Shown: one piece after another, positions 1-64,000 of the stretch
How the letters are laid out: each line of letters opens with the position of its first letter
How positions within the stretch are numbered: position 1 is the stretch's first letter
Assembly (NCBI GenBank): GCA_037783415.1
Contig: JAZGTN010000044.1
Coordinates: 1,116,001-1,180,000 of the forward strand
Direction of reading: 5' to 3'
Source: Leptasterias polaris
Lineage: Eukaryota > Echinodermata > Asteroidea > Forcipulatida > Asteriidae
DNA length: 64,000 nucleotides
Made by a program: the position numbers and the translations under genes
The notes under the pieces: generated by a model
The model's database searches: none
Seen by the model: the letters and a program-made list of their open reading frames with translations, nothing else
What the model was told of the DNA's origin: nothing

Positions 1-700
1 AACCCTAACCCTAGCCCTAACGCCAATCCTAACCCTAACCCTAACCCTACTTTTGATCACAAACCCTTACCCCAAATCCTAACCCTAACCAAATAAGTTG
101 TTATGCTCATTAATTTAAAACTTGTCATCAACAACCCTAACACTAACCCTAACCCTAACCCTAACCCTAACCCTAACCCTAGCCCTAACGCCAATCCTAA
201 CCCTAACCCTAACCCTACTTTTGATCACAAACCCTTACCCCAAATCCTAACCCTAACCCCAACATTAACCCTAACCCTAACCAAATAAGTTGTTATGCTC
301 ATTAATTTCAAACTTGTCATCAACAACCCCAACCCCAACCCCAACCCTAACCCTAACCCTAACCCTAACCCTACTTTGGATCAAAAACCCTAACCCCAAC
401 CCTAACCCTAACCCTTACAAAGTAAGTTTTTATGCTTGTTAATTTAAAATGGTTGATCAAAAACCCTAACCCTAAACCTAACCCTAACCCTTACCAAGAA
501 AGTTTTTATGCTCATTAATTTAAGACTTTTCATCAACAACCCTCCCCAACCCTAACCATAACCCTAACCATAACCCTACTTTTGATTAAAAAAAACCAAC
601 CCTAAACATAAACCTTACCCCAACATTTACCAATTAATATTTGTATGCTCATTAATTTAAAATATTTTATCAAAAACCCTAACCCTAACCTTAGCTGTTC
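1..700 (+). repeat. Degenerate telomere-type CCCTAA array with interspersed spacer
   Basis: Mostly CCCTAA/CCCTAAC hexamers with many variants (CCCTTAC, CCCCAAC). They are broken at about 85-130, 283-330, 418-450, 492-540 and 630-672 by an AT-rich spacer around 'aagttnttatgctcattaat'. The C-rich strand reads 5'->3' from the left edge, which is the orientation expected at a left chromosome end. The array is impure, so this is subtelomeric or interstitial telomere-like DNA rather than a fresh telomere. A reading frame at 103-288 is only the translated repeat. Confidence 0.85.
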
Positions 701-1885
701 CCTTTTGTCAATACTTGAAAATGAAGTCCTGTTTTAATCAATATGATTTATTATTGTGTGTACAGAAATAGTTCCTATTGGTCTCGCAGGGAGCTTTGGA
801 ATCTACAACAGGAAAGAAAGGCTGCTCTGCAGAATGCAACAACACACCTTGCATAACTGATATTCTGAAGTATGGAATTCTGATGAAAGCAGATCCTCTG
901 CAGAATAGATACCATGAACAATGTAGAAGTCAATTGATGATAACACAGATGGAATACCAAACATTCTGCATCAGACTGTTCCAAGGATACATACTTGTGC
1001 TCTGTAGAACTTTTTGTGCTTCGGATTACAACTCTAGAGCGTAACATCGTGAAGAATTTTTATATCAAGACATTAAGTCTGGATTCCAGTAAATGTTAGA
1101 TATTGTTCTGGATGTAAAGGATCAAAGATTTCTGGATACGTATTGTATTAAGTTTTTATTTATATATTTATTGCAAATTATAACTAATTGATCATGAAAT
1201 ATCCAAGCAAAAATTTGAAAGTAAGAAACATAATGAGAAATACAAAAAAAAAGTTACAAAGGATGACCTTCAAAATCTTAGAAACCATTTAGTTTATGTT
1301 CAGAAAAATTGTTTGACAATTTATGACTTCTGATTTTATTATAATATTTAAAATTTTAAGTTAAGCTTCTTATGGAAAAAGTTGGAATACAAATGTTAAT
1401 TTCAGCTTTTGATATTTTTATTAAAGATAATAAAAACCATTAAAAACGCTTCGAAGTTAATTGTACAAAATATGTTGTTTTTATTTTTGTGCAAACAATG
1501 TTTTAAATAAAAAGGTACACTTTCAGCATCTTAACTTTCCTGGTTGTTTTTTTTTTATTTACTCTCTGTCCAACTTGCCAATGTTAATTTTATTAAGAGC
1601 ACAAAATCAGGCTACTTAAAACAAAAAAATCAGCGAGGACACAACAAATATAAAATAGTAACTTTATTTGAGGGAAATGCAATATCCTTTATAATGGGGA
1701 ATTTTGATTTTTTAGGTTGTAGTTTCAAACAGCTAATTATTGCCGATGAGGGCGCCCTCTTAAATAACTAATTTTCGCCGCCGAGGGCGCCCTCTTAAAT
1801 TAACTTGTATAAACGTGCGTTTATATTATACATACCACGTGGCTGTAATATTTATCACGGTTGCAAACTGTTGGTTTGTTGTGGG
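701..1885. other. AT-rich non-coding stretch, no gene seen
   Basis: No recognisable gene. At 775-1047 open frames exist on both strands (about 90 codons each), but neither product resembles a known family and no splice-site context supports an exon. The rest is AT-rich with homopolymer runs. Confidence 0.5.
1742..1801. repeat. Direct pair of a GC palindrome unit
   Basis: Two near-identical units, each with the perfect palindrome GAGGGCGCCCTC followed by 'ttaaat', about 43 bp apart in AT-rich DNA. They could be short transposon ends. No function can be assigned. Confidence 0.6.
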
Positions 1886-1970
1886 AGCGCCGATGGCCTA
1901 GTGGACAAGGTTCACGCACGGAGAGCAAGATCGGAAGACCAGGTTGGGTTCGAGCCCCGGCAAGGACACA
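1884..1970 (+). repeat. tRNA-like sequence (SINE head or tRNA relic)
   Basis: It contains a polymerase III A box (TGGCCTAGTGG, 1894-1904) and B box (GGTTCGAGCCC, 1947-1957) at tRNA spacing. The acceptor and anticodon stems do not pair convincingly, so it is more likely a tRNA-derived SINE head or pseudo-tRNA than a functional tRNA gene. Short 'actaacatgc' repeats follow at about 1996-2040. Confidence 0.55.
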
Positions 1971-2436
1971 AGGTAAGAGTGAAAGGTATAAGGTAAACTA
2001 ACATGCACTAACTAACATGCACTAACTAACACGCACTAACAACCACCACGCACATGCACCGAGGGTGGAGGGGAGAGGTGGAGAGGAGAGAAGGGAGAGG
2101 TGGAGAGGAGAGAAGGGAGGTGTGGACAATTTTTTTTTAATTTTACATAAACAAAAATGTTCGAAAAACCGAAAATTAACGGTCTTCCATTTTTTTTAAA
2201 TCGGCTGAAACGCACGCTCGTTAATTTTTTTCCATTTTCACTAAGAATTTTTTTTTTTATGGAAAAAAACGAAAATAGTGCTCTTAAAATGTGTGTTTTT
2301 GACAAGTATACGCTGTTAAGGACCCTTATGTGCTTATTTTGATGCTCAACCTGCTCTACTGCATAAATTACGCATTTTGGTCCCAAAAAACCTTTGAAAT
2401 AATGCTTAAATACTAAAATGTGCATTTTAAAGGGCT

Positions 2437-3990
2437 TAAAACTTCACTAACTTACATTTCCACCAAGTTATTATACACAGAGTTCAGATCCGTCTGGTTA
2501 AGTATTATGGAGGTAGAATAAGGGCCTTTAACGTTTTACATTACAATTTAGAAACATAATCACATTTAATTTTCAACTTTAAATGTTACATACCATGGAG
2601 ATAGCCCTCCATGCATTATAATGACTAAAAAGCACATTGCAATATGCAAATAGCTTAGAAATAATTGATTCCCATGATTGACATAAAACTACAACTTAAA
2701 TGAATATTTACAAGTTTCGTCCAGTGACAGCTTTATCTGAAACACTTCACATTATCTGATGTTTAAATTCGTTGTTCTTTAGAGCGAAACGAACGACGGG
2801 AGCTCTATTTATTCCTATACAAATTTATAAACCTTCACGACAAATTTGACATGTTATTTACCTTCATAAACAAATTTGAGTCCACAGAGCAGTTATGGTC
2901 AAGTACCCACGGTCATGTATCATTGTGAGTTGTTCATTTGAGACAGGGCACCAGACAAAAATTATCACTGACTGGTAAAATTGTGTAAGTCTAAACTTTT
3001 AAAAAGCATGAGGAAAACATCCTTTTTGATATGTGTAGAATTTGCATAGTGGAAAGCAAATTTGTTTCTTTATCTTACCCTTAATTATAGCACTCTAAAA
3101 ACCTCAACAAGGCATAGCCAGTAATGTGACCGGGCGTCTTTTGAACGCCCTATTTTTTGTTTTGGACTGAAAACTGTCGGAAGCCCTTGAAGACGCCCAG
3201 TTTGAATTTTTGCTTAAATACTAAAATTTGCATTTTAAAGGGCTTAAAAATTCCATTAACACCTTTTGAAGATGCTTAAAACTTCACTAACTTACATTTC
3301 CACCAAATTATTACACACAGAGTTCAGATCCGTCTGGTTAAGTATGGAGGTAGAATAAGGGCCTTTAACGTTTTACATTACAGTTTTCAAACATAATCAC
3401 ATGTAATTTTCAACTTTAAATGTTACAAATGTTACATTTACCATGGAGGTAGACCTTCATGCATTCTAACGGCTAAAAAGCACATTCCATTATGCAAATA
3501 GGTTAGAAAATAATTGATTCCCATGATTGACATAAACTACAACTTAAATGAAAATTTACAAGTTTCGTCTAGCGACAGCTTTATCTGAAACACTTCACAA
3601 TATGGTGTTGAAAATTCGTTGTTCTTTAGAGCAAAACGAACGACGGGAGCTCTATTTATTCATATAACAAATTTGAGTCACCAGAGCAATTATGGGGGCA
3701 AGTACCCACGGTCGTGTATCATTGTAAGTTGTTCATTTGAGACAGGCACCAGACAAAAATGGTCACTGACTGATTAATTGTGTAAGTCTAAACTTTTAAA
3801 GAGCATCAGGAAAACTTCCCTTTTGATATGTGTAGAATTTGCATAGTTTCTTTATCTTACCCTTTACAGCACTCTAAAAACCTCAGCAAGGCATGTTAGC
3901 CAGTAATGCGACCGGGCGTCTTTTGAACGCCCTATTTTATATTTTGGACGGCCTGAACAATTGTCCCGGACGCCCTTTAATAAGGCATCC
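2437..3990. repeat. ~840-bp direct tandem duplication
   Basis: The block starting 'gcttaaaacttcactaac' at 2437 recurs at 3278 and the two copies stay collinear to about 3200 and 3990. Differences are small indels, for example 'attatggagg' versus 'atggagg'. Both copies end in the same TAGCCAG-type transposon terminus (3115 and 3897). No coding potential is seen. Confidence 0.85.
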
Positions 3991-4971
3991 AGTTTTTTTG
4001 GCCAAGTAAATACAAAAGAATTACGAGTTCTAAAAAAACCTGACCAGCCCTCATCCAATGTTACAACATTGCCGACAAGTAATGTTTTTTTGCCGACAGT
4101 GAAAAATAATAAAATCTGATGACGATCCTTTTCTTCATTTCATATTAGCCCCAGAAACTCTCTGGCCCTGTCCTGAGAGAATTGGTTGACACTTGCGTCT
4201 TATCTTAACCCTCTGCATTCGGTTATACATTGTTTCAGTTTGTAATATTAATTGCTTCCCTCAAAAGCCAAGCCGCCTGCGCTATACCTTTGTGGTTTTA
4301 TGACCTGGTTTATGACCTTGATGGGTGAGCCATAGTGTTATTTAAATATGGAAAGTGTGTTGACATGCTGGTTGGTAGCTTTGGAATAAACTGGTAGAAA
4401 CAGTTTAATAACAGTTAACTGGAAATCTCAAGTGTTTTTTTTAACTGATTTGGAAATTAATAGGTGCACAATATTTGTAAAGGTATATTAATGTGTCCTT
4501 ATTGTAATATAAACAGTCAGATGTGATTACATAAAAGTTCCTGTGACATCCAAGGATTGCATGTTTTAGTTGGAACAGTTTGTGTACAACAAATTTCCAT
4601 TCCTACTGACAGGGAAAACATAAAAAATACTTGAATGAAAGTCAATGTAATAAAGAATGTAATGATTTAGAAAAAATAAAAAACCCTACCTAACTACCCT
4701 ATTTGAGTTACGCCAACTTGACCATTGTTTTAGTGTCTAGAACCCTCAAATTATGTACTCTAGGGTGTAAAATGTCAGCGCTGCCCCATTACACCCTTGC
4801 CCAGGTTTGCATCTCCTGGACCCCCACTAAACGCCTCGGGCAAGCGCTTGGGATCAAATTTAATGTCAAAACCCACAGCTGAGACCAGTTGTCCCCAAAA
4901 TTTGGACACTCTGTTTTTCAATCCAGTCAAATTTGGACCTTATTTTTAAATTCTCGATAAAAGCCTGGCTA
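3897..4971 (-). mobile_element. Non-autonomous DNA transposon, TAGCCAG family, copy 1
   Basis: The left end reads TAGCCAGTAATGCGACCGGG, followed by inverted 'ggcgtcttttgaacgccc'. The right end (about 4885-4971) carries 'tttttcaatccagtcaaatt' and finishes CCTGGCTA. Both ends match, in reverse order, those of the element at 62241-63461. The interior has no recognisable transposase. The short TIR suggests hAT, by inference only. Confidence 0.65.
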
Positions 4972-5009
4972 GGTCAACGCTAAACTATTCTTACATACAG
5001 GGACATCAT

Positions 5010-5092
5010 AGCTGATCTAAATGAGTTTGTTTACAAAATATAAGATGTTCAGCTTGTCATTTTTATAAAGGACCGTGATCAGTTTCGAACGA
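5010..5092. repeat. Dispersed repeat, partner at 6121-6204
   Basis: The segment containing 'atagctgatctaa', 'aaaatataagatg' and 'ggaccgtgatcagt' is found again in the same orientation at 6121-6204. It is a short diverged pair of unknown origin. Confidence 0.6.
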
Positions 5093-5224
5093 ACATTTTA
5101 TTATTACAGTTATACACAGTCCCTATATGACTATTAAAGTTAGCTCATTTGCATTTTGTTCAAATCTAGTTGAAAATACCTGAATTCAAAAACAAAAACC
5201 AGTAGCAATAACAATATATACAAT

Positions 5225-5414
5225 AAAGGTCTGTTTACATTATACAAGACATTGTAAGAACACTTTATTGACTTTTGTACTTTGTTAAAAAAATTCTTGG
5301 CATACATATATACTGTATGTCCAGTCGTTGGTACATGCGGTTTTAAATTATCACCTGAGGACTAGTAAGTGAGAACGATGATGTCCTGTAAATGTTGTGT
5401 AAACAGACCCTTTT
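5225..5414. mobile_element. 190-bp MITE with 5-bp target duplication
   Basis: Terminal inverted repeats begin AAAGGTCTGTTTACA and end TGTAAACAGACCCTTTT, with inner 'acaagacat' / 'atgtcctgt'. It is flanked by the exact direct repeat ACAAT (5220-5224 and 5415-5419). The interior is non-coding. Confidence 0.85.
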
Positions 5415-5838
5415 ACAATGTGTTTTATCAAATATCAACATAACAAGCCTACCTCAATATCCCAGAATTCTATAAGTTACAGAGTTGAGGTTGCTTGATG
5501 CAGAGAGAAGATGACGTGTTTGAATTCATGGTTAAGACGGGTGCCAAGTGTTCTCTTCAACCGAGCTTGCGTGCATCTCTCATTAGAACTGAGGCGTTTA
5601 ATTGTCCGATCATCTTGAATGTACTGCAATAAAAACCCATGTTTGCATAAAATTACTCCAGCCAAGGATCAACAACTTCTTATAACAGTCTTTGGGTTGT
5701 GATGAATCTTTAAAACCACTTCAGGCATGTCCTGCTCTCAAGTAACTCTATCTACGATTTTAACCTCAGACAACTAAGAGCCATGCAAGGGAGACATGGG
5801 AGGGTGCTGGTAAGGAGGAAGACAGATAGGCCTACAGA

Positions 5839-5926
5839 TAGGATCCAGAGGGGTAAGAGGAAATGTCATAGGATCCAGAGGGGTAAGAGGATATGTCATA
5901 GGATCCAGAGGGGTAGTAGGACATAG
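5839..5926. repeat. 30-bp minisatellite, 3 copies
   Basis: Three units of 'ataggatccagaggggtaag' plus about 10 bp. It sits in otherwise featureless DNA (5415-6360). Confidence 0.8.
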
Positions 5927-6364
5927 ATGGCAGATACATGAAATAGAGTTTGGATGAATGGAGGAGATGTCTATTGGTTAAGTGTATTGACAAAGTATGT
6001 TGCCCTATAGAAGGGTAACATGTAGGGGGATGATCCATAGAGACATCAAAGTGGGGTGCATGTTGGGGATTGTAAAGCTAAGTCAGCACTAAACAACTAC
6101 ACATGTACATTAATCTGGACACCATAGCTGATCTAATTGATTTTTTTCTGAAAATATAAGATGTAAGCAGCTTTTGGTTTCTTTAAAGTAGGACCGTGAT
6201 CAGTCAGGGGATATATTTATGGGGTAGATCCGGAGGGTAGAAATAAGGGGTATGTCTGGGGTGAACTGAAAGGTACATAAGAGCAAAAAGGAATGTTCAG
6301 TTTTGAGCAAAGCAATGGTTAAAAAAGTGTTGCATGTTATAGATAATTTTGGGTTGAACAAATA

Positions 6365-6800
6365 AAAAATTGATTGGAGCAGGTTTTGAGCCAACGACCT
6401 CCTGATCAACGTGCCAGCGCTCTACCAACTGAGCTATCTAGCCCTATGTTGGCGGTCTCCCTATTTTGTCAATATCTTCATTCGGGGGGTGCCAGTCACA
6501 AACATTCAACCACATACCCAAGGTGATCCCCTGGCTGCCGCTTTCCAGGTTGTATCGAATACTTAGGTGTGATCCGTGGCTACACGGCAGTTAACGGTTG
6601 TGTGGCTTCTGACTGGCACCCCCCACCCCCCGAACAAAGATATTGACAAAATAGGCAGACTGCCAACATAAGGCTAGATAGCTCAGTTGGTAGAGCGCCG
6701 GCACGCTTATCCGGAGGTCATTGGTTCAAATCCCGCTCTAGTCAATTTTTCAACCCCGAATCATTTAAAATTTACACAGTCAGATTCCCTAGTGGTTTAT
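6365..6800. mobile_element. tRNA-like dispersed repeat, two copies in inverted orientation
   Basis: A minus-strand tRNA-like module (about 6370-6445) and a plus-strand one (about 6663-6745) share 'tagctcagttggtagagcgc' (A box) and a B box near 'ggttcaaatcc'. Between them lie two inverted copies of the flanking body ('gtgccagtca', 'tattgacaaaatag'). The same unit occurs at 30525-30790 (+) and 37546-37840 (-). These are repeat copies, not single tRNA genes. Confidence 0.75.
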
Positions 6801-9100
6801 TATTTGATATATTTAAGATAATGTAGATCTTTTTTTTTAACTCACCAGAACTTCAAAAAAATGAGTTAAGTTTGAACTGATGAATCTTCATTCCAGGAAT
6901 CTCTTTACAGGAAGTTTCTGCACAAAGACCGAGAATATTCTGTGGAAAAAGATGTATATACAAAGCAAATTTTAGAAAAATGGAAATCTTAATGCAGGCA
7001 GTTGCAGTAATTATTAAGCATTGAGTACACCTGTGGCTTCACTGGGTTCTTAAACCAATTTTATACAACCATATAATTCTATTAAAACTTTCATACCGTA
7101 AGAAAAAATTGAAGTTTCCAAACAAAGAAGGACATTTCTTAATACAATGATTTATCAACCAGATCTTAATGCTAGGTCCAATTTCTGGCTGATCTGACCC
7201 CTAAAGTTTGATTTGTATTTTAAGTATTTATTTTTATACATTTTGAGAAAGTTATGAGCAGTCATTAAGGTACTGCAGGCATAAAAAACTGCAAATATTA
7301 AGTGGTAGTAAATTAAAACTAAAAAATAATTGTTGGGATTTTAACATTGTCTCATACCCATCAGCTATTGTCTCATATCCACCAGCCTAGTTTGCATATT
7401 TTTCATTGTCCGTGGCATATGCACAAGTTTTTGAAAACTTCTCGTTTTAAACAGCTCATTATCTGTCAAAATTCATTCAGGAAAAATCTTGGGGACTTAG
7501 GTGGCAATAGGCGTGCCAGGTGAAATTCAATGTCCTAACAAAAAATAAATAAATAAATAAATGCACATGACCAGACTTGCATTTACAACATTATCACCAG
7601 ATCAAACCACATTATTTTTCTGCCATTTGCATGCACCACCTTTTCTCTGAACACATTGAGATTCTATGGAACCCTTCTTTGGAATAGAATTGATGGAAAC
7701 AAAATCAAGGTCATTTGCAGTTTGTTTTGAGAACTTTTATGAAAAAAAATATTGTGTTTCATTATCAAGATAACTTCTCTTTTTCATTTTTCACTTTCAT
7801 GACTAAGAGTTTAAAGTTATGATTAACTTTCTTTCTTGTTTCAACCTACTTCCTCAGGTCCCTTTTGCTTTGTTTGTTTATCTCATTATATTATTATTAT
7901 TCTTTTATTTTCGTTAACACGTTGTTTATTTAAACTTCCTACAAATACTTGTATTGCATTGGAACTAAATGTTGAGTTGAATTGAAATCGAATTGGTTTT
8001 ATACCAGGTTTGTTTGCTGCCAGTCACAATATCAACAGTTGAAAGTTAATGTTTAATCAATAAGGCCTAGCCATAAATCACAAAAATTCCCCTTGAAAGA
8101 AAGTATCCGTCACTCTCATCAGCTGATGGCATAATGATAGCTGCTACTTAAATCATTTGAATGATGACTAGGTGTATGGTCAGTGGGGGTGGAACAGAGT
8201 GCCAGAAAAGTGGGATGCATGTTTGGGATTGATACTATGCCACCAGAGTGCCACTTTTGACAGCGCAATTTGCAAACTGTAGGCCTATTTGCTTTCTCTA
8301 ATTCTAAATTTGAGCATAAATTGCGTTCACGTATGTACTGTACATTGAGTGAGTTAACCGCAGTGTCAGATGTTTTGTGAATAAAACAATACACATGTTC
8401 TCACAGGATTTAGTTGAAGTTTTTTTACAGGTACAAAATATTTTGCTTGAAATCAAATTGAATGTTTTTTCTATTGGTCTTGAGCCAAAATGAGGTCCAA
8501 GACCAAGACAGTGGGGTCCGAGACCAAGACAGTGGGATCTGAGACCAAGACCATGACCAGGAAGTCCGAAATCATGCCTGCTCGAGACCAAGGCCACGGA
8601 AATTTGGTCTCGAGATTTGGTCTCTAGACCAAGACCAGTCTCGAAGACTACAACAGTGATAGTGATGGGCTTGTTATGATAATTATGGTTTGTTTGTTTG
8701 TATTCCTGTCAAGGGAACTCGGCAAACTCCTATCAAGGGATATCAATGTCGAGCTGGCAACAGCCAATCTCACTCATACAAACATTGGTGGACTCCTTCG
8801 TTGCAACGAACACTGACATGTGCTACCAGACGGCTAGTTTAACGTATATGATTATGAACTGCACAAATCAATAAATTGTGATTCAGTAAGACTAGATGAA
8901 ATTTGGTGCTTAGCTTGGTAGCCCCTCACTGGAACCCACAACCTTGTGATTGCAAGTCACTGATCAAAAACACTGACCGAGTTTGCACAGGTTTGAGACT
9001 ACAGTAAGGTTGTTGTAGTTGCATACACATTACACACACAATCATCCAGTGTCACTGTGTCACATAGCTTGATCTAATATCGCTGGAATGTCCACGACTT
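6801..9100. other. Non-coding DNA, no gene seen
   Basis: No supported gene. A possible LINE 3' tail ends near 7980 in 'gagttgaattgaaat', which resembles the pentanucleotide tails at 13745 and 19640. Otherwise the stretch is AT-rich. Short frames at 8119-8597 lack any family signature. Confidence 0.5.
8470..8660. repeat. Cluster of 'gagaccaagac' motifs
   Basis: Repeated direct and inverted 'gagaccaagac' / 'ggtctcgaga' motifs over about 190 bp, ending in 'ttggtctctagaccaagacc'. It looks like the repetitive end of a DNA transposon; no clear boundaries or target duplication were found. Confidence 0.5.
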
Positions 9101-9106
9101 GAGTAG

Positions 9107-9597
9107 AGTGACTGTAGTTTTTTGTGGCACATCAAAGCAGAGAGTATTGAATTTGAACTATTTCAAAGAAACTCATGATAATTAAAATTAGTGTCTGCAG
9201 TAAACACCACAAACAGCAACGACTAGTAGTACTACGTGTGTGACATTTCTACCTCCCTCAGACTTGTGTCAACATCAGACGCTCTGTCTAGTCTGTCTCT
9301 CTCCGCTTTATGGAGACGGAAGCAGCAGGCAGTAGGGATGGCAAGTGACTGTAGTTTTTTGTGGCACATCAAAGCAGAGAGTATTAAATTTGAACTATTT
9401 CAAAGAAACTCATGATAATTAAAATTAGTGTCTGCAGTAAACACCACAAACAGCAACGACTAGTTAGTAGTAGTAGTACTACGTGTGTGACATTTCTACC
9501 TCCCTCAGACTCGTGTCAACATCAGACGCTCTGTCTAGTCTGTCTCTCTCCGCTTTATGGAGACTAGACGGAAGCAGCAGGCAGTATAGATGGCAAG
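9107..9597. repeat. 237-bp tandem duplication
   Basis: The unit starting 'agtgactgtagttttttgtg' at 9107 repeats at 9344 with only a few changes: an inserted 'tagtagtag' stretch and a duplicated 'tagac' after 'ggagac'. It is non-coding and looks recent. Confidence 0.9.
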
Positions 9598-11930
9598 TAA
9601 ACACTTCACAAAGAATACTGACTAACTGAACTTTGATTTGAAGTAACATCGGACTACTACCAAAGCTTTCCTTTATACAATTTCAACATGTACTTGTGTA
9701 GATCAACGCCAAAAGACCTATAAACCATTTCAATAACTTACAATGTAAAAACTGGACAGAAAAATCTGTACTTACGAGAGTTTTGTGATGAAATAATTTC
9801 AATTTGAAGACACAAACGTCAATAAGCAGACGACAGCTCCATCAATGTGTTCCGGGTATCCACTACGCATGTGCAGCAAGTGGTACAAAGTGAGGGCGCC
9901 CCTTCTTGGACAAACTAAAACAACTGTCTTATTTTTAATTTTTGTTGTAAAGTTTTTAATCTCTTTTTGTTCAAAACCATTAACTGTTTCTCACCATAGG
10001 CCATTGCTCTTTATATTGAAATACCAACATTATTTTCCCCACTGTTTCCCCCTTGTCTGTTTTTGTTACCCAAATATTACCCCCCCCCCCCCCCAAAAAA
10101 AAATATATAAAAATGTAAAATTAATAAATAAATAAATAAATGAATAAAACTCACTTTTCTCATTCTGTAGGTTCAGGGCGCTATACTGTAAAACAGCTTC
10201 ACATCGTTTACTTAAAAAGAACAGTCCGGGTATATCCAGTATCTTCAAGTTGTTGTTATTGGCAATATAATTATATTGGGGCAAATGATTTAAATTTGGC
10301 ATATGTATGCTATTATATGTTTTCCCGGCCAATGTCAACAAAAATCCATTATCTTTACTCCTGGGTGGCTCATTAAACTTCGTTTGAAAATTAATGCTCT
10401 GTTGAATCAGCATTCAACAGTCGAGTAATTCAATTTCAAAAGTTTAGCATTCACTGGTCAAATAAGATCGATCATTCAATTTCATTAGGCCGCAAGACTC
10501 ATCAATTTCGTAAAAGCCAGCAGCAAGAGCTGGTCAACCATTCAATTTATTTAATGAGCAAACATTTTCAAAATGTTTGCATTCAAATTCAAATTCTATG
10601 TTATGTGCTTTCTGATTCGTAGTTGCCTATATAAAAGCAGATACTTTGAGGGGAAAACTCATTTCTACACTAGTTTGGCGTTATCTACAACAGTGGAAGG
10701 GTGATCTGCTGCTAGAAGTGGCTCATCAAAATATTGGACAAATAATAATGAAAAGCGCGTGAGATGGTCATCATAGACGAACTTACATGCCAAGATGTCT
10801 GGCACGTCAGATCATTGAAGGTATAAACAAACGAGTAGAAGAAATGTATGACAAACGAAGAAAGAACCTGTGAACAAAATCCACAGGAAAACAACATGAT
10901 TAATTAGTCTTTAAATTTTATAACGACCCTTTATATAATTGTAAGCTTTTGTTTCCTTTAAAACAGTTGTTACTTCTAATTTGACATGGTCCGGACATAA
11001 CAGAAAACAAAGACAACAACACAAAAACCAGGGCAACAAAATCTCAAGGCTAAAGCAGAAGAATTAGTATTGAATTTCAAAGTTATCAGGCTTTAACTTT
11101 AAGGGTAACAAAGCAAAATGAACAACTATTTCAATTAAGAAAAAACACAGGATGTAAATGAAATGCAACACCTCTTACAAAGGACAACTTATGTGCCAGT
11201 TTCGAAGCTATAGTTTCCAGCTTATTCGTAAAGCCATTAATCATGTTTAATTTGAATGCAAAGAAGTTGAAATTCGTTGCCCATAAACGAAAAAGAAAAC
11301 GCAAGCTAGCAACAAAATCACGTTCGCTTCGATGAGTCTTAATTTGAATGCATCAAATGTAAATAGGTAGTAGAAATTCAACTTATGAAGAATTGTCAAA
11401 GTAGTCTTGAATGCCTATAAATGAAATAGAATGACTGAAACGAATCTGAACAAAAACCCGAAATCATGTGTGCACGAAAACGAAAACGAAAGCATTAATA
11501 GCTAAAAAGAAACCCTAGAGTTTGAGAGGATTTAGGGGGAAATGCGTGAATTTGAATGCATGTTACTTTATGAAATTCAAATGCGTTTTTGCTCAAATTG
11601 GCCGCGTCAAGCATTTTAGGCCAACAACACGTTATGCAGTATCCCACAATAAGTATATACTAATCAAACAAATTTGATGATCGGACGGGGGCATGTCATT
11701 ATAACTAAGTCAATTAGTTAATGATGTTAAGCTAATTATGTTTTTCGGTAACTTCATGACCTAAGCTTTGATATGATAGCGAACAAAATGCGTGTACAAA
11801 TCCTATGGGATTTTGACAGAAATAAAGAACAAGAATAATAGGGAAGAAAAGCAAATACAAATGTTGACGAAAACAATAGCTGTTTTGACTACTATGTCGG
11901 AACAGCTAATAATTTGCAGCTCTTATGAGA
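9598..11930. other. Non-coding DNA with C and A homopolymer tracts
   Basis: No gene supported. There is a C run at about 10081-10094 followed by an A run. From 10380 to 11610 the sequence is unusually rich in 'aatttgaatgca' and 'attcaattt' motifs in both orientations, which may mark one unidentified element. Confidence 0.4.
10628..10637 (+). promoter_or_regulatory. Candidate TATA box
   Basis: TATATAAAAG lies inside the 'aatttgaatgca'-rich region. About 30 bp downstream the sequence reads 'ctcatttctacac', a plausible initiator zone. No coding frame follows, so it may drive a non-coding or transposon transcript or be chance. Confidence 0.25.
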
Positions 11931-11934
11931 AATA

Positions 11935-12135
11935 GCGCTTCATCACAATCGATGTGTGTCCCAAAGCGCTCTAGCTTTGTAATTGTTGGCAGGTATGCAG
12001 AGGTAGGTTTGAATTATGGGACCTATTTACATAAGGGTTTACAAGGTAATGCGGCACAATCTGCAGCCACATCCACACCAGGAACACTGGGGCAAACATC
12101 TTCTTCATTTTGATTGGGTTCTTTTACAAATTATT
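11935..12135 (-). mobile_element. SINE fragment (tRNA-Leu SINE, body type B)
   Basis: Reverse-strand match to the body of the SINE at 17714-18136: 'gggacctatttacata', 'gtttacaaggtaatg', 'aggaacactggggc' and 'gggttcttttac' occur in the same order. The head and most of the tail are missing, and the copy is well diverged. Confidence 0.65.
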
Positions 12136-12187
12136 TTGAGGCTTCACCATCGCAAAAAAATTCACCATGATTTAACAAGCATGCACG

Positions 12188-12780
12188 AAGCATACACATG
12201 CAAAGTCAATTCGATTCTACAAGCGTACAGGAGGCTTCAGACGTATGAAGCCTCAAGCATACACATGCCAAGTCAATTCGATTCTACAAGCGTACAGGAG
12301 GCTTCAGACGTATGAAGCCTCAAGAATACACATGCCAAGTCAATTTGATTCAACCAGCGTACAGGAGGCTTCAGACGTATGAAGCCTCAAGAATACACAT
12401 GCCAAGTCAATTCGATTCTACAAGCGTACAGGAGGCTTCAGACGTATGAAGCCTCAAGCATACACATGCCAAGTCAATTCGATTCTACAAGCGTACAGGA
12501 GGCTTCAGACGTATGAAGCCTCAAGAATACACATGCCAAGTCAATTTGATTCAACCAGCGTACAGGAGGCTTCAGACGTATGAAGCCTCAAGAATACACA
12601 TGCCAAGTCAATTCGATTCTACAAGCGTACAGGAGGCTTCAGACGTATGAAGCCTCAAGCATACACATGCCAAGTCAATTCGATTCTACAAGCGTACAGG
12701 AGGCTTCAGACGTATGAATCCTCAAGCATACACATGCAAAGTCAATTCGATTATACAAGCGTACAGGAGGCTTATGATTT
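12188..12780. repeat. 67-bp minisatellite, ~9 copies
   Basis: The unit contains 'catacacatgccaagtcaat' and 'tacaggaggcttcagacgta'. The inner 'aggcttcagacgtatgaagcct' is an imperfect palindrome, so each unit can form a hairpin. The period is not a multiple of three, so frames crossing it are broken. Confidence 0.9.
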
Positions 12781-12824
12781 AACAAGCATGCACTAAGCTT
12801 CATAAAATTGATATTATCACAAGG

Positions 12825-12960
12825 GGTAAGCCTTGCATTTTTGTTTAAAATGGGCCAAAAGTTGATAAAATCGGAAGGGGCCCAAGCTTTGCATTTTTGT
12901 TTAAAATGGGCCAATGGATAAAATCGCAAGGGTTATATTATAAGCCTTGCATGTTTGTCA
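12825..12960. repeat. Short tandem repeat of 'gccttgcatttttgtttaaa' type
   Basis: Two to three degenerate units carry 'ttgcatttttgtttaaaatg' and 'gataaaatcg', directly after the 67-bp array. Confidence 0.6.
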
Positions 12961-13740
12961 AGAAATAGGCCATAATTTGTTAGGAAGGAAAAGAGCCCAA
13001 ATACATTAGTTGTGCATCAGCATTGCCAATATTTATTACAATTTAATTACAAGTTATTAGCAAAACCAATACATGATTGTTTAATAATACCAGAAATATC
13101 ATTGAAAGCAGTTCAGGAAAATATAAAATGATAGGAGCGCTTGAAAAGGTTGTAAGATCGTTTCATGATATATTATAGCTCATAAGTTCAGGTAGAAATC
13201 TACTTATAATAACGGCTTCACATTTCATGCTAAAATGTAAAAAATAATTTGTGCACGTAGCATTTTCGGTTGAGATACAAGAATATAGCATAATCAAAAC
13301 ACAGCGTTTTTGCACAGTGGCACAACAATTCAAAGTAGAGTTGGCGAAGCAAACACAACAAAAACTACCAACGAAAAAAAAAATCAAAAACAAAATCCAT
13401 GAATATAACTTGAAATAGAAAGAAAGCTTTCACCATATTCTGAAAATAATTACACTGATTTCATCAGACAGTTTCTTTGCTAATCAAAATAATAAACAAA
13501 AATACACTTTTATGTACATGTAAATAACAAAAATAAATTGAATACACTTTATGGAATATGTTTTGATGTCAACTTTTAAGCACCAGTAGGCCTACATTAA
13601 TTCTCTTTTGACAGTAAATTGCATCTTCCCCGGTTGCATCAAAGGATTCAAAGATTAAAGATATGCACCCTTCCCCCTTGCAGGAAGTAAAGAAGCTTCA
13701 CACAAAAAGTAACTGAAAGGTTGGTCCAAATTGATGTGTG
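12961..13740. other. Non-coding AT-rich DNA
   Basis: No gene, RNA or clear repeat is seen. Short minus-strand frames have no family signature. Confidence 0.45.
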
Positions 13741-13744
13741 CCCT

Positions 13745-14815
13745 TATTCAATTCAATTCAAACTTTTATTAGTCATGTTAAAAAGTACATGAAATTCCTT
13801 TTCCTGGTGTGAAAAGTATATATAAAAATACAGACATCCACTTTAAGACACACCACACAAAAATTACAATAAAAAGTTTTTACAACAATACAGATTAAAA
13901 ATAGAAATACAAAATACAGGCTACATTATGCAAGTCCACCTCCCTACCTTTAAAAACTCTCTCCTGTGATTTATGTCAAACAATCCAGAGTTTATGTAAA
14001 AATACAAACATCCACTCCAGGACACACCACTCAATAATTACAATAAATAGTGTTTTAAAATTATTACAGAACAAATACAGGCTACATGCACAAGTTCACC
14101 TCCCTTTCCTAAGTTAAAAACTCTCTCCTGTGATTTATGTTAAACATTCGAATTGCACTGGGTAAAAAAGAAAACTTATGGCGGTTTGTCCGCAAATGCG
14201 ATTGCAAGATTCTCCCTGCCCTACTAAAAACAATTTGGGAATGTAATGGGTGGGTTTTATCTGTACAGATCAGGTTAAGTTTTCCTAATAAAGCTTGATC
14301 ATTAATATAGTCCATTTCTTGAACACTAATACCGATAACCCTGCTGGCAGCCTTGGTGACTCTACGAAGCTTCTTCAAGTTTTTGTTAGTCAGACTATTG
14401 AACCAGACAATACTACAAAAAGTAACAACTGATTGAATAACACTTTGATAAAATAAAAACATGGTATCACTGTCCACCTTAAAATATCTTAACTTGCGTA
14501 GAAAGTAAAGCCGTTGGTTCGCTTTGTTATAAATCTTTTGTGTGTTTGTGTTCCAATTTAGCTTACTGTCAATAAAAGTTCCAAGATACTTGTACTCAGT
14601 CACAATCTCAACATCTACATTTTTAATCTTTAGAGGCATAATTGCATTTTTTTGTTTCCGGAAATCGAAAATTATCTCTTTTGTTTTATGAACATTGAGC
14701 ACTAAATGGTTGTCGTCACACCACCTTACAAAGCGGGCAACTTCATTCCTATATTTGTGACTGGCTCTGGCAAAACCCTCAACTTTAACCCGACATTCAA
14801 AACTGAGATTTACTC
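13745..14815 (-). mobile_element. 3' end of a non-LTR retrotransposon (LINE)
   Basis: A minus-strand element 3' end. The open frame runs from about 14810 to the stop at 14109. The 3' UTR continues to 13745, where it ends in a (TTGAA)n-type tail seen on the plus strand as 'attcaattcaa'. The element is 5'-truncated: no endonuclease and only the end of the reverse transcriptase remain. Confidence 0.85.
14109..14810 (-). pseudogene. LINE reverse transcriptase C-terminal fragment
   Basis: The frame is open upstream of its first Met (14702), starting inside the RT domain with 'RFVRWCDDNHLVLNVHKTKE'. Hallmarks of the RT thumb/C-terminal part follow: 'KTKEIIFDFR', 'EYKYLGTFIDSKLNW', 'RLYFLRKL' and 'SIVWFNSL', then the tail ending 'MFNINHR'. 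These are typical of Rex1/CR1/L2-class metazoan LINEs. The catalytic YADD box lies upstream of the truncation and is absent, so this cannot act alone. Confidence 0.85.
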
Positions 14816-14934
14816 ATTTGTTATATGGGATTTGATGCATTGCAAGGTGAGGTATCAATGGATATGTGGTTTTCGTTAACACCATGTGCATATCTACTTG
14901 CTAGGTAGATTTTGTTCTTTGAGAACTTGTCTTG

Positions 14935-15125
14935 CTATTTATTCTACTGCCGCGGAGTAGATTATTCGGAATTCAGGAGACTTCAGGAGACTTCAGGAGA
15001 CATCTCAGTTCTGAAAAGAACTGTCCTGCTTAAACTACTACCGAAATTTGCCGGGACTACTACTTTCGCTTAGTGGATCGAGGGGGACTTCTCGTTATTA
15101 ACTTCACTGCCGCGGAGTGAATTCT
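14935..15125. repeat. Short repeats around 'ctgccgcggagt'
   Basis: 'actgccgcggagta' (about 14947) and 'actgccgcggagtga' (about 15107) bracket a segment with three 'aggagacttc' copies and the inverted pair 'cagttctgaaaagaactg'. It could be a small element; its ends are not resolved. Confidence 0.4.
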
Positions 15126-15970
15126 TAATTTATTTACTCATTTATTGTGGAAATTAACAATGTTCCCCACAACATTTCATGTTTCCTTTTCCATCATAGT
15201 TTCGAGAAAATGCCATATGGTGACTTGACAATCTCAAGTTAGTCCCTGGGGTCAATTTGTGTACCTTCTGGCTGTTGCGTAATGCGGAAATGTTTGCTGT
15301 ATTGCTGGAGCAAGTCTCATTGGTCATCAATGAATACAAATACACTCCTTTTTGTTCCTCCTTTTGACTTATAAAAACAGAAAGAAAAAAACAATATTCC
15401 ATTCTGTTGCTTATTTTATACAATCATATACAGAATACAGTTATTACATGATTAACACAATTTAATTTTACAGCATATGTATAGCCTTGATTTACTAACC
15501 ACTTACATGTTGTATCAATAATTTTTCTTATAAATTTGCATATACAAAATTGGATAGTATACAATAATAAAAATATAAACTGAAAGACTGTTGCCAAGTG
15601 CTATTTAATTTAACATTATTTACACAATGGGGAAAATCAAAATGCTTCTATTGCTGTTCCAGTATACTGAGGGCTGACAAAATAGTCTGAAACTGGAGTC
15701 CAAATATTAGGCACATGTTTGTTGAAATGATGGCATTTCCACCTTTTGGTAAGCCCACAAGTTGTAGATTGCAGGGAGCTTTTGGGAACAATATCCTCAC
15801 CACTAGATAAGTAGATCACAGAGCAGGATTTCTTGTTAGAATCTGAAAACTACAGGCACTGGCTCCCACCAAATAGAAACCACAATTTGCGCAGTGCCAA
15901 CAAAATGTTCCCTCCTAAATAACGAAATAGTTGCATTCCATCCCTCGTTGAAACACTCAACAAAAGTTCA
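15126..15970. other. Non-coding DNA, nothing recognised
   Basis: Minus-strand frames at 15154-15423 and 15637-15819 have no recognisable domain and no splice context. Confidence 0.4.
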
Positions 15971-15974
15971 TAGT

Positions 15975-16240
15975 ATGACTAATTAATTCTGCTTGCCTTA
16001 TTGTCCCTATATGTCTTTTCCTTTTATTTTTATATGTGCTTGCTTAACCGTGCAACTATTTGTCATTTATGGTCATAGGCCCATTAGGATAATACTTCTA
16101 TTTTGTATAAATTGTTTACTTTCTATCTCTTCTACTTTTTAAAATCTATTTTGTATAAAACTCATGTTGTATTTTAAACACAATTCAGCCTGTGGCTGCG
16201 ATTTTTGAATGTTTTTAATAAACCAATAATAATAATAATA
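15975..16240 (+). mobile_element. CR1-like LINE 3' UTR
   Basis: It ends in 'caattcagcctgtggctgcg' and 'aataaaccaataataat', the same terminus as the LINE at 30975-31680, whose coding part is recognisable. Here only the 3' UTR and the (TAA)n tail remain. Confidence 0.7.
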
Positions 16241-16575
16241 ATTTCTGTATTTTGAGAAAATAACAGCTATATTTTTTACCTGGCAGACGTAAAATTGTCT
16301 GACTTAAGACAAAGGTATGAAAGCACAAATCCCTGCATTATATATAGTAGACCATTATCAACCTGCTGCCATATTTGTTTAGTTCCCCATGTGAAATAGA
16401 AACTAAATAATAAACCACAAGGGAAACTGACTGGGTACAATTTTAAATGATTTTGAAACAGAAACTATGAATACTGATTCTCAAACCAAAAAGGGCCAGA
16501 CTAAAACCTTCCAGCATCACTTTGGTTCATTGTTTTGAATGCCAGAAAAACAAGATGGTTGCAACTTACATACAT

Positions 16576-17124
16576 GGGCCAATTTCATAGCTGCTTAACG
16601 GTAAATTATGTGCTTACTGTGGCAGTTCCATTTCTTAGCGCTGCTAACTGTAAGCACACAAAAGCATGCTAACCATCCAGCGCTGTGGTAGACTTGTTGA
16701 CAAGTCGTTAATGTTTGTCGTCGCGGTGTGTCGAGTCGCGTGTGGTGTTGTAGCGTAATAAAGAATGCTCTCGCGAGATCAATGCTCTCGCGCGAAGTTG
16801 CTGGCTGCCGACTCTTCGTCATAAATGTGACCGTCTTGAGAGCAGTAATGTCGCGCAGAGCAGTAATCTCGCGCAGAGCAGCCCCCTCGCGGGATATTGC
16901 GAGAGAGCCGTTGCGCTATCACCGCGACAGACATTTAACGACTTGTCCACAAGTCTAGCGCTGTGGGCAAACTTGAATCACAATGCAAATCCATGGTGAA
17001 GGTGCAAGCTGGCTGCCTAGATTTCTTGCTTACCTGTGCATTACGATTGCACTTAAGCAAGGTTTCTCCTAAAATTAGCACCAAAATTTGCTTACTGTTA
17101 AGCAGTGCTTTAAAGTTGCCCCCA
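16576..17124. mobile_element. Degenerate MITE (GGGCCAATTTCATA family), interrupted
   Basis: It begins GGGCCAATTTCATAGCTGCT and ends with diverged 'aagcagtgctttaaagttgccc', matching the termini of the two intact copies at 38555-38941. A second MITE (16689-16957) is inserted in its interior, so this copy is the older one. Confidence 0.65.
16689..16957. mobile_element. Mutator-like MITE with 9-bp target duplication
   Basis: Terminal inverted repeats of roughly 45 bp start TAGACTTGTTGACAAGTCGT and run into 'gtcgcggtg'. It is flanked by the exact 9-bp direct repeat GCGCTGTGG (16680-16688 and 16958-16966). Long TIRs with a 9-bp duplication are characteristic of the Mutator superfamily. The CG-rich interior ('ctcgcgcgaag', 'cgcgcagagcag') is non-coding. 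Confidence 0.85.
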
Positions 17125-17700
17125 GGTCATAGGTCTATGCTTAAAGATACAAACAGTATAAAATTTGATTTATCAAAAAGTTTAAATGTTTGCTTTCAAC
17201 AGCAAAGCATAAAGTAATTAATGATTTAACCCGTGTCATCAAATACTCAATGTGGCACAAAGTGCACACAAAATCATAAGTCATACATTTTGTGCACATC
17301 CAAGTTTACTTTAATCCCTTTTTAATCTAAGGTAAACAGGCCACATCTCAAATCGTTATAAAAGTTAAAAAAATCATTCAATACTGGATTTGTAAATTAC
17401 AGTGAACATGCACAAAGTACTGTACAATCATGATTAAGGCTCTGGTCTCAAACTTATCAAGCAGGGATTATTGGTTAATATTAATGCATTTGCAGGAACC
17501 AGTTATGTGCAACGTAAATTAAAATTATTTGCTGGTAATGTGCTCCTACTTAACATGGATTTTGGGGGGATTGGTATTTTCCGTTTCCAAGGAGCTTTGG
17601 AGTTCTGAGAACAACCTCCTCCAGCAACAATTCACTAGATTTGTTTTATTACAAATGTCCTTCAGGAGTAGCATACATAGTAGTAGTAAGGTTGGGGGAT
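17125..17700. other. Non-coding AT-rich DNA
   Basis: No gene, RNA or recognised repeat. Confidence 0.4.
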
Positions 17701-17713
17701 GGACAAATGGTTA

Positions 17714-18136
17714 GTGTCGTGGCCGAGCGGATAAGAGCACGGACTCAAGCTCTGGTGTTTCTGTTCAGCAGAGTGTGGGTTCGAGTCCCGGTCGTGACAC
17801 TTGTGTCCTTATTAAGCAAGACACTTAACCATTATTGCTTCGTCCTTCGGATGGGACGTAAAGCCGTTGGTCCCGTGTGTTGTGTAATGCACGTAAAGAA
17901 CCCAGTGCACTTATCGAAAAGAGAAGGGGTTCGCCCCGGTGTTCCTGGTTTGATTGGCTGCATATTGCGCCACAGCACCTTGTAAACCATTACATGGTGC
18001 TATGTAAAGAAATAGGCCTCAAAATTCAAAAAGTAGCTTCACATATATACCTTGCAGGAAAATATTGACTGTTGAAGCGCCTTGAGCGTCACTGAGTGAC
18101 GGATATGAGCGCTATATAAGAAGCCATTATTATTAA
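17714..18136 (+). mobile_element. tRNA-Leu-derived SINE, body type B
   Basis: The head (17714-17800) is a recognisable tRNA-Leu relic: GTGTCGTGGCCGAGCGG, anticodon region 'actcaagct' (CAA), B box GGTTCGAGTCC and closing stem CGTGACAC. The body contains 'ttcggatgggacgtaaagcc' and 'tggctgcatattgcgccac'. The tail 'gagcgctatataagaagcc' plus (ATT)n resembles L2/CR1 LINE 3' ends and would let LINE machinery move it. Confidence 0.9.
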
Positions 18137-18361
18137 ACCAATTATTCACTCCTCAACAAAAGAAGAATTATGTACGAATGTTAAATTCTTTTGCTTAATA
18201 CAGTTGCAGCAAAAGGTATGCATGAGCTACCTTAAACTATAAAGGTGACCACTTTGGAAAGGTGTGCAAAAAAGTAATAGCAGTAAAATATCATAAAATA
18301 ACAGGAAATAACTACACTTTGGTCCAATTATCAGAATAAAGTTGGTCCTGGTACTAATCGT

Positions 18362-18530
18362 TAGGACTGGGCGACTAGTGTCAAAGTCGCAACTATGGAA
18401 TGCTATGTCTAGTGGCGACTGCCGCTTTTCAACTATCCGCTTAACTGCGCCGCCATGACTACAGAAAAACTAGTCGCCTAATTGAAGCGCGGCTAGTCGG
18501 GTAGTGAAATTCACTAGTCGCCCAGGCTTA
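18362..18530. mobile_element. hAT-like MITE with 8-bp target duplication
   Basis: The ends read TAGGACTGGGCGACTAGTG and CACTAGTCGCCCAGGCTTA. It is flanked by the exact direct repeat CTAATCGT (18354-18361 and 18531-18538). The 8-bp duplication and subterminal 'ctagtcgcc' motifs fit the hAT superfamily. Confidence 0.85.
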
Positions 18531-18884
18531 CTAATCGTCCTGATATAAGTTTCAAATTATCCACAAGAATATTGTGTTTGAACCATAGAAACGTAATCCG
18601 GTGAATGCTAAGCAATTCGTTATCGGTTTGACTCGGCTGTGAGACTGTTTAATGGACACTGTCTGGTACAGAGAGGTTCGTTGCCATTTTGTGATTGGCT
18701 TATTCCTGGTGCGTTTGCTGCAGTTTAATTTCTCCAGTAAGTTTAGAGTTTCTGCTGAATATCAAAGACACTAAACCCAAAGACAGACCATAGAAATGGC
18801 ACAACATGGATGGACAACTTTCTAAAAGAGTTATCCTTCAGGACTTTTTGCAGTAATTCCCAGCCCTCACATACTTGTTGCAAA

Positions 18885-18990
18885 CTCTGACCTCAACCCC
18901 TTCCCCAACACCCACCCCCTACCCTAACACCCATCCCCTACCCTCACACCCATCCCCTACTCTCACACACATCCCCTACCCTTGCAACCA
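18885..18990. repeat. Short C-rich minisatellite
   Basis: About five variants of 'acacccatcccctaccctc'. Probably low-complexity expansion. Confidence 0.7.
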
Positions 18991-19284
18991 ACCCCTGGCC
19001 AGACCCAGGGACGTACTCACCCTTACACCTTTCCCCTATACCCCTTCATGGTTATGGCTTCATTACATCTGTTTGGTTATTTATCTTGATTGTCACATAC
19101 AAGTAGAATTATCTAAATTAAAGGCATTAACAAGTGTTAAATTGAGCTCTCGGGGTCTTACAAAATGAGGAAGTTAAATGTTTTGGGCAGTCTCTCAACT
19201 TAAAAATAAAAGGGTGCTTCATGAACCTGCCCCATGCCAACTTTCAACCGCTCCTAAGATTTTCATTGATGGATAGCAACTGTA

Positions 19285-19650
19285 AAGTGTGGAGCACTTC
19301 GCTTTTCTCGGCAGTCGTCTCTCCCAGAAAGCCAACATCAATGAGGAGATACACCACAGAATGAAATGTCATTGTCATTGTCATTGTTATTTTTGTCCTT
19401 GTCGTGTCCAAGTCCTTGTCTGTCACAGGGAAATGTACAAAAGCATTATGCTTAACTTTTTTCCCTGCATGTTGGCTAGCATGTTAATTACACTTGATAT
19501 TATTTTTGAAATTTCTATAAATCTTATTGTTGAATTAAGTGGCATCCATCTTCTCATAATTATACTCATTGTTATTTGTTTCAACTGTATGTTTAATTGT
19601 CATTGTCAGCATGAAAAATAAATGTGCATTGAATTGAATTGAATTGAAAT
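19285..19650 (+). mobile_element. LINE 3' fragment with RT block 7 remnant
   Basis: At 19289-19365 the frame encodes 'EHFAFLGSRLSQKANINEEI', the F-x-YLGS-x-LS block at the end of non-LTR reverse transcriptases. It then collapses into a (CATTGT)n stretch and finishes at about 19650 in (GAATT)n. It is strongly truncated and internally deleted. Confidence 0.7.
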
Positions 19651-19879
19651 GTGTGAGCTCTGCCTGAGGAAGGCTAATTTCTTGTGTTTTCAACAATCAT
19701 GATCTTCGACTTGCCAAAAATGCTGATATAAAAGCGATATCAAACTAGTTTGGTGTGGGCATATCCATAGTCTGTACCATTATCTTGAGGTTTTGTTGTG
19801 CAATTTGTAAAGTGTTGATACCACTGTATGTAAAGGCGCCCTCAGCAGAAGACACGAGAAAGAACAGTTTTTCATCGCC

Positions 19880-20662
19880 GGGCGGTGTGTTTGTTTCTCA
19901 CAGTGATAGGACCCAAGCCCTACACTTTACTGAAGTCTATGGTGTCCCAAGACAAGGTCAGCGAGAAATCTCTGAAAGAGTTAAAGAAAATTCTCCGTAG
20001 TCAAAGAGCAAAAATCAAAGGAATCCGTCAATTAATATGTGGTTGAACTGAAAAGACTGGCAAGTACATGTCAGTTTGGCACATTTCTAAATGATGCTTT
20101 ACGGGACCGTTTAGTATGCGGGATGATCAGCACACAAAGCCAGAAGAAGCTGTTGGCAGTAAAAGAACTTACCTTAGCTAGAGCAGTACACCTAGCTGTG
20201 GCTTATGAAATGGAAAATATGCAAGCACAAGAATTTCAGCCACGCTCCTTCGTGGAATCGACCGGAGTGTCAGTTAAAAGAGTTGCAACGACCAGGAAAC
20301 CCAACCAGAAACAGGGCACTAGTCCACGTAAATACAGCAATGGTTAAAGGTCTACAATTGCTGCAGGCAAGACGACCAACCAGGACAGTTGCTGTTACCG
20401 CTGTCCACGGGAATGCCCATACATCAAGGCTACATGCTACTACTGTCAAAAAGTAGGGCACATAGCGAAAGCTTGCAGGAAGAAACAAGCCAAACCAGCC
20501 AAGGGGAGTTTCTGTAAATCTGTGAAGCAGATGATTGAAGATGGTGGCTGTTCATCAGATGATGACAATTATGTGGTCTACACAATCAGCACAGTGTGCT
20601 CACAAAAACAAGAACAAAACGAGACAGCAAATTACTTTGCACACCTGATAAACATGCGATGA
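19880..20662 (+). pseudogene. Ty3/gypsy retrotransposon gag relic
   Basis: The segment from 20039 encodes a gag-like block ('ELKRLASTCQFGTFL', 'LRDRLVCGM', 'LTLARAVHLA'). A frameshift near 20340 separates it from a nucleocapsid part with two zinc knuckles: a degenerate CYRC one and an intact C-x2-C-x4-H-x4-C (CYYCQKVGHIAKAC, about 20437-20478). No protease, RT or LTR is seen nearby, so it is a dead fragment. Confidence 0.8.
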
Positions 20663-22104
20663 ACCTACGCCATTTTCAGGCTTCGCTGGCTAGCGGGTTC
20701 ATTGAGATCAACACTACTCGCAAGCGCATGGGTAGACCATGGAGGACCATCACTGAATGACAATAGTTTTTGAGATCCACCAAAACAGAAGACAGTGAAC
20801 AGAATAGAGCCAACCATGGATGTCCGTTAGGACCGAATTGGTAATTGGCCCAAGAAAGTTGAAAAGCGACACCACTGTGCCAATTGCAAGAACAAAATCG
20901 ATACAATATGCCAGAAATGTAACATTCCGGTGTATTTCACTGCGAAAAACAACTGTTACACAGATTATCACATAAAATAGTGTCCTTGTGGAATTGTTGC
21001 CATGCCCTAATGTGTATGTATGCCTATGTATGCCAATCTAGCCAATTATAATATTGTGTAATATTTCATATCACTTTAGACATAATTGACAAATTGCAGC
21101 ATTATAAACAAATGATACAACTCCATCCCCCCCACTCCCCCACCCCTCCCTGAACTTACAAGAACAAATTTATGGACCAAAGTCTTTTGAACAACAATTT
21201 TGTATAAAAATGCACATGAAAATGGTTCATTGCGTGTGTTTTGTGGAGTTTTCGTGCAGCGCCCTCACATGGTGACAGAAGGACATTTCCGAAAAAAGGT
21301 CTTTATCAAGACTAAATTTATCAAAGTGAGTTTCCACACCACTAGGACTTCTATTCAGCAATTTTATATAATTTATTGTATTGTCTTTTCAGTCTTTTAC
21401 ATGATTTTTCTGTGTTATCCATGTACACGTAGTCTCAAGGGGTCATTATATGACCCATAACAGCATATGAGATCAAAGATTTCAATTTTCAATTTATCTC
21501 AAATTTTGTGCTATTCTTTGTATTTAGAGTGTTATTTGTGAATAAAGATTGTTTTCATCAATGAAAAGCGGTCTTGGGCCTTGGCAACCAGTAGAAATGC
21601 AACCTATCCTATTATTGTTTTGTCGCTGTCATTCTCATGTTAGCAGTGAAGAAATATACATCTGTATCTACAATCTCCAATAAACAAACTGATGTGTTCT
21701 CCTTTTTTTTTGCCTTTTAAACAGAGTTTAACCCACTGCACCTGTTCTTCATATAGTTCCAGGAACTTTGATAATTACAGAACTTCAATAATTACAGCTG
21801 TTGCGGCTGCTTTATGTACTTCTTTTTTGTCTTAAATTTCATTCATAGTAGCATTACAAGAGTCTTAAAGTCTTAAATTTTACTTTCTAAAATGTGCAGA
21901 TACTTGAAATGACAACGAATCTCTACCTATTGAACAGTCAACGGACATAAACGATGCACACAGCCGTTTTTCAGTGAAATTACGAAAAACAAAATGTGAC
22001 AATAATACATGTAAACAAGATTTTTCACTATATATCACCTCTTTTAAATTTAGTTTAAACTTTAAAAAAAAACATAAGCTGAAAGACATAAAACTGTACA
22101 ACAA
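20663..22104. other. Non-coding DNA, possible further retroelement remains
   Basis: No motif-bearing frame. Minus-strand frames at 20676-20971 are unremarkable. C/T-rich and AT-rich stretches occur. Confidence 0.4.
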
Positions 22105-22467
22105 TTAAAGGTATTATACAGGATTGGCAGAGCTGACAAAATAATCACAGACAGTGTTCATGTTTTGTGTAATCAACCACATACATGAAATAACAAACCT
22201 GTGAAAATTTGAGCTCAATTGGTCATCGAGGTCACGAGAAAATAGTGAAAAGAGACCTTACGTGTTTTCTGTTTTTCAAACATCGAGTTTATTATCGCGC
22301 GCGATAAAAACTATTGTTTTACTCATTTCTCAGAAACGATAGCATTTTAGGCAGAAATATTTTAAGGAACCCTTTCTACCATTACTTACTTTAAATCATG
22401 TAAGTTATGTGTGAATCTGTGAACATTTGTGTTTTGCGATCTTACCAATAGTGTACAGGGCCTTTAA
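22105..22467 (-). mobile_element. TTAA-flanked MITE, family 1
   Basis: Flanked by TTAA at 22105-22108 and 22464-22467. The ends 'ttaaaggtattatacagg' and 'ctgtacactattggtaa' (reverse complement) form short TIRs. The same element occurs at 28587-28947 and 63748-end. TTAA duplication is the hallmark of piggyBac-like (or Kolobok) elements. The interior is non-coding, with the palindrome 'tatcgcgcgcgata'. Confidence 0.85.
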
Positions 22468-22573
22468 GGATCCTGAACAAGAGATTGCAATATCCTCTTC
22501 AGTGATAGTCTATACAAGATAGAAACCAGGAATTTGAACGGATGTCTTTAATAGGATCTGCATATTTGCACAT

Positions 22574-22857
22574 CATTACAGGAAAGCTCCAATAAAGAAA
22601 GAGGCTCAAATGAAACATCCTTTTTATCTGACAGCTCACACCTGTTATCTCCATGTAATTCCTTTTCCAAATAGTGGACTTAATTGGATCGTGCACAAAC
22701 GGAACCAGTAGGGCTTCTGACTGCCCCAGGCAAATGAACTGCTCATCCATTAAGTTTAATGACCCAAGTAATTGGGTGAAAAGGATCAAAGGATGTACAC
22801 TTTCCGAGTTTTTGTGGCCAAACTCGGAAATTCTTTAATGGAGCTTTCCGTAATGAA
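22574..22857. mobile_element. MITE with GGAAAGCTCCATTAAAGAA termini, copy 1
   Basis: The left end is 'ggaaagctccaataaagaa' and the right end 'ttctttaatggagctttcc', preceded and followed by 'cattac' / 'gtaatg'. A collinear second copy lies at 35596-35895 inside NHE intron sequence. Confidence 0.8.
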
Positions 22858-23059
22858 AACCATTAATGGAATGCTTATTGTTTTGGACAGAACATGGCTA
22901 ATATTCTCCCTTTGACAGCAAGTTAACATCTTTTCAGAAAACTTGAAGGTAGATTGAGATGAAAGCAGTCCTGGATTCAGGAAAGACCTGATGTCAAAAT
23001 CAAACAGGCCTGCGACTCATAACTAAAGGTCAAAAGGTCATTATTTAAGGGTTTTTATC

Positions 23060-23226
23060 TCTTACCCTTTTCTCCCATGAGTTGATGAAGAAAGGAAACC
23101 AGGGATCAGCTTTTTTCCAAACCTACCCTCGAGTTGGTGAAGGGGACCAGGGATCTGCTTTTTCAAACCTACCCTTGAGTTGAAAAAGAAGGGGGACCAG
23201 GGATCAGCTTTTTTCAAAGCCTACAC
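23060..23226 (-). repeat. Tandem repeat overlapping the end of the NHE gene
   Basis: Three approximately 60-bp units ('ggaccagggatcagcttttt', 'caaacctaccctcgagttg') run into the last codons and presumed 3' UTR of the exchanger. The stop codon at 23221-23223 sits in the last unit. Confidence 0.7.
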
Positions 23227-23583
23227 TTTATCCTCCTGGTCTCCTCCGCCCTCAATGTCTACTCGGACCACGTTATAACTTGGGGTTTCGTCTTCCACCC
23301 CTGCGATGACAGCATCCTCTTCTTCTATATCAAACACTCCTCGGTTGTCCTGCACTCCATTTTTCCTCGTCTCTTTCGTTCCACTCTCAGGATTCTCTTC
23401 CTCGGCATTCTCGTTCTGCATCCCTGCTTCCTTAATGTCCTGGAACGCCTTCTTCCACCTTGCTGCTCCGCTCATGATAACCCGTCTCCTGATGAGGAAG
23501 TGTTCCTCTGACCGTTGCCTCATCAGGAACGGTAAATCTTGGCGGTCATCATTCAGAAGGTTCTTATCGTACTTTTGGTGAAG
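23221..23583 (-). CDS. NHE exon 20 (residues 642-761, stop)
   Basis: Acceptor 'gtcacacag'. It encodes '[20 protein letters not shown]' and a highly acidic C-terminus ending GGGDQEDKV. The final residues D-K-V could suit a PDZ interaction but are not a classical motif. Confidence 0.9.
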   Translation of the reverse strand, partial: LHQKYDKNLLNDDRQDLPFLMRQRSEEHFLIRRRVIMSGAARWKKAFQDIKEAGMQNENAEEENPESGTKETRKNGVQDNRGVFDIEEEDAVIAGVEDETPSYNVVRVDIEGGGDQEDKV

Positions 23584-26500
23584 CTGTGTGACAAAAAAAG
23601 TCATCATTTTGACAAGGGTTTGCACGCAACTGCCGACTTTGGAATGCAAAGAGGCAGCAGATAGACCAGGGCTTGATTTCACAAAGCATGAAGATTCATC
23701 TTAAGATGAGTTGTTCATGCTATGCCATTGTGATTTGTATTATGACATCACTCTTTGCTTAGCAATTACAATTGATACACAGTTAAGATCAATCTGAACT
23801 CTGTGAAATCGGCACAAGGTAAATTTTCATTATTTTCCAGTATTTCTGAGCATGCACATGTTTTCAAAAACAATGGATTGACCTGGTAAGTCTGCTACCA
23901 CATTGCGTCCCGAAAAGCCTCTAAATTAAAGTTTCAAATAACATTTGAAGAAATGTTCCCATTGCTCTTTTTACTGTGGTAAAACAACTGTTCACGTGTG
24001 GATTACAAGAAGGATTCAGTTAGCTCCACCCCTTAATGCACTGACCAACCACAACAATAACAAACTTTTGGTCCTGGTGGTACAACTTCTCAATGGATCA
24101 AAGGAACTCATCAATTTGTTGTCTTCCTTTTAAAAAGCAAACTGAAAAACACCACTGTACAAAGTTTGGCATGAATGGCAGTTTCCCTCTCTGTTTGTTT
24201 TTTTCTTTTTGCAAATTATAAATGTTGCATGTCTATAAATAAAGTGACATCATTAAAGGCAGGGTACTGTTGGTAATAGTCCTCAATTGGTGTATCCAAA
24301 CACATATATGCATTTAAATAACAAACTTGTGAAAATTTGGGCTCAATTGGTCATCAAAGTTGCAAGAAAATATTGAAAGAAAAAAAACCTTGTTGCATAG
24401 AATTGTGTGTTTTCAGATGCCTGAGAAAGGTTTATGCCTGAAGCCTTTTTTAGATTAAAATTTTGGGGTGAAAAATTACATCTTTCTCCAAAACTACATT
24501 ACTTCAAAGGGGGTTATTTCTAACAATGATTTATAATATCAACAGCTCTCTAGTGTTCTTTACCAAGTAAGTTTTTATGGTAATTAATTATTGGAGTAAT
24601 TACCAAAGGTGTACACGCCCTTTAAATACAGCTTTAAAGGGTCTGTATACGTTTGGTAATCACTCTTACAATGGCAATAAACATTTATCGGTTAGAAGCC
24701 TACAGCAACCTACGATTGTATTAAGTATTTTGAGAATCATTTCACTTCGAAGTAATGTGGTTATGGAAAAAGATATCAGGCTTTATCCCCCAAAATTTGA
24801 ATCTGAGAAACGTTTCTCAGATTGTGTATTCCTGTTTAGGGATTATTCTTCCTGTATGGACATATTTGCTTCGGATTTTCGGCGATACCTCAAAAATAAG
24901 ACCACCTTTTTAAATGAAATTATCACAGGTGAGTTTTATTGTATATTTCTACATTTATAGGATTGAAATAATCAAACAGTTCCAAAAACCAAACTTTGCC
25001 TTTAAATACTTACCACATCACCAGGATTTTTTCTAATAATGCCAGTGAGGTCAGGGGATTTTGTCTTGTCTGTGATTGCCATGTAGTCCCCTTTACTTGG
25101 CTTCTTAGCACTGGACCTCCGTTTGATTGAGTCAAAATATGACGCCTCTGTAAGGAGCAAAAAAATCAGTAGATAGTGAGTTCAATGATATAAATGAACA
25201 ACACATGCGCATAGGTAGAGGATGTTATGAATGTGCTGTTTATCCTGTTTAGTGACTGTTCGTTGCTTTCATCATATAAAACGCCAACTTCATAACGAGT
25301 GAAATGCCTTTCACATGTGTTTTGTGAAGACTTGAATGCCCTATTAAAGGAAATTGTACAAAGAATCCTTTACATAATGAACCAAGAGTTATCTAGGTTA
25401 AAATTACCCCCCCCCACCCCCCCCCACCACCATTAACAATGCCTTAAACCTCTTAATAACAATTTTCATCTCTTTTTTTCCCCTCCTTAACAAAAAAAAA
25501 ATAAAAAAGACCCTTTGGGCTGATAAAGGCTTTGGTGCACCCCCCCCAAAGAAAAAAAAACTATTGGAAAATGTCAATGGAATTCTTTTAAAAATAAAAT
25601 AGATAAAAGCATAGTAATCAATAATGTTGATAGAATTACAAAGACCAAGTTCCATTACTTGAAAATAAAATGAAGGCTGTATATATTTTTAGAACATGAA
25701 TTTTCAAGAGATGTACCTGCGTCATGAACTGCTTCTGGTTACCGACCCAGTTTCGCGTCAGTGAATTTTACGTCAGAAACTTGTTTCCGGTCACGGTTGC
25801 TAAAACACGCCCCAGTGCACCACTGATTTATTTTTATTATTTTTATTGGTTTATTCAAAACACCCCTTGCAGCCCAAAGACTGAATTGCACAGTGCTTGT
25901 ACATGAATAAAAAAAAAACTTAAAAATACAATAAACATGATAAAATACAGAGCATACATAAAGTTTCGAAAATTTACTGTAAAACAGAAACAGCAGCAAT
26001 AAAAATATAAAAACCTTAGTTTTCATAAAGATAAAAAGAGAAAATAGAATTAGCTGTTGCAAACTGCTTACCAACCAAAAGGACCTGTGGTATAAATGCA
26101 AAAAATAAGTTAGTGGCCTGACGTTTCGACCCTAGCAGAGTCTTTCTCGAAGGCTAAATGGTCTAAGGCTAAATTTAGCCTTCGAGAAAGACTCTGCTAG
26201 GGTCGAAACGTCAGGCCACTAACTTATTTTTTGCAAAGATAAAAAGATTACACTCATTTGTTAAGTACTCTGGTGAGGTATGGCACAGGACTGTTCTTAA
26301 ATCTGTTTGAAGTGAAAGAGTATTCATTAACGATCCGGTTTGATCTAAGGCTCATAGAGTGGGAACTTTTAGTTTCAAGGAACCCATTCGCTGAATCTAC
26401 CCGAATTGTAAGTTTTAATGGCAAATTAGGTACAAAGAGAGTTCCTTCTATCATGGAGGGGTGTCAGACCTAAAGTGGATAACGCTTCATCATAATGGGT

Positions 26501-29500
26501 ACATTTATTTCCTAGAATAATAGGGCAAACTCTTTTTTAAAGGTATAAATTACTCGGAAGGGGGGAAAATGAAACCAAGATTGACATACGTCTTCCCAGC
26601 ATCGGTTTGAAGTTGGCAATCTCAGTCTGAGATTCTTCTGTAGCTGAGCATGCTCCTTTACTTAGTTTGAAGATGTGTTCATGATGATCCCTGCAAATTA
26701 AAAAAACAATAAATATATATCAACTAGCTAACTTTCCAAGGCAAACCCTAGGTAAAAGAAACTATAAATAAACGCAATAATTGTGTTTATTATTATTATT
26801 ATTATTTATTCGACCAAAACAAACAAACCAAAGTTACAATAGCACAAGAAAGAACATTAACGGAAAAACAGTTATAAAAAAAGCAAGTAATAAGGAAAAT
26901 AAATACAAAATTAGAAGAAAAAAAATTAATTAATAAATAAAATTAAATAAATAAGAAAATAAAAGCAAAAAAAAAAAATAAAAAAAATATATGAGGGCGA
27001 CTGAGGGCAGAGCATGCAGGAGGGGAACAAAACCAAATGGGAAGGACAACCAGAAGGGATAAAAACAAGGACAAATCATGCGGGTCAGGGGTAACAATTA
27101 AAAGTAAACTAAATTACTGTTGCTCGGAAGCATGCTGCCCCACGCATGACCAACAAACACAATGAACGCAGAAACAACAATAGGGAGAAACCAAACGGGG
27201 GCTCGTTCACGACCTGCATGCAACCAAAATGAACATCTAATGCACTGTGTGATTTAAACAATGATCCTTAAGGAGGCGGAGAAATGTCATAAGAGGACAG
27301 ATTACAGCAGCTTCGCGAATGAAGGATGGAAAAGTGTCCCACTGTCTATGTGTTTGCATTTTTTTATTGCTCGAGATTAATGACTTTATTAGATTGCACT
27401 TAGACACATCGTCATTTGTATTGGGAAAATATGATTATAAATATGTAATATATAGTATGTAGTCTTACTGGTTGGTAATTTCTTCATATGTGGCCATGAC
27501 TTGGGCCTCCCAGGTTTCTGGCTGGCGTTGCAGATACTTCTTCATGTATTGATTGTCCAGATGTTCAAGCCAAATCTGCAAAAACACAGAATCCGTCTAC
27601 ATATAAGATGTCAACATACAGGGGAAATAAGAGAAGCATGGACTGAATAAAGGAGAAGGTTCGCACCCTGACCTGGCTACACCATGACAAAGGTGCACGA
27701 CAATGGACTGGATCTACAAAGCACTGGATCTACAAAGAACTAGATCTACATAAATTGGAACTACAAAAATTGGAACTACAAAAATTGGAACTACAAAAAA
27801 TGGATCTACAAAAAATGGATCTACAAAAAATGGATCTACAAAAAATGGATCTACAAAAAATGGATCTACAAAAAATGGATCTACAAAAAATGGATCTACA
27901 AAAAATGGATCTACAAAAAATGGATCTACAACTGACTGGATCTACAAAGGACTGGATCTACAAAGGACTGGATCTACAAAGGACTGGATCTACAAAGGAC
28001 TGGATCTACAAAGGACTGGATCTACAAAGGACTGGATCTACAAAGGACTGGATCTACAAAGGACTGGATCTACAAAGGACTGGATCTACAAAGGACTGGA
28101 TCTACAATGTACTGGATCTATAAAGGACTAGATCTACAAAGGACTGGATCTACAAAGGACTGGATCTACAAAGCACTGGATCTACAAAGCACTGGATCTA
28201 CAAAGGACTGGATCTACAAAGGACTGGATCTACAAAGGACTGGATCTACAAAGGACTGGATCTACAAAGGACTGGATCTACAAAGGACTGGATCTACAAA
28301 GGACTGGATATACAAAGAACTGGATATACAAAGAACCGGATCTACAAAAAACTTGATCTACATATAATTGGAACTACAAAAGATTGAATCTACAAAGAAC
28401 TTGATCTATTGGGCATCAATAGGTTGGCTCCCTGCCTTTCACCTGTGACCTATGTTCTAATTCCAGACTGGCACCTTGCATCTGAATTGGGTTTCCAGTC
28501 TTTACCTGATTGCATTTTCCCTATTTTGGGATTTCCTCCTACTTTTATCATTGAGATTTCTTCATTATCTTCTCTGCACAGCTACCTTAAAGGCCCTGTA
28601 CACTATTGGTAAGATCGAAAAACACAAATGTTCACAGAATCACACATAACTTACATGATTTAAAGTAAGTAATGGTAGAAAGGGTTCCTTAAAATATTTC
28701 TGCCTAAAATGCTATCGTTTCTGAGAAATGAGTAAAACAATAGTTTTTAGCAAGCGTGATAATAAACTCGATGTTTGAAAAACAGAAAACACATAAGGTA
28801 TCTTTTCACTATTTTCTCGTGACCTCGATGACCAATTGAGCTGAAATTTTCACAGGTTTGTTATTTCATGTGTGATTGATCACACAAAACATGAACACTA
28901 TCTGTGACTATTTTGTCAGCTTTACCAATCCTGTATAATACCTTTAAGGTCGAGGGGGTAATTTTGCTGGGACCTTTTGAGGGTCCCTTGGTTTCTTACC
29001 AGAAAGATGCAATAGTAATAACAATCCATTAAAGTCTTACCCTGAGAGAATTGCGTCCCTTGTGTCCTATGACTTCTTCAATTCCTGCCATCATGTAGTC
29101 CATGATCTGTGAAAAAAAAAACCATGAAAATGTAACTATCCAAACAGTATTAAAGGGTTCAAATATGCCCATGTACATCACTGTATAAAAGAAGTAACTT
29201 GATTCAATAGACGATGTGACCTCTGTTTACAATCAAACCGCCCTCTGTTGACAAGTCTGTTGTCCAAGTCATGTTCCGCCGGGCAAAAAGACGCGTAGTC
29301 ATGGTAATATTGCGTGTACTTTCTAGCTGGCTGTCAAGTACACAAAGGTTTTGCCCGGCGACATGCGCGCGCATCATGTTATGATTTTCAAATGACGTCA
29401 GAGGTCACATCGTCTATAGACACACCATCCAACCAGCTTGTGAAAATTTCATTTAAAACAAAATTTGTGCATATATAAGTTATTGAGCTTACATTATTAT

Positions 29501-32500
29501 GGATTCCCAGTGTCACACTTGGCTCATCTTCCTCAGATTGGCGTTTGATTCTGAACAGCTTCACCAGTGGTTTAATCGTAGTCCCCTAGAAAATGATGAG
29601 GAGAATCAATTAAAAAATAATAATCATAGAAATATCCATTGAAAAACACATATGTATCATTGGTAATTGTCAAAGACCAGTACCCACACTTGATGTGACC
29701 CAACATATACATGAAATAACAAACCTGTGAAAGTTTAAGCTCAATTGGTCATTGGAATCACAAGAAAAAAGTGGGGAAAAACCTTAAGTGTTTTCACTGT
29801 TTTCAAACATCGAGTTTTTGACCCATGAGATCAAAACTAACTGTTTTACTCATTTCTCAACACTTAAAGCAAAAATATTTCAAAGGGAGTATCCCATCAT
29901 GACCACCTTTATACCATGTAAGTTATGCATGAATCTGGGAACATTTATATTGTTACTCTTACCAATGTTATAAACACCCTTTAAGCACAGCCCATGTTCC
30001 TGACAACGGTGATCATGTGAGCAGACACATGCAGCCCCGACCCCTCTATTATAAACCTTGATGATGCCATGGTGCTGTTTTAAACAGTGTTTTTAAACAA
30101 ACTTTGTGTACTCTCTTATCTGATGGTTTAGACTATATAAAAGAGATCGTGTTTGCAAATTACACGCTATTATAAAACATACTGTTTGAAACAGTACGAT
30201 GGCGTAAGCGTGTGCATGGATTTGACGGTGTTACTGAAGGTTCAGCCGCGAACTGCGTCACACACAAAATGCCTTGACGACAATACTCATGCGACCTGCA
30301 GCATCAGGCTTTCTCCTGAAGACGGTCAGAGCATACTGATGGAATCAACCAGTTGGTGCACCATCGGTTCTTATCAGAACCACAACTCAGAGAGATATTT
30401 CATGTACACGGTGCTACCGCAAGCGTTACTAAAATCCATTATTTATTCAACCATGATTTATACAAGTAATAAACCACAAGGAAAATGTGGTTTACTAGAC
30501 ATTTGAACAAAAAGTTGCATCCCTTTAAAGTGATCCCTCTGCTGCCACTTCCCAAGTTGTATCCTAAACTTGGGTGTGATCCATGGCTATATGGCAGTTA
30601 CAGGTTGAATGACTTCTGACTGGCACCCGAACAATGATATTGACAACATAGGGCGACCACCAACATATAGGGCTAGATAGCTTAGTTGGTAGAGCGTCAG
30701 CAAGTTAATCTGGAGGTTGCCCGCTCAAGTCCTGCTATAGTCAATTTTCTTTTGTTCAATCCAAAAATTACAATTTTGAAGTTCCTGACTTATTACCTGA
30801 ATGAAGACCGTGAAGAGAATGACCACCAGTGTGGTGGTAACCAGCACGTTACGGACAGGAACATCACCTACTGTTAGTGTAGCTACTAATGAGAAGGCAA
30901 CAGCACCACGCAGACCACCATAGCTCTGAATTCAACAATCACAAACAGATAACCACAAATGAATTGATTATTGTTTTCAAGGGTTACTTCGACCAGTAAT
31001 GGAATATGCTGCCCCTGCCTGGCATTCTTCACTGACTCTGGGCCAATCTAACCAGCTAGAACTAGTTCAAAAACGCATTTGTCGTATTCTGCTTGGCACT
31101 AATTATTATAATTATGACCAAGCTCTATGTGTGTTGAATCTGGATTCCTTGTTTGAAAGGAGGAACAAACTTTGCTCTAAATTTGCTTTGAAAACTTTCA
31201 GGTCTACAAAATTTGCTGACTGGTTCCCCAAGCCAAATAAGGTCCATGGTATGGATTTAAGAACCAAACTGGTGATTTACAAACATAAAGGTTCCACAAA
31301 AAGATTTCATAACAGCCCTATTCCGTATCTAACTGATTTGTTAAATGACATGCTTAAAGATTGATTATTTTTTATCTTTTATAAAATAATGTTTTTATAT
31401 TGGAGTTCATAATAGCCATATTTTGTATCTAACTGGATGCTATATGACATGCCCTTTTTTTTTTTCTTTTTTTTAAATGTTTGTTCATTGGTGTTTGTGC
31501 CCTGTTTTTTCAAGGATTTACATCGCCTGTGTTTTTTGGCGCTTTGAAGTTTTTATCGACTATGTAATTTTTTTAATTACCTTAGTGTACTGTTGTTTTT
31601 TACCTACTGTAACCACTGTGCAATTCAGCCTTCGGGCTGCAATATGGTGTGAATAAACCAATAATAAAATAAATAAAATAATACGTCATCTGATTTTGGA
31701 AGATTATATTCGTTTACAATCCTTCAGGGAGAGTTAAATTGTTATGCTATACAACCAACCCAAGTCATCAGACTTGGTGCAAGTGGAATTGACAACAATC
31801 TGTTAATAGATTATGTTAGTGTAAGATTTGTGTAAGTTCATAAAGTTACTTATTTTGATTGCTGCAATTGAAATAAGCAAGATGATATTAATTCCTCATC
31901 AATGACAGCTTTTGAAACAGAACTATTTCACTGGAGGATAGGTGCTGGTATGAAAAAAGGGCTCAATTATTTCACCTATGTATTCCAACCCTTTTTTAAC
32001 CTTAAAGGCAAAGTATACCTTTGGTTTTTGGAACCGTTCGATTGTTTTAATCCTATATAAATGTAGATATATACAATAGAAATAAACTGTGAAAATTTAT
32101 TACAAAAGGTGGCAGCATTTTTCAGGTATTGCAAACAATCTGTGTACATCCACGCAGGAAGAGTAATCCGTAATTGGAATGCACAATCTGAGATTGAGTA
32201 TCGCCAAAAATCTGTGTACATCCACGCAGGAAGAGTAGTCCGTAATTGGAATGCACAATCTGAGATTGAGTATCGCCAAAAATCTTTGTACAGCCAAGCA
32301 GGAAGAGTAGTCTGTAATTGGAATGCACCATCTGAGATTGAGTATCGCCAAAAATCTGTGTACAGCCAAGCAGGAAGAGTAGTCCGCAATTGGAATGCAC
32401 AATCTGAGATTGAGTATCGCCAAAAATCTGTGTACAGCCAAGCAGGAAGAGTAGTCCGTAATTGGAATGCACAATCTGAGATTGAGTATCGCCAAAAATC

Positions 32501-35500
32501 TGTGTACATCCAAGCAGGAAGAGTAATCTGTAATTGGAATGCACAATCTGAGATTGAGTATCGCCAAAAATCTGTGTACATCCAAGCAGGAAGAGTAATC
32601 CGTAATTGGAATGCACAATCTGAGATTGAGTATCGCCAAAAATCTGTGTACATCCAAGCAGGAAGAGTAGTCCGTAATTGGAATGCACAATCCGAGATTG
32701 AGTATCGCCAAAAATCTGTGTACATCCAAGCAGGAAGAGTAATCCGTAATTGGAATGCACAATCTGAGATTGAGTATCGCCAAAAATCTGTGTACATCCA
32801 AGCAGGAAGAGTAATCCGTAATTGGAATGCACAATCTGAGATTGAGTATCGCCAAAAATCTGTGTACATCCAAGCAGGAAGAGTAATCCATAATTGGAAT
32901 GCACAATCTGAGATTGAGTATCGCCAAAAATCTGTGTACATCCAAGCAGGAAGAGTAGTCTGCAATTGGAATGCACAATCTCAGATTGAGTATCGCCAAA
33001 AATCTGTGTACATCCAAGCAGGAAGAGTAATCTGTAATTGGAATGCACCATCTCAGATTGAGTATCGCCAAAAATCTGTGTACATCCAAGCAGGAAGAGT
33101 AATCTGTAATGAATGCACTATCTCAGATTGAGTATCGCCAAAAATCTGTGTACATCCAAGCAGGAAGAGTATAATCTGTAATTGGAATGCACCATCTGAG
33201 ATTGAGTATCGCCAAAAATCTGTGTACATCCAAGCAGGAAGAGTAATCCATAATTGGAATGCACAATCCGAGATTGAGTATCGCCAAAAATCTGTGTACA
33301 TCCAAGCAGGAAGAGTAGTCCGTAATTGGAATGCACAATCTGAGATTGAGTATCGCCAAAAATCTGTGTACATCCAAGCAGGAAGAGTAATCTGTAATTG
33401 GAATGCACAATCTGAGATTGAGTATCGCCAAAAATCTGTGTACAGCCAAGCAGGAAGAGTAGTCCGTAATTGGAATGCACAATCTGAGATTGAGTATCGC
33501 CAAAAATCTGTGTACATCCAAGCAGGAAGAGTAATCTGTAATTGGAATGCACAATCTGAGATTGAGTATCGCCAAAAATCTGTGTACAGCCAAGCAGGAA
33601 GAGTAGTTCGTAATTGGAATGCACAATCTGAGATTGAGTATCGCCAAAAATCTGTGTACATCCAAGCAGGAAGAGTAATCCATAATTGGAATGCACAATC
33701 CGAGATTGAGTATCGCCAAAAATCTGTGTACATCCAAGCAGGAAGAGTAGTCCGTAATTGGAATGCACAATCCGAGATTGAGTATCGCCAAAAATCTGTG
33801 TACATCCAAGCAGGAAGAGTAATCCGTAATTGGAATGCACAATCTGAGATTGAGTATTGCCAAAAATCTGTGTACATCCAAGCAGGAAGAGTAGTCCGTA
33901 ATTGGAATACACAATCTGATAAAAGTTTCAAGCATGAAATGTTCGCAGATTGAAATCAGTTTGATTCCCTTTCTCTAAAACTAAATTACTTAGAAGGGAA
34001 TCGTTCCTCAAAATGTTGTACATTATCAACTGCTGCAGTACTTCTTACCAAGTAAGTTTTTATTAATATTTTGAGAAATTACCAAAGGTAATCCCTCCCT
34101 TTAAATGCAGTTGATTGTCTTTATGCGATTAAACAAGATTTGCATCATCAAAGATTGAACACCGCAGTTCTTTTTTTATTAAACGCCTTTTAAAATGCAC
34201 ACAACATGGTCATGTTCCCTGTCTACAACAGCAGTTATTGAATACTGGTACATACATGTATTACACTAAAAGGGGCTTGACTGTTTTTGCAGTTTGCCTC
34301 AGTTTGTTCACAATGATTTAAATGTGAAAAAAATAATATAAAAATGCCTGCGAAAAAAAGAAGACTTACCATTACAAACTGTTCTTCTTTATTGATCTTG
34401 TTGATACGAAATTTGTTGACCACAAATGTCATTAACACCACCCCTTGAGAAATACAGCAAACAACAAGTACTGATTTAAAAAAAAGCTACAACTGGTATC
34501 CAGCTACAACTGGTATCCAGCTACAACTGGTATCCAGCTACAACTGGTATCCAGAATCATCCACTCCGCAAAACAATTCTTCATCCAATTTGTGACCCAA
34601 TCTGAGGTCAATTTGTGACCCAATCTGAGGTCAATTTGTGACCCAATCTGAGGTCAAATGTAATAAAAAACATGCATTTGTTATATAGTGCTCTGACAAC
34701 ACCGGATCAGACGGCTCAGCCCCATCACACAAGGTTATTCCACGGTTACCCACACCACTGTGAACAAAGATACACAACATCTGGTATTCTTAAAGATGTC
34801 AACTTCAACTATTGAAATTTGTTATAAATAAAAACAAATTTATATGTGTCAAGTCTAAAAAAGATATCACATTCAAACTTTTTATACAAATGACAAGTAG
34901 ATATACTTTTGGTAATTGTCAAAAACCAGTATCCTCACTAATAGTGTATCCAAACATACGCATAAAATAACAAACCTGCGAAAATGTTGGCTAGATTGGT
35001 CATCAAAGTTGCAAGAAAACAATGAAAGGAAAAAACCCACCCTCATTGAATAGAATTGTGTGTTTTCAGATGCCTGAGTAAGGCCTCATGCCTCAAGCCT
35101 TTCTCACATTCAAAATTGTTGGTGAAAAATTAACTCTTTCTCTAAAACTACATTACTTCAAAGCGTGTCGTTTCTAACAATAATTTATTATTTCAATAGC
35201 TCTACAGTGCTCTTTACCAAATAAGTTGCAATGGGAATTAGATTTCTGGAGTAATTACCAAAGGCATACCCTCCCTTTAAAATTGTTTTTTGTTTTTACC
35301 CACTGCCCGGTAGAGGAAGATGAATACAAGAGTAAGTAGCACAAAGCCTGTGTTCCATTCATGTGTCTGTGCCCACAGAGTCTGCCCTAGCTGGAAGAAG
35401 ATCAATGACTCTGTTGTTGTCCTGAAGCAAAAGAAGTAAACATCAACAACAACAACAATTATCCATTGCTTACAACTGGTAATTCTGATCAAATACAAGG

Positions 35501-36273
35501 GCTGTTGAATTGAAGAAGGCTAATGGAGTATTTTTTATAATAACTTGTCAATGTTTCCTGCTAGAATGATCCCTGTGACACTTTAAAATATTTCACTTTA
35601 CGGGAAAGCTCCATTAAAGAAAGAGGCTAAAATAAAACATCCTTTTCGTCTGGCAACTCACACCTGTTATCTCCATGTAATTCCTTTTCCAAACAGTGGA
35701 CTTAATTGGATCATGCACAAACAAGCAGGGCTGCTGACTGCCCCAGGCAGATTAACTGCTCATCCATTAAGTTTAATGACCAAAGTAATTCAATGTAAAC
35801 ACACCCACTCAATGAAAAGGATGTACTGTACATGTATACTTTCCGAGTTCTTGTGGCCAAACTTGGAAATTCTTTAATGGAGCTTTCCCATAATGACGTG
35901 ATAACCTCCAACAGGAGTTCTAGTGAGGCAATGTAAAACTGAGGACCAATTTTACTTACGATAGCATCTTGGTGAAGTAAGTGACTGTTGTACTGGACTT
36001 CCTTGAAATATTTGCAAAGGCATACTGGCACTGAGCCAAACCACAGCAAATGATACTGAAAACAAAAATACCTTGATAAGTTTTTAATCTCAGAAAAAAC
36101 TGAATTGGTATTAAAATGGTACTCGTGCAGTGAGAATGTTACCATTTAAACGCTGTCAGTTAAAAGCCAAGAAACTTGTTGGCATGTCGTGGCCGAGCGG
36201 TCTTGTTCCAAGCTTTGGTGTTGTCAGAAGCAGAGTGTGGGTTTGAGTCCTTGTCATGACACTTGTGTCCTTA

Positions 36274-36317
<44 letters not shown>

Positions 36318-39300
36318 CGTCTCTCCTATGTGTCTCTCCTACGCAAACGTCTCTCCTATGTGTAGAATGTGTAATAAGGCTGAGGAGACTGTATTTCATA
36401 TTGTCAGCGAATGTAGTAAGATGGCCCAGACGGAGTACAAGGGAAGACATGACAAGTTGGCCAAGGTGATCCACTGGGATCTGTGTAAGAAGTATGATGT
36501 CCACGTCACTGCGAAATGGTACGACCATGTGCCGGAGAAAGTTATAGAGACCGACCAGGTCAAGATCCTCTGGGACTTTAACATTCAGACTGATCATGTT
36601 ATAGAACATAGGCGTCCGGATGTTGTAGTCTTGGATAAGATGACGAAGATGTGTCATCTCATTGACATAGCAGTGCCCGGTGACATAAGGGTAGCTTCGA
36701 AGGAGTTAGACAAGATCCAAAAGTACCAAGACCTGGCCAGGGAACTCCGTAAAATTTGGCAGGTGAAAGTGAAAGTAGTCCCTGTGGTGGTTGGAGCACT
36801 TGGCACCATTCCGAAGGCACTGGGGAAACATCTAGATGAAATAGGTACAACTGTGAGGGTAGATCTGTTACAGAAGGCAGCACTTTTGGGAACAGCGAGA
36901 ATCCTGAGAAAGACCCTTGAGATCTAAGGCTACGGGACGTAGCCCGACTCAAGGAGTTACCGGCACAAAGGAAAATGTGATCTTTCTTTTGTAGGCTGTG
37001 ATGAAATGAAATAATAATAATAATAATAACAGTGGCTTCTTATAGCGGGGCTGACTACAGTAATATTCCAGTGATTTCTTACCTGATGATTCCTGAGAAG
37101 TGGAAGAGTTCAGCTGTTAGATAGGAGAGATACGCCATGCCAAGCAGGGCCAGGGGCTCCACCACTGCAGAATACAAAAATAATCCATATCAGGGATGTG
37201 ATCATGCCAAGATTGAAAAACTCTAAAAACGGGTTAATAATAATATCGGCTCTTATATAGCGCAATTCCAAAGAATGATCAGTGCGCTTCACACTTTATT
37301 ACCCCTGGTCACTGGGCCATTTTATTTCATTCCTGAAACCATCTCAGCTCCCTGGGGAGTATACAGCCTGTGCTGCCAAAAGCGGACTACAAACTAAATC
37401 ATTCACAATCTTGACTTTTTGAAGAGGAATATCAATACCTACCTTCAGCTGCCCCCCCCCCCCCCCGAGTTATTTCATCTTAAATATAAATTACTTTTGC
37501 CTGTTTTTCATTCTTTACATGGATCCGCTCCTCAGTATAATTGATTTTGGGTTGAACAAAGAAAAATTGACTAGAGCGGGATTTGAACCAACGACCTCCG
37601 GTTTAACGTGCCGGCGCTCTACCAACTGAGCTATCTAGCCCTATGTTGGCGATCTCCCTATTTTGTCAATATCTTTGTTCGGGGGGTGCCAGTCAGAAGC
37701 CATTCAACCGCAAACTGCCGTGTAGCCAGGGATCACACCCAAGTATACGATACAACCTGGGAAGCGGCAGCCAGGGGATCACCTTAAGGGGATGCGACTT
37801 TTTATATCAGATATCAAATAATAAACCACAAGGGAAACTGACCTCAGTATAATTGTCAATTAATTACCCGTTACAATCCTTCAAGATCTCTTAGATCATC
37901 TACTTCTTCGTTACTGGTTGTTCCTCAAACTCACAACTCTTGGGGGGATAGGGCGTTTTCTCATGCTGGTCCGCTACTTTGGAACAATCTGCCTCTTAAT
38001 ATCCGTAACATGTCATCTATTCATATTAAGTTCAAAGAGGCTCTCAAAACCCACTTTTTCACTGCCGCTTTTCACTAGATTCACGTGTTTCCTTCCTTGC
38101 GCCATGAGCATCACTTGTGATGGATACCGGCGCATTATAAGTGCTCTTATTATTATTATTGAAATGTTTTCTTCTTGTAGCCCCTAACCAAATAGCTTTG
38201 TTTGGGGCAAACTTGCATAAAAAATATATTATAATCATAATAAATACAAAACTATAAGCGTCAATTACTTTTTCCAGTGTCAATAATTTCAGAAAGTTGA
38301 CTTTGTCATGCTCACTGACCTCTGACATGTTTGGTGAATCGGGTGAGGACAGCTGTGGCTAGACCGATTATGAAACCAATGATGGCTCCTCCTAGACTGA
38401 CGGTGAAGAACGACACGAAGCCCAGTACAATCTACAACAAGAAGATCATGGTAAATGGGGGGGAATAAAACAGCAGCATCCCTACGCCCACCTCGTGAAT
38501 CAAGGAAACCGCTCATCACTCTCCAAGACTGATCAGGAGCTTACCAGCCACCAGGGGCCCAATTTCATAGAGCTGCTTAAGCAGAAAATGTTGCTTAAAA
38601 ATTGTCTGCTAAGCAGAAATGAGCAGGATACCAGTCAAATTTTTTACATGTGATATGGTAGTTTGGCTGGTAACATTATTCTGGTAAGCGAAGTATTGTT
38701 TTGCTTAGCTACTTTTTGTGCTTAAGCAGCTCTATGAAATTGGGCCCAGGGCCCAATTTCATAAAGCATGTAAGCACAGAAATTTGCTAAGCGCAGAAAA
38801 ATATTGCTTAGCAGAAACTGGTTACCAGCCAAAATTACATAAAGTTAACACTGTTTTGACTGGTGCACCACTCATTTTTTGCTTAGCATTGAAATTTCTT
38901 AAGCAGTATTTTTTGCTTAACAGCTTTATGAAATTGGGCACAGGGGAGTTTAAGGGAAAAAGAAAAACCCTCCCCATCTGCCTCTACCATTCCCAACCAA
39001 CAAGGAAACTGATCATTTCTCCTCCAGGACGTGTCGTGGCCGAGCGGTTAAGAGCACCGAACTCAAGCTCTGGTGTTTCTGTTCAGCAGAGTGTGGGTTC
39101 GAGTCCCGGTCGTGACACTTGTGTCCCTGAGCAAGACACTTAACTATAATTGCTTCTCTCCACCCAGGGGTGAAATGGGTACCTGTGAGGGCAGAGATGG
39201 TTCTTGTGATTGATTTAGCTTAGTAGCGCATATATTGCAGCACAGGCTGTATACTCCCCAGGGAGCTGAGATGGTTTAAGGAATGAAATAAATGGCCCAG

Positions 39301-42300
39301 TGACCAGGGGTAATAATGTTAAGAAGCGCTTTGAGACGCCCTTGGGTGTGATAAAGCGCGATATAAATCCATATTATTATTATTATTATTATCCAAGACG
39401 ACCAAGAAATACGCAAAATAACGGAAGGAAAACAAGAACATAACATCATGAATTGTGGAGAGGCATGGCCGAGCGGATGAGAACACCGGACCAAAGCTCT
39501 GGTGTTTCTGATCAGCAGAGTGTGGGTTCGAGTCCCGGTCATGACACTTCTGTCCTTGAGCAAGACACTTGCTGTGTCCTTTGGATGGGACATAAAGCCA
39601 AAGGTCCCATGTGTTGTGTAATGCACGTGAAAGAACCCAGTGCACTTATCGAAAAGAGAAGGGGTTCGCCCCGGTGTTCCTGGTTTGATTGGCTGCATAT
39701 TGCGCCACAGCACCTTGCATTACATGGTGCTATGTAAAGGAATAGGTCTCATACTTCAAAAACGTAGCTCCTTGCAGGAAAAAATTACTGAGCGCTTTGA
39801 GACGCCCATCGGGTGAGATAAAGCGCTATATAAGAACTCACTATTATTACTATTATTATGAATTCCTTCAAGATCAAGAACCAGCAACCCTCTCCCCACC
39901 CACGAAAAAAATCAAGAGCACTCTGATGGCGTTGTTGCAAAACACCATTTTTCAGGCAGTTTGGAGGCCAAAAACTTCACAGCAAAAAAAAAAAAAAAAA
40001 ACTTTGGTAGCACAAACACAATACTTAACCGTCTATTACTTTCCCTGAGAAATTTGCTTGAAAAAGTGAACATTATTTTGGGTTTTTCTTGGAGATTGTC
40101 TTAAACTGGTTACCTATAAATTGCTTAATGTGATTACCTGGCTGAATGGAATGGTTTCCATTGTAACGAAACTGTTCATCATGTTATAAAGCACAACAGT
40201 AACAGCATCTGAAACAGCAACCAACAAAATATATCACCGATAAATGAAAACTATCATAGCGACATTAACATGTTTGGTTTCATGAATGCATTTCAAATGA
40301 AATAATTTTACTACCAGTTGCTGCTGAAGCTAGAAAGGTGGCTCAAAATGCTAAACTTGGACTCGGCAAACATTTTCATATGGTAGTTTTCAATAATTTA
40401 CGGTAATTATCATGGGATGTAAAAATGTTCATTACTCACCATTTAGGAGTGACTCCCCAAATACTAGAAAATACAAGACTTGATTGACGTGGGTTTCTTG
40501 AAAGATTGCTAGAACGGCAACTGGATCTACAGCGGAAATGAGGGAGCTAAAGACAAAGCACTGTACTAAGCTGATAGTGAAGGAGTCCCCATAGGCGCCG
40601 ATGAGTGAAAATCCATATAGAGTGAACCCTGCAGAGATAAAAAATTAGAGCATTCTGTAAAATATTCTGTAAAGAGAATACTGGACACTATACAGGCTGA
40701 CAGTGAAGGTGTCCCCATGGGGGCTGGTGAGTGGAAATCGATGTAGAGTCAGTGAACCCTGTAGAGATATATAAATTAGAGCATTCTGTCAACTATTCTG
40801 TGGGGAGAATACTGGACACTACACAGGCTGAAAGTGAAGGTGTCCCCATGGGTGCTGGTGAGTGGAAATCGATGTAGAATGAACCCTGCAGAGAAAAAAA
40901 TTTGAACATTCTGTAAACTATTCTGTAGAGAGAATACAGGACACTATACAGGCTGAAAGTGAAGGTGTCCCCATGGGGGCTGGCGAGTGGAAATCAATGC
41001 AGAGTGAACCCAGCTGAGATAAAAAATTAGAGCATTCTGTCAACTACTGGGCAATACTGGGCACTTTACAGGCTGAAAGTTGAGGTGCAACTTTCTGCAA
41101 CATTGACCAAAGTATCATCACTCAATCCGCTATCCTCAAGGACTGGCTTCAAGTTCAGAAATGCATTGATGTCAAAGTTCTCTCTCTCATGTACACACAC
41201 AGCTCCAACCATTAAACTTCTTCACATGGCACATGCCACTCATACATTAGAACACCCTGATTCTTCTCACGCTCAAGTCTCCAAGGAATGGACTCCTTCT
41301 CCATCTCTGACAAGATATCACATTATACCAGCTTCAAAACTCACTTGAAAACTTACTTATTCGTGCAATCTTTCATCTTTGAGCAGTGTAATAGACCTTT
41401 CCATTGTTGATAAACAAAGTGCGCCGGTTGGCATGGACGGCCAAATGTTAGCCAAACATTCAATCGTGTTAAAAAATGTTGTGACCAAATTCAACATTTT
41501 CTGTAAAGATTCATGAACGGAATTACCTTCCATGATTGGTTGATTTGTTTTCAACAAATTCAACACTTTTTTTGAATACTTTCTATAACATTGCTACAAA
41601 CTATGGCTACCTGTTTTTGATTTGCAGTTATGGCTTTCCATAGTTTTCCAACCTCGGTTGGCAAAAACTTGGGCTGTGACGTTGCAACAGAAAGGTCTAT
41701 ACCATGCTGTGTTTTCAATGTTCTTGTCCAAGGAGTGTCCTTTTGAAAGACATAGTCCGTTACAGATGTTCCTGTTATTGTAAATAGAGGAGTCTTATAC
41801 TTCAAACATAGCTACGCATACCTTGTAGAATTTTGTTTTAGGGATAGATGCTCTCGGGTGTGATAAAGTGTTATATAAGAACTGTTTATTATACTATTAA
41901 AATATTATTGTTCATCAAAGTTGTGTTTCAACTTACCAATGAGGAATGTGTTCAGCAATGTTCCCTGTAGATACAGTAAAAAGAAAATAATAATAATCTG
42001 AAAACTGGCTATTTGTGGCTTTGCATGAATGGCAAAGCAATATTACCTCCTACTGCTTGAAACCCATATGAATATTTCCCTTCATTTATTCATCCTGGTT
42101 GTGAACCCAAAGACTTTCAGAATAGCAAACTTAATCACTACACTAGCCAAGAACCCCATGGAGGAAAGACAAGGAAGGAAGTTTCAGCTTTAGATGTGGG
42201 AGGAAAACCCCAGGAGAATTATTGAATGGTCACACAGTAGAAGGGGTGACTGTGTACTGTGTAGATGCATTTACAACATGATAATATCATTCTGCAGGCT

Positions 42301-45300
42301 GGCATGGTTTATCTATAAATTCATAATAACAGTGGTTGAGATTGAATGGTCACACAGTAGGAGGGTTTATAATAGATCTACGGTGGGATTCAAACGCATC
42401 ATCTTCCACATTCTGAGGCAACTTTACAAACCTTACATTACACAAGTTACAATGATAATCCTCTAGACTTACCATAACAGCATAAACCAAAATGGACCCC
42501 AAGTTATCAAGGAAAGTACGGTCATGAAGCGAGTAAGATGCCTCTAGAATAATCCTAGAAATTAAAATGAAATTTAAAAATGGGAGTTTAAAAACCAGAA
42601 AATGGCCCATAAACATATTTTTCTTTTCTTCTCTTTTTTGGAAACTCCAACTTTATAGCAAAACTGTTATTGTTTTGAAGGCAAGGCCACTTTTCACAAG
42701 AAAATATTATCACTTTCATTCCAAAACCTAATTGTCCTTAGCAGCTTTATAAGGTAAGACCATGGTTCGTGAAATTCTAGGCCTGAAAATGAGTTTAAAC
42801 ATCAGCAGCCGTTTAGTTTGTGTGTAACTTGTCTTTAATAGATTTATGGACATTTGGCAGATACAACAAACAGCAAAGAACTTCTTTCCGAGTATTTCCA
42901 GTTTTCAGTGGTACTTGACACTTCAGTGACCATAGCGGCCAAAGCAGCTTGAACGAAAATGCTCACAGCGACCACAAATTATGACCTACTTCCATTCAAC
43001 CATAAAGGTCAAATAGGTCACATCCTGAGTTTACATTTTCCAATGTTTCTCATGTTAAGACATTGTACAGGGGTCTACTATACAAGATCTGGGTTTGTTT
43101 CAGATATTTTTACTGACAAATCAAGTCAACAAACAGGCCTGATGCTTAGCTTTTGAAAGGGTAAGGGCACCAAGGCGCTTTCTCCTTTGTAAAGGGCACC
43201 TTTGTGAGGAAACTGTACATTTATAGTGAAACATTTAAAGGGCACCAAGGCAATGACCAGGGGCAACGGAGGCAATTGCCTTCCTTGCGCCCTGTGAAGT
43301 ATCAGGCCTGAAAATATCAACAGTATTAGCCATGTCTGGGCATTTGGTGAATCTTGTGAATGATTTCAAAATGGAAAGGGGACAAGAAGAAAGCTAAACT
43401 ACTGTAAAAATGATTTTGGCTTTTTGTTCAACCCAAAATCATTTAAAATTGACCTAGTCAGTTTCCCTTGTGGTTTATTTGACTACTGTAAAGATGTGAA
43501 AATTCACTTTAATCAATAGCTGTGATTTAAATAGTATTTTTGTTTTTGTTTTTTTAATGCAAGTTTGCCTCAAATGGGGCTAAAAGCAACTCTTGGTAAG
43601 GGGCTACAAGAAGAAAATATATTGATGAAAATAGCTCATGGGAGCTGAAGGTAAGAATCAACATTCCTCTTAAAACAGTCTAGATTGTAGGATGGAGGAA
43701 AACATGCACCAGGTAAGGAGCAGGGTTCTCCACACGCGGTTTTGTCCGGGCGCTGCGCCCGGACAAAATTTTCAAAATACAAAATGCGCCTGGACAAAAA
43801 ATGTAGCGCCCGGACAAAATCGTCTTGCGCCCGGACAAACAAATCTGCGCCCGGGCAAAATTGTCAGTGCCCGGACAAAAAATCGCAGCCACTGTTCGGT
43901 CCTAAATTTAGTGTCAATCAGTAATTTCTAAAAAGAAACGATCGTTATTAATCACCGCACTGTTTTTCACGGCGCCCCCGCGGCACACATAACAGCCGTC
44001 ATTTCAATCTATTGTACGTACATGTAAATCATACACACGGACCATAGAGCTATCGCTGGCAGTGCATCGTGCAGTTGCGCTGCCAATAGCAGGTTTGTGT
44101 GGGGCTTTTGTTTTTCGCGGGACAGGTAACAGCCGTCCACTCACGAACATCGTGGCGCAGTGTGGCACCATTATACACGATACACGATGCATATAGTTTT
44201 GTGTGGTGGGTTCAGGTAGGTAAGTGCATAGTAGCATTTTGTAGTGCTTGCCTCGTGGTCTTTTACACTGACGCTCAGCGGCTCCGACATGTGCCCACTC
44301 CATCATTGCTGGATTTCTTTTCCAATTGGTCATAAAAGTTCACTATTTGGTTATACATTATCGTTATTCAATGTTTCCAAATTTTTATAGAATAAACTGG
44401 AGTCCAGAAAAGGAAACGAAAAGAAAAGAAATATTGTGATAATCTTGGGAAATCGACTATCTCGGTACATGGTAACCACGTGTATAAAGCAGATTAATGC
44501 CGTGAGCTTACTATCCAGGAAGACTATTGGCTCAAAAACAAGACCTTTCGCGCTATCAACCAATCCGCGGACAGATTAAAACAGATTGACCAGGGGTACG
44601 TTTTCGCAGCTGGAACGAATAACTGTTTCGGTCATTGGCCTGTGTTATAGGATATGGCCAAAATTCATCCGAAACATTTATTGGACCGCGAAAATTACCC
44701 CTTATGACGGCAACACACGTAATGGAGTGTGCCGGTGTTTAGGACGACGACTCAGCAGTATCGATCGACTCGACGACAGACGTGAGTGGTTGATCGTGAA
44801 TGATACCTTTTAAGTTTGTAAATAAAACAGAAAGAAATGAGGGGTGAAAAAACTTAACTTTGTGTATTAACGGAAAATTGTTAATGTTTTTTTTATAGAA
44901 AAGTAAAAACATATTCTTGTTGACCCAAATATAAAGCTGAAAAAGTGGTTTTCCCCTTCTGAATTCTGGTAATTTCACGCGAATCTACTCGGATTCACGG
45001 CGTTAACGCAGGGCGCGAATAGATTCGCGGAGGATTTCTAGGCCTGGTTTAACAGAAAACTGGTTTTTTTTTGGCCCATTGTTTGTAGACTCCCACCCAG
45101 TGTCACATAGATTTGATGATTCAATGCGCTTGCACATTATAAGCATTGCTTGCGTGAAAAAATCACCCGGCGGCCGGCGCCGCCAGCGTGCGCCCGGACA
45201 AAATTTGACCCTGTGGAGAACCCTGAGGAGTTCCAAAAAGAGATGCAGTACGCGGAATAAAGCTGTTGGAATGGCTCTTTGTTCTACATCTAAGCAAAGC

Positions 45301-48300
45301 AAGAGCGTAGAATGGTTGTTCATACATGTACAGAGCATCTAGAATTAAACATAACCCCACCATGAAGACCTTTTAAAATATTGGTACAATAATGTCCTTT
45401 TCCCTGTGTTCCAAAGTATTTGCACACCGATTCTTATCATACCATTACCTATGGTCAGATAGTTTGTCATAACCCCTCGACCTATGACTGTTGAGAGGAT
45501 CAGGGGGTCGGAGGTGTATGCAGTAAGTATAGACCTAGTATGTCAGATGTTGCAACAGTGTAAGACCACTGTTTCTAACCTCTACAAAAATGCACACTGA
45601 TTCTTATCATACCATTACCTATGGTCAGATCGTTTGTCATAACCCCTAGACCTACGACTGTTGGGAGGATCGGGGGGTCGGAGGTGTATGCAGAAATATA
45701 GACCTACATGTAGTATGTCAGATGTTGCAACAGTGAAAGACCACTGTTTCTAACCTCTACAATAATGCACACTGATTCTTATCATACCAATACCTATGGT
45801 CAGATCGTTTGTCATAACCCCTAGACCTACGACTGTTGGGAGGATCGGGGGGTTGGGGGTGTATGCAGAAGTATAGATCTACGTATGGCAGATGTTGCAA
45901 CAGTGTGATACCACTGTTTCTACCTACAAAACTTTGACCCGAATTTGACAGTGCCAGAAACTACTCCTTTGCAATAACTTACGGTGGCAGCAGAAACAAG
46001 AAAAACGTCTCAGATTCATACTTGCTGACGTAACCAATGGCACTGGGGATATAAAATAAAATACATTATGCTCAGGAGTCAAACTTCAGTGACATAGTCA
46101 ATAGCTTTGAATTAAGAAGAAGCAAACAAATTAATTGACAAAAATGCTTGAATGAAAGTATAATGGTGGAAGCATAGAACATCTAGAAATAAACATACAC
46201 CCACCAAAGACCTTTTAACATACTGGTGCAATCTATGGCCATGTTCAGACAGCGTACTTAAGTTAGACCCGAACAGGTTTAACTTTACGAGCAGCGGGGG
46301 TCGGTTGAAAAAATAAAACTACCTTGCGTTCAGACAGCTCGAAGTTAAACCTGATACTGTTTATCTTCGGTTTTAAGAGGTCAAACAGCACCGTCACCAA
46401 ACACAACAACATCCGGTTTATTCACAAAAGCACACACACGACCCTGTCTAAATATTGTTTACTGCCAGCGCACGCTGGCAACTTTCAAATTTTGAAAAGA
46501 CGCACGATTTTTCTCGTTTCGACGTGTTTGTTGAGGCAGCCTACGTGTGCATAATACCAGATGTGGAGATTTTTATTCTGTCCACACGCAGTGTTAAAAG
46601 ATCAACCCAAAGTGGTTTAGCGTTAAACCACCCTCGCCGACCGATTTAACTCATTCGAATTCAACCCGATTCGGTAAAGTTTTAAGAGCGTTCAGACACA
46701 CAAAGTTAAACCCGAATGGCCTTAAAATCGACTTTAGTACTGTGTCTGAACGACCTCATAGTCTAGTTCCCTGTGTTCCATAGTAATAATGTATACTGAT
46801 TCTTATTAAAGCATACCAGGGAGCATACTGTATTGCCATTCTAGCCACATTTTGGTTACATTGTTTCTAGGAACAAAAAATTTCAGCGTTCCCCCTCAAC
46901 AGTGGTCAGCTGACCAAACGCCAGTTAAAACACCCGAGGACCAGTCAAAATTCACTCCAAGTGGTCAGGCTGGCTAGTTCAGGGCTGGAAAGCATCCCTA
47001 GTTCATTTTAATGTTGACGAGTGTAAAAGCTGTTGGACTCGTGAAATGACAAGCTAACTGGTCCTGCTGGCTAGTCACTGACAAAGTTAAGGGCAAACCC
47101 TAAATAATGTCTGCATCGTGATCGAGGTTTTTCTCTTCTTTTGTTCGTGTGCAATATTTAAATTACTTCAGAAGGAGTTTAGAATCACCTGTCCACACTT
47201 GCTAAACCAGAAAAGTTGTGAATTCAATTTAAAAGTTTTCAATTTCAAAACAAGATTCCCAAAAGGAAATCTAAATTCTTCTAACTTATACATACAATGG
47301 AACACTGAACACTGAACACTAGAGACTTTTAGACGCACACGAACATAGGAAATATATTTTTGTGTCACCAGGCCTCTCTAATTTCAATAATTTTCCTTGA
47401 AGCCCACGGCAGAAAATAAATTTGTTTTACTTTGATTAAACTTACTATGAAATTCCTCCGAACACAACGCCAACAACTATCAGGAGAACAGACTCGGGTA
47501 ATAATGCTGAGAGGAAATTTGCATGATGAAAACCTTGAAAAATGAAGAAGAAATAAATTCCGACTGTCAAAACAAATTATTACTAAAATCCACAAATACT
47601 AAAAGTTTTGTTAACCATAAATTAATTGAGTATTTTGTCCCAATTTCACCATCAAATAATGCCTATCATTTATCACTCCTACATGTATCACCACAAAAGG
47701 GAGGTTATGAAGCACTGCAGCTGTTGATGGCGTGTCGTGGCCGAGCGGTTAAGAGCATCGGACTCAAGTTCTGGTGGCCGAGTCATCAGTGTGTGGGTTT
47801 GAATCCCGGTCATGACACTTGTGTCCTTGAGCAAGACACTTCTATAATTGCTTCTCTTCACTCAGGGGTAAAATGGGTACCTGTGAGGGCAGAGATGGTT
47901 CTTGTGATTGATTTAGCTTGATGCGCTACATATTTGGCAGCACAGGCTGTATACTCCCCAGGGAGCTGAGATGGTTTTAGGAATGAAATAATGGCCCAGT
48001 AACCAGGGGTAATAAAGTGTAAAGCGCAACGATCATTCTTTGTGTGGGATATTACATGGGTTTATTGATGCCAATATCATATATGTAAAAAGGCTCACCT
48101 GTTCTGTTTAACTTGCCATATTGGAAGATAAGGGATACATCTCTCAACCCTTGAGGGCACTATTTATACACTGAAAGTGGCAATGTGCATAGGAGGCACA
48201 TCTTACACTTTGGAATTGTGCTATAAGAGCCGATATTATTATTATTATTAGAAAGTATACAATTTTGAGAAACAATTCCCTTCAAAGGAATGTGGTTTTA

Positions 48301-50222
48301 GAGAGAGGAACTCAAAAACATTTCAATCTGAGAAACGTCTCTGCATGAAATGTTTTTCAGATGGTGTATTCCAATTACGGGTTATTCTTCCTGAGTAGAC
48401 ATACATTGTAACCGCTCTAGATTTTCGGCAATATTTCAAAAACGGTACTACCTTTTGAAATAAAATGTTCACAGGTTAGTTAAATTGTATACATCTGTCA
48501 TGTCTGTATTTATATAGCATTAAAACAATCAAACGGTTCCAAAAACTAAAGGTACACTTTGCCTTTAAAGCCACGTACTGAACACGTTTGGTAATTACTC
48601 AAAATATATATTAGCATAAAAACTTACTTGGTAACCAGCAACGGAGAGCTGTTGATAGTATAAAACATTGTGAGAAACCACTCCCTCTGAAGTAACGTAG
48701 TTTTTGAGAAAGAGGTAACTTCTCACTAAAATAATAAAAGACTTCATGCATGAAGCCTTTTATTAGCATCTCAAGGGTGTTTTTTCTTTCTATTTTCTTG
48801 CAACTTCGATGACCGATTCAGCCCAAATTTTCACAGGTTTGTTATTTTATGCATATGTTGGGATACACCGAGTGACAATATACTGGTCCTTGATAATTAC
48901 CAAACGTGTTCAGTGCCTTTAACATAAAGACTGTACTACTTTGTTTACAAAAAGAGTGACTCTGAGCATTGAAGGGCATTTTCTGGCAGGCAGCATGATC
49001 ACTAAACTTAAAATACACACAGAATAAGTTTTGAGATGAGTGCCCATCAATTTCATATCAAATGAAAAACTAAATATCTAAAATTCTACAATGCCTAGTT
49101 CTATTGGGCTGTTTACCCTTTGTGGTTCAGTGGAAATATTTTCAGGGAGGAGGGGGAGGTCGGGGGGGGGGCACAGAGGGCATGGCTGTCTGGGGGGGGG
49201 TCATGCTTTCTTTAATAATAACAAGTTCTTATATAGCGCATTTTACAATAACGTATCAATGCGCTTCACATTAGTGCCCTGGTCATTGGGCCAATAACAT
49301 TCCTTTAATCTTTCTCAGCTCCCTGGGGAGTATACAGCCCTGGGCTGCCGTGGCGCTCTGAAGGCTTTTTCAAACACAATATCAACCTCTACCCTTGCAG
49401 GTACCCATTTATACCCCTGGGTGAAGAGAAGCAATTATAGCAAAGTGTCTTGCTCAAGGACACAAGCGTCATGACCGGGACTCGAACCCACACCCCGATG
49501 ACTAAGCCACCAGAACTTGAATCCGATGCTCTTAACCACTCGGCCATGACACCCTATTACACGTACATTCTTTAAAAAAAATTGTGGAACCATATTGCAT
49601 ATTATGTAGGGATACAAACAACTGACAGACTAAATCAGGGTAGGTCTTTTTTAGACCTTTTCTTACCATTTTTGGGAGATATTTTTTTGATGGGGGTCAC
49701 ATGGGACGACGCCGTCAGCACTGGAAATTTGTGGTCCGAATTCCACTTTCCTTCCGCCTGTGGCTATACTGCTGACTTTTTGCAAGCAGGAAGTACAGGC
49801 CCAAAATGCCATGAGTCACATCAACTTTTATACCACATATTTTGCACCATCTTCACTTTATCATCACTACAGAAAGTTACACAATTCTTGACGTTTTAAT
49901 TTCAAATTTAAAATACCTACCGACTTTGGCTATACCGACCAACAAGGCAAAGGCAGTTACAGCTAACGGCAACTCCACATACTCAAAGTTCCAGGATGCA
50001 ACATGAACGCCCTCATGCCCAGCATGTTCATCTGACTCCCCACCATGTCCGTCACTATTATTATCATGGTGTTTGTCAACATCTTCATGATGAGTGCTTG
50101 TGTTGGTAGTCAAGTTTGATGTTAGTACTGGAAGCAACTGCTGCCCGGTAATCAGAAACAAGACCAGCAACATGGTGGGACTGGGAGCGGCAGATTTCTT
50201 AAGTGCCATTGTAACTGATCAG
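23221..50222 (-). CDS. SLC9A-family Na+/H+ exchanger (NHE1-5-like), full gene of 19 coding exons
   Basis: Plasma-membrane-type cation/proton antiporter exchanging extracellular Na+ for cytosolic H+ (family knowledge). Nineteen coding exons join in frame into 761 residues. The start ATG is 50209 and the stop is at 23221-23223. What is seen: an N-terminal hydrophobic segment (residues 13-30, signal or TM1), sequons at N32 and N36, and a His/Asp-rich loop (39-69). A membrane domain follows at about 72-474 with the amiloride-region motif [13 protein letters not shown] (139-151; Glu where human NHE1 has Asp), the ion-site segment [10 protein letters not shown] (214-223), FGESLLNDAV with E241 and D246, and [10 protein letters not shown] with R437. 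A charged cytoplasmic tail (475-761) follows. Length fits the family (about 650-900). Every intron is GT-AG with matching phase. The C-terminal half is poorly conserved, so the NHE2/3/5 subtype is not assigned. Confidence 0.96.
23669..23815. mobile_element. 147-bp MITE GGGCTCGATTTCACAAAG, second copy
   Basis: Reverse-complement copy of 50881-51027: 'gggcttgatttcacaaagca', 'attcatcttaagatgag', 'aactctgtgaaatcgg'. It lies in the NHE intron just before exon 20. Confidence 0.85.
24253..24625 (-). mobile_element. TTAA-flanked MITE, family 2
   Basis: TTAA at 24253-24256 and 24622-24625. Ends 'ttaaaggcagggtactg' and 'ggtgtacacgccctttaa'. The interior matches the 48565, 60897 and 34905 copies ('gtgaaaatttgggctcaatt', 'accaagtaagtttttatg'). 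Confidence 0.85.
24634..25005. mobile_element. TTAA-flanked MITE, family 3, next to NHE exon 19
   Basis: TTAA at 24634-24637 and 25002-25005. It contains 'cagattgtgtattcctg', 'gggattattcttcctg' and 'attttcggcgatacct', the single-copy ancestor of the 72-bp minisatellite at 32140-33930. It lies only 8 bp inside the intron from exon 19. Confidence 0.87.
25014..25147 (-). CDS. NHE exon 19 (residues 597-641)
   Basis: Encodes '[19 protein letters not shown]', a basic, Ser-rich stretch with RRSS, a possible kinase site. Acceptor 'tccttacag', donor 'gtaagt'. A MITE ends 8 bp beyond the donor. Confidence 0.88.
25385..25660. repeat. Homopolymer-rich intron stretch
   Basis: C runs (about 25407-25427, 25540-25547) and A/T runs. 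A minus-strand open frame here is low complexity and not a gene. Confidence 0.6.
25825..26460 (-). mobile_element. CR1-like LINE 3' end, split by a hairpin insertion
   Basis: Minus-strand frame 26460-26254 ends '[16 protein letters not shown]' and stops, like the LINE at 30975. The 3' terminus 'tttgggctgcaaggggtg' plus 'aataaaccaataaa' lies at 25830-25890. A perfect hairpin element (26097-26235) interrupts it. Confidence 0.8.
26097..26235. mobile_element. Perfect 63-bp-arm hairpin element
   Basis: Left arm 26097-26159 and right arm 26173-26235 are exact reverse complements over 63 bases, with a 13-base loop. They include 'cctgacgtttcgaccctagc'. It is non-coding: a foldback MITE or a recent terminal duplication. 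Perfect identity implies a recent origin. Confidence 0.9.
26590..26690 (-). CDS. NHE exon 18 (residues 563-597)
   Basis: Encodes '[15 protein letters not shown]', Ser/Thr-rich tail sequence. Acceptor 'aatttgcag', donor 'gtatgt'. Supported by frame continuity more than by family identity. Confidence 0.88.
26790..27425 (-). mobile_element. LINE 3' end with ORF C-terminus
   Basis: Minus-strand frame about 27425-27237 encodes '[20 protein letters not shown]' and '[16 protein letters not shown]' before a stop, a LINE ORF2 C-terminal pattern. It is followed by a 3' UTR and an A/T-rich (AATAAT)n tail near 26790. It lies in NHE introns. Confidence 0.65.
27469..27575 (-). CDS. NHE exon 17 (residues 528-563)
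   Basis: Encodes '[20 protein letters not shown]', comparable to the F--KY--K-L family segment. Acceptor 'tttgcag', donor 'gtaaga'. Confidence 0.92.
27708..28405. repeat. 15/16-bp minisatellite
   Basis: First block (27755-27930): 15-bp units 'atggatctacaaaaa'. Second block (27930-28365): 16-bp units 'tggatctacaaaggac'. Diverged units lie at both edges. Open frames across it are repeat translations. Confidence 0.95.
28587..28947 (+). mobile_element. TTAA-flanked MITE, family 1
   Basis: TTAA at 28587-28590 and 28944-28947. It is close to the copies at 22105 and 63748 but has 'tagcaagcgtgataata' in place of the 'tatcgcgcgcgata' palindrome. Confidence 0.87.
29041..29106 (-). CDS. NHE exon 16 (residues 506-527)
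   Basis: Encodes [17 protein letters not shown], matching the NHE tail motif -D--L-GIE-I-G--G. Confidence 0.93.
29207..29417. mobile_element. 211-bp MITE with ~20-bp TIRs
   Basis: The ends are ATAGACGATGTGACCTCTG and its exact reverse complement CAGAGGTCACATCGTCTAT. Inner inverted 'gccgggcaaaa' / 'ttttgcccggc' also occurs. Non-coding, intronic. Confidence 0.85.
29493..29585 (-). CDS. NHE exon 15 (residues 475-505)
   Basis: Encodes [20 protein letters not shown], the start of the cytoplasmic tail (family pattern G-TI-PLV--L--K). Both ends are phase 0. Confidence 0.94.
29655..29984 (-). mobile_element. TTAA-MITE, truncated or diverged copy
   Basis: The right end is 'aacacccttTAA'. The interior shares 'caaacctgtgaaagtttaag' and 'tttactcatttctca' with families 1 and 2. 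The left TTAA is lost. Confidence 0.7.
30525..30790 (+). mobile_element. tRNA-like dispersed repeat
   Basis: Body ('gtgatccctctgctgccact', 'ttgatattgacaac'-like) followed by the tRNA-like module 'tagcttagttggtagagcgt' (30667-30735). It ends 6 bp from the NHE exon 14 donor. Confidence 0.75.
30797..30925 (-). CDS. NHE exon 14 (residues 432-474)
   Basis: Encodes [20 protein letters not shown] (with the conserved Arg437) and the last membrane helix ending TVFIQ. Confidence 0.96.
30970..31680 (+). mobile_element. CR1-like LINE 3' end
   Basis: The frame 30978-31364 encodes '[17 protein letters not shown]', '[14 protein letters not shown]', '[18 protein letters not shown]' and a C-terminus '[18 protein letters not shown]', classic for the CR1/jockey clade. 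The 3' UTR ends 'caattcagccttcgggctgc' plus 'aataaaccaataataaaat'. The 5' part is missing. Confidence 0.9.
32002..34104. mobile_element. TTAA-MITE (family 3) swollen by an internal minisatellite
   Basis: TTAA at 32002-32005 and 34101-34104. The ends 'ttaaaggcaaagtataccttt' and 'ttaccaaaggtaatccctcc' match the family 3 copies at 24634-25005 and 48251-48568. Roughly 1.8 kb of its 2.1 kb is the 72-bp array. Confidence 0.88.
32140..33930. repeat. 72-bp minisatellite, ~25 copies
   Basis: The unit contains 'atctgtgtacatccaagcag', 'gaagagtaatccgtaattgg' and 'attgagtatcgccaaaa'. The period is 72 (24 codons), so stop-free frames of 240-340 codons appear in several frames of both strands. One unit is shortened at 33110-33120. 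Copies differ mainly at a few sites (catcc/cagcc, agta/agtc). Confidence 0.97.
34370..34443 (-). CDS. NHE exon 13 (residues 408-431)
   Basis: Encodes [20 protein letters not shown] and QFVM, matching the NHE loop before the GGLRGA helix. Acceptor 'tttctcaag', donor 'gtaagt'. Confidence 0.92.
34484..34660. repeat. Two adjacent short tandem repeats
   Basis: 17-bp units 'ctacaactggtatccag' x4 (34484-34556), then about 24-bp units 'caatttgtgacccaatctga' x3 (34588-34655). Confidence 0.92.
34905..35280 (-). mobile_element. TTAA-MITE family 2, left end lost
   Basis: It shares 'ggtaattgtcaaaaaccag', 'ttgtgtgttttcagatgcc' and 'ctctttaccaaataagtt' with the 24253 copy. The right end is 'ccctccctTTAA' at 35277-35280. 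Confidence 0.82.
35300..35421 (-). CDS. NHE exon 12 (residues 367-407)
   Basis: Encodes '[10 protein letters not shown]', '[20 protein letters not shown]'. The FFQLGQ segment differs from the usual F-FLG. A TTAA MITE ends 19 bp from this exon's donor side. Confidence 0.93.
35596..35895. mobile_element. MITE with GGAAAGCTCCATTAAAGAA termini, copy 2
   Basis: TIRs 'gggaaagctccattaaagaa' and 'ttctttaatggagctttccc'. The interior is collinear with 22574-22857. Confidence 0.85.
35960..36055 (-). CDS. NHE exon 11 (residues 334-366)
   Basis: Encodes [18 protein letters not shown] and '[11 protein letters not shown]', as in NHE 'YV--N-S--S-TT-KYF-KMLS'. Acceptor 'tttttcag', donor 'gtaagt'. Confidence 0.94.
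36183..36316 (+). mobile_element. tRNA-Leu SINE head joined to a (TAA)n run
   Basis: Head 'gtcgtggccgagcggtc' to 'catgacacttgtgtcctta' is followed directly by about 14 TAA units (36274-36316). The normal body and L2-like tail are missing. Confidence 0.8.
36317..37030 (+). mobile_element. 3' end of an RLE-type LINE (R2/R4/Dong-like) between TAA repeats
   Basis: The coding relic is followed by a short 3' UTR ending 'gatgaaatgaaa' and a second (TAA)n run (37010-37029). TAA repeats on both sides fit insertion into a TAA microsatellite, a habit known for the Dong/R4 lineage. The element is 5'-truncated. Confidence 0.75.
36318..36927 (+). pseudogene. LINE C-terminal zinc knuckle plus restriction-like endonuclease
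   Basis: An intact open stretch of about 203 codons. It shows a CCHC knuckle (CRMC-x8-H-x4-C), the downstream '[15 protein letters not shown]' with the RHD pattern, '[20 protein letters not shown]' (the PD-(D/E)XK-like R-PD…D core) and '[19 protein letters not shown]'. This order is that of the C-terminus of R2/R4/NeSL-group LINEs. The reverse transcriptase is absent. Confidence 0.82.
37031..37060 (-). mobile_element. SINE tail remnant
   Basis: 'acagtggcttcttatagcgg' resembles the reverse complement of the SINE tail 'gcgctatataagaagcc'. Very short. Confidence 0.4.
37083..37164 (-). CDS. NHE exon 10 (residues 307-333)
   Basis: Encodes [19 protein letters not shown] then HFSGII, the family E-P-L-…-YLSYL-AE--H-SGI block. 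Confidence 0.95.
37230..37445 (-). mobile_element. tRNA-Leu SINE, body type A, 5'-truncated
   Basis: Reverse strand: the tail 'aataatatcggctcttatat', 'agcgcaattcc' and body 'ctccctggggagtatacagc' are present. The tRNA head is missing, replaced near a C run at 37451-37466. Confidence 0.8.
37546..37840 (-). mobile_element. tRNA-like dispersed repeat, most complete copy
   Basis: In element orientation it runs from 'gtcagtttcccttgtggttt' through the body to the tRNA-like module 'gatagctcagttggtagagc' and 'caatttttctttgttcaacc'. Solo pieces of its start occur at about 16400 and 43430-43480. Confidence 0.8.
37860..38165 (+). mobile_element. LINE ORF C-terminus with SINE-like tail
   Basis: The frame 37863-38079 encodes '[20 protein letters not shown]', '[15 protein letters not shown]' and '[15 protein letters not shown]', then stops, the usual ending of L2/CR1-class ORF2. 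The tail 'ggataccggcgcattataag' plus (TTA)n follows. Confidence 0.85.
38320..38431 (-). CDS. NHE exon 9 (residues 270-306)
   Basis: Encodes the glycine-rich helix '[17 protein letters not shown]' and 'LTRFT'. Acceptor 'ttgttgtag', donor 'gtcagt'. Confidence 0.94.
38555..38747. mobile_element. MITE GGGCCCAATTTCATA family, copy A
   Basis: TIRs GGGCCCAATTTCATAGAGCT and AGCTCTATGAAATTGGGCCC are perfect. The interior is rich in 'gcttaagcag' / 'tgcttagc'. Confidence 0.88.
38749..38941. mobile_element. MITE GGGCCCAATTTCATA family, copy B
   Basis: Starts 'gggcccaatttcataaagca' directly after copy A and ends 'cagctttatgaaattgggca'. The two copies share a 'cagg' boundary, so one inserted next to the other. 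Confidence 0.85.
39031..39392 (+). mobile_element. tRNA-Leu SINE, body type A, full length
   Basis: Head 'gtgtcgtggccgagcggtta' to 'cgtgacac', body 'ggtgaaatgggtacctgtga', 'ctccccagggagctgagatg', tail 'aagcgctttgagacgccc', 'tgataaagcgcgatataaat', (ATT)n. The best type A copy. Confidence 0.92.
39458..39858 (+). mobile_element. tRNA-Leu SINE, body type B, full length
   Basis: Head 'ggcatggccgagcggatgag', body 'tttggatgggacataaagcc', 'ggggttcgccccggtgttcc', tail 'gagcgctttgagacgcccat' and 'aagcgctatataagaactca'. It lies 65 bp after a type A copy. Confidence 0.92.
40138..40208 (-). CDS. NHE exon 8 (residues 246-269)
   Basis: Encodes [14 protein letters not shown], completing the [16 protein letters not shown] motif. 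Acceptor 'gtttcag', donor 'gtaatc'. Confidence 0.95.
40440..40628 (-). CDS. NHE exon 7 (residues 183-245), ion-binding core
   Basis: Encodes the most conserved block: [20 protein letters not shown] and [11 protein letters not shown]. Acceptor 'tctctgcag', donor 'gtgagt'. Its acceptor end has been copied several times into the adjacent intron (40640-41090). Confidence 0.97.
40640..41090 (-). repeat. ~130-bp tandem array copied from NHE exon 7 acceptor junction
   Basis: Three units (40689-40820, 40822-40946, 40948-41085) each repeat the first ~60 bp of exon 7, its acceptor and the adjacent intron ('attagagcattctgt', 'gagaatactggacacta'). In the second extra copy the acceptor 'ctctgcag' and an open frame similar to exon 7 are kept; in the last the acceptor is lost. 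No donor follows, so these are not full exons. Confidence 0.88.
41090..41390 (+). mobile_element. Degenerate LINE C-terminus remnant
   Basis: '[11 protein letters not shown]' is readable near 41329-41362, after a frame-broken stretch. It resembles the last residues of L2/CR1 ORF2 ('LKTHLF'). Confidence 0.45.
41790..41895 (+). mobile_element. tRNA-Leu SINE tail, type B
   Basis: 'cttcaaacatagctacgcat', 'ctctcgggtgtgataaagtg', 'ttatataagaactgtttatt'. The right side ends about 40 bp before exon 6. Confidence 0.7.
41937..41964 (-). CDS. NHE exon 6, 28-bp microexon (residues 174-183)
   Basis: Acceptor 'gtatctacag' and donor 'gtaagttg' bracket 28 bases encoding GTLLNTFLI plus one base. It restores the frame between exons 5 and 7 and matches the NHE 'GT-N-F--G' segment, so it is real despite its size. 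Confidence 0.93.
42210..42365. repeat. Direct pair 'attgaatggtcacacagtag'
   Basis: The 20-mer occurs at 42221-42240 and again at 42341-42360, bracketing about 100 bp. Possibly a small insertion or duplication. Confidence 0.55.
42473..42554 (-). CDS. NHE exon 5 (residues 147-173)
   Basis: Encodes [20 protein letters not shown] and the start of the next helix. The loop SYSLHD replaces the usual GYFMP/GYFLP of vertebrate NHEs. Donor 'gtaagt' in phase 0. Confidence 0.95.
43415..43490 (+). mobile_element. Fragment of the tRNA-like dispersed repeat
   Basis: 'ttgttcaacccaaaatcatt', then 'tagtcagtttcccttgtggt'. This is the junction between the end of one unit and the start of the next, so units can lie head to tail. 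Confidence 0.7.
43721..45225. mobile_element. 1.5-kb non-autonomous DNA transposon with 'gcgcccggacaaaa' subterminal repeats
   Basis: Ends CAGGGTTCTCCACACGCGG and CCTGTGGAGAACCCTG; exact 5-bp target duplication AGGAG (43716-43720 and 45226-45230). The left end carries at least six copies of 'gcgcccggacaaaa'; the right end has one. CAGGG termini suggest hAT, and a 5-bp duplication is reported for the hAT5 branch. No transposase is seen. Confidence 0.85.
45421..45935. repeat. ~172-bp tandem repeat, 3 copies
   Basis: The unit contains 'gattcttatcataccattac', 'ggtcagatcgtttgtcataa' and 'cagatgttgcaacagtg'. Copies start at 45421, 45591 and 45764, just downstream of NHE exon 4 on the plus map. Confidence 0.92.
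45983..46042 (-). CDS. NHE exon 4 (residues 126-146)
   Basis: A 60-bp exon encoding '[11 protein letters not shown]', the amiloride-sensitivity region. Acceptor 'atccccag', donor 'gtaagt'. Confidence 0.94.
46233..46761. mobile_element. ~530-bp MITE with GTTCAGACA termini
   Basis: The left end 'ctatggccatgttcagacag' and right end 'tgtctgaacgacctcatag' are inverted, with inner 'cgtacttaag' / 'ctttagtac'. Internal 'aagttaaacccgaa' motifs recur in both orientations. Confidence 0.75.
47446..47533 (-). CDS. NHE exon 3 (residues 97-125)
   Basis: Acceptor 'tttttcaag', donor 'gtaagt'. It encodes [20 protein letters not shown], matching the family's VPES-LLI-GL-GG helix. Entry phase 1 and exit phase 2 match the neighbours. 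Confidence 0.93.
47732..48250 (+). mobile_element. tRNA-Leu SINE, type A, carrying an insertion
   Basis: Complete head, type A body and tail 'gctataagagccgatattat'. Between 48042 and about 48207 there is extra sequence absent from the 37230 copy, bounded by 'ctttg' on both sides. Confidence 0.88.
48251..48568 (-). mobile_element. TTAA-MITE family 3, truncated at the SINE junction
   Basis: Contains 'tttcagatggtgtattccaa', 'gggttattcttcctga' and 'gattttcggcaatatt', the single-copy form of the 72-bp repeat. It ends at TTAA 48565-48568. Confidence 0.82.
48565..48922 (-). mobile_element. TTAA-MITE family 2
   Basis: TTAA at both ends (48565-48568, 48919-48922), the left one shared with the preceding MITE. 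Ends 'actgaacacgtttggtaatt' and 'aattaccaaacgtgttcagt'. It is nearly the reverse complement of the 60897 copy. Confidence 0.88.
49213..49553 (-). mobile_element. tRNA-Leu SINE, type A, full length
   Basis: Reverse-strand head 'cttaaccactcggccatgac', body 'gggtataaatgggtacctgc' (reverse orientation), tail 'tcttatatagcgcattttac'. G-rich low-complexity sequence precedes it (49143-49200). Confidence 0.9.
49921..50222 (-). CDS. NHE exon 2 (first coding, residues 1-96)
   Basis: Acceptor 'catttacag' at 50223-50224, 13 bases of 5' UTR, ATG at 50209, donor 'gtaggt' ending phase 1. It encodes the signal/TM segment, the His/Asp-rich extracellular loop and '[14 protein letters not shown]', the first conserved transmembrane helix. 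Confidence 0.95.
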
Positions 50223-50612
50223 CTGTAAATGAAAGGAATTTGTCATACATTAAGTATCTAATGTGATGGAGATAGAGCACCCAAGAGGCAAGCCTAAACT
50301 TACAGGGAGGACACTGAGGCCAATTTATCCATCTGGTGAGAAGTTGTTACACCTCGTAACTCCTGTAACTTAGCGTAAGGTAAATATTGTACTTTTTTTC
50401 TTCAGGCCCTTTTTGTTAGCCTGGAGGCACTTGTATTTCTACTGCTTGAGCACCAATCAACCACCCTTCGTCCAAACTTATGGATCCTGCTGAGTCAACC
50501 AACGTAAACGTAAACGTATTGTAATAACTTTTATAATGTTGAGACAGTTCATTTCAAAACAATTTTTCCAATTACCACAGTTATAATAATATGAGACTTG
50601 CCTCCAGAATCA

Positions 50613-50635
50613 TAAGGGGGGGGGGGGGGGGGGGG
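50613..50635. repeat. Long G homopolymer
   Basis: An uninterrupted run of more than 20 G. Length is unreliable in such tracts. Confidence 0.9.
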
Positions 50636-50639
50636 CATG

Positions 50640-50815
50640 TACACAGCCCCACTTTTTGTGGCCAAGTTCAGTTGCAATAGATAGAGTAACCCTCCATCCT
50701 CCAGACGGTCTGCAACCATCAGGAGGATGGAGGGTTGCGATTATTGCAACTATGACGCCATGTGGCCAAGCTTCGAATCATTGATCCAGCAGAGCTTGGC
50801 CACACAATTGGGGGT
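50640..50815. mobile_element. Small inverted-repeat element
   Basis: Inverted 'aaccctccatcctcc' / 'ggaggatggagggtt' and 'gttgcaat' / 'attgcaac' lie between two 'gtggccaag' motifs. Probably a hairpin MITE; outer ends are uncertain. Confidence 0.6.
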
Positions 50816-50880
50816 TAGCATTGACCTATAGCCCTGGTAGGAGGTCAGTATCCGTTGTATGCATCGGAAGAGTCCAACCT

Positions 50881-51027
50881 GGGCTCGATTTCACAAAGAG
50901 TTAAGATTGATCGTAACTGCAAATCCATCGCAGTTGCTTAGCAAAGAGTGATGTCACAATGCAAAACACTATGGTAATACTGATAACTCATCTTAAGATG
51001 AATCTTAGTGCTTTGTGAAATCGACCC
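50881..51027. mobile_element. 147-bp MITE GGGCTCGATTTCACAAAG
   Basis: Ends GGGCTCGATTTCACAAAG and CTTTGTGAAATCGACCC. Interior 'aagattgatcgtaactg' and 'catcttaagatgaatctta'. A second copy, reversed, lies at 23669-23815. Confidence 0.87.
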
Positions 51028-51034
51028 CTGGGCT

Positions 51035-51118
51035 AGTAACTGGGGCGCTGTACTCCTTTAACAAAAATATTTACATCTTCGGTCATCAAAAAAGGAGTAC
51101 AACAGCGCTCCAGTTACT
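51035..51118. mobile_element. 84-bp hairpin MITE
   Basis: Ends AGTAACTGGGGCGCTG and CAGCGCTCCAGTTACT plus inner 'tactccttt' / 'aaaggagta'. It lies 8 bp after the preceding MITE. Confidence 0.85.
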
Positions 51119-51299
51119 GTGGGTCTAGGGCTAGCACACTTTCACTTATTCAATATTGATTAAGATTCTTAATCAGACAATTTGACTTATTGAATTTATG
51201 ATTTTTTTATGTCAAAAACAAGTGGTTTAAACTTTAAAAGTGGAAACGAAAGTAATAGAATACTTCAACAACAACAATAATAACAGGACACTTTTCATA

Positions 51300-52247
51300 T
51301 ATCCTCCCCTGTCCGGTTTTCGATGTAGTATGCCTTTTTCTTTGAATTGAAAAAAATAAAAATAAATCCATAATCAACTGATGCCCTAATTACCTTCCTT
51401 TGTTTATAAGAAATATGCAAACATATATTAAAACGTGATGGACATTGAAACTTTCACACCACGCACCGATCTTCGATGACTTCAATAGCGTCCCATTTGT
51501 TTTGAGTTTGACCTGTTTTCGGTGCAAACAAGAAAGTATGGTGTCCGGGTGAAGCCATACGTGGAAGAAACATCTGCAGTGACTACAAGTGTTCTGTGAG
51601 ACTTAGTGTATGACTCTATAGCCAGCAGTTTTCTTCATTTTATTCAACATATTTTTTATTTAGTTTTAAAAATAACCATGGCCCATTTTTCAAAAAAAAA
51701 AATTAAAAAAAATGTAAATAATTCTTGGCTTTCAAATATTATTTTTATTTAGTTTTGTGTCTTTTTATGTTTCTTAACATTTATAATAAATCATATAAAT
51801 AAACAGTGATAATCGAATCACAAAGCTGATGTTAAAATTTTAATATTAATAACAAAAATGATAGAGACCATAGAGTGTTACAAAAACAAATTATTCAGAC
51901 TATTAGAAAATGATATAAGGCACGTGGCTTCTTTAAGCCTCTGTATTTTTCCCCCCCAGAATGCTCAGCAGAATGTTCAGTCACATGATTTGATCATCGT
52001 GAATTGTGAATTGAAAAAGTGTTTGATGAAACTTTTTCGGTGGGAATTTTTTTTTTTATGGCCCCGACAGTATGACATATTTTTGTATCTTGCATAAATG
52101 CCTAAAATACCACAACTTTTTGCATTTACAAGTGCAACTAACCAGTGGAGCCTTACATGTTTCTAAGTTTTGGCAAGTCAAAGCACAAAAATTGTATCTA
52201 GGGACTGTTTACATCGCGCGCAGAGAGGTAAAAGATGTGCCTCGATA
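51300..52247 (+). mobile_element. Element X, copy 1
   Basis: Starts TATCCTCCCCTGTCCGG. It is collinear with copies 2 and 3 ('gtagtatgcctttttctttg', 'cacgcaccgatcttcgatga', 'gtgaattgaaaaagtg'). The 3' hairpin region is deleted, leaving 'cctcgata'. No recognised protein. Confidence 0.88.
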
Positions 52248-52389
52248 TAGGTAGGTTGCTGCACATGTTTTATTCTAATCAAAAAACGTCCTAAATACCA
52301 CGGTACTATTATTTTATTATTAGGGTTATCATGGAGGTAGGACCTACCTCCATGGGGTTATCAACAATTACCATCCTATTCCTACTTAC

Positions 52390-52600
52390 CAAGAGGTCGC
52401 ACTCGCAAGGACCATAGAACAAGGAAGGACGAACTCCAACTTAGTTAGGACTTTGTCGGGTGGGTTTGGAACGGAGTGCAGGTGGTTGGATTTTGGGGCG
52501 AGCTGATGAACGTAAAGTAGTTAGTTGTCAGTCAGGTACGGCCGAACATGATAATTGATATTTATACACTTGGATTGCACGCTCCTCTCCTCTCTCCAGA
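52390..52600 (-). other. NHE exon 1 (non-coding 5' exon) and promoter zone
   Basis: The minus-strand donor CTTG|gtaagtagg at 52389-52390 is a strong consensus, upstream of the coding-exon acceptor at 50223. Its 5' end is not resolved; 'ataaaaatataata' on the minus strand near 52610-52625 may serve as a TATA-like element. Short frames lack a good start before the donor. Confidence 0.6.
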
Positions 52601-52720
52601 GTCATACCTGTTGTATTATATTTTTATGGGTGTGTTTTTTGGGTGTCAATCCAAAGTCTGGCGCTCTCTCAATGCACCATTTAGGGGTCAATGATTGAGC
52701 CAATCAAATCGCTCGATATG

Positions 52721-53306
52721 TATCGTAGGACGCCCTGTATTCAGGGGGTCCCTGAAATCGAGGCAAACCTTTGACCTCTCTGCGCGCGATGTAAACAGTC
52801 CCAAGATACAATTTTTGTGGTTTGACTTGCCAAGCAAAGAGTCTCCTCTCATTTGACCAAAACTTAGAAACATGTAAGGCTCCACTGGTTAGTTGCACTT
52901 GTAAATGCAAAAAGTTGTGGTATTTTAGGCATTTCTGCAAGGTACAAAAATATGTCATACTGTCGCGGCCATAAAAAAAAAATTCCCACCGAAAAAGTTT
53001 CATCAAACACTTTTTCAATTCACAATTCACGATGATCAAATCATGTGACTGAACATTCTGCTGAGCATTCTGGGGGAAAAATACAGAGGCTTAAAGAAGC
53101 CATGTGCCTTATATCATTTTCTAATAGTCTGGATAATTGTTTTTTGTAACACTCTATCATTTTTGTTATTAATATTAAAATTTAAACATCAGCTTTGTGA
53201 TTCGATTATCACTGTTTATTTATATGCTTTATTATAAATGTTAAGAAACATAAAAAGACACAAAACTAAATAAAAATAAGATTTGAAAGCCAAGAATTAT
53301 TTAATT

Positions 53307-53337
<31 letters not shown>

Positions 53338-53729
53338 TGAAAAATACCATGGTTATTTTTAAAAACTAAATAAAAAATATGTTGAATAAAATGATGAAAA
53401 CTGCTGGCTATAGAGTCATACACTAAGTCTCACAGAACACTTGTAGTCACTGCAGATGTTTCTTCCACGTATGGCTTCACCCGGACACCATACTTTCTTG
53501 TTTGCATCGAAAACAGGTCAAACTCAAAACAAATGGGACGCTATTGAAGTCATCGAAGATCGGTGCGTGGTGTGAAAGTTTCAATGTCCATCACGTTTTA
53601 ATATATGTTTGCATATTTCTTATAAACAAAGGAAGGTAATTAGGGCATCAGTTGATTATGGAATATTTTTATTTTTTTTCAATTCAAAGAAAAGGGCATA
53701 CTACATCGAAAACCGGACAGGGGAGGATA
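52721..53729 (-). mobile_element. Element X, copy 2 (complete)
   Basis: 1009 bp on the minus strand from TATCCTCCCCTGTCCGG (53729) to 'cctacgata' (52721). The 3' end has a hairpin (GGAC-CCCTG / CAGGGCGTCC). No TIR longer than about 4 bp and no clear target duplication. It carries a T run of more than 30 at 53299-53331. Confidence 0.9.
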
Positions 53730-53734
53730 TACGT

Positions 53735-53819
53735 GTGTGATTTGACACTCTCCAAGATGGCGACCTCCATGAGCCCGGTTTGCTGAGTGAGGAGTGTTGA
53801 CTTTAGTCGTGTGATCAGA
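53735..53819 (+). other. Probable non-coding first exon of the downstream plus-strand gene
   Basis: 'ccaagatggcgacc' (53752-53765) resembles the YY1-type initiator found at metazoan promoters. A consensus donor CAGA|gtaagtg follows at 53820. The ATG at 53757 opens only a 9-codon frame. Linkage to the exon at 60599 is inferred from strand and lack of other candidates. Confidence 0.45.
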
Positions 53820-53994
53820 GTAAGTGTTATAGATGTTTTCGAAGCGATTTAAATTCTAGAAGACCGGGATTCTTATTTACTTAAGAATGGGGGTATTAAA
53901 CTAGTCATTCTATGTTTATTTAGTCTGTATGGGACAATTGCATGGGATCTGACTGTCGTCGTGTGCGCTGTGTGTGTATGTTAGTGTGTAACTG

Positions 53995-54025
53995 TTTCAT
54001 CACGCGTCACACACACACGCACACA
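53995..54025. repeat. (CA)n-like microsatellite
   Basis: Short 'cacacacacacgcacac' run. Confidence 0.7.
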
Positions 54026-55164
54026 ACCATCCACGAGTCGTTTGACCAGTACCGGATCACTAACCACTTAATCACTTCTCACATACCGGTACATTGTAGC
54101 CAATTTCTGTTGATACACGTGAAGAATAGCAAATACTAATAGGGCCTACCACAACAGTAACACATCTATGATCTATTGATTAGTAATACTGGTAATGTGG
54201 TAACTAAATAGACTATCCTCCCCTGTCCAGTTTTCGATGTAGTATGCCTTTTTCTTTGAATTGAAAAAAAATAAAAATATTCCATAATCAACTGATGCCC
54301 TAATTACCTTCCTTTGTTTATAAGAAATATGCAAACATATATTAAAACGTGATGGACATTGAAACTTTCACACCACGCACCGATCTTCGATGACTTCAAT
54401 AGCGTCCCACTGTCGCCCGGGCATTTGTTTTGAGTTTGACCTGTTTTCGATGCAAACAGGAAAGTATGGTGTCCGGGTGAAGCCACACGTGGAAGAAACA
54501 TCTGCAGTGACTACAAGTGTTCTGTGAGACTTAGTGTATGACTCTATAGCCAGCAGTTTTCTTCATTTTATTCAACATATTTTTTATTTAGTTTTAAAAA
54601 TAACCATCGTATTTTTCAAAAACTTTTTCCAAAAAAAAATAAAATAAAAATGTAAATAATTCTTGGCTTTCAAATGTTATTTTTATTTAGTTTTGTGTCT
54701 TTTTATGTTTCTTAACATTTATAATAAAGCATATAAATAAACAGTGATAATCGAATCACAAAGCTGAAGTTTAAATTGTAATATTAATAACAAAAATGAT
54801 AGAGTGTTACAAAAAAAAATTATCCAGACTATTAGAAAATGATATAAGGCATGTGGCTTCTTTAAGCCTCTGTATTTTTTTCCCCAGAATGCTCAGCAGA
54901 ATGTTCAGTCACATGATTTGATCATCGTGAATTGTGAATTGAAAAAGTGTTTGATGAAACTTTTTCGGTGGGAATTTTTTTTTTTATGGCCCCGACAGTA
55001 TGACATATTTTTGTACCTTGCAGAATATGGGGCGCCGTTTGTCAATTATTGTTTAGCGTATTTTTGACGTGTTTTTACCATGGTTTGTAATAATTAGATG
55101 TAAACCATAGAAAGTGCTGTCAATTTATTTTGTGGTTTACATACCATAAATTTACAATCAAAGC

Positions 55165-56000
55165 TTATAAATTATGGTTTATAAACCATGAAAATTGAAT
55201 CATCATAAAACATGGTTTATAAACCATGGTTTATAAACCATGAAAATTGAAGCGTCATAAAACATGGTTTATAAACCATGAAAATTTAAGCACCTTCAAA
55301 ACATGGTTTATAAACCATAAAAATTTAAGCATAATAAAACATGGTTTATAAACCATGAAAATTTAAGCACCTTCAAAACATGGTTTATAAACCATAAAAA
55401 TTTAAGCATCAAAACATGGTTTACAAATCATGGTTTATAAACCATGAAAATTTAAGCATCTTCAAAACATGGTTTATAAACCATAAAAATGTAAACATGG
55501 TTTACAAATCATGATTCATGGTTTATAAACCATGAAAATTTAGGCATCCTCAAAACATGGTTTATAAATCATGGTTTATAAACCATGAAAATCGTGTGTT
55601 CACAAATCATGGTTTATAAACCATAAAAACGTGTGTCACAAATCATGGTTTATAAACCATAAAAATCGTGTGTCACAAAATCATGGTTTATAAACCATGA
55701 AAATCGTGTGTCACAAATCATGGTTTATAAACCATAAAAAACGTGTGTCACAAATCATGGTTTATAAACCATGAAAATCGTGTGTCACAAATCATGGTTT
55801 ATAAACCATAAAAATCGTGTGTCACAAAATCATGGTTTATAAACCATGAAAATCGTGTGTCACAAATCATGGTTTATAAACCATAAAAATCGTGTGTCAC
55901 AAATCATGGTTTATAAACCATGAAAATCGTGTGTTCACAAATCATGGTTTATAAACCATAAAAAACGTGTCACAAATCATGGTTTATAAACCATAAAAAA
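55165..56000 (+). repeat. Left-arm array of an 18-bp palindrome
   Basis: About 22 copies of 'tggtttataaacca', many extended to CATGGTTTATAAACCATG. They are separated by two spacer types: 'aaaatttaagca' (outer) and 'aaaatcgtgtgtcacaaatc' (inner). Every unit is self-complementary, so the array can form a chain of small hairpins as well as pair with the other arm. Confidence 0.95.
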
Positions 56001-56183
56001 CCGTGTCCTAATTAACGGCTACAGCTACGGCTACGGCTAGATTTCCGCGTCATCATGCGTTGAAGTATAGGACATCCTTAGCAACATCCTTAGCAACAGC
56101 CGTAGCTGTATCTGTAGCCGCCAATTCGGATACGGCTCACATCGTCTCATTGAAACCTCCTTCCCAATTCTGATCGGTTCCCC

Positions 56184-56435
56184 ATGCGAGCTAGCAATGA
56201 TGTAATGCACCGCGTGCCATGCGGCATGCCGGCAGAGGCTCGAGGAAACCACTCTAATCTCAAACGTGCACTGTTTAAACACTGGCACTTAATAAATGAC
56301 AGTGATCTCCTTAACAAACTCTTCCCTGTACCACCTCTGTTGGCCTACAAAAGACAAAAGAACATAAAAGACCAAATAATTCGGGCTAGATTGCAAGATT
56401 CAACCGAAGAAAACATACTCAAAGAAATGGACTAA
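56184..56435 (+). pseudogene. Penelope-like coding fragment, left arm
   Basis: Encodes 'LKRALFKHWHLINDSDLLNK' and 'LFPVPPLLAYKRQKNIKDQI', then 'IRARL' and a stop. The KHW-L-…-F--PPL-AYKR-KN-KD--IRA pattern resembles the segment between the RT and the GIY-YIG nuclease of Penelope-like elements. Neither domain itself is present. An extra A near 56152 breaks the longer upstream frame seen in the right arm. Confidence 0.6.
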
Positions 56436-56565
56436 CAGAACTTGCAAATCCTGGTTGAATTACTCCAAGAACAACAGTTTGGTAATAAATTAAAGAAACA
56501 ACAGGGTTTGGATCCAGACGAGATTACGTTTAACTATGGTGTTCCATATGTGCCACTCCTTTCCG

Positions 56566-56812
56566 TCGCCTTTTCAATTTTGTCTGTCGCCTTTTCAATT
56601 TTGTCCGTCGCCTTTTCAATTTTGTCCGTCGCCTTTTCAATTTTGTCCGTCGCCTTTTCAATTTTGTCTGTCGCCTTTTCAATTTGGTCCGTCGCCTTTT
56701 CAATTTGGTCCGTCGCCTTTTCAATTTTGTCCGTCGCCTTTTCAATTTTCTTCCGTCGCCTTTTCAATTTTGTCCGTCGCCTTTTCAATTTTGTCCGGTG
56801 GCCTTTTCAATT
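56566..56812 (+). repeat. 21-bp repeat, 12 copies (left arm)
   Basis: Units 'gtcgccttttcaattttgtc' plus one base. The period is a multiple of three, so long frames on both strands result. Confidence 0.95.
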
Positions 56813-56814
56813 TT

Positions 56815-57094
56815 TCAGGCGCATTTTTTTTCTGAAACGGCCACGTGACTGTCACATGATGACCATGTGATGATTTGTTGGCAAAGAAAAATGATTGGAT
56901 ACCTCAACCATACTGTCTATGTACAGGCTTTGCTTAGTAAATCAAGAATGAAACTGAAAAAGGATATTATCGTAGTTATCTGGTCTCGCGACTGGATGAA
57001 GCAACATATACATTTTGGCAACTGCGGTATGCCTCCCAAAGGTCGAATTTCCTTCGGAGTCATGTGATAGTCACGTAGTCACGTGGACCCACGA
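56815..57094. other. Loop of the foldback element
   Basis: Mostly single copy. Its rims carry inverted 'ccacgtgac' / 'gtcacgtgg' and 'catgtgatg' / 'catgtgat' motifs with CACGTG cores (56831-56876 and 57059-57089). A 66-codon plus-strand frame (56867-57067) is not recognised. Confidence 0.6.
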
Positions 57095-57100
57095 TGGAAA

Positions 57101-57247
57101 AATTGAAAAGGCGACGGACAAAATTGAAAAGGCGACGGACAAAATTGAAAAGGCGACGGACAAAATTGAAAAGGCGACGGACAAAATTGAAAAGGCGCCG
57201 GAAGAAAATTGAAAAGGCGACGGACGAAAATTGAAAAGGCGACGGAA
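57101..57247 (-). repeat. 21-bp repeat, 7 copies (right arm)
   Basis: Reverse complement of the left array but with 7 instead of 12 units: copy number has drifted after the arms formed. Confidence 0.95.
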
Positions 57248-57374
57248 AGGAGTGGCACATATGGAACACCATAGTTAAACGTAATCTCGTCTGGATCCAA
57301 ACCCTGTTGTTTCTTTAATTTATTGTACCAAACTGTTGTTCTTGGCGTAATTCAACCAGGATTTGCAAGTTTTG

Positions 57375-57806
57375 TTAGTCCATTTCTTTGAGTATGTTTT
57401 CTTCGGTTGAATCTTGCAATCTAGCCCGAATTATTTGGTCTTTTATGTTCTTTTGTCTTTTGTAGGCCAACAGAGGTGGTACAGGGAAGAGTTTGTTAAG
57501 GAGATCACTGTCATTTATTAAGTGCCAGTGTTTAAACAGTGCACGTTTGAGATTAGAGTGGTTTCCTCGAGCCTCTGCCGGCATGCCGCATGGCACGCGG
57601 TGCATTACATCATTGCTAGCTCGCATGGGGAACCGATCAGAATTGGGAAGGAGGTTCAATGAGACGATGTGAGCCGTATCCGAATTGGCGGCTACAGCTA
57701 CAGCTACGGCTGTTGCTAAGGATGTTGCTAAGGATGTCCTATACTTCAACGCATGATGACGCGGAAATCTAGCCGTAGCCGTAGCTGTAGCCGTTAATTC
57801 GGACAC
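57375..57806 (-). pseudogene. Penelope-like coding fragment, right arm
   Basis: A minus-strand copy with a longer open frame (143 codons) because one base differs. It starts in the translated 'ggctacagctac' repeat (TATATATA-rich) and continues through the same KHWHLI and PPLLAYKRQKN motifs to the stop. It is nearly identical to the left-arm copy. Confidence 0.6.
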
Positions 57807-58805
57807 GGTTTTTTATGGTTTATAAACCATGATTTGTGACACACGTTTTTTATGGTTTATAAACCATGATTTGTGAACACACGATTTTCATGGTTTATAA
57901 ACCATGATTTGTGACACACGATTTTTATGGTTTATAAACCATGATTTGTGACACACGATTTTCATGGTTTATAAACCATGATTTTGTGACACACGATTTT
58001 TATGGTCAAACCATGATTTGTGACACACGATTTTCATGGTTTATAAACCATGATTTTGTGACACACGATTTTTATGGTTTATAAACCATGATTTGTGACA
58101 CACGTTTTTTATGGTTTATAAACCATGATTTGTGAACACACGATTTTCATGGTTTATAAACCATGATTTGTGAACACACGATTTTCATGGTTTATAAACC
58201 ATGATTTGTGACACACGATTTTTATGGTTTATAAACCATGATTTGTGAACACACGATTTTCATGGTTTATAAACCATGATTTGTGACACACGTTTTTATG
58301 GTTTATAAACCATGATTTGTGAACACACGATTTTCATGGTTTATAAACCATGATTTACAAACCATGTTTTGAGGATGCCTAAATTTTCATGGTTTATAAA
58401 CCATGAATCATGATTTGTAAACCATGTTTACATTTTTATGGTTTATAAACCATGTTTTGAAGATGCTTAAATTTTCAGGGTTTATAAACCATGATTTGTA
58501 AACCATGTTTTGATGCTTAAATTTTTATGGTTTATAAACCATGTTTTGAAGATGCTTAAATTTTCATGGTTTATAAACCATGTTTTGAAGGTGCTTAAAT
58601 TTTCATGGTTTATAAACCATGATTTGTAAACCATGTTTTATTATGCTTAAATTTTTATGGTTTATAAACCATGTTTTGAAGGTGCTTAAATTTTCATGGT
58701 TTGTAAACCATGTTTTATGACGCTTCAATTTTCATGGTTTATAAACCATGGTTTATAAACCATGTTTTATGATGATTCAATTTTCATGGTTTATAAACCA
58801 TAATT
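57800..58805 (-). repeat. Right-arm array of the same palindrome
   Basis: Mirror image of the left array, with the spacer types in reversed order and a somewhat different copy number. One unit at about 58003 is shortened to 'tatggtcaaaccatg'. Confidence 0.95.
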
Positions 58806-59174
58806 TATAAGCTTTGATTGTAAATTTATGGTATGTAAACCACAAAATAAATTGACAGCACTTTCTATGGTTTACATCTAATTATTACAAACCATGGTAA
58901 AAACACGTCAAAAATACGCTAAACAATTAATTGACAAACGGCGCCCCATAGCAGAAATGCCTAAAATACCACAACTTTTTGCATTTACAAGTGCAACTAA
59001 CCAGTGGAGCCTTACATGTACATGTTTCTAAGTTTTGGTCAAATGAGAGGAGACTCTTTGCTTGGCAAGTCAAACCACAAAAATTGTATCTAGGGACTGT
59101 TTACATCGCGTGCAGAGAGGTAAAAGATTTGCCTCGATTTCAGGGACGCCCTGAATACAGGGCGTCCTACGATA

Positions 59175-60560
59175 TAAACCAACAAACTCCCAAAAAGTGC
59201 CAATCGTCAAATATATTGTGGTTTGTCTGGCTGCGATAAATAATAAATAAATGATGATTGTTTTAAAATGTTGGTTGAAAAACTCTGTTAAAACTTCCCA
59301 CCTTTCAAATATGAATACCCCAGGGCAACTAACAATACATTTCTGTAAAATGCTAAGAATGTGTAAGAAAAATATAGATTGTAGCAGACATTAAATTTGC
59401 TTTTTATAGTAAGCCAAGCATATTTCTCAGGTTAGCTAGTTGCGATAATCGATAACTGCCACAGTATATATTCACACAAACATCGAATCCAACCACGTTA
59501 ATAGCGAGGTGACAGTGGCGTATCAACTGCATTCTGGCTGCAGAACTTGCGAACGGACATCAACCCTCAGAAATCTGATAATTGATTCACGCATGAATAG
59601 TTTCTCAGCTTCAAATTTTTAGGGTAAAAAATTATCCTCGCCATACATGCCAAAGGGCCTAACTACTGTGAAGGGAGAATCCTTTCTCAAAGTAGTTTAT
59701 ATAGGCCTACTAATCAACAGCTGCAGTGCCTGTCGCCAAGTAAGTTTTTATGGTCATTATTTTTTGGAGTACTTACCAAAGTGTTTCAACCAGCCTCGTT
59801 CTAGTCTTCATTTAGACAGGCATTATATTCTTCCTACTTTAGTCTGATTTCCGACATTTTGCCAATTTGGAAAAACCTGAAAAATTGTGATTAACCCTAA
59901 CCATCCCTAACCCTACAAATTCAAACAGGGCAAAGTGTTTAATTTTGTTAGGTTAAGTACAGTGAAGTTAGGATTGGGTGTTTGATTCTGTGGGATTGTG
60001 TATCCTTGCTGACAAGTAATGGTGTTTGAATTTGATTGAGTGGGTATGGTGGATGTGTGAAATGTACATGTCTGGCATTGCTCTTTCCTCCATGGTCTAA
60101 TGAGATAGTTGTTGGATTATGTTATGTTGGGTACTGTGTGATTTCACTGATCAAATTTTGCACATGCCAAGTGTACACACTCCAACAAAATCAAACAAAA
60201 AAGGCCTGTTGGAGTTTGTTAGGTTGTGTATCGTCCCCCTAAGATTGGGTACAGTTCCCATCTCATGGTAGTATAAGCTGTTGGAATGTGTTGGGTTAGG
60301 GATGGATTCTAGTAAAAACGCTTTGGGAGTTAGGGTTAAGCGTACACCATGTGAACATGTAGGTCAGCTGTTGTACTCGATAAAATATTCCTACTATTTC
60401 CCAAGGACCAAATATCATGCCTGTTAAGAGGTTGATAAAAAAAACAAAAAGTGAAACAAAAACACCAAATAAAGAAAATACCATTTTCAACAAGACAGAC
60501 AGCTGAGGTTTATACAAGTACAATGTACACTACTCTTGCTTTTTGTTCTATTGGTACATT
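59175..60560. other. Intron or intergenic DNA, few features
   Basis: A MITE family 2/3 remnant at about 59575-59790 ('ccaagtaagtttttatggtc'), two short 'ccctaaccctac'-type pieces near 59893-59915, and G/T-rich sequence with recurring 'gttggattntgt' / 'gttaggtt' at 59940-60330. No gene. Confidence 0.5.
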
Positions 60561-60598
60561 TTTGTTTTTACTGTTCTTTTCTTTTATCTTTTGTACAG

Positions 60599-60774
60599 TA
60601 AAGAAACTAAAGATGTCCAAAGCTCAGAAGAAGAACCAGAAACGCTCCGGCAAGAAACCACTAGGTGAAGGTGGTTTTGAAATTGAGGAAAACATTACAG
60701 GAGGACCAGGGGAAAGGAAAAAGGACCCTGTACATGATCTAAGGGAACAACTGGCCCAGGCTAAGTCTGACAAG
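60599..60774 (+). CDS. First coding exon of an unrecognised lysine-rich protein
   Basis: Acceptor 'cttttgtacag' (60597-60598), ATG at 60613, donor AAG|gtagag at 60775; exit phase 0. The 54 codons start MSKAQKKNQKRSGKKPLGEG, a basic patch, then an acidic 'EIEEN', then 'DPVHDLREQLAQAKSDK', which begins a coiled coil. The frame is also open upstream of the ATG to the acceptor (KKLK), so an earlier start in a missed exon is possible. I do not recognise the family; the basic patch resembles those of translation or RNA-binding adaptors but that is weak. Confidence 0.7.
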
Positions 60775-60803
60775 GTAGAGTTACTCGAGGGAAGAAGGGC
60801 AGG

Positions 60804-60892
60804 TCTCTGCACTCGTGTCCTTGGGCAAGGCTCTTAACTCTTGTTGATTATTTGTTATTCATGCAGCCATTTGGCTGCTGGTGCTGCATACT
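60804..60892 (+). mobile_element. tRNA-Leu SINE fragment
   Basis: 'cactcgtgtccttgggcaag' followed by 'gctcttaactcttgttgatt' matches the SINE just after its tRNA head. It starts 30 bp after the exon donor. Confidence 0.6.
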
Positions 60893-60896
60893 CCAT

Positions 60897-61272
60897 TTAA
60901 AGGCACTGAACATGTTTGGTAATTGTCAAAGACCAGTATTGTCACTCGGTGTATCCCAACATATGCATAAAATAACAAACCTGTGAAAATTTGGGCTGAA
61001 TCGGTCATCGAAGTTGCAAGAAAACAAAGAAAGAAAAAACACCCTTGTTGCACAATTTTGTGTGCTTTCAGATGCTAATAAAAGGCTTCATGCATGAAGT
61101 CGTTTATTATTTTAGTGAGAAGTTACCTCTTTCTCAAAAACTACGTTACTTCAGAGGGAGTGGTTTCTCACAATGTTTTATACTATCAACAGCTCTCCGT
61201 TGCTGGTTACCAAGTAAGTTTTTATGCTAATATATATTTTGAGTAATTACCAAACGTGTTCAGTGCCTTTAA
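60897..61272 (+). mobile_element. TTAA-MITE family 2, intact
   Basis: TTAA at 60897-60900 and 61269-61272. TIRs 'ttaaaggcactgaacatgtt' and 'aacgtgttcagtgcctttaa'. The best copy for defining the family. Confidence 0.9.
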
Positions 61273-61342
61273 AGAAACCGAGGGAATAACTAGAATATGG
61301 GGATCTTTTAAGCAGTCAGAATAAGGAACATATTGAGCAAAG

Positions 61343-61646
61343 TAATAATAATAATGGATGCTTATATAGCGCTGGCGTCCACCAATCTTAATCCCCGTGG
61401 CCCATGAACATTATTACCCTGGTCACTGGGCCATTTATTTCATTCCTTAGACCATACACTTGGAATATGCAACCTGTGCTGCCAAGCAAATAGCGCACCA
61501 AGGTCAATCAATCACAAGAACCATCTCCGCCCTCACAGGTACCCATTTACTACTGGGTGAAGAGAGGTAATTATAGTCAAGTGACTTGCAGTGATTTTGC
61601 CACCAGAACTTGTGTCCAGTGCACTGGACTACTGGGCCACAACACA
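61343..61646 (-). mobile_element. tRNA-Leu SINE, type A, diverged
   Basis: Reverse strand: tail 'cttatatagcgctggcg', body 'ttaccctggtcactgggcca', 'caggtacccatttactactg', and the remains of the head at 'ctactgggccacaacac'. Confidence 0.82.
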
Positions 61647-61773
61647 GCGAAGACAGACAATGGGAATGGTTAACATAATAAGAGAGAGCTTTACAAATTT
61701 TAGGAGCAATTATGTAAATGTATTCATGGTAATCTAGTTCTAATACATCGTGATCATTACTTTCTGCTTTTAG

Positions 61774-61841
61774 AATCATGACTTGGCAAACAAGTTGAGA
61801 CAACAACTTTGGATAGCACAAGATCTTGCAGCTGGATACAA
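61774..61841 (+). CDS. Next coding exon of the same gene
   Basis: Acceptor 'ttctgcttttag', donor ACAA|gtaagt. Its 22 codons (NHDLANKLRQQLWIAQDLAA, GY) continue the heptad-like pattern of the previous exon in phase 0, giving a helical segment of about 38 residues. The gene continues beyond 64000 or in unrecognised exons. Confidence 0.65.
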
Positions 61842-61874
61842 GTAAGTTGGATTACTTTGATCAATCTTGTATTT

Positions 61875-62235
61875 TAACCCTCCTACTATCTGACCATTAA
61901 GAATCATCCACTGCGGTGTTTGATGATTGATGCACTACGCCAGTCTGCAATGCGTGTACACAGTCAACCCTCCTACTATCTGACCAATAAGAATCATCCA
62001 CTGCGGTGTTTGATGATTGATGCACTACGCCAGTCTGCAATGCGTGTACACAGTCAACCCTCCTACTATCTGACCAATAAGAATCATCCACTGCGGTGTT
62101 TGATGATAGATGCACTACGCCAGTCTGCAATGCGTGTACACAGTCAACCTGCTTACAATCTGACCATTAAGAATCATCCACTGCGGTGTTTATTAATAGA
62201 CGATCTTATGCCAGTCTGCAATGCGTGTACACACA
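61875..62235. repeat. 90-bp tandem repeat, 4 copies
   Basis: The unit contains 'cctactatctgaccaataag', 'ccactgcggtgtttgatgat' and 'gtctgcaatgcgtgtacaca'. The period is a multiple of three, giving open frames on both strands. The element at 62241 interrupts it: more of the unit ('gtgtacacagtcaaccctcc') resumes at 63467. Confidence 0.93.
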
Positions 62236-62240
62236 AGCTT

Positions 62241-63461
62241 TTAGCCAGGATTTGAAAATAGGGTGTCCAAATTTGACTGGATTGAAAAACAGGGCGTCCA
62301 AATTGTTGGGGTAAATTTTCAGCAAGCATGTACCACAGAACTATTATTGCATTTACTGTGTACTCCACGTATGCTTTGGGTCTGGGCCGATTAAAGGGTT
62401 TAAAAAAAAGAAATCAGCACCGTACAGCCCTAAGAATCGTAGTATTTCGCGCAGTGTTATTATTATTTTTAAAGTTTGGGCGGGGTCACGACTTTTTCCC
62501 CGTACAAGAGTCGAGTTGCGGTATTCAATTTCTATAGCCCGCGAATTATATACGAAACAATCGTTAACATTTCAATGTACATGTACATCATGTACATTTA
62601 CAGTGTACCACTACGAGGGATAGTTTGATAGTGAGGGAGGTGAGCTAGTACTGTCCTTCCCAACATTACGGTGTGCAGTGAGCATTCTTTATTAAACCTG
62701 CATTACCCATACTCATGGTGGGAGGTTCACACATTACAAACAGACACGCACGTTTTGACTCATACACTGCGCATGTGTGATGTTCTGCAACATTAATATG
62801 CGCTGAAAGGTTGCCGGCAGCCAGAAAAGAGCGGGAATGACGTGCCTAGACTTGGTTCCAAGTCTGTGCTCCTGGTTTTTAGTCTACCTGCATTGCCTGA
62901 AATAGTGCCCTCTTGTGGATTAACCTCCGTCTTTAACCTACGAGTTAGAGCGCGTGATAGCCAATCTGCGGGGGGATTTTGTGTGGCTGATGCAGAAAAA
63001 TAACCCTTATCTCAGACTTGAAATCAAGTCTACAACACGTGTGTCTCGAGTGCTGCTATCACACACAACCCTGGTAGATACACGACATGTACATGTACAT
63101 ACACAACGCTTTTTACGTCGACATACATGTACATGTACATGTACTTTGTAAACTTGTCTATACTGCGTGGCATACTGTCTGATGTTAAATTTGATCCCTT
63201 TGTCGGTAAACAATGAATGGGCGATCAGTATATTTAAGATAAATTGGTTGTATCTTGCATAAAATTACCTTCACTGCAGCTGGCAGGTAGTAATAGTTTT
63301 GGATTTGCGTTCGTTTTGCTTACAATTTCAGGTATTCGGATGTAATTTTTTTAAATTATGTACAAAAAACAGGGCGTCTTCAAGGGCGTCCGACAGTTTT
63401 TCGGGGCGTCCAAAAATAAAATAGGGCGTCCAAAAGACGCCCCGACGTATCGCTGGCTAAT
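62241..63461 (+). mobile_element. Non-autonomous DNA transposon, TAGCCAG family, copy 2
   Basis: Left end TTAGCCAGGATTTG with two 'gggtgtccaaa' / 'gggcgtccaaa' motifs. Right end with four 'gggcgtc' motifs, finishing CGCTGGCTAAT. AGCTT on both sides (62236-62240, 63462-63466) is a likely 5-bp target duplication. It is inserted in the 90-bp array. The interior is non-coding with 'acatgtacatgtacat' runs near 63090-63140. Confidence 0.82.
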
Positions 63462-63466
63462 AGCTT

Positions 63467-63747
63467 GTGTACACAGTCAACCCTCCTAAAACCCTTCAAA
63501 AAAGTTGCCGCATCCAAAATTACAAGGTTGGCGGTATCCACAATAAATGCATAAGTGCAGCTGTTAGGCATAAATGCATATATGATAAGTGCATTGAGTA
63601 GATTTCACCTTGTGTTGAAACTTGCAGGTGAAAGTGAAAATATATCAATGATAATTCAATTGCACAGATGAAGGCTTTAGCCAAAGTTTCCCTGAATAAT
63701 GGGGCAAGATTGAAGTTTAAAGGAAAAACAATTAAAGTTAAATATTT
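63467..63747. other. Non-coding intron or intergenic DNA
   Basis: Remnant of the 90-bp repeat up to about 63490, then AT-rich DNA with no recognised exon. Confidence 0.5.
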
Positions 63748-64000
63748 TTAAAGGCCCTGTACACTATTGGTAAGATCGAAAAACACAAATGTTCACAGAT
63801 TCACACATTACTTACATGATTTAAAGTAAGTAATGGTAGAAAGGGTTCCTTAAAATATTTCTGCCTAAAATGCTATCGTTTCTGAGAAATGAGTAAAACA
63901 ATAGTTTTTATCGCGCGCGATAATAAACTCGATGTTTGAAAAACAGAAAACACATAAGGTCTCTTTTCACTATTTTCTCGTGACCTCGATGACCAATTGA
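63748..64000 (+). mobile_element. TTAA-MITE family 1, cut by the window end
   Basis: TTAA at 63748-63751, 'aaaggccctgtacactattg', and the central 'tatcgcgcgcgata' palindrome as in the 22105 copy. The right end is outside the window. Confidence 0.87.

What the first reader, a model, noticed from the sequence alone, without database searches (positions are those of the whole stretch)
55026..58950. 3.9-kb foldback transposon with arms built from self-complementary palindromes
The element is a near-perfect giant inverted repeat (arms about 1.8 kb, loop about 280 bp) with an exact 6-bp duplication GCAGAA, and the empty site is readable in the sister X copy at about 52921-52950. Its arms carry about two dozen copies each of CATGGTTTATAAACCATG, so the element is palindromic at two scales. 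Foldback/TU elements with tandem-repeat arms are known in sea urchins, but this palindrome array plus duplicated coding cargo is not one I can match.
Basis: partly seen in the sequence, partly recalled or inferred. Interest (0 to 1): 0.9.

Follow-up and report, generated by a model that had tools for sequence, protein, structure and literature searches.

The report
Mirror-made palindromic transposon
This is a real, recently mobile DNA transposon shaped like a giant palindrome, and earlier versions of it still in the same genome show how it arose: a second transposon landed inside it and everything on one side of that insertion was then copied in mirror image on the other side.

Summary
Window 55026-58950 is a 3,925-bp foldback transposon ("A": TATGGGG...CCCCATA) with a 6-bp target duplication (GCAGAA); two sister repeats show the empty site. 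In the held host genome (630 Mb) the 18-bp terminus has 641 matches, and 21 of 37 elements examined carry exact 6-bp duplications. TA...TA ends with 6-bp duplications point to IS3EU/GingerRoot, not TU, Galileo or P. The "coding cargo" is the 3' end of a Penelope-like retroelement (97% identical to a genomic copy).

The new part is the origin. A second palindromic transposon, "B", sits at the exact centre between mirror-image flanks. The same genome holds the stages: site empty (11 exact matches, one read in context), B inserted with an ordinary TTTAAC duplication (3 read, 1 truncated), and mirrored product (20 loci, 10 read in full). Arm-specific mutations in those 10 show one mirroring event followed by transposition. 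The reverse composite (A inside mirrored half-B) has the same geometry but no surviving precursor; a third (A between 37-bp Mutator-like ends) is only weak support. I infer that a nested palindromic transposon served as the axis for fold-back repair. The mirror step is well supported; the repair route is inferred.

The parts
55020..55025 (+). left target-site duplication GCAGAA
   Evidence: empty site in sister X copies
55026..58950 (.). whole element (mirrored form of family A), TATGGGG...CCCCATA, 3925 bp
55026..55998 (+). left A arm: terminus, short unique stretch, then array of palindromes (core GGTTTATAAACC, 23 units)
55999..56131 (+). module C: short inverted-repeat (MITE-like) insert, approximate limits
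   Evidence: positions; sequence
   Evidence: 97.3% over 291 bp to L083; 97.25% to the C72 copy
56535..57273 (+). nested transposon B (TATGGTGTTCC...GGAACACCATA, 21-bp arrays, asymmetric loop), the axis of the mirror
   Evidence: first 40 flanking bases on each side are exact mirror images
57274..57562 (-). mirrored copy of the retroelement fragment
57675..57812 (-). mirrored copy of module C, approximate limits
57813..58950 (-). right A arm (25 palindrome units)
58951..58956 (+). right target-site duplication GCAGAA
52074..52113 (+). empty target site in sister X copy 1
52911..52952 (-). empty target site in sister X copy 2

Best explanation
The element is a non-autonomous DNA transposon moved by a DDE transposase of the IS3EU/GingerRoot type (inferred), and its giant palindrome was made by a mirror duplication. 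Steps: (1) Family A had TA...TA ends and arms of palindrome arrays; one lineage carried module C and a 5'-truncated Penelope-like insert on one side (shown). (2) Another palindromic transposon, B, inserted beside the retroelement fragment with a 6-bp TTTAAC duplication (shown). (3) The side of A adjoining B's right end (A tip, array, C, retroelement fragment) was copied in inverted orientation onto B's other end, replacing what was there (shown as an outcome). The likely route is a break at or near B, annealing of B's two self-complementary arms into a hairpin, and copying back along the flank (inferred). (4) The product had two identical A tips, so A's transposase could move it, and it is now at 20 assembled loci (shown). 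(5) The palindromes in the arrays probably serve as extra transposase-binding sites, as in Galileo (analogy only).
For: Stage series in one genome: empty site GATTACGTTTAAC|TAAAAACAAACG, 11 exact matches, one of them (L039) read in its A context; B inserted with direct TTTAAC duplication in L014, L058 and L062, 4 exact matches genome-wide; mirrored ACGTTTAAC|B|GTTAAACGT at 20 loci with both junctions, 10 of them read in full. The ~348 bp present in L014 and L039 are missing at the same join in 19 of 19 mirrored arms tested and in both L020 arms (L020_L had been left out), so 20 of 20 arms, as expected if one arm was copied from the other. Arm-specific variants, oriented by B's loop: T plus a 2-nt deletion in 7 of 10 alpha arms and 0 of 10 beta; another T in 3 of 10 alpha and an A in 3 of 10 beta, from the same three elements. 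The 10 elements have 10 different 6-bp duplications. Reverse composite: 9 of 37 examined A elements sit between mirrored B right-halves, exact for 125-150 bases on both sides in 9 of 9 (150 fetched), against 8-19 of 40 matching bases in 12 ordinary A elements taken as control. In the 5 of 9 read more widely B's left-half motif is absent and the right-half motif is on both sides. Fold-back annealing of inverted repeats in resected DNA, giving inverted dimers, is described for yeast in PMC10164571 (passages).
Against: The three verified precursors (L014, L058, L062) lack the ~348-bp deletion, so the immediate parent was not found. No precursor of the half-B composite turned up: 0 matches at up to 3 mismatches; a search for its empty site did not complete. 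The Mutator-like composites are weak support: symmetry ends after 15-37 bases (offset by 4 in L011), no more than the host MITE's own inverted ends, and their precursor search gave 4 one-mismatch matches, two of which were read and showed no Mutator-like flank. Array units evolve too fast to show whether the outer array of the new arm came from the same arm (fold-back) or the opposite arm (gap repair). One variable column (a homopolymer gap) is not cleanly arm-specific. No autonomous A was found, so the transposase assignment rests on ends, duplication length and a relative. Copy counts include duplicated or allelic loci (e.g. identical flanks in L092/L096; same duplication in L049 and L050). 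10 of the 11 empty-site matches and 10 of the 20 mirrored loci were not read.
Confidence: 0.72

Rival explanations
1. Inter-arm gap repair: B (or a break beside it) opened a gap; the broken right side was resected back to A's array and invaded the opposite, inverted arm on the sister chromatid, copying it inward to B. Only the interior is mirrored; the outer arm stays original.
For: A and B both have inverted ends that could serve as template; Galileo extends its ends by recruiting interior sequence and by passing an inserted element from one end to the other (PMC4168063, PMC3573991, passages).
Against: Most mirrored arms, alpha and beta alike, share the array run HJ(C)AK, which neither arm of L014 shows (strings; L014's other arm read by eye). 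That fits copying of a whole arm, but it is weak because arrays change fast and L032_R lacks the run.
Confidence: 0.2
2. Alternative transposition or sister-chromatid joining: the identical ends of a palindromic transposon on two sister chromatids are used as one pair, fusing mirror-image flanks.
For: A and B have near-identical ends; maize inversions by alternative transposition are known (PMC8225341, search listing only).
Against: The usual joint of two cut flanks would lack B, whereas B is retained with both ends and its loop in the parental orientation.
Confidence: 0.08
3. Plain insertion of B into the middle of an already palindromic A.
For: B lies at the exact centre.
Against: Left hexamer TTTAAC and right hexamer GTTAAA are mirror images, not a direct duplication, while B elsewhere makes 6-bp direct duplications (14 of 17 copies with both ends read); the empty site exists in an asymmetric context.
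Confidence: 0.02
4. Assembly artefact (palindromic or hairpin reads).
For: Hairpin artefacts do occur in long-read assemblies (general knowledge).
Against: Arms differ by substitutions and unit indels, and arm-specific variants recur in independent insertions with different duplications.
Confidence: 0.02

Closest known systems
IS3EU / GingerRoot superfamily of DNA transposons
   Same: TA...TA ends and 6-bp duplications, as described in PMC10045372 (passages). Element D in the same genome has TATGGG... ends, 6-bp duplications and an integrase-type (rva_4) transposase exon.
   Different: No transposase was seen in A. Whether rva_4 equals IS3EU was not tested. The passages I read do not mention palindrome-array arms in this superfamily.
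Galileo (P superfamily) of Drosophila
   Same: Long, internally repetitive inverted ends; recruitment of interior sequence and of inserted elements into both ends (PMC3573991, PMC4168063, passages); several transposase-binding sites in the ends (PMC3688188, abstract).
   Different: Galileo makes 7-8 bp duplications and its transposase is of P type. In the passages read, no stage series and no nested palindromic element acting as the axis is described.
Foldback elements of Mutator type (Tetris, TU, FB)
   Same: Long repetitive inverted arms and little or no coding capacity.
   Different: Duplications of 8-10 bp (Tetris, PMC4079207, passages; TU recalled) against 6 bp here.
Fold-back (hairpin-mediated) inverted duplications in yeast and human chromosomes
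   Same: Inverted repeat as axis, one flank copied in mirror image.
   Different: There the products are large chromosome rearrangements, often through dicentrics (PMC10164571, passages); here the product is bounded by transposon ends and becomes a new mobile element.

Membership tests
IS3EU/GingerRoot | termini TA...TA | tested here: met
   TATGGGG...CCCCATA; criterion from PMC10045372
IS3EU/GingerRoot | 6-bp target-site duplication | tested here: met
   exact in 21 of 37 elements examined, 1 of 37 with one mismatch, 15 of 37 nested without direct duplication
IS3EU/GingerRoot | DDE transposase of this superfamily | tested here: inconclusive
   none seen in the A elements whose ORFs were listed; relative D with TATGGG ends has an rva_4 exon (E 1.8e-71); its phylogenetic placement was not tested
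Foldback (structural class) | long, repetitive inverted arms making up most of the element | tested here: met
Mutator-type foldback (TU, FB, Tetris) | 8-11 bp target-site duplication (8-10 bp for Tetris in PMC4079207; the rest recalled) | tested here: not met
   6 bp
Galileo / P superfamily | 7-8 bp duplication | tested here: not met
   6 bp; criterion from PMC4168063
Galileo / P superfamily | P-type transposase | not tested
   no P-transposase search was made
Polinton | 6-bp duplication with AG...CT ends (ends recalled) | tested here: not met
   ends are TATGGGG
Penelope-like retroelement (source of the cargo) | Penelope-type reverse transcriptase in the donor | tested here: inconclusive
   donor ORF in L083 matches RVT_1 at 1.4e-6, 28.6 bits, below the 29.6 cut-off; many of the 120 listed relatives carry RVT_1 and some GIY-YIG PF01541, a pairing I recall as typical of Penelope

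The most novel reading that the evidence does not exclude
Palindromic transposons act as mirrors. When one lands inside another mobile element, fold-back repair at its hairpin copies one flank onto the other side and yields a larger palindrome bounded by two identical transposon tips, which then spreads. In this genome the cycle ran at least twice and in both directions (A mirrored around B, B mirrored around A), and perhaps a third time at a Mutator-like end, so foldback transposons can be made by nesting rather than by slow lengthening of their ends.
Probability: 0.45. Interest if true: 0.8.

Novelty: new variant of a known kind. Interest (0 to 1): 0.68.

Why it matters
In the Galileo and Tetris papers I looked into (passages), the lengthening of foldback arms is discussed from finished products. 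Here empty site, simple insertion and mirrored product of one event coexist in one genome, with at most 2.2% pairwise difference in the aligned segment, so the origin can be followed base by base. If nested palindromic transposons generally serve as fold-back axes, they link hairpin-mediated chromosome rearrangement, studied in yeast and human disease, to the birth of new mobile elements, and explain how unrelated sequence, here retroelement debris, gets doubled inside transposon arms.

Tried and rejected
Considered and rejected: TU/Galileo/P kinship (duplication length); plain insertion of B into a ready-made palindrome (mirror hexamers; precursors L014, L058, L062); assembly artefact (arm-specific variants shared between loci). 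I first counted the Mutator-like composites (6 of 37) as a full third mirror case. I considered that the Penelope-like reverse transcriptase might be a regular gene of an rva_4 transposon, because the four best rva_4 loci lie 3-4 kb from a cargo-like site. The genome-wide search put reverse-transcriptase matches at dozens of other loci, and the four copies beside rva_4 start at residue 272, so this looks like a truncated insertion in element D. I considered targeting of tRNA-like sites by B because 4 of 17 copies had GGTTCG duplications; the flanks are one amplified host repeat and ARAGORN found no tRNA in those 4 short loci. Ongoing homogenisation of arms: not seen; mean divergence within elements 0.74%, between 0.65-0.66%. 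Whether fold-back or inter-arm gap repair made the mirror could not be settled from array strings. Precursor searches for the other composites gave nothing usable. Literature: nine searches listed no paper whose title or abstract start describes a transposon mirrored around a nested palindromic transposon; I saw passages of five papers and the abstract of a sixth only, and most subscription journals are not in that library.
Full report
WHAT IS THERE. Window 55026-58950 begins TATGGGGCGCC and ends GGCGCCCCATA, flanked by GCAGAA on both sides. Its arms match each other with 23 mismatched columns over roughly 1.7 kb, a few 1-2 nt gaps and three array-sized indels. It lies in one of three copies of a host repeat X (51298-52246 +, 52757-53731 -, 54214-59174 + interrupted by the element); the other two show the unoccupied site. 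The arms hold 22 and 24 exact GGTTTATAAACC cores, 23 and 25 allowing one mismatch; 30 of the 44 within-arm spacings are 37-39 bp. All 48 window matches lie inside the element (0.26 expected).

IT IS A FAMILY. The host genome is held as G000 (629.7 Mb, 334 contigs). The terminal 18-mer (up to 2 mismatches) has 641 matches, against 6 for the reversed control. I took 36 convergent pairs from the first 100 listed matches and added the window element. Of these 37, 21 have exact 6-bp direct duplications, one has a duplication with one mismatch, and 15 have flanking hexamers that mirror each other (14 exact; L011 is offset by 4 bases). TA...TA ends and 6-bp duplications are what PMC10045372 gives for IS3EU/GingerRoot (passages).

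THE CENTRE IS ANOTHER TRANSPOSON. Positions 56535-57273 are a second palindromic transposon, B (TATGGTGTTCC...GGAACACCATA, 21-bp arrays). Its terminal 25-mer has 799 matches genome-wide, control 0. Of 18 B loci fetched, 17 have both ends; 14 of the 17 have exact 6-bp direct duplications, 1 has one mismatch and 2 have none. Four of the 17 are copies of a single amplified host locus. In the window element B's flanks are not a duplication but mirror images, identical over the first 40 bases.

THE STAGE SERIES. L039 is an asymmetric A with the site empty...GATTACGTTTAAC TAAAAACAAACG... L014, read on its reverse strand, has B there with a direct TTTAAC duplication. The window element has GATTACGTTTAAC|B|GTTAAACGTAATC. 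Genome-wide: 72 matches to the empty site at up to 3 mismatches, 11 of them exact (only L039 read in context) and 61 weaker, mostly GTTAAAC; the two of those 61 that I fetched (L082, L083) are retroelement copies. There are 4 direct junctions, all exact (the reversed control gave 5 chance matches at up to 3 mismatches). The mirror-side junction has 49 matches, forming 20 loci with both junctions, 8 single junctions and one two-mismatch match. Of the 8 singles, 3 (L014, L058, L062) have the direct duplication on B's other side; in the other 5 the far end of B was not found in the 2-kb piece, 3 of them running into inverted array. In the fourth direct junction (C84) B's other end is missing.

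ONE EVENT, THEN TRANSPOSITION. In 10 mirrored elements the C-plus-retroelement segment was aligned for both arms, with L014 and L039 as parents. Orienting by B's loop, variants are arm-specific: one T and a 2-nt deletion in 7 of 10 alpha and 0 of 10 beta arms; another T in 5 of 10 alpha and 0 of 10 beta; a third T in 3 of 10 alpha and an A in 3 of 10 beta, the last two from the same three elements. One further variable column, a homopolymer gap, is mixed: gap in 7 of 10 beta and 1 of 10 alpha. The ~348 bp present in both parents are missing at the same join in 20 of 20 arms (19, both L020 arms); L058 and L062 also still have them. Mean divergence is 0.74% within and 0.65-0.66% between elements, so arms are not being homogenised. 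The 10 elements have 10 different duplications. An assembly artefact cannot explain this.

THE REVERSE COMPOSITE. Nine of the 37 are A elements between mirrored B right-halves (CGAGACCAGATAGC|A|GCTATCTGGTCTCG). The flanks are exact mirror images for 125-150 bases in 9 of 9 (150 fetched), against 8-19 of 40 matching bases in 12 ordinary A elements used as control. In the five read more widely the right-half motif is on both sides and B's left-half motif is absent. These composites move as B: L049 and L050 share GAAACC, L055 has GTATAG, L056 GATTAG; L051 is truncated on the right. Some of the nine look like duplicated loci, so independent insertions are fewer than nine. No precursor was found, and the search for the empty site did not complete.

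A WEAKER THIRD CASE. Six of the 37 are small A elements between ends of a Mutator-like MITE (TTGCGGCAGAAACA|A|TGTTTCTGCCGCAA); L054, the wider fetch of L034, has a 9-bp duplication GGACGGGCG. The symmetry runs 15-37 bases (L011 offset by 4), the length of the MITE's own inverted ends, and then stops. The same mirror step could have made these, but their ends would be symmetric anyway, so they prove little.

THE CARGO. 56248-56536 is 97.3% identical over 291 bp to a retroelement copy at C97 (L083). That copy's 588-residue frame has a weak RVT_1 match, and 341 relatives pass 1e-20; among the 120 listed, named ones include Saccoglossus, Patiria, Pinctada and Branchiostoma, some with a GIY-YIG domain. 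It is best read as a 5'-truncated Penelope-like insert in A.

THE LIKELY ENZYME. No transposase gene was seen in the A elements whose ORFs I listed; L020 carries an inserted Gypsy-like integrase. A relative, element D (C72:1593397-1601553), has TATGGGCGGCC ends, inverted ends of about 571 bp (97.7%), duplication CGTGGG, and an rva_4 transposase exon (E 1.8e-71). Three further D loci show 6-bp duplications GCAGCG, CGGCCC and CGGCCC; the last two have identical flanks and are probably one locus. A, B and D share TATGG ends and 6-bp duplications, so I infer an enzyme of this kind.

HOW IT WORKS. Shown: B inserted into asymmetric A; one side was mirrored around B; the product transposed repeatedly. 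Inferred: the mirror arose by fold-back repair. A break at or near B, resection and annealing of B's complementary arms give a hairpin-primed end that copies the flank back. In yeast, inverted repeats in resected DNA favour intra-strand annealing and inverted dimers (PMC10164571, passages). Because B is palindromic to its last base, the mirrored flank starts exactly at B's end with no duplication, as seen. The main rival, gap repair from the opposite arm, makes nearly the same product and is not excluded. The palindrome arrays are probably transposase-binding sites, by analogy with Galileo (PMC3688188, abstract); untested.

VERDICT. A real, young foldback family, a new variant of a known kind. 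The surprising part is the preserved origin and its recurrence in the reverse composite.

Noticed in passing
L020:3480-6007 (G000 C9, inside a mirrored copy of the window element): A Gypsy-like retroelement insert (integrase ORF L020:6165-7637, Integrase_H2C2 and rve) contains a 1065-bp inverted repeat, 100% complementary, with 13 nt between the arms. A third, uninverted partial copy shows a natural 14-bp inverted repeat at the axis, as if fold-back had occurred there too. An assembly error is not excluded for this copy.
   Followed up: partly
G000 C72:1593397-1601553 (L087, L086, L088): Element D, about 8.2 kb: TATGGGCGGCC ends, inverted ends of about 571 bp, 6-bp duplications, an rva_4 transposase exon and a truncated Penelope-like insert. 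The four best rva_4 loci in the genome look like copies of it; two share flanks.
   Followed up: partly
L054:2964-3253 and L011, L017, L027, L029, L030, L034: Small MITEs with Mutator-like ends (GCGATATTTTTTTTCCAGCTCAGTTGCGGC; 9-bp duplication in L054) holding a miniature A element at the centre.
   Followed up: partly
L064, L066, L071, L078: B copies with the same GGTTCG duplication and flanks: one B insertion carried along by an amplified host repeat.
   Followed up: yes
window 51298-54213: Host repeat X occurs as a forward, a reverse and a forward copy in a row (about 92-95% alike), itself an inverted-repeat arrangement.
   Followed up: no
window 32126-33919 and 27700-28408: Large tandem arrays: 72-bp unit x 25 (95% matches) and 16-bp unit x 45.
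   Followed up: no
window 1-690: Telomere-like AACCCT repeats interspersed with other sequence, not at a contig end: the window starts at base 1,116,001 of contig C44.
   Followed up: no
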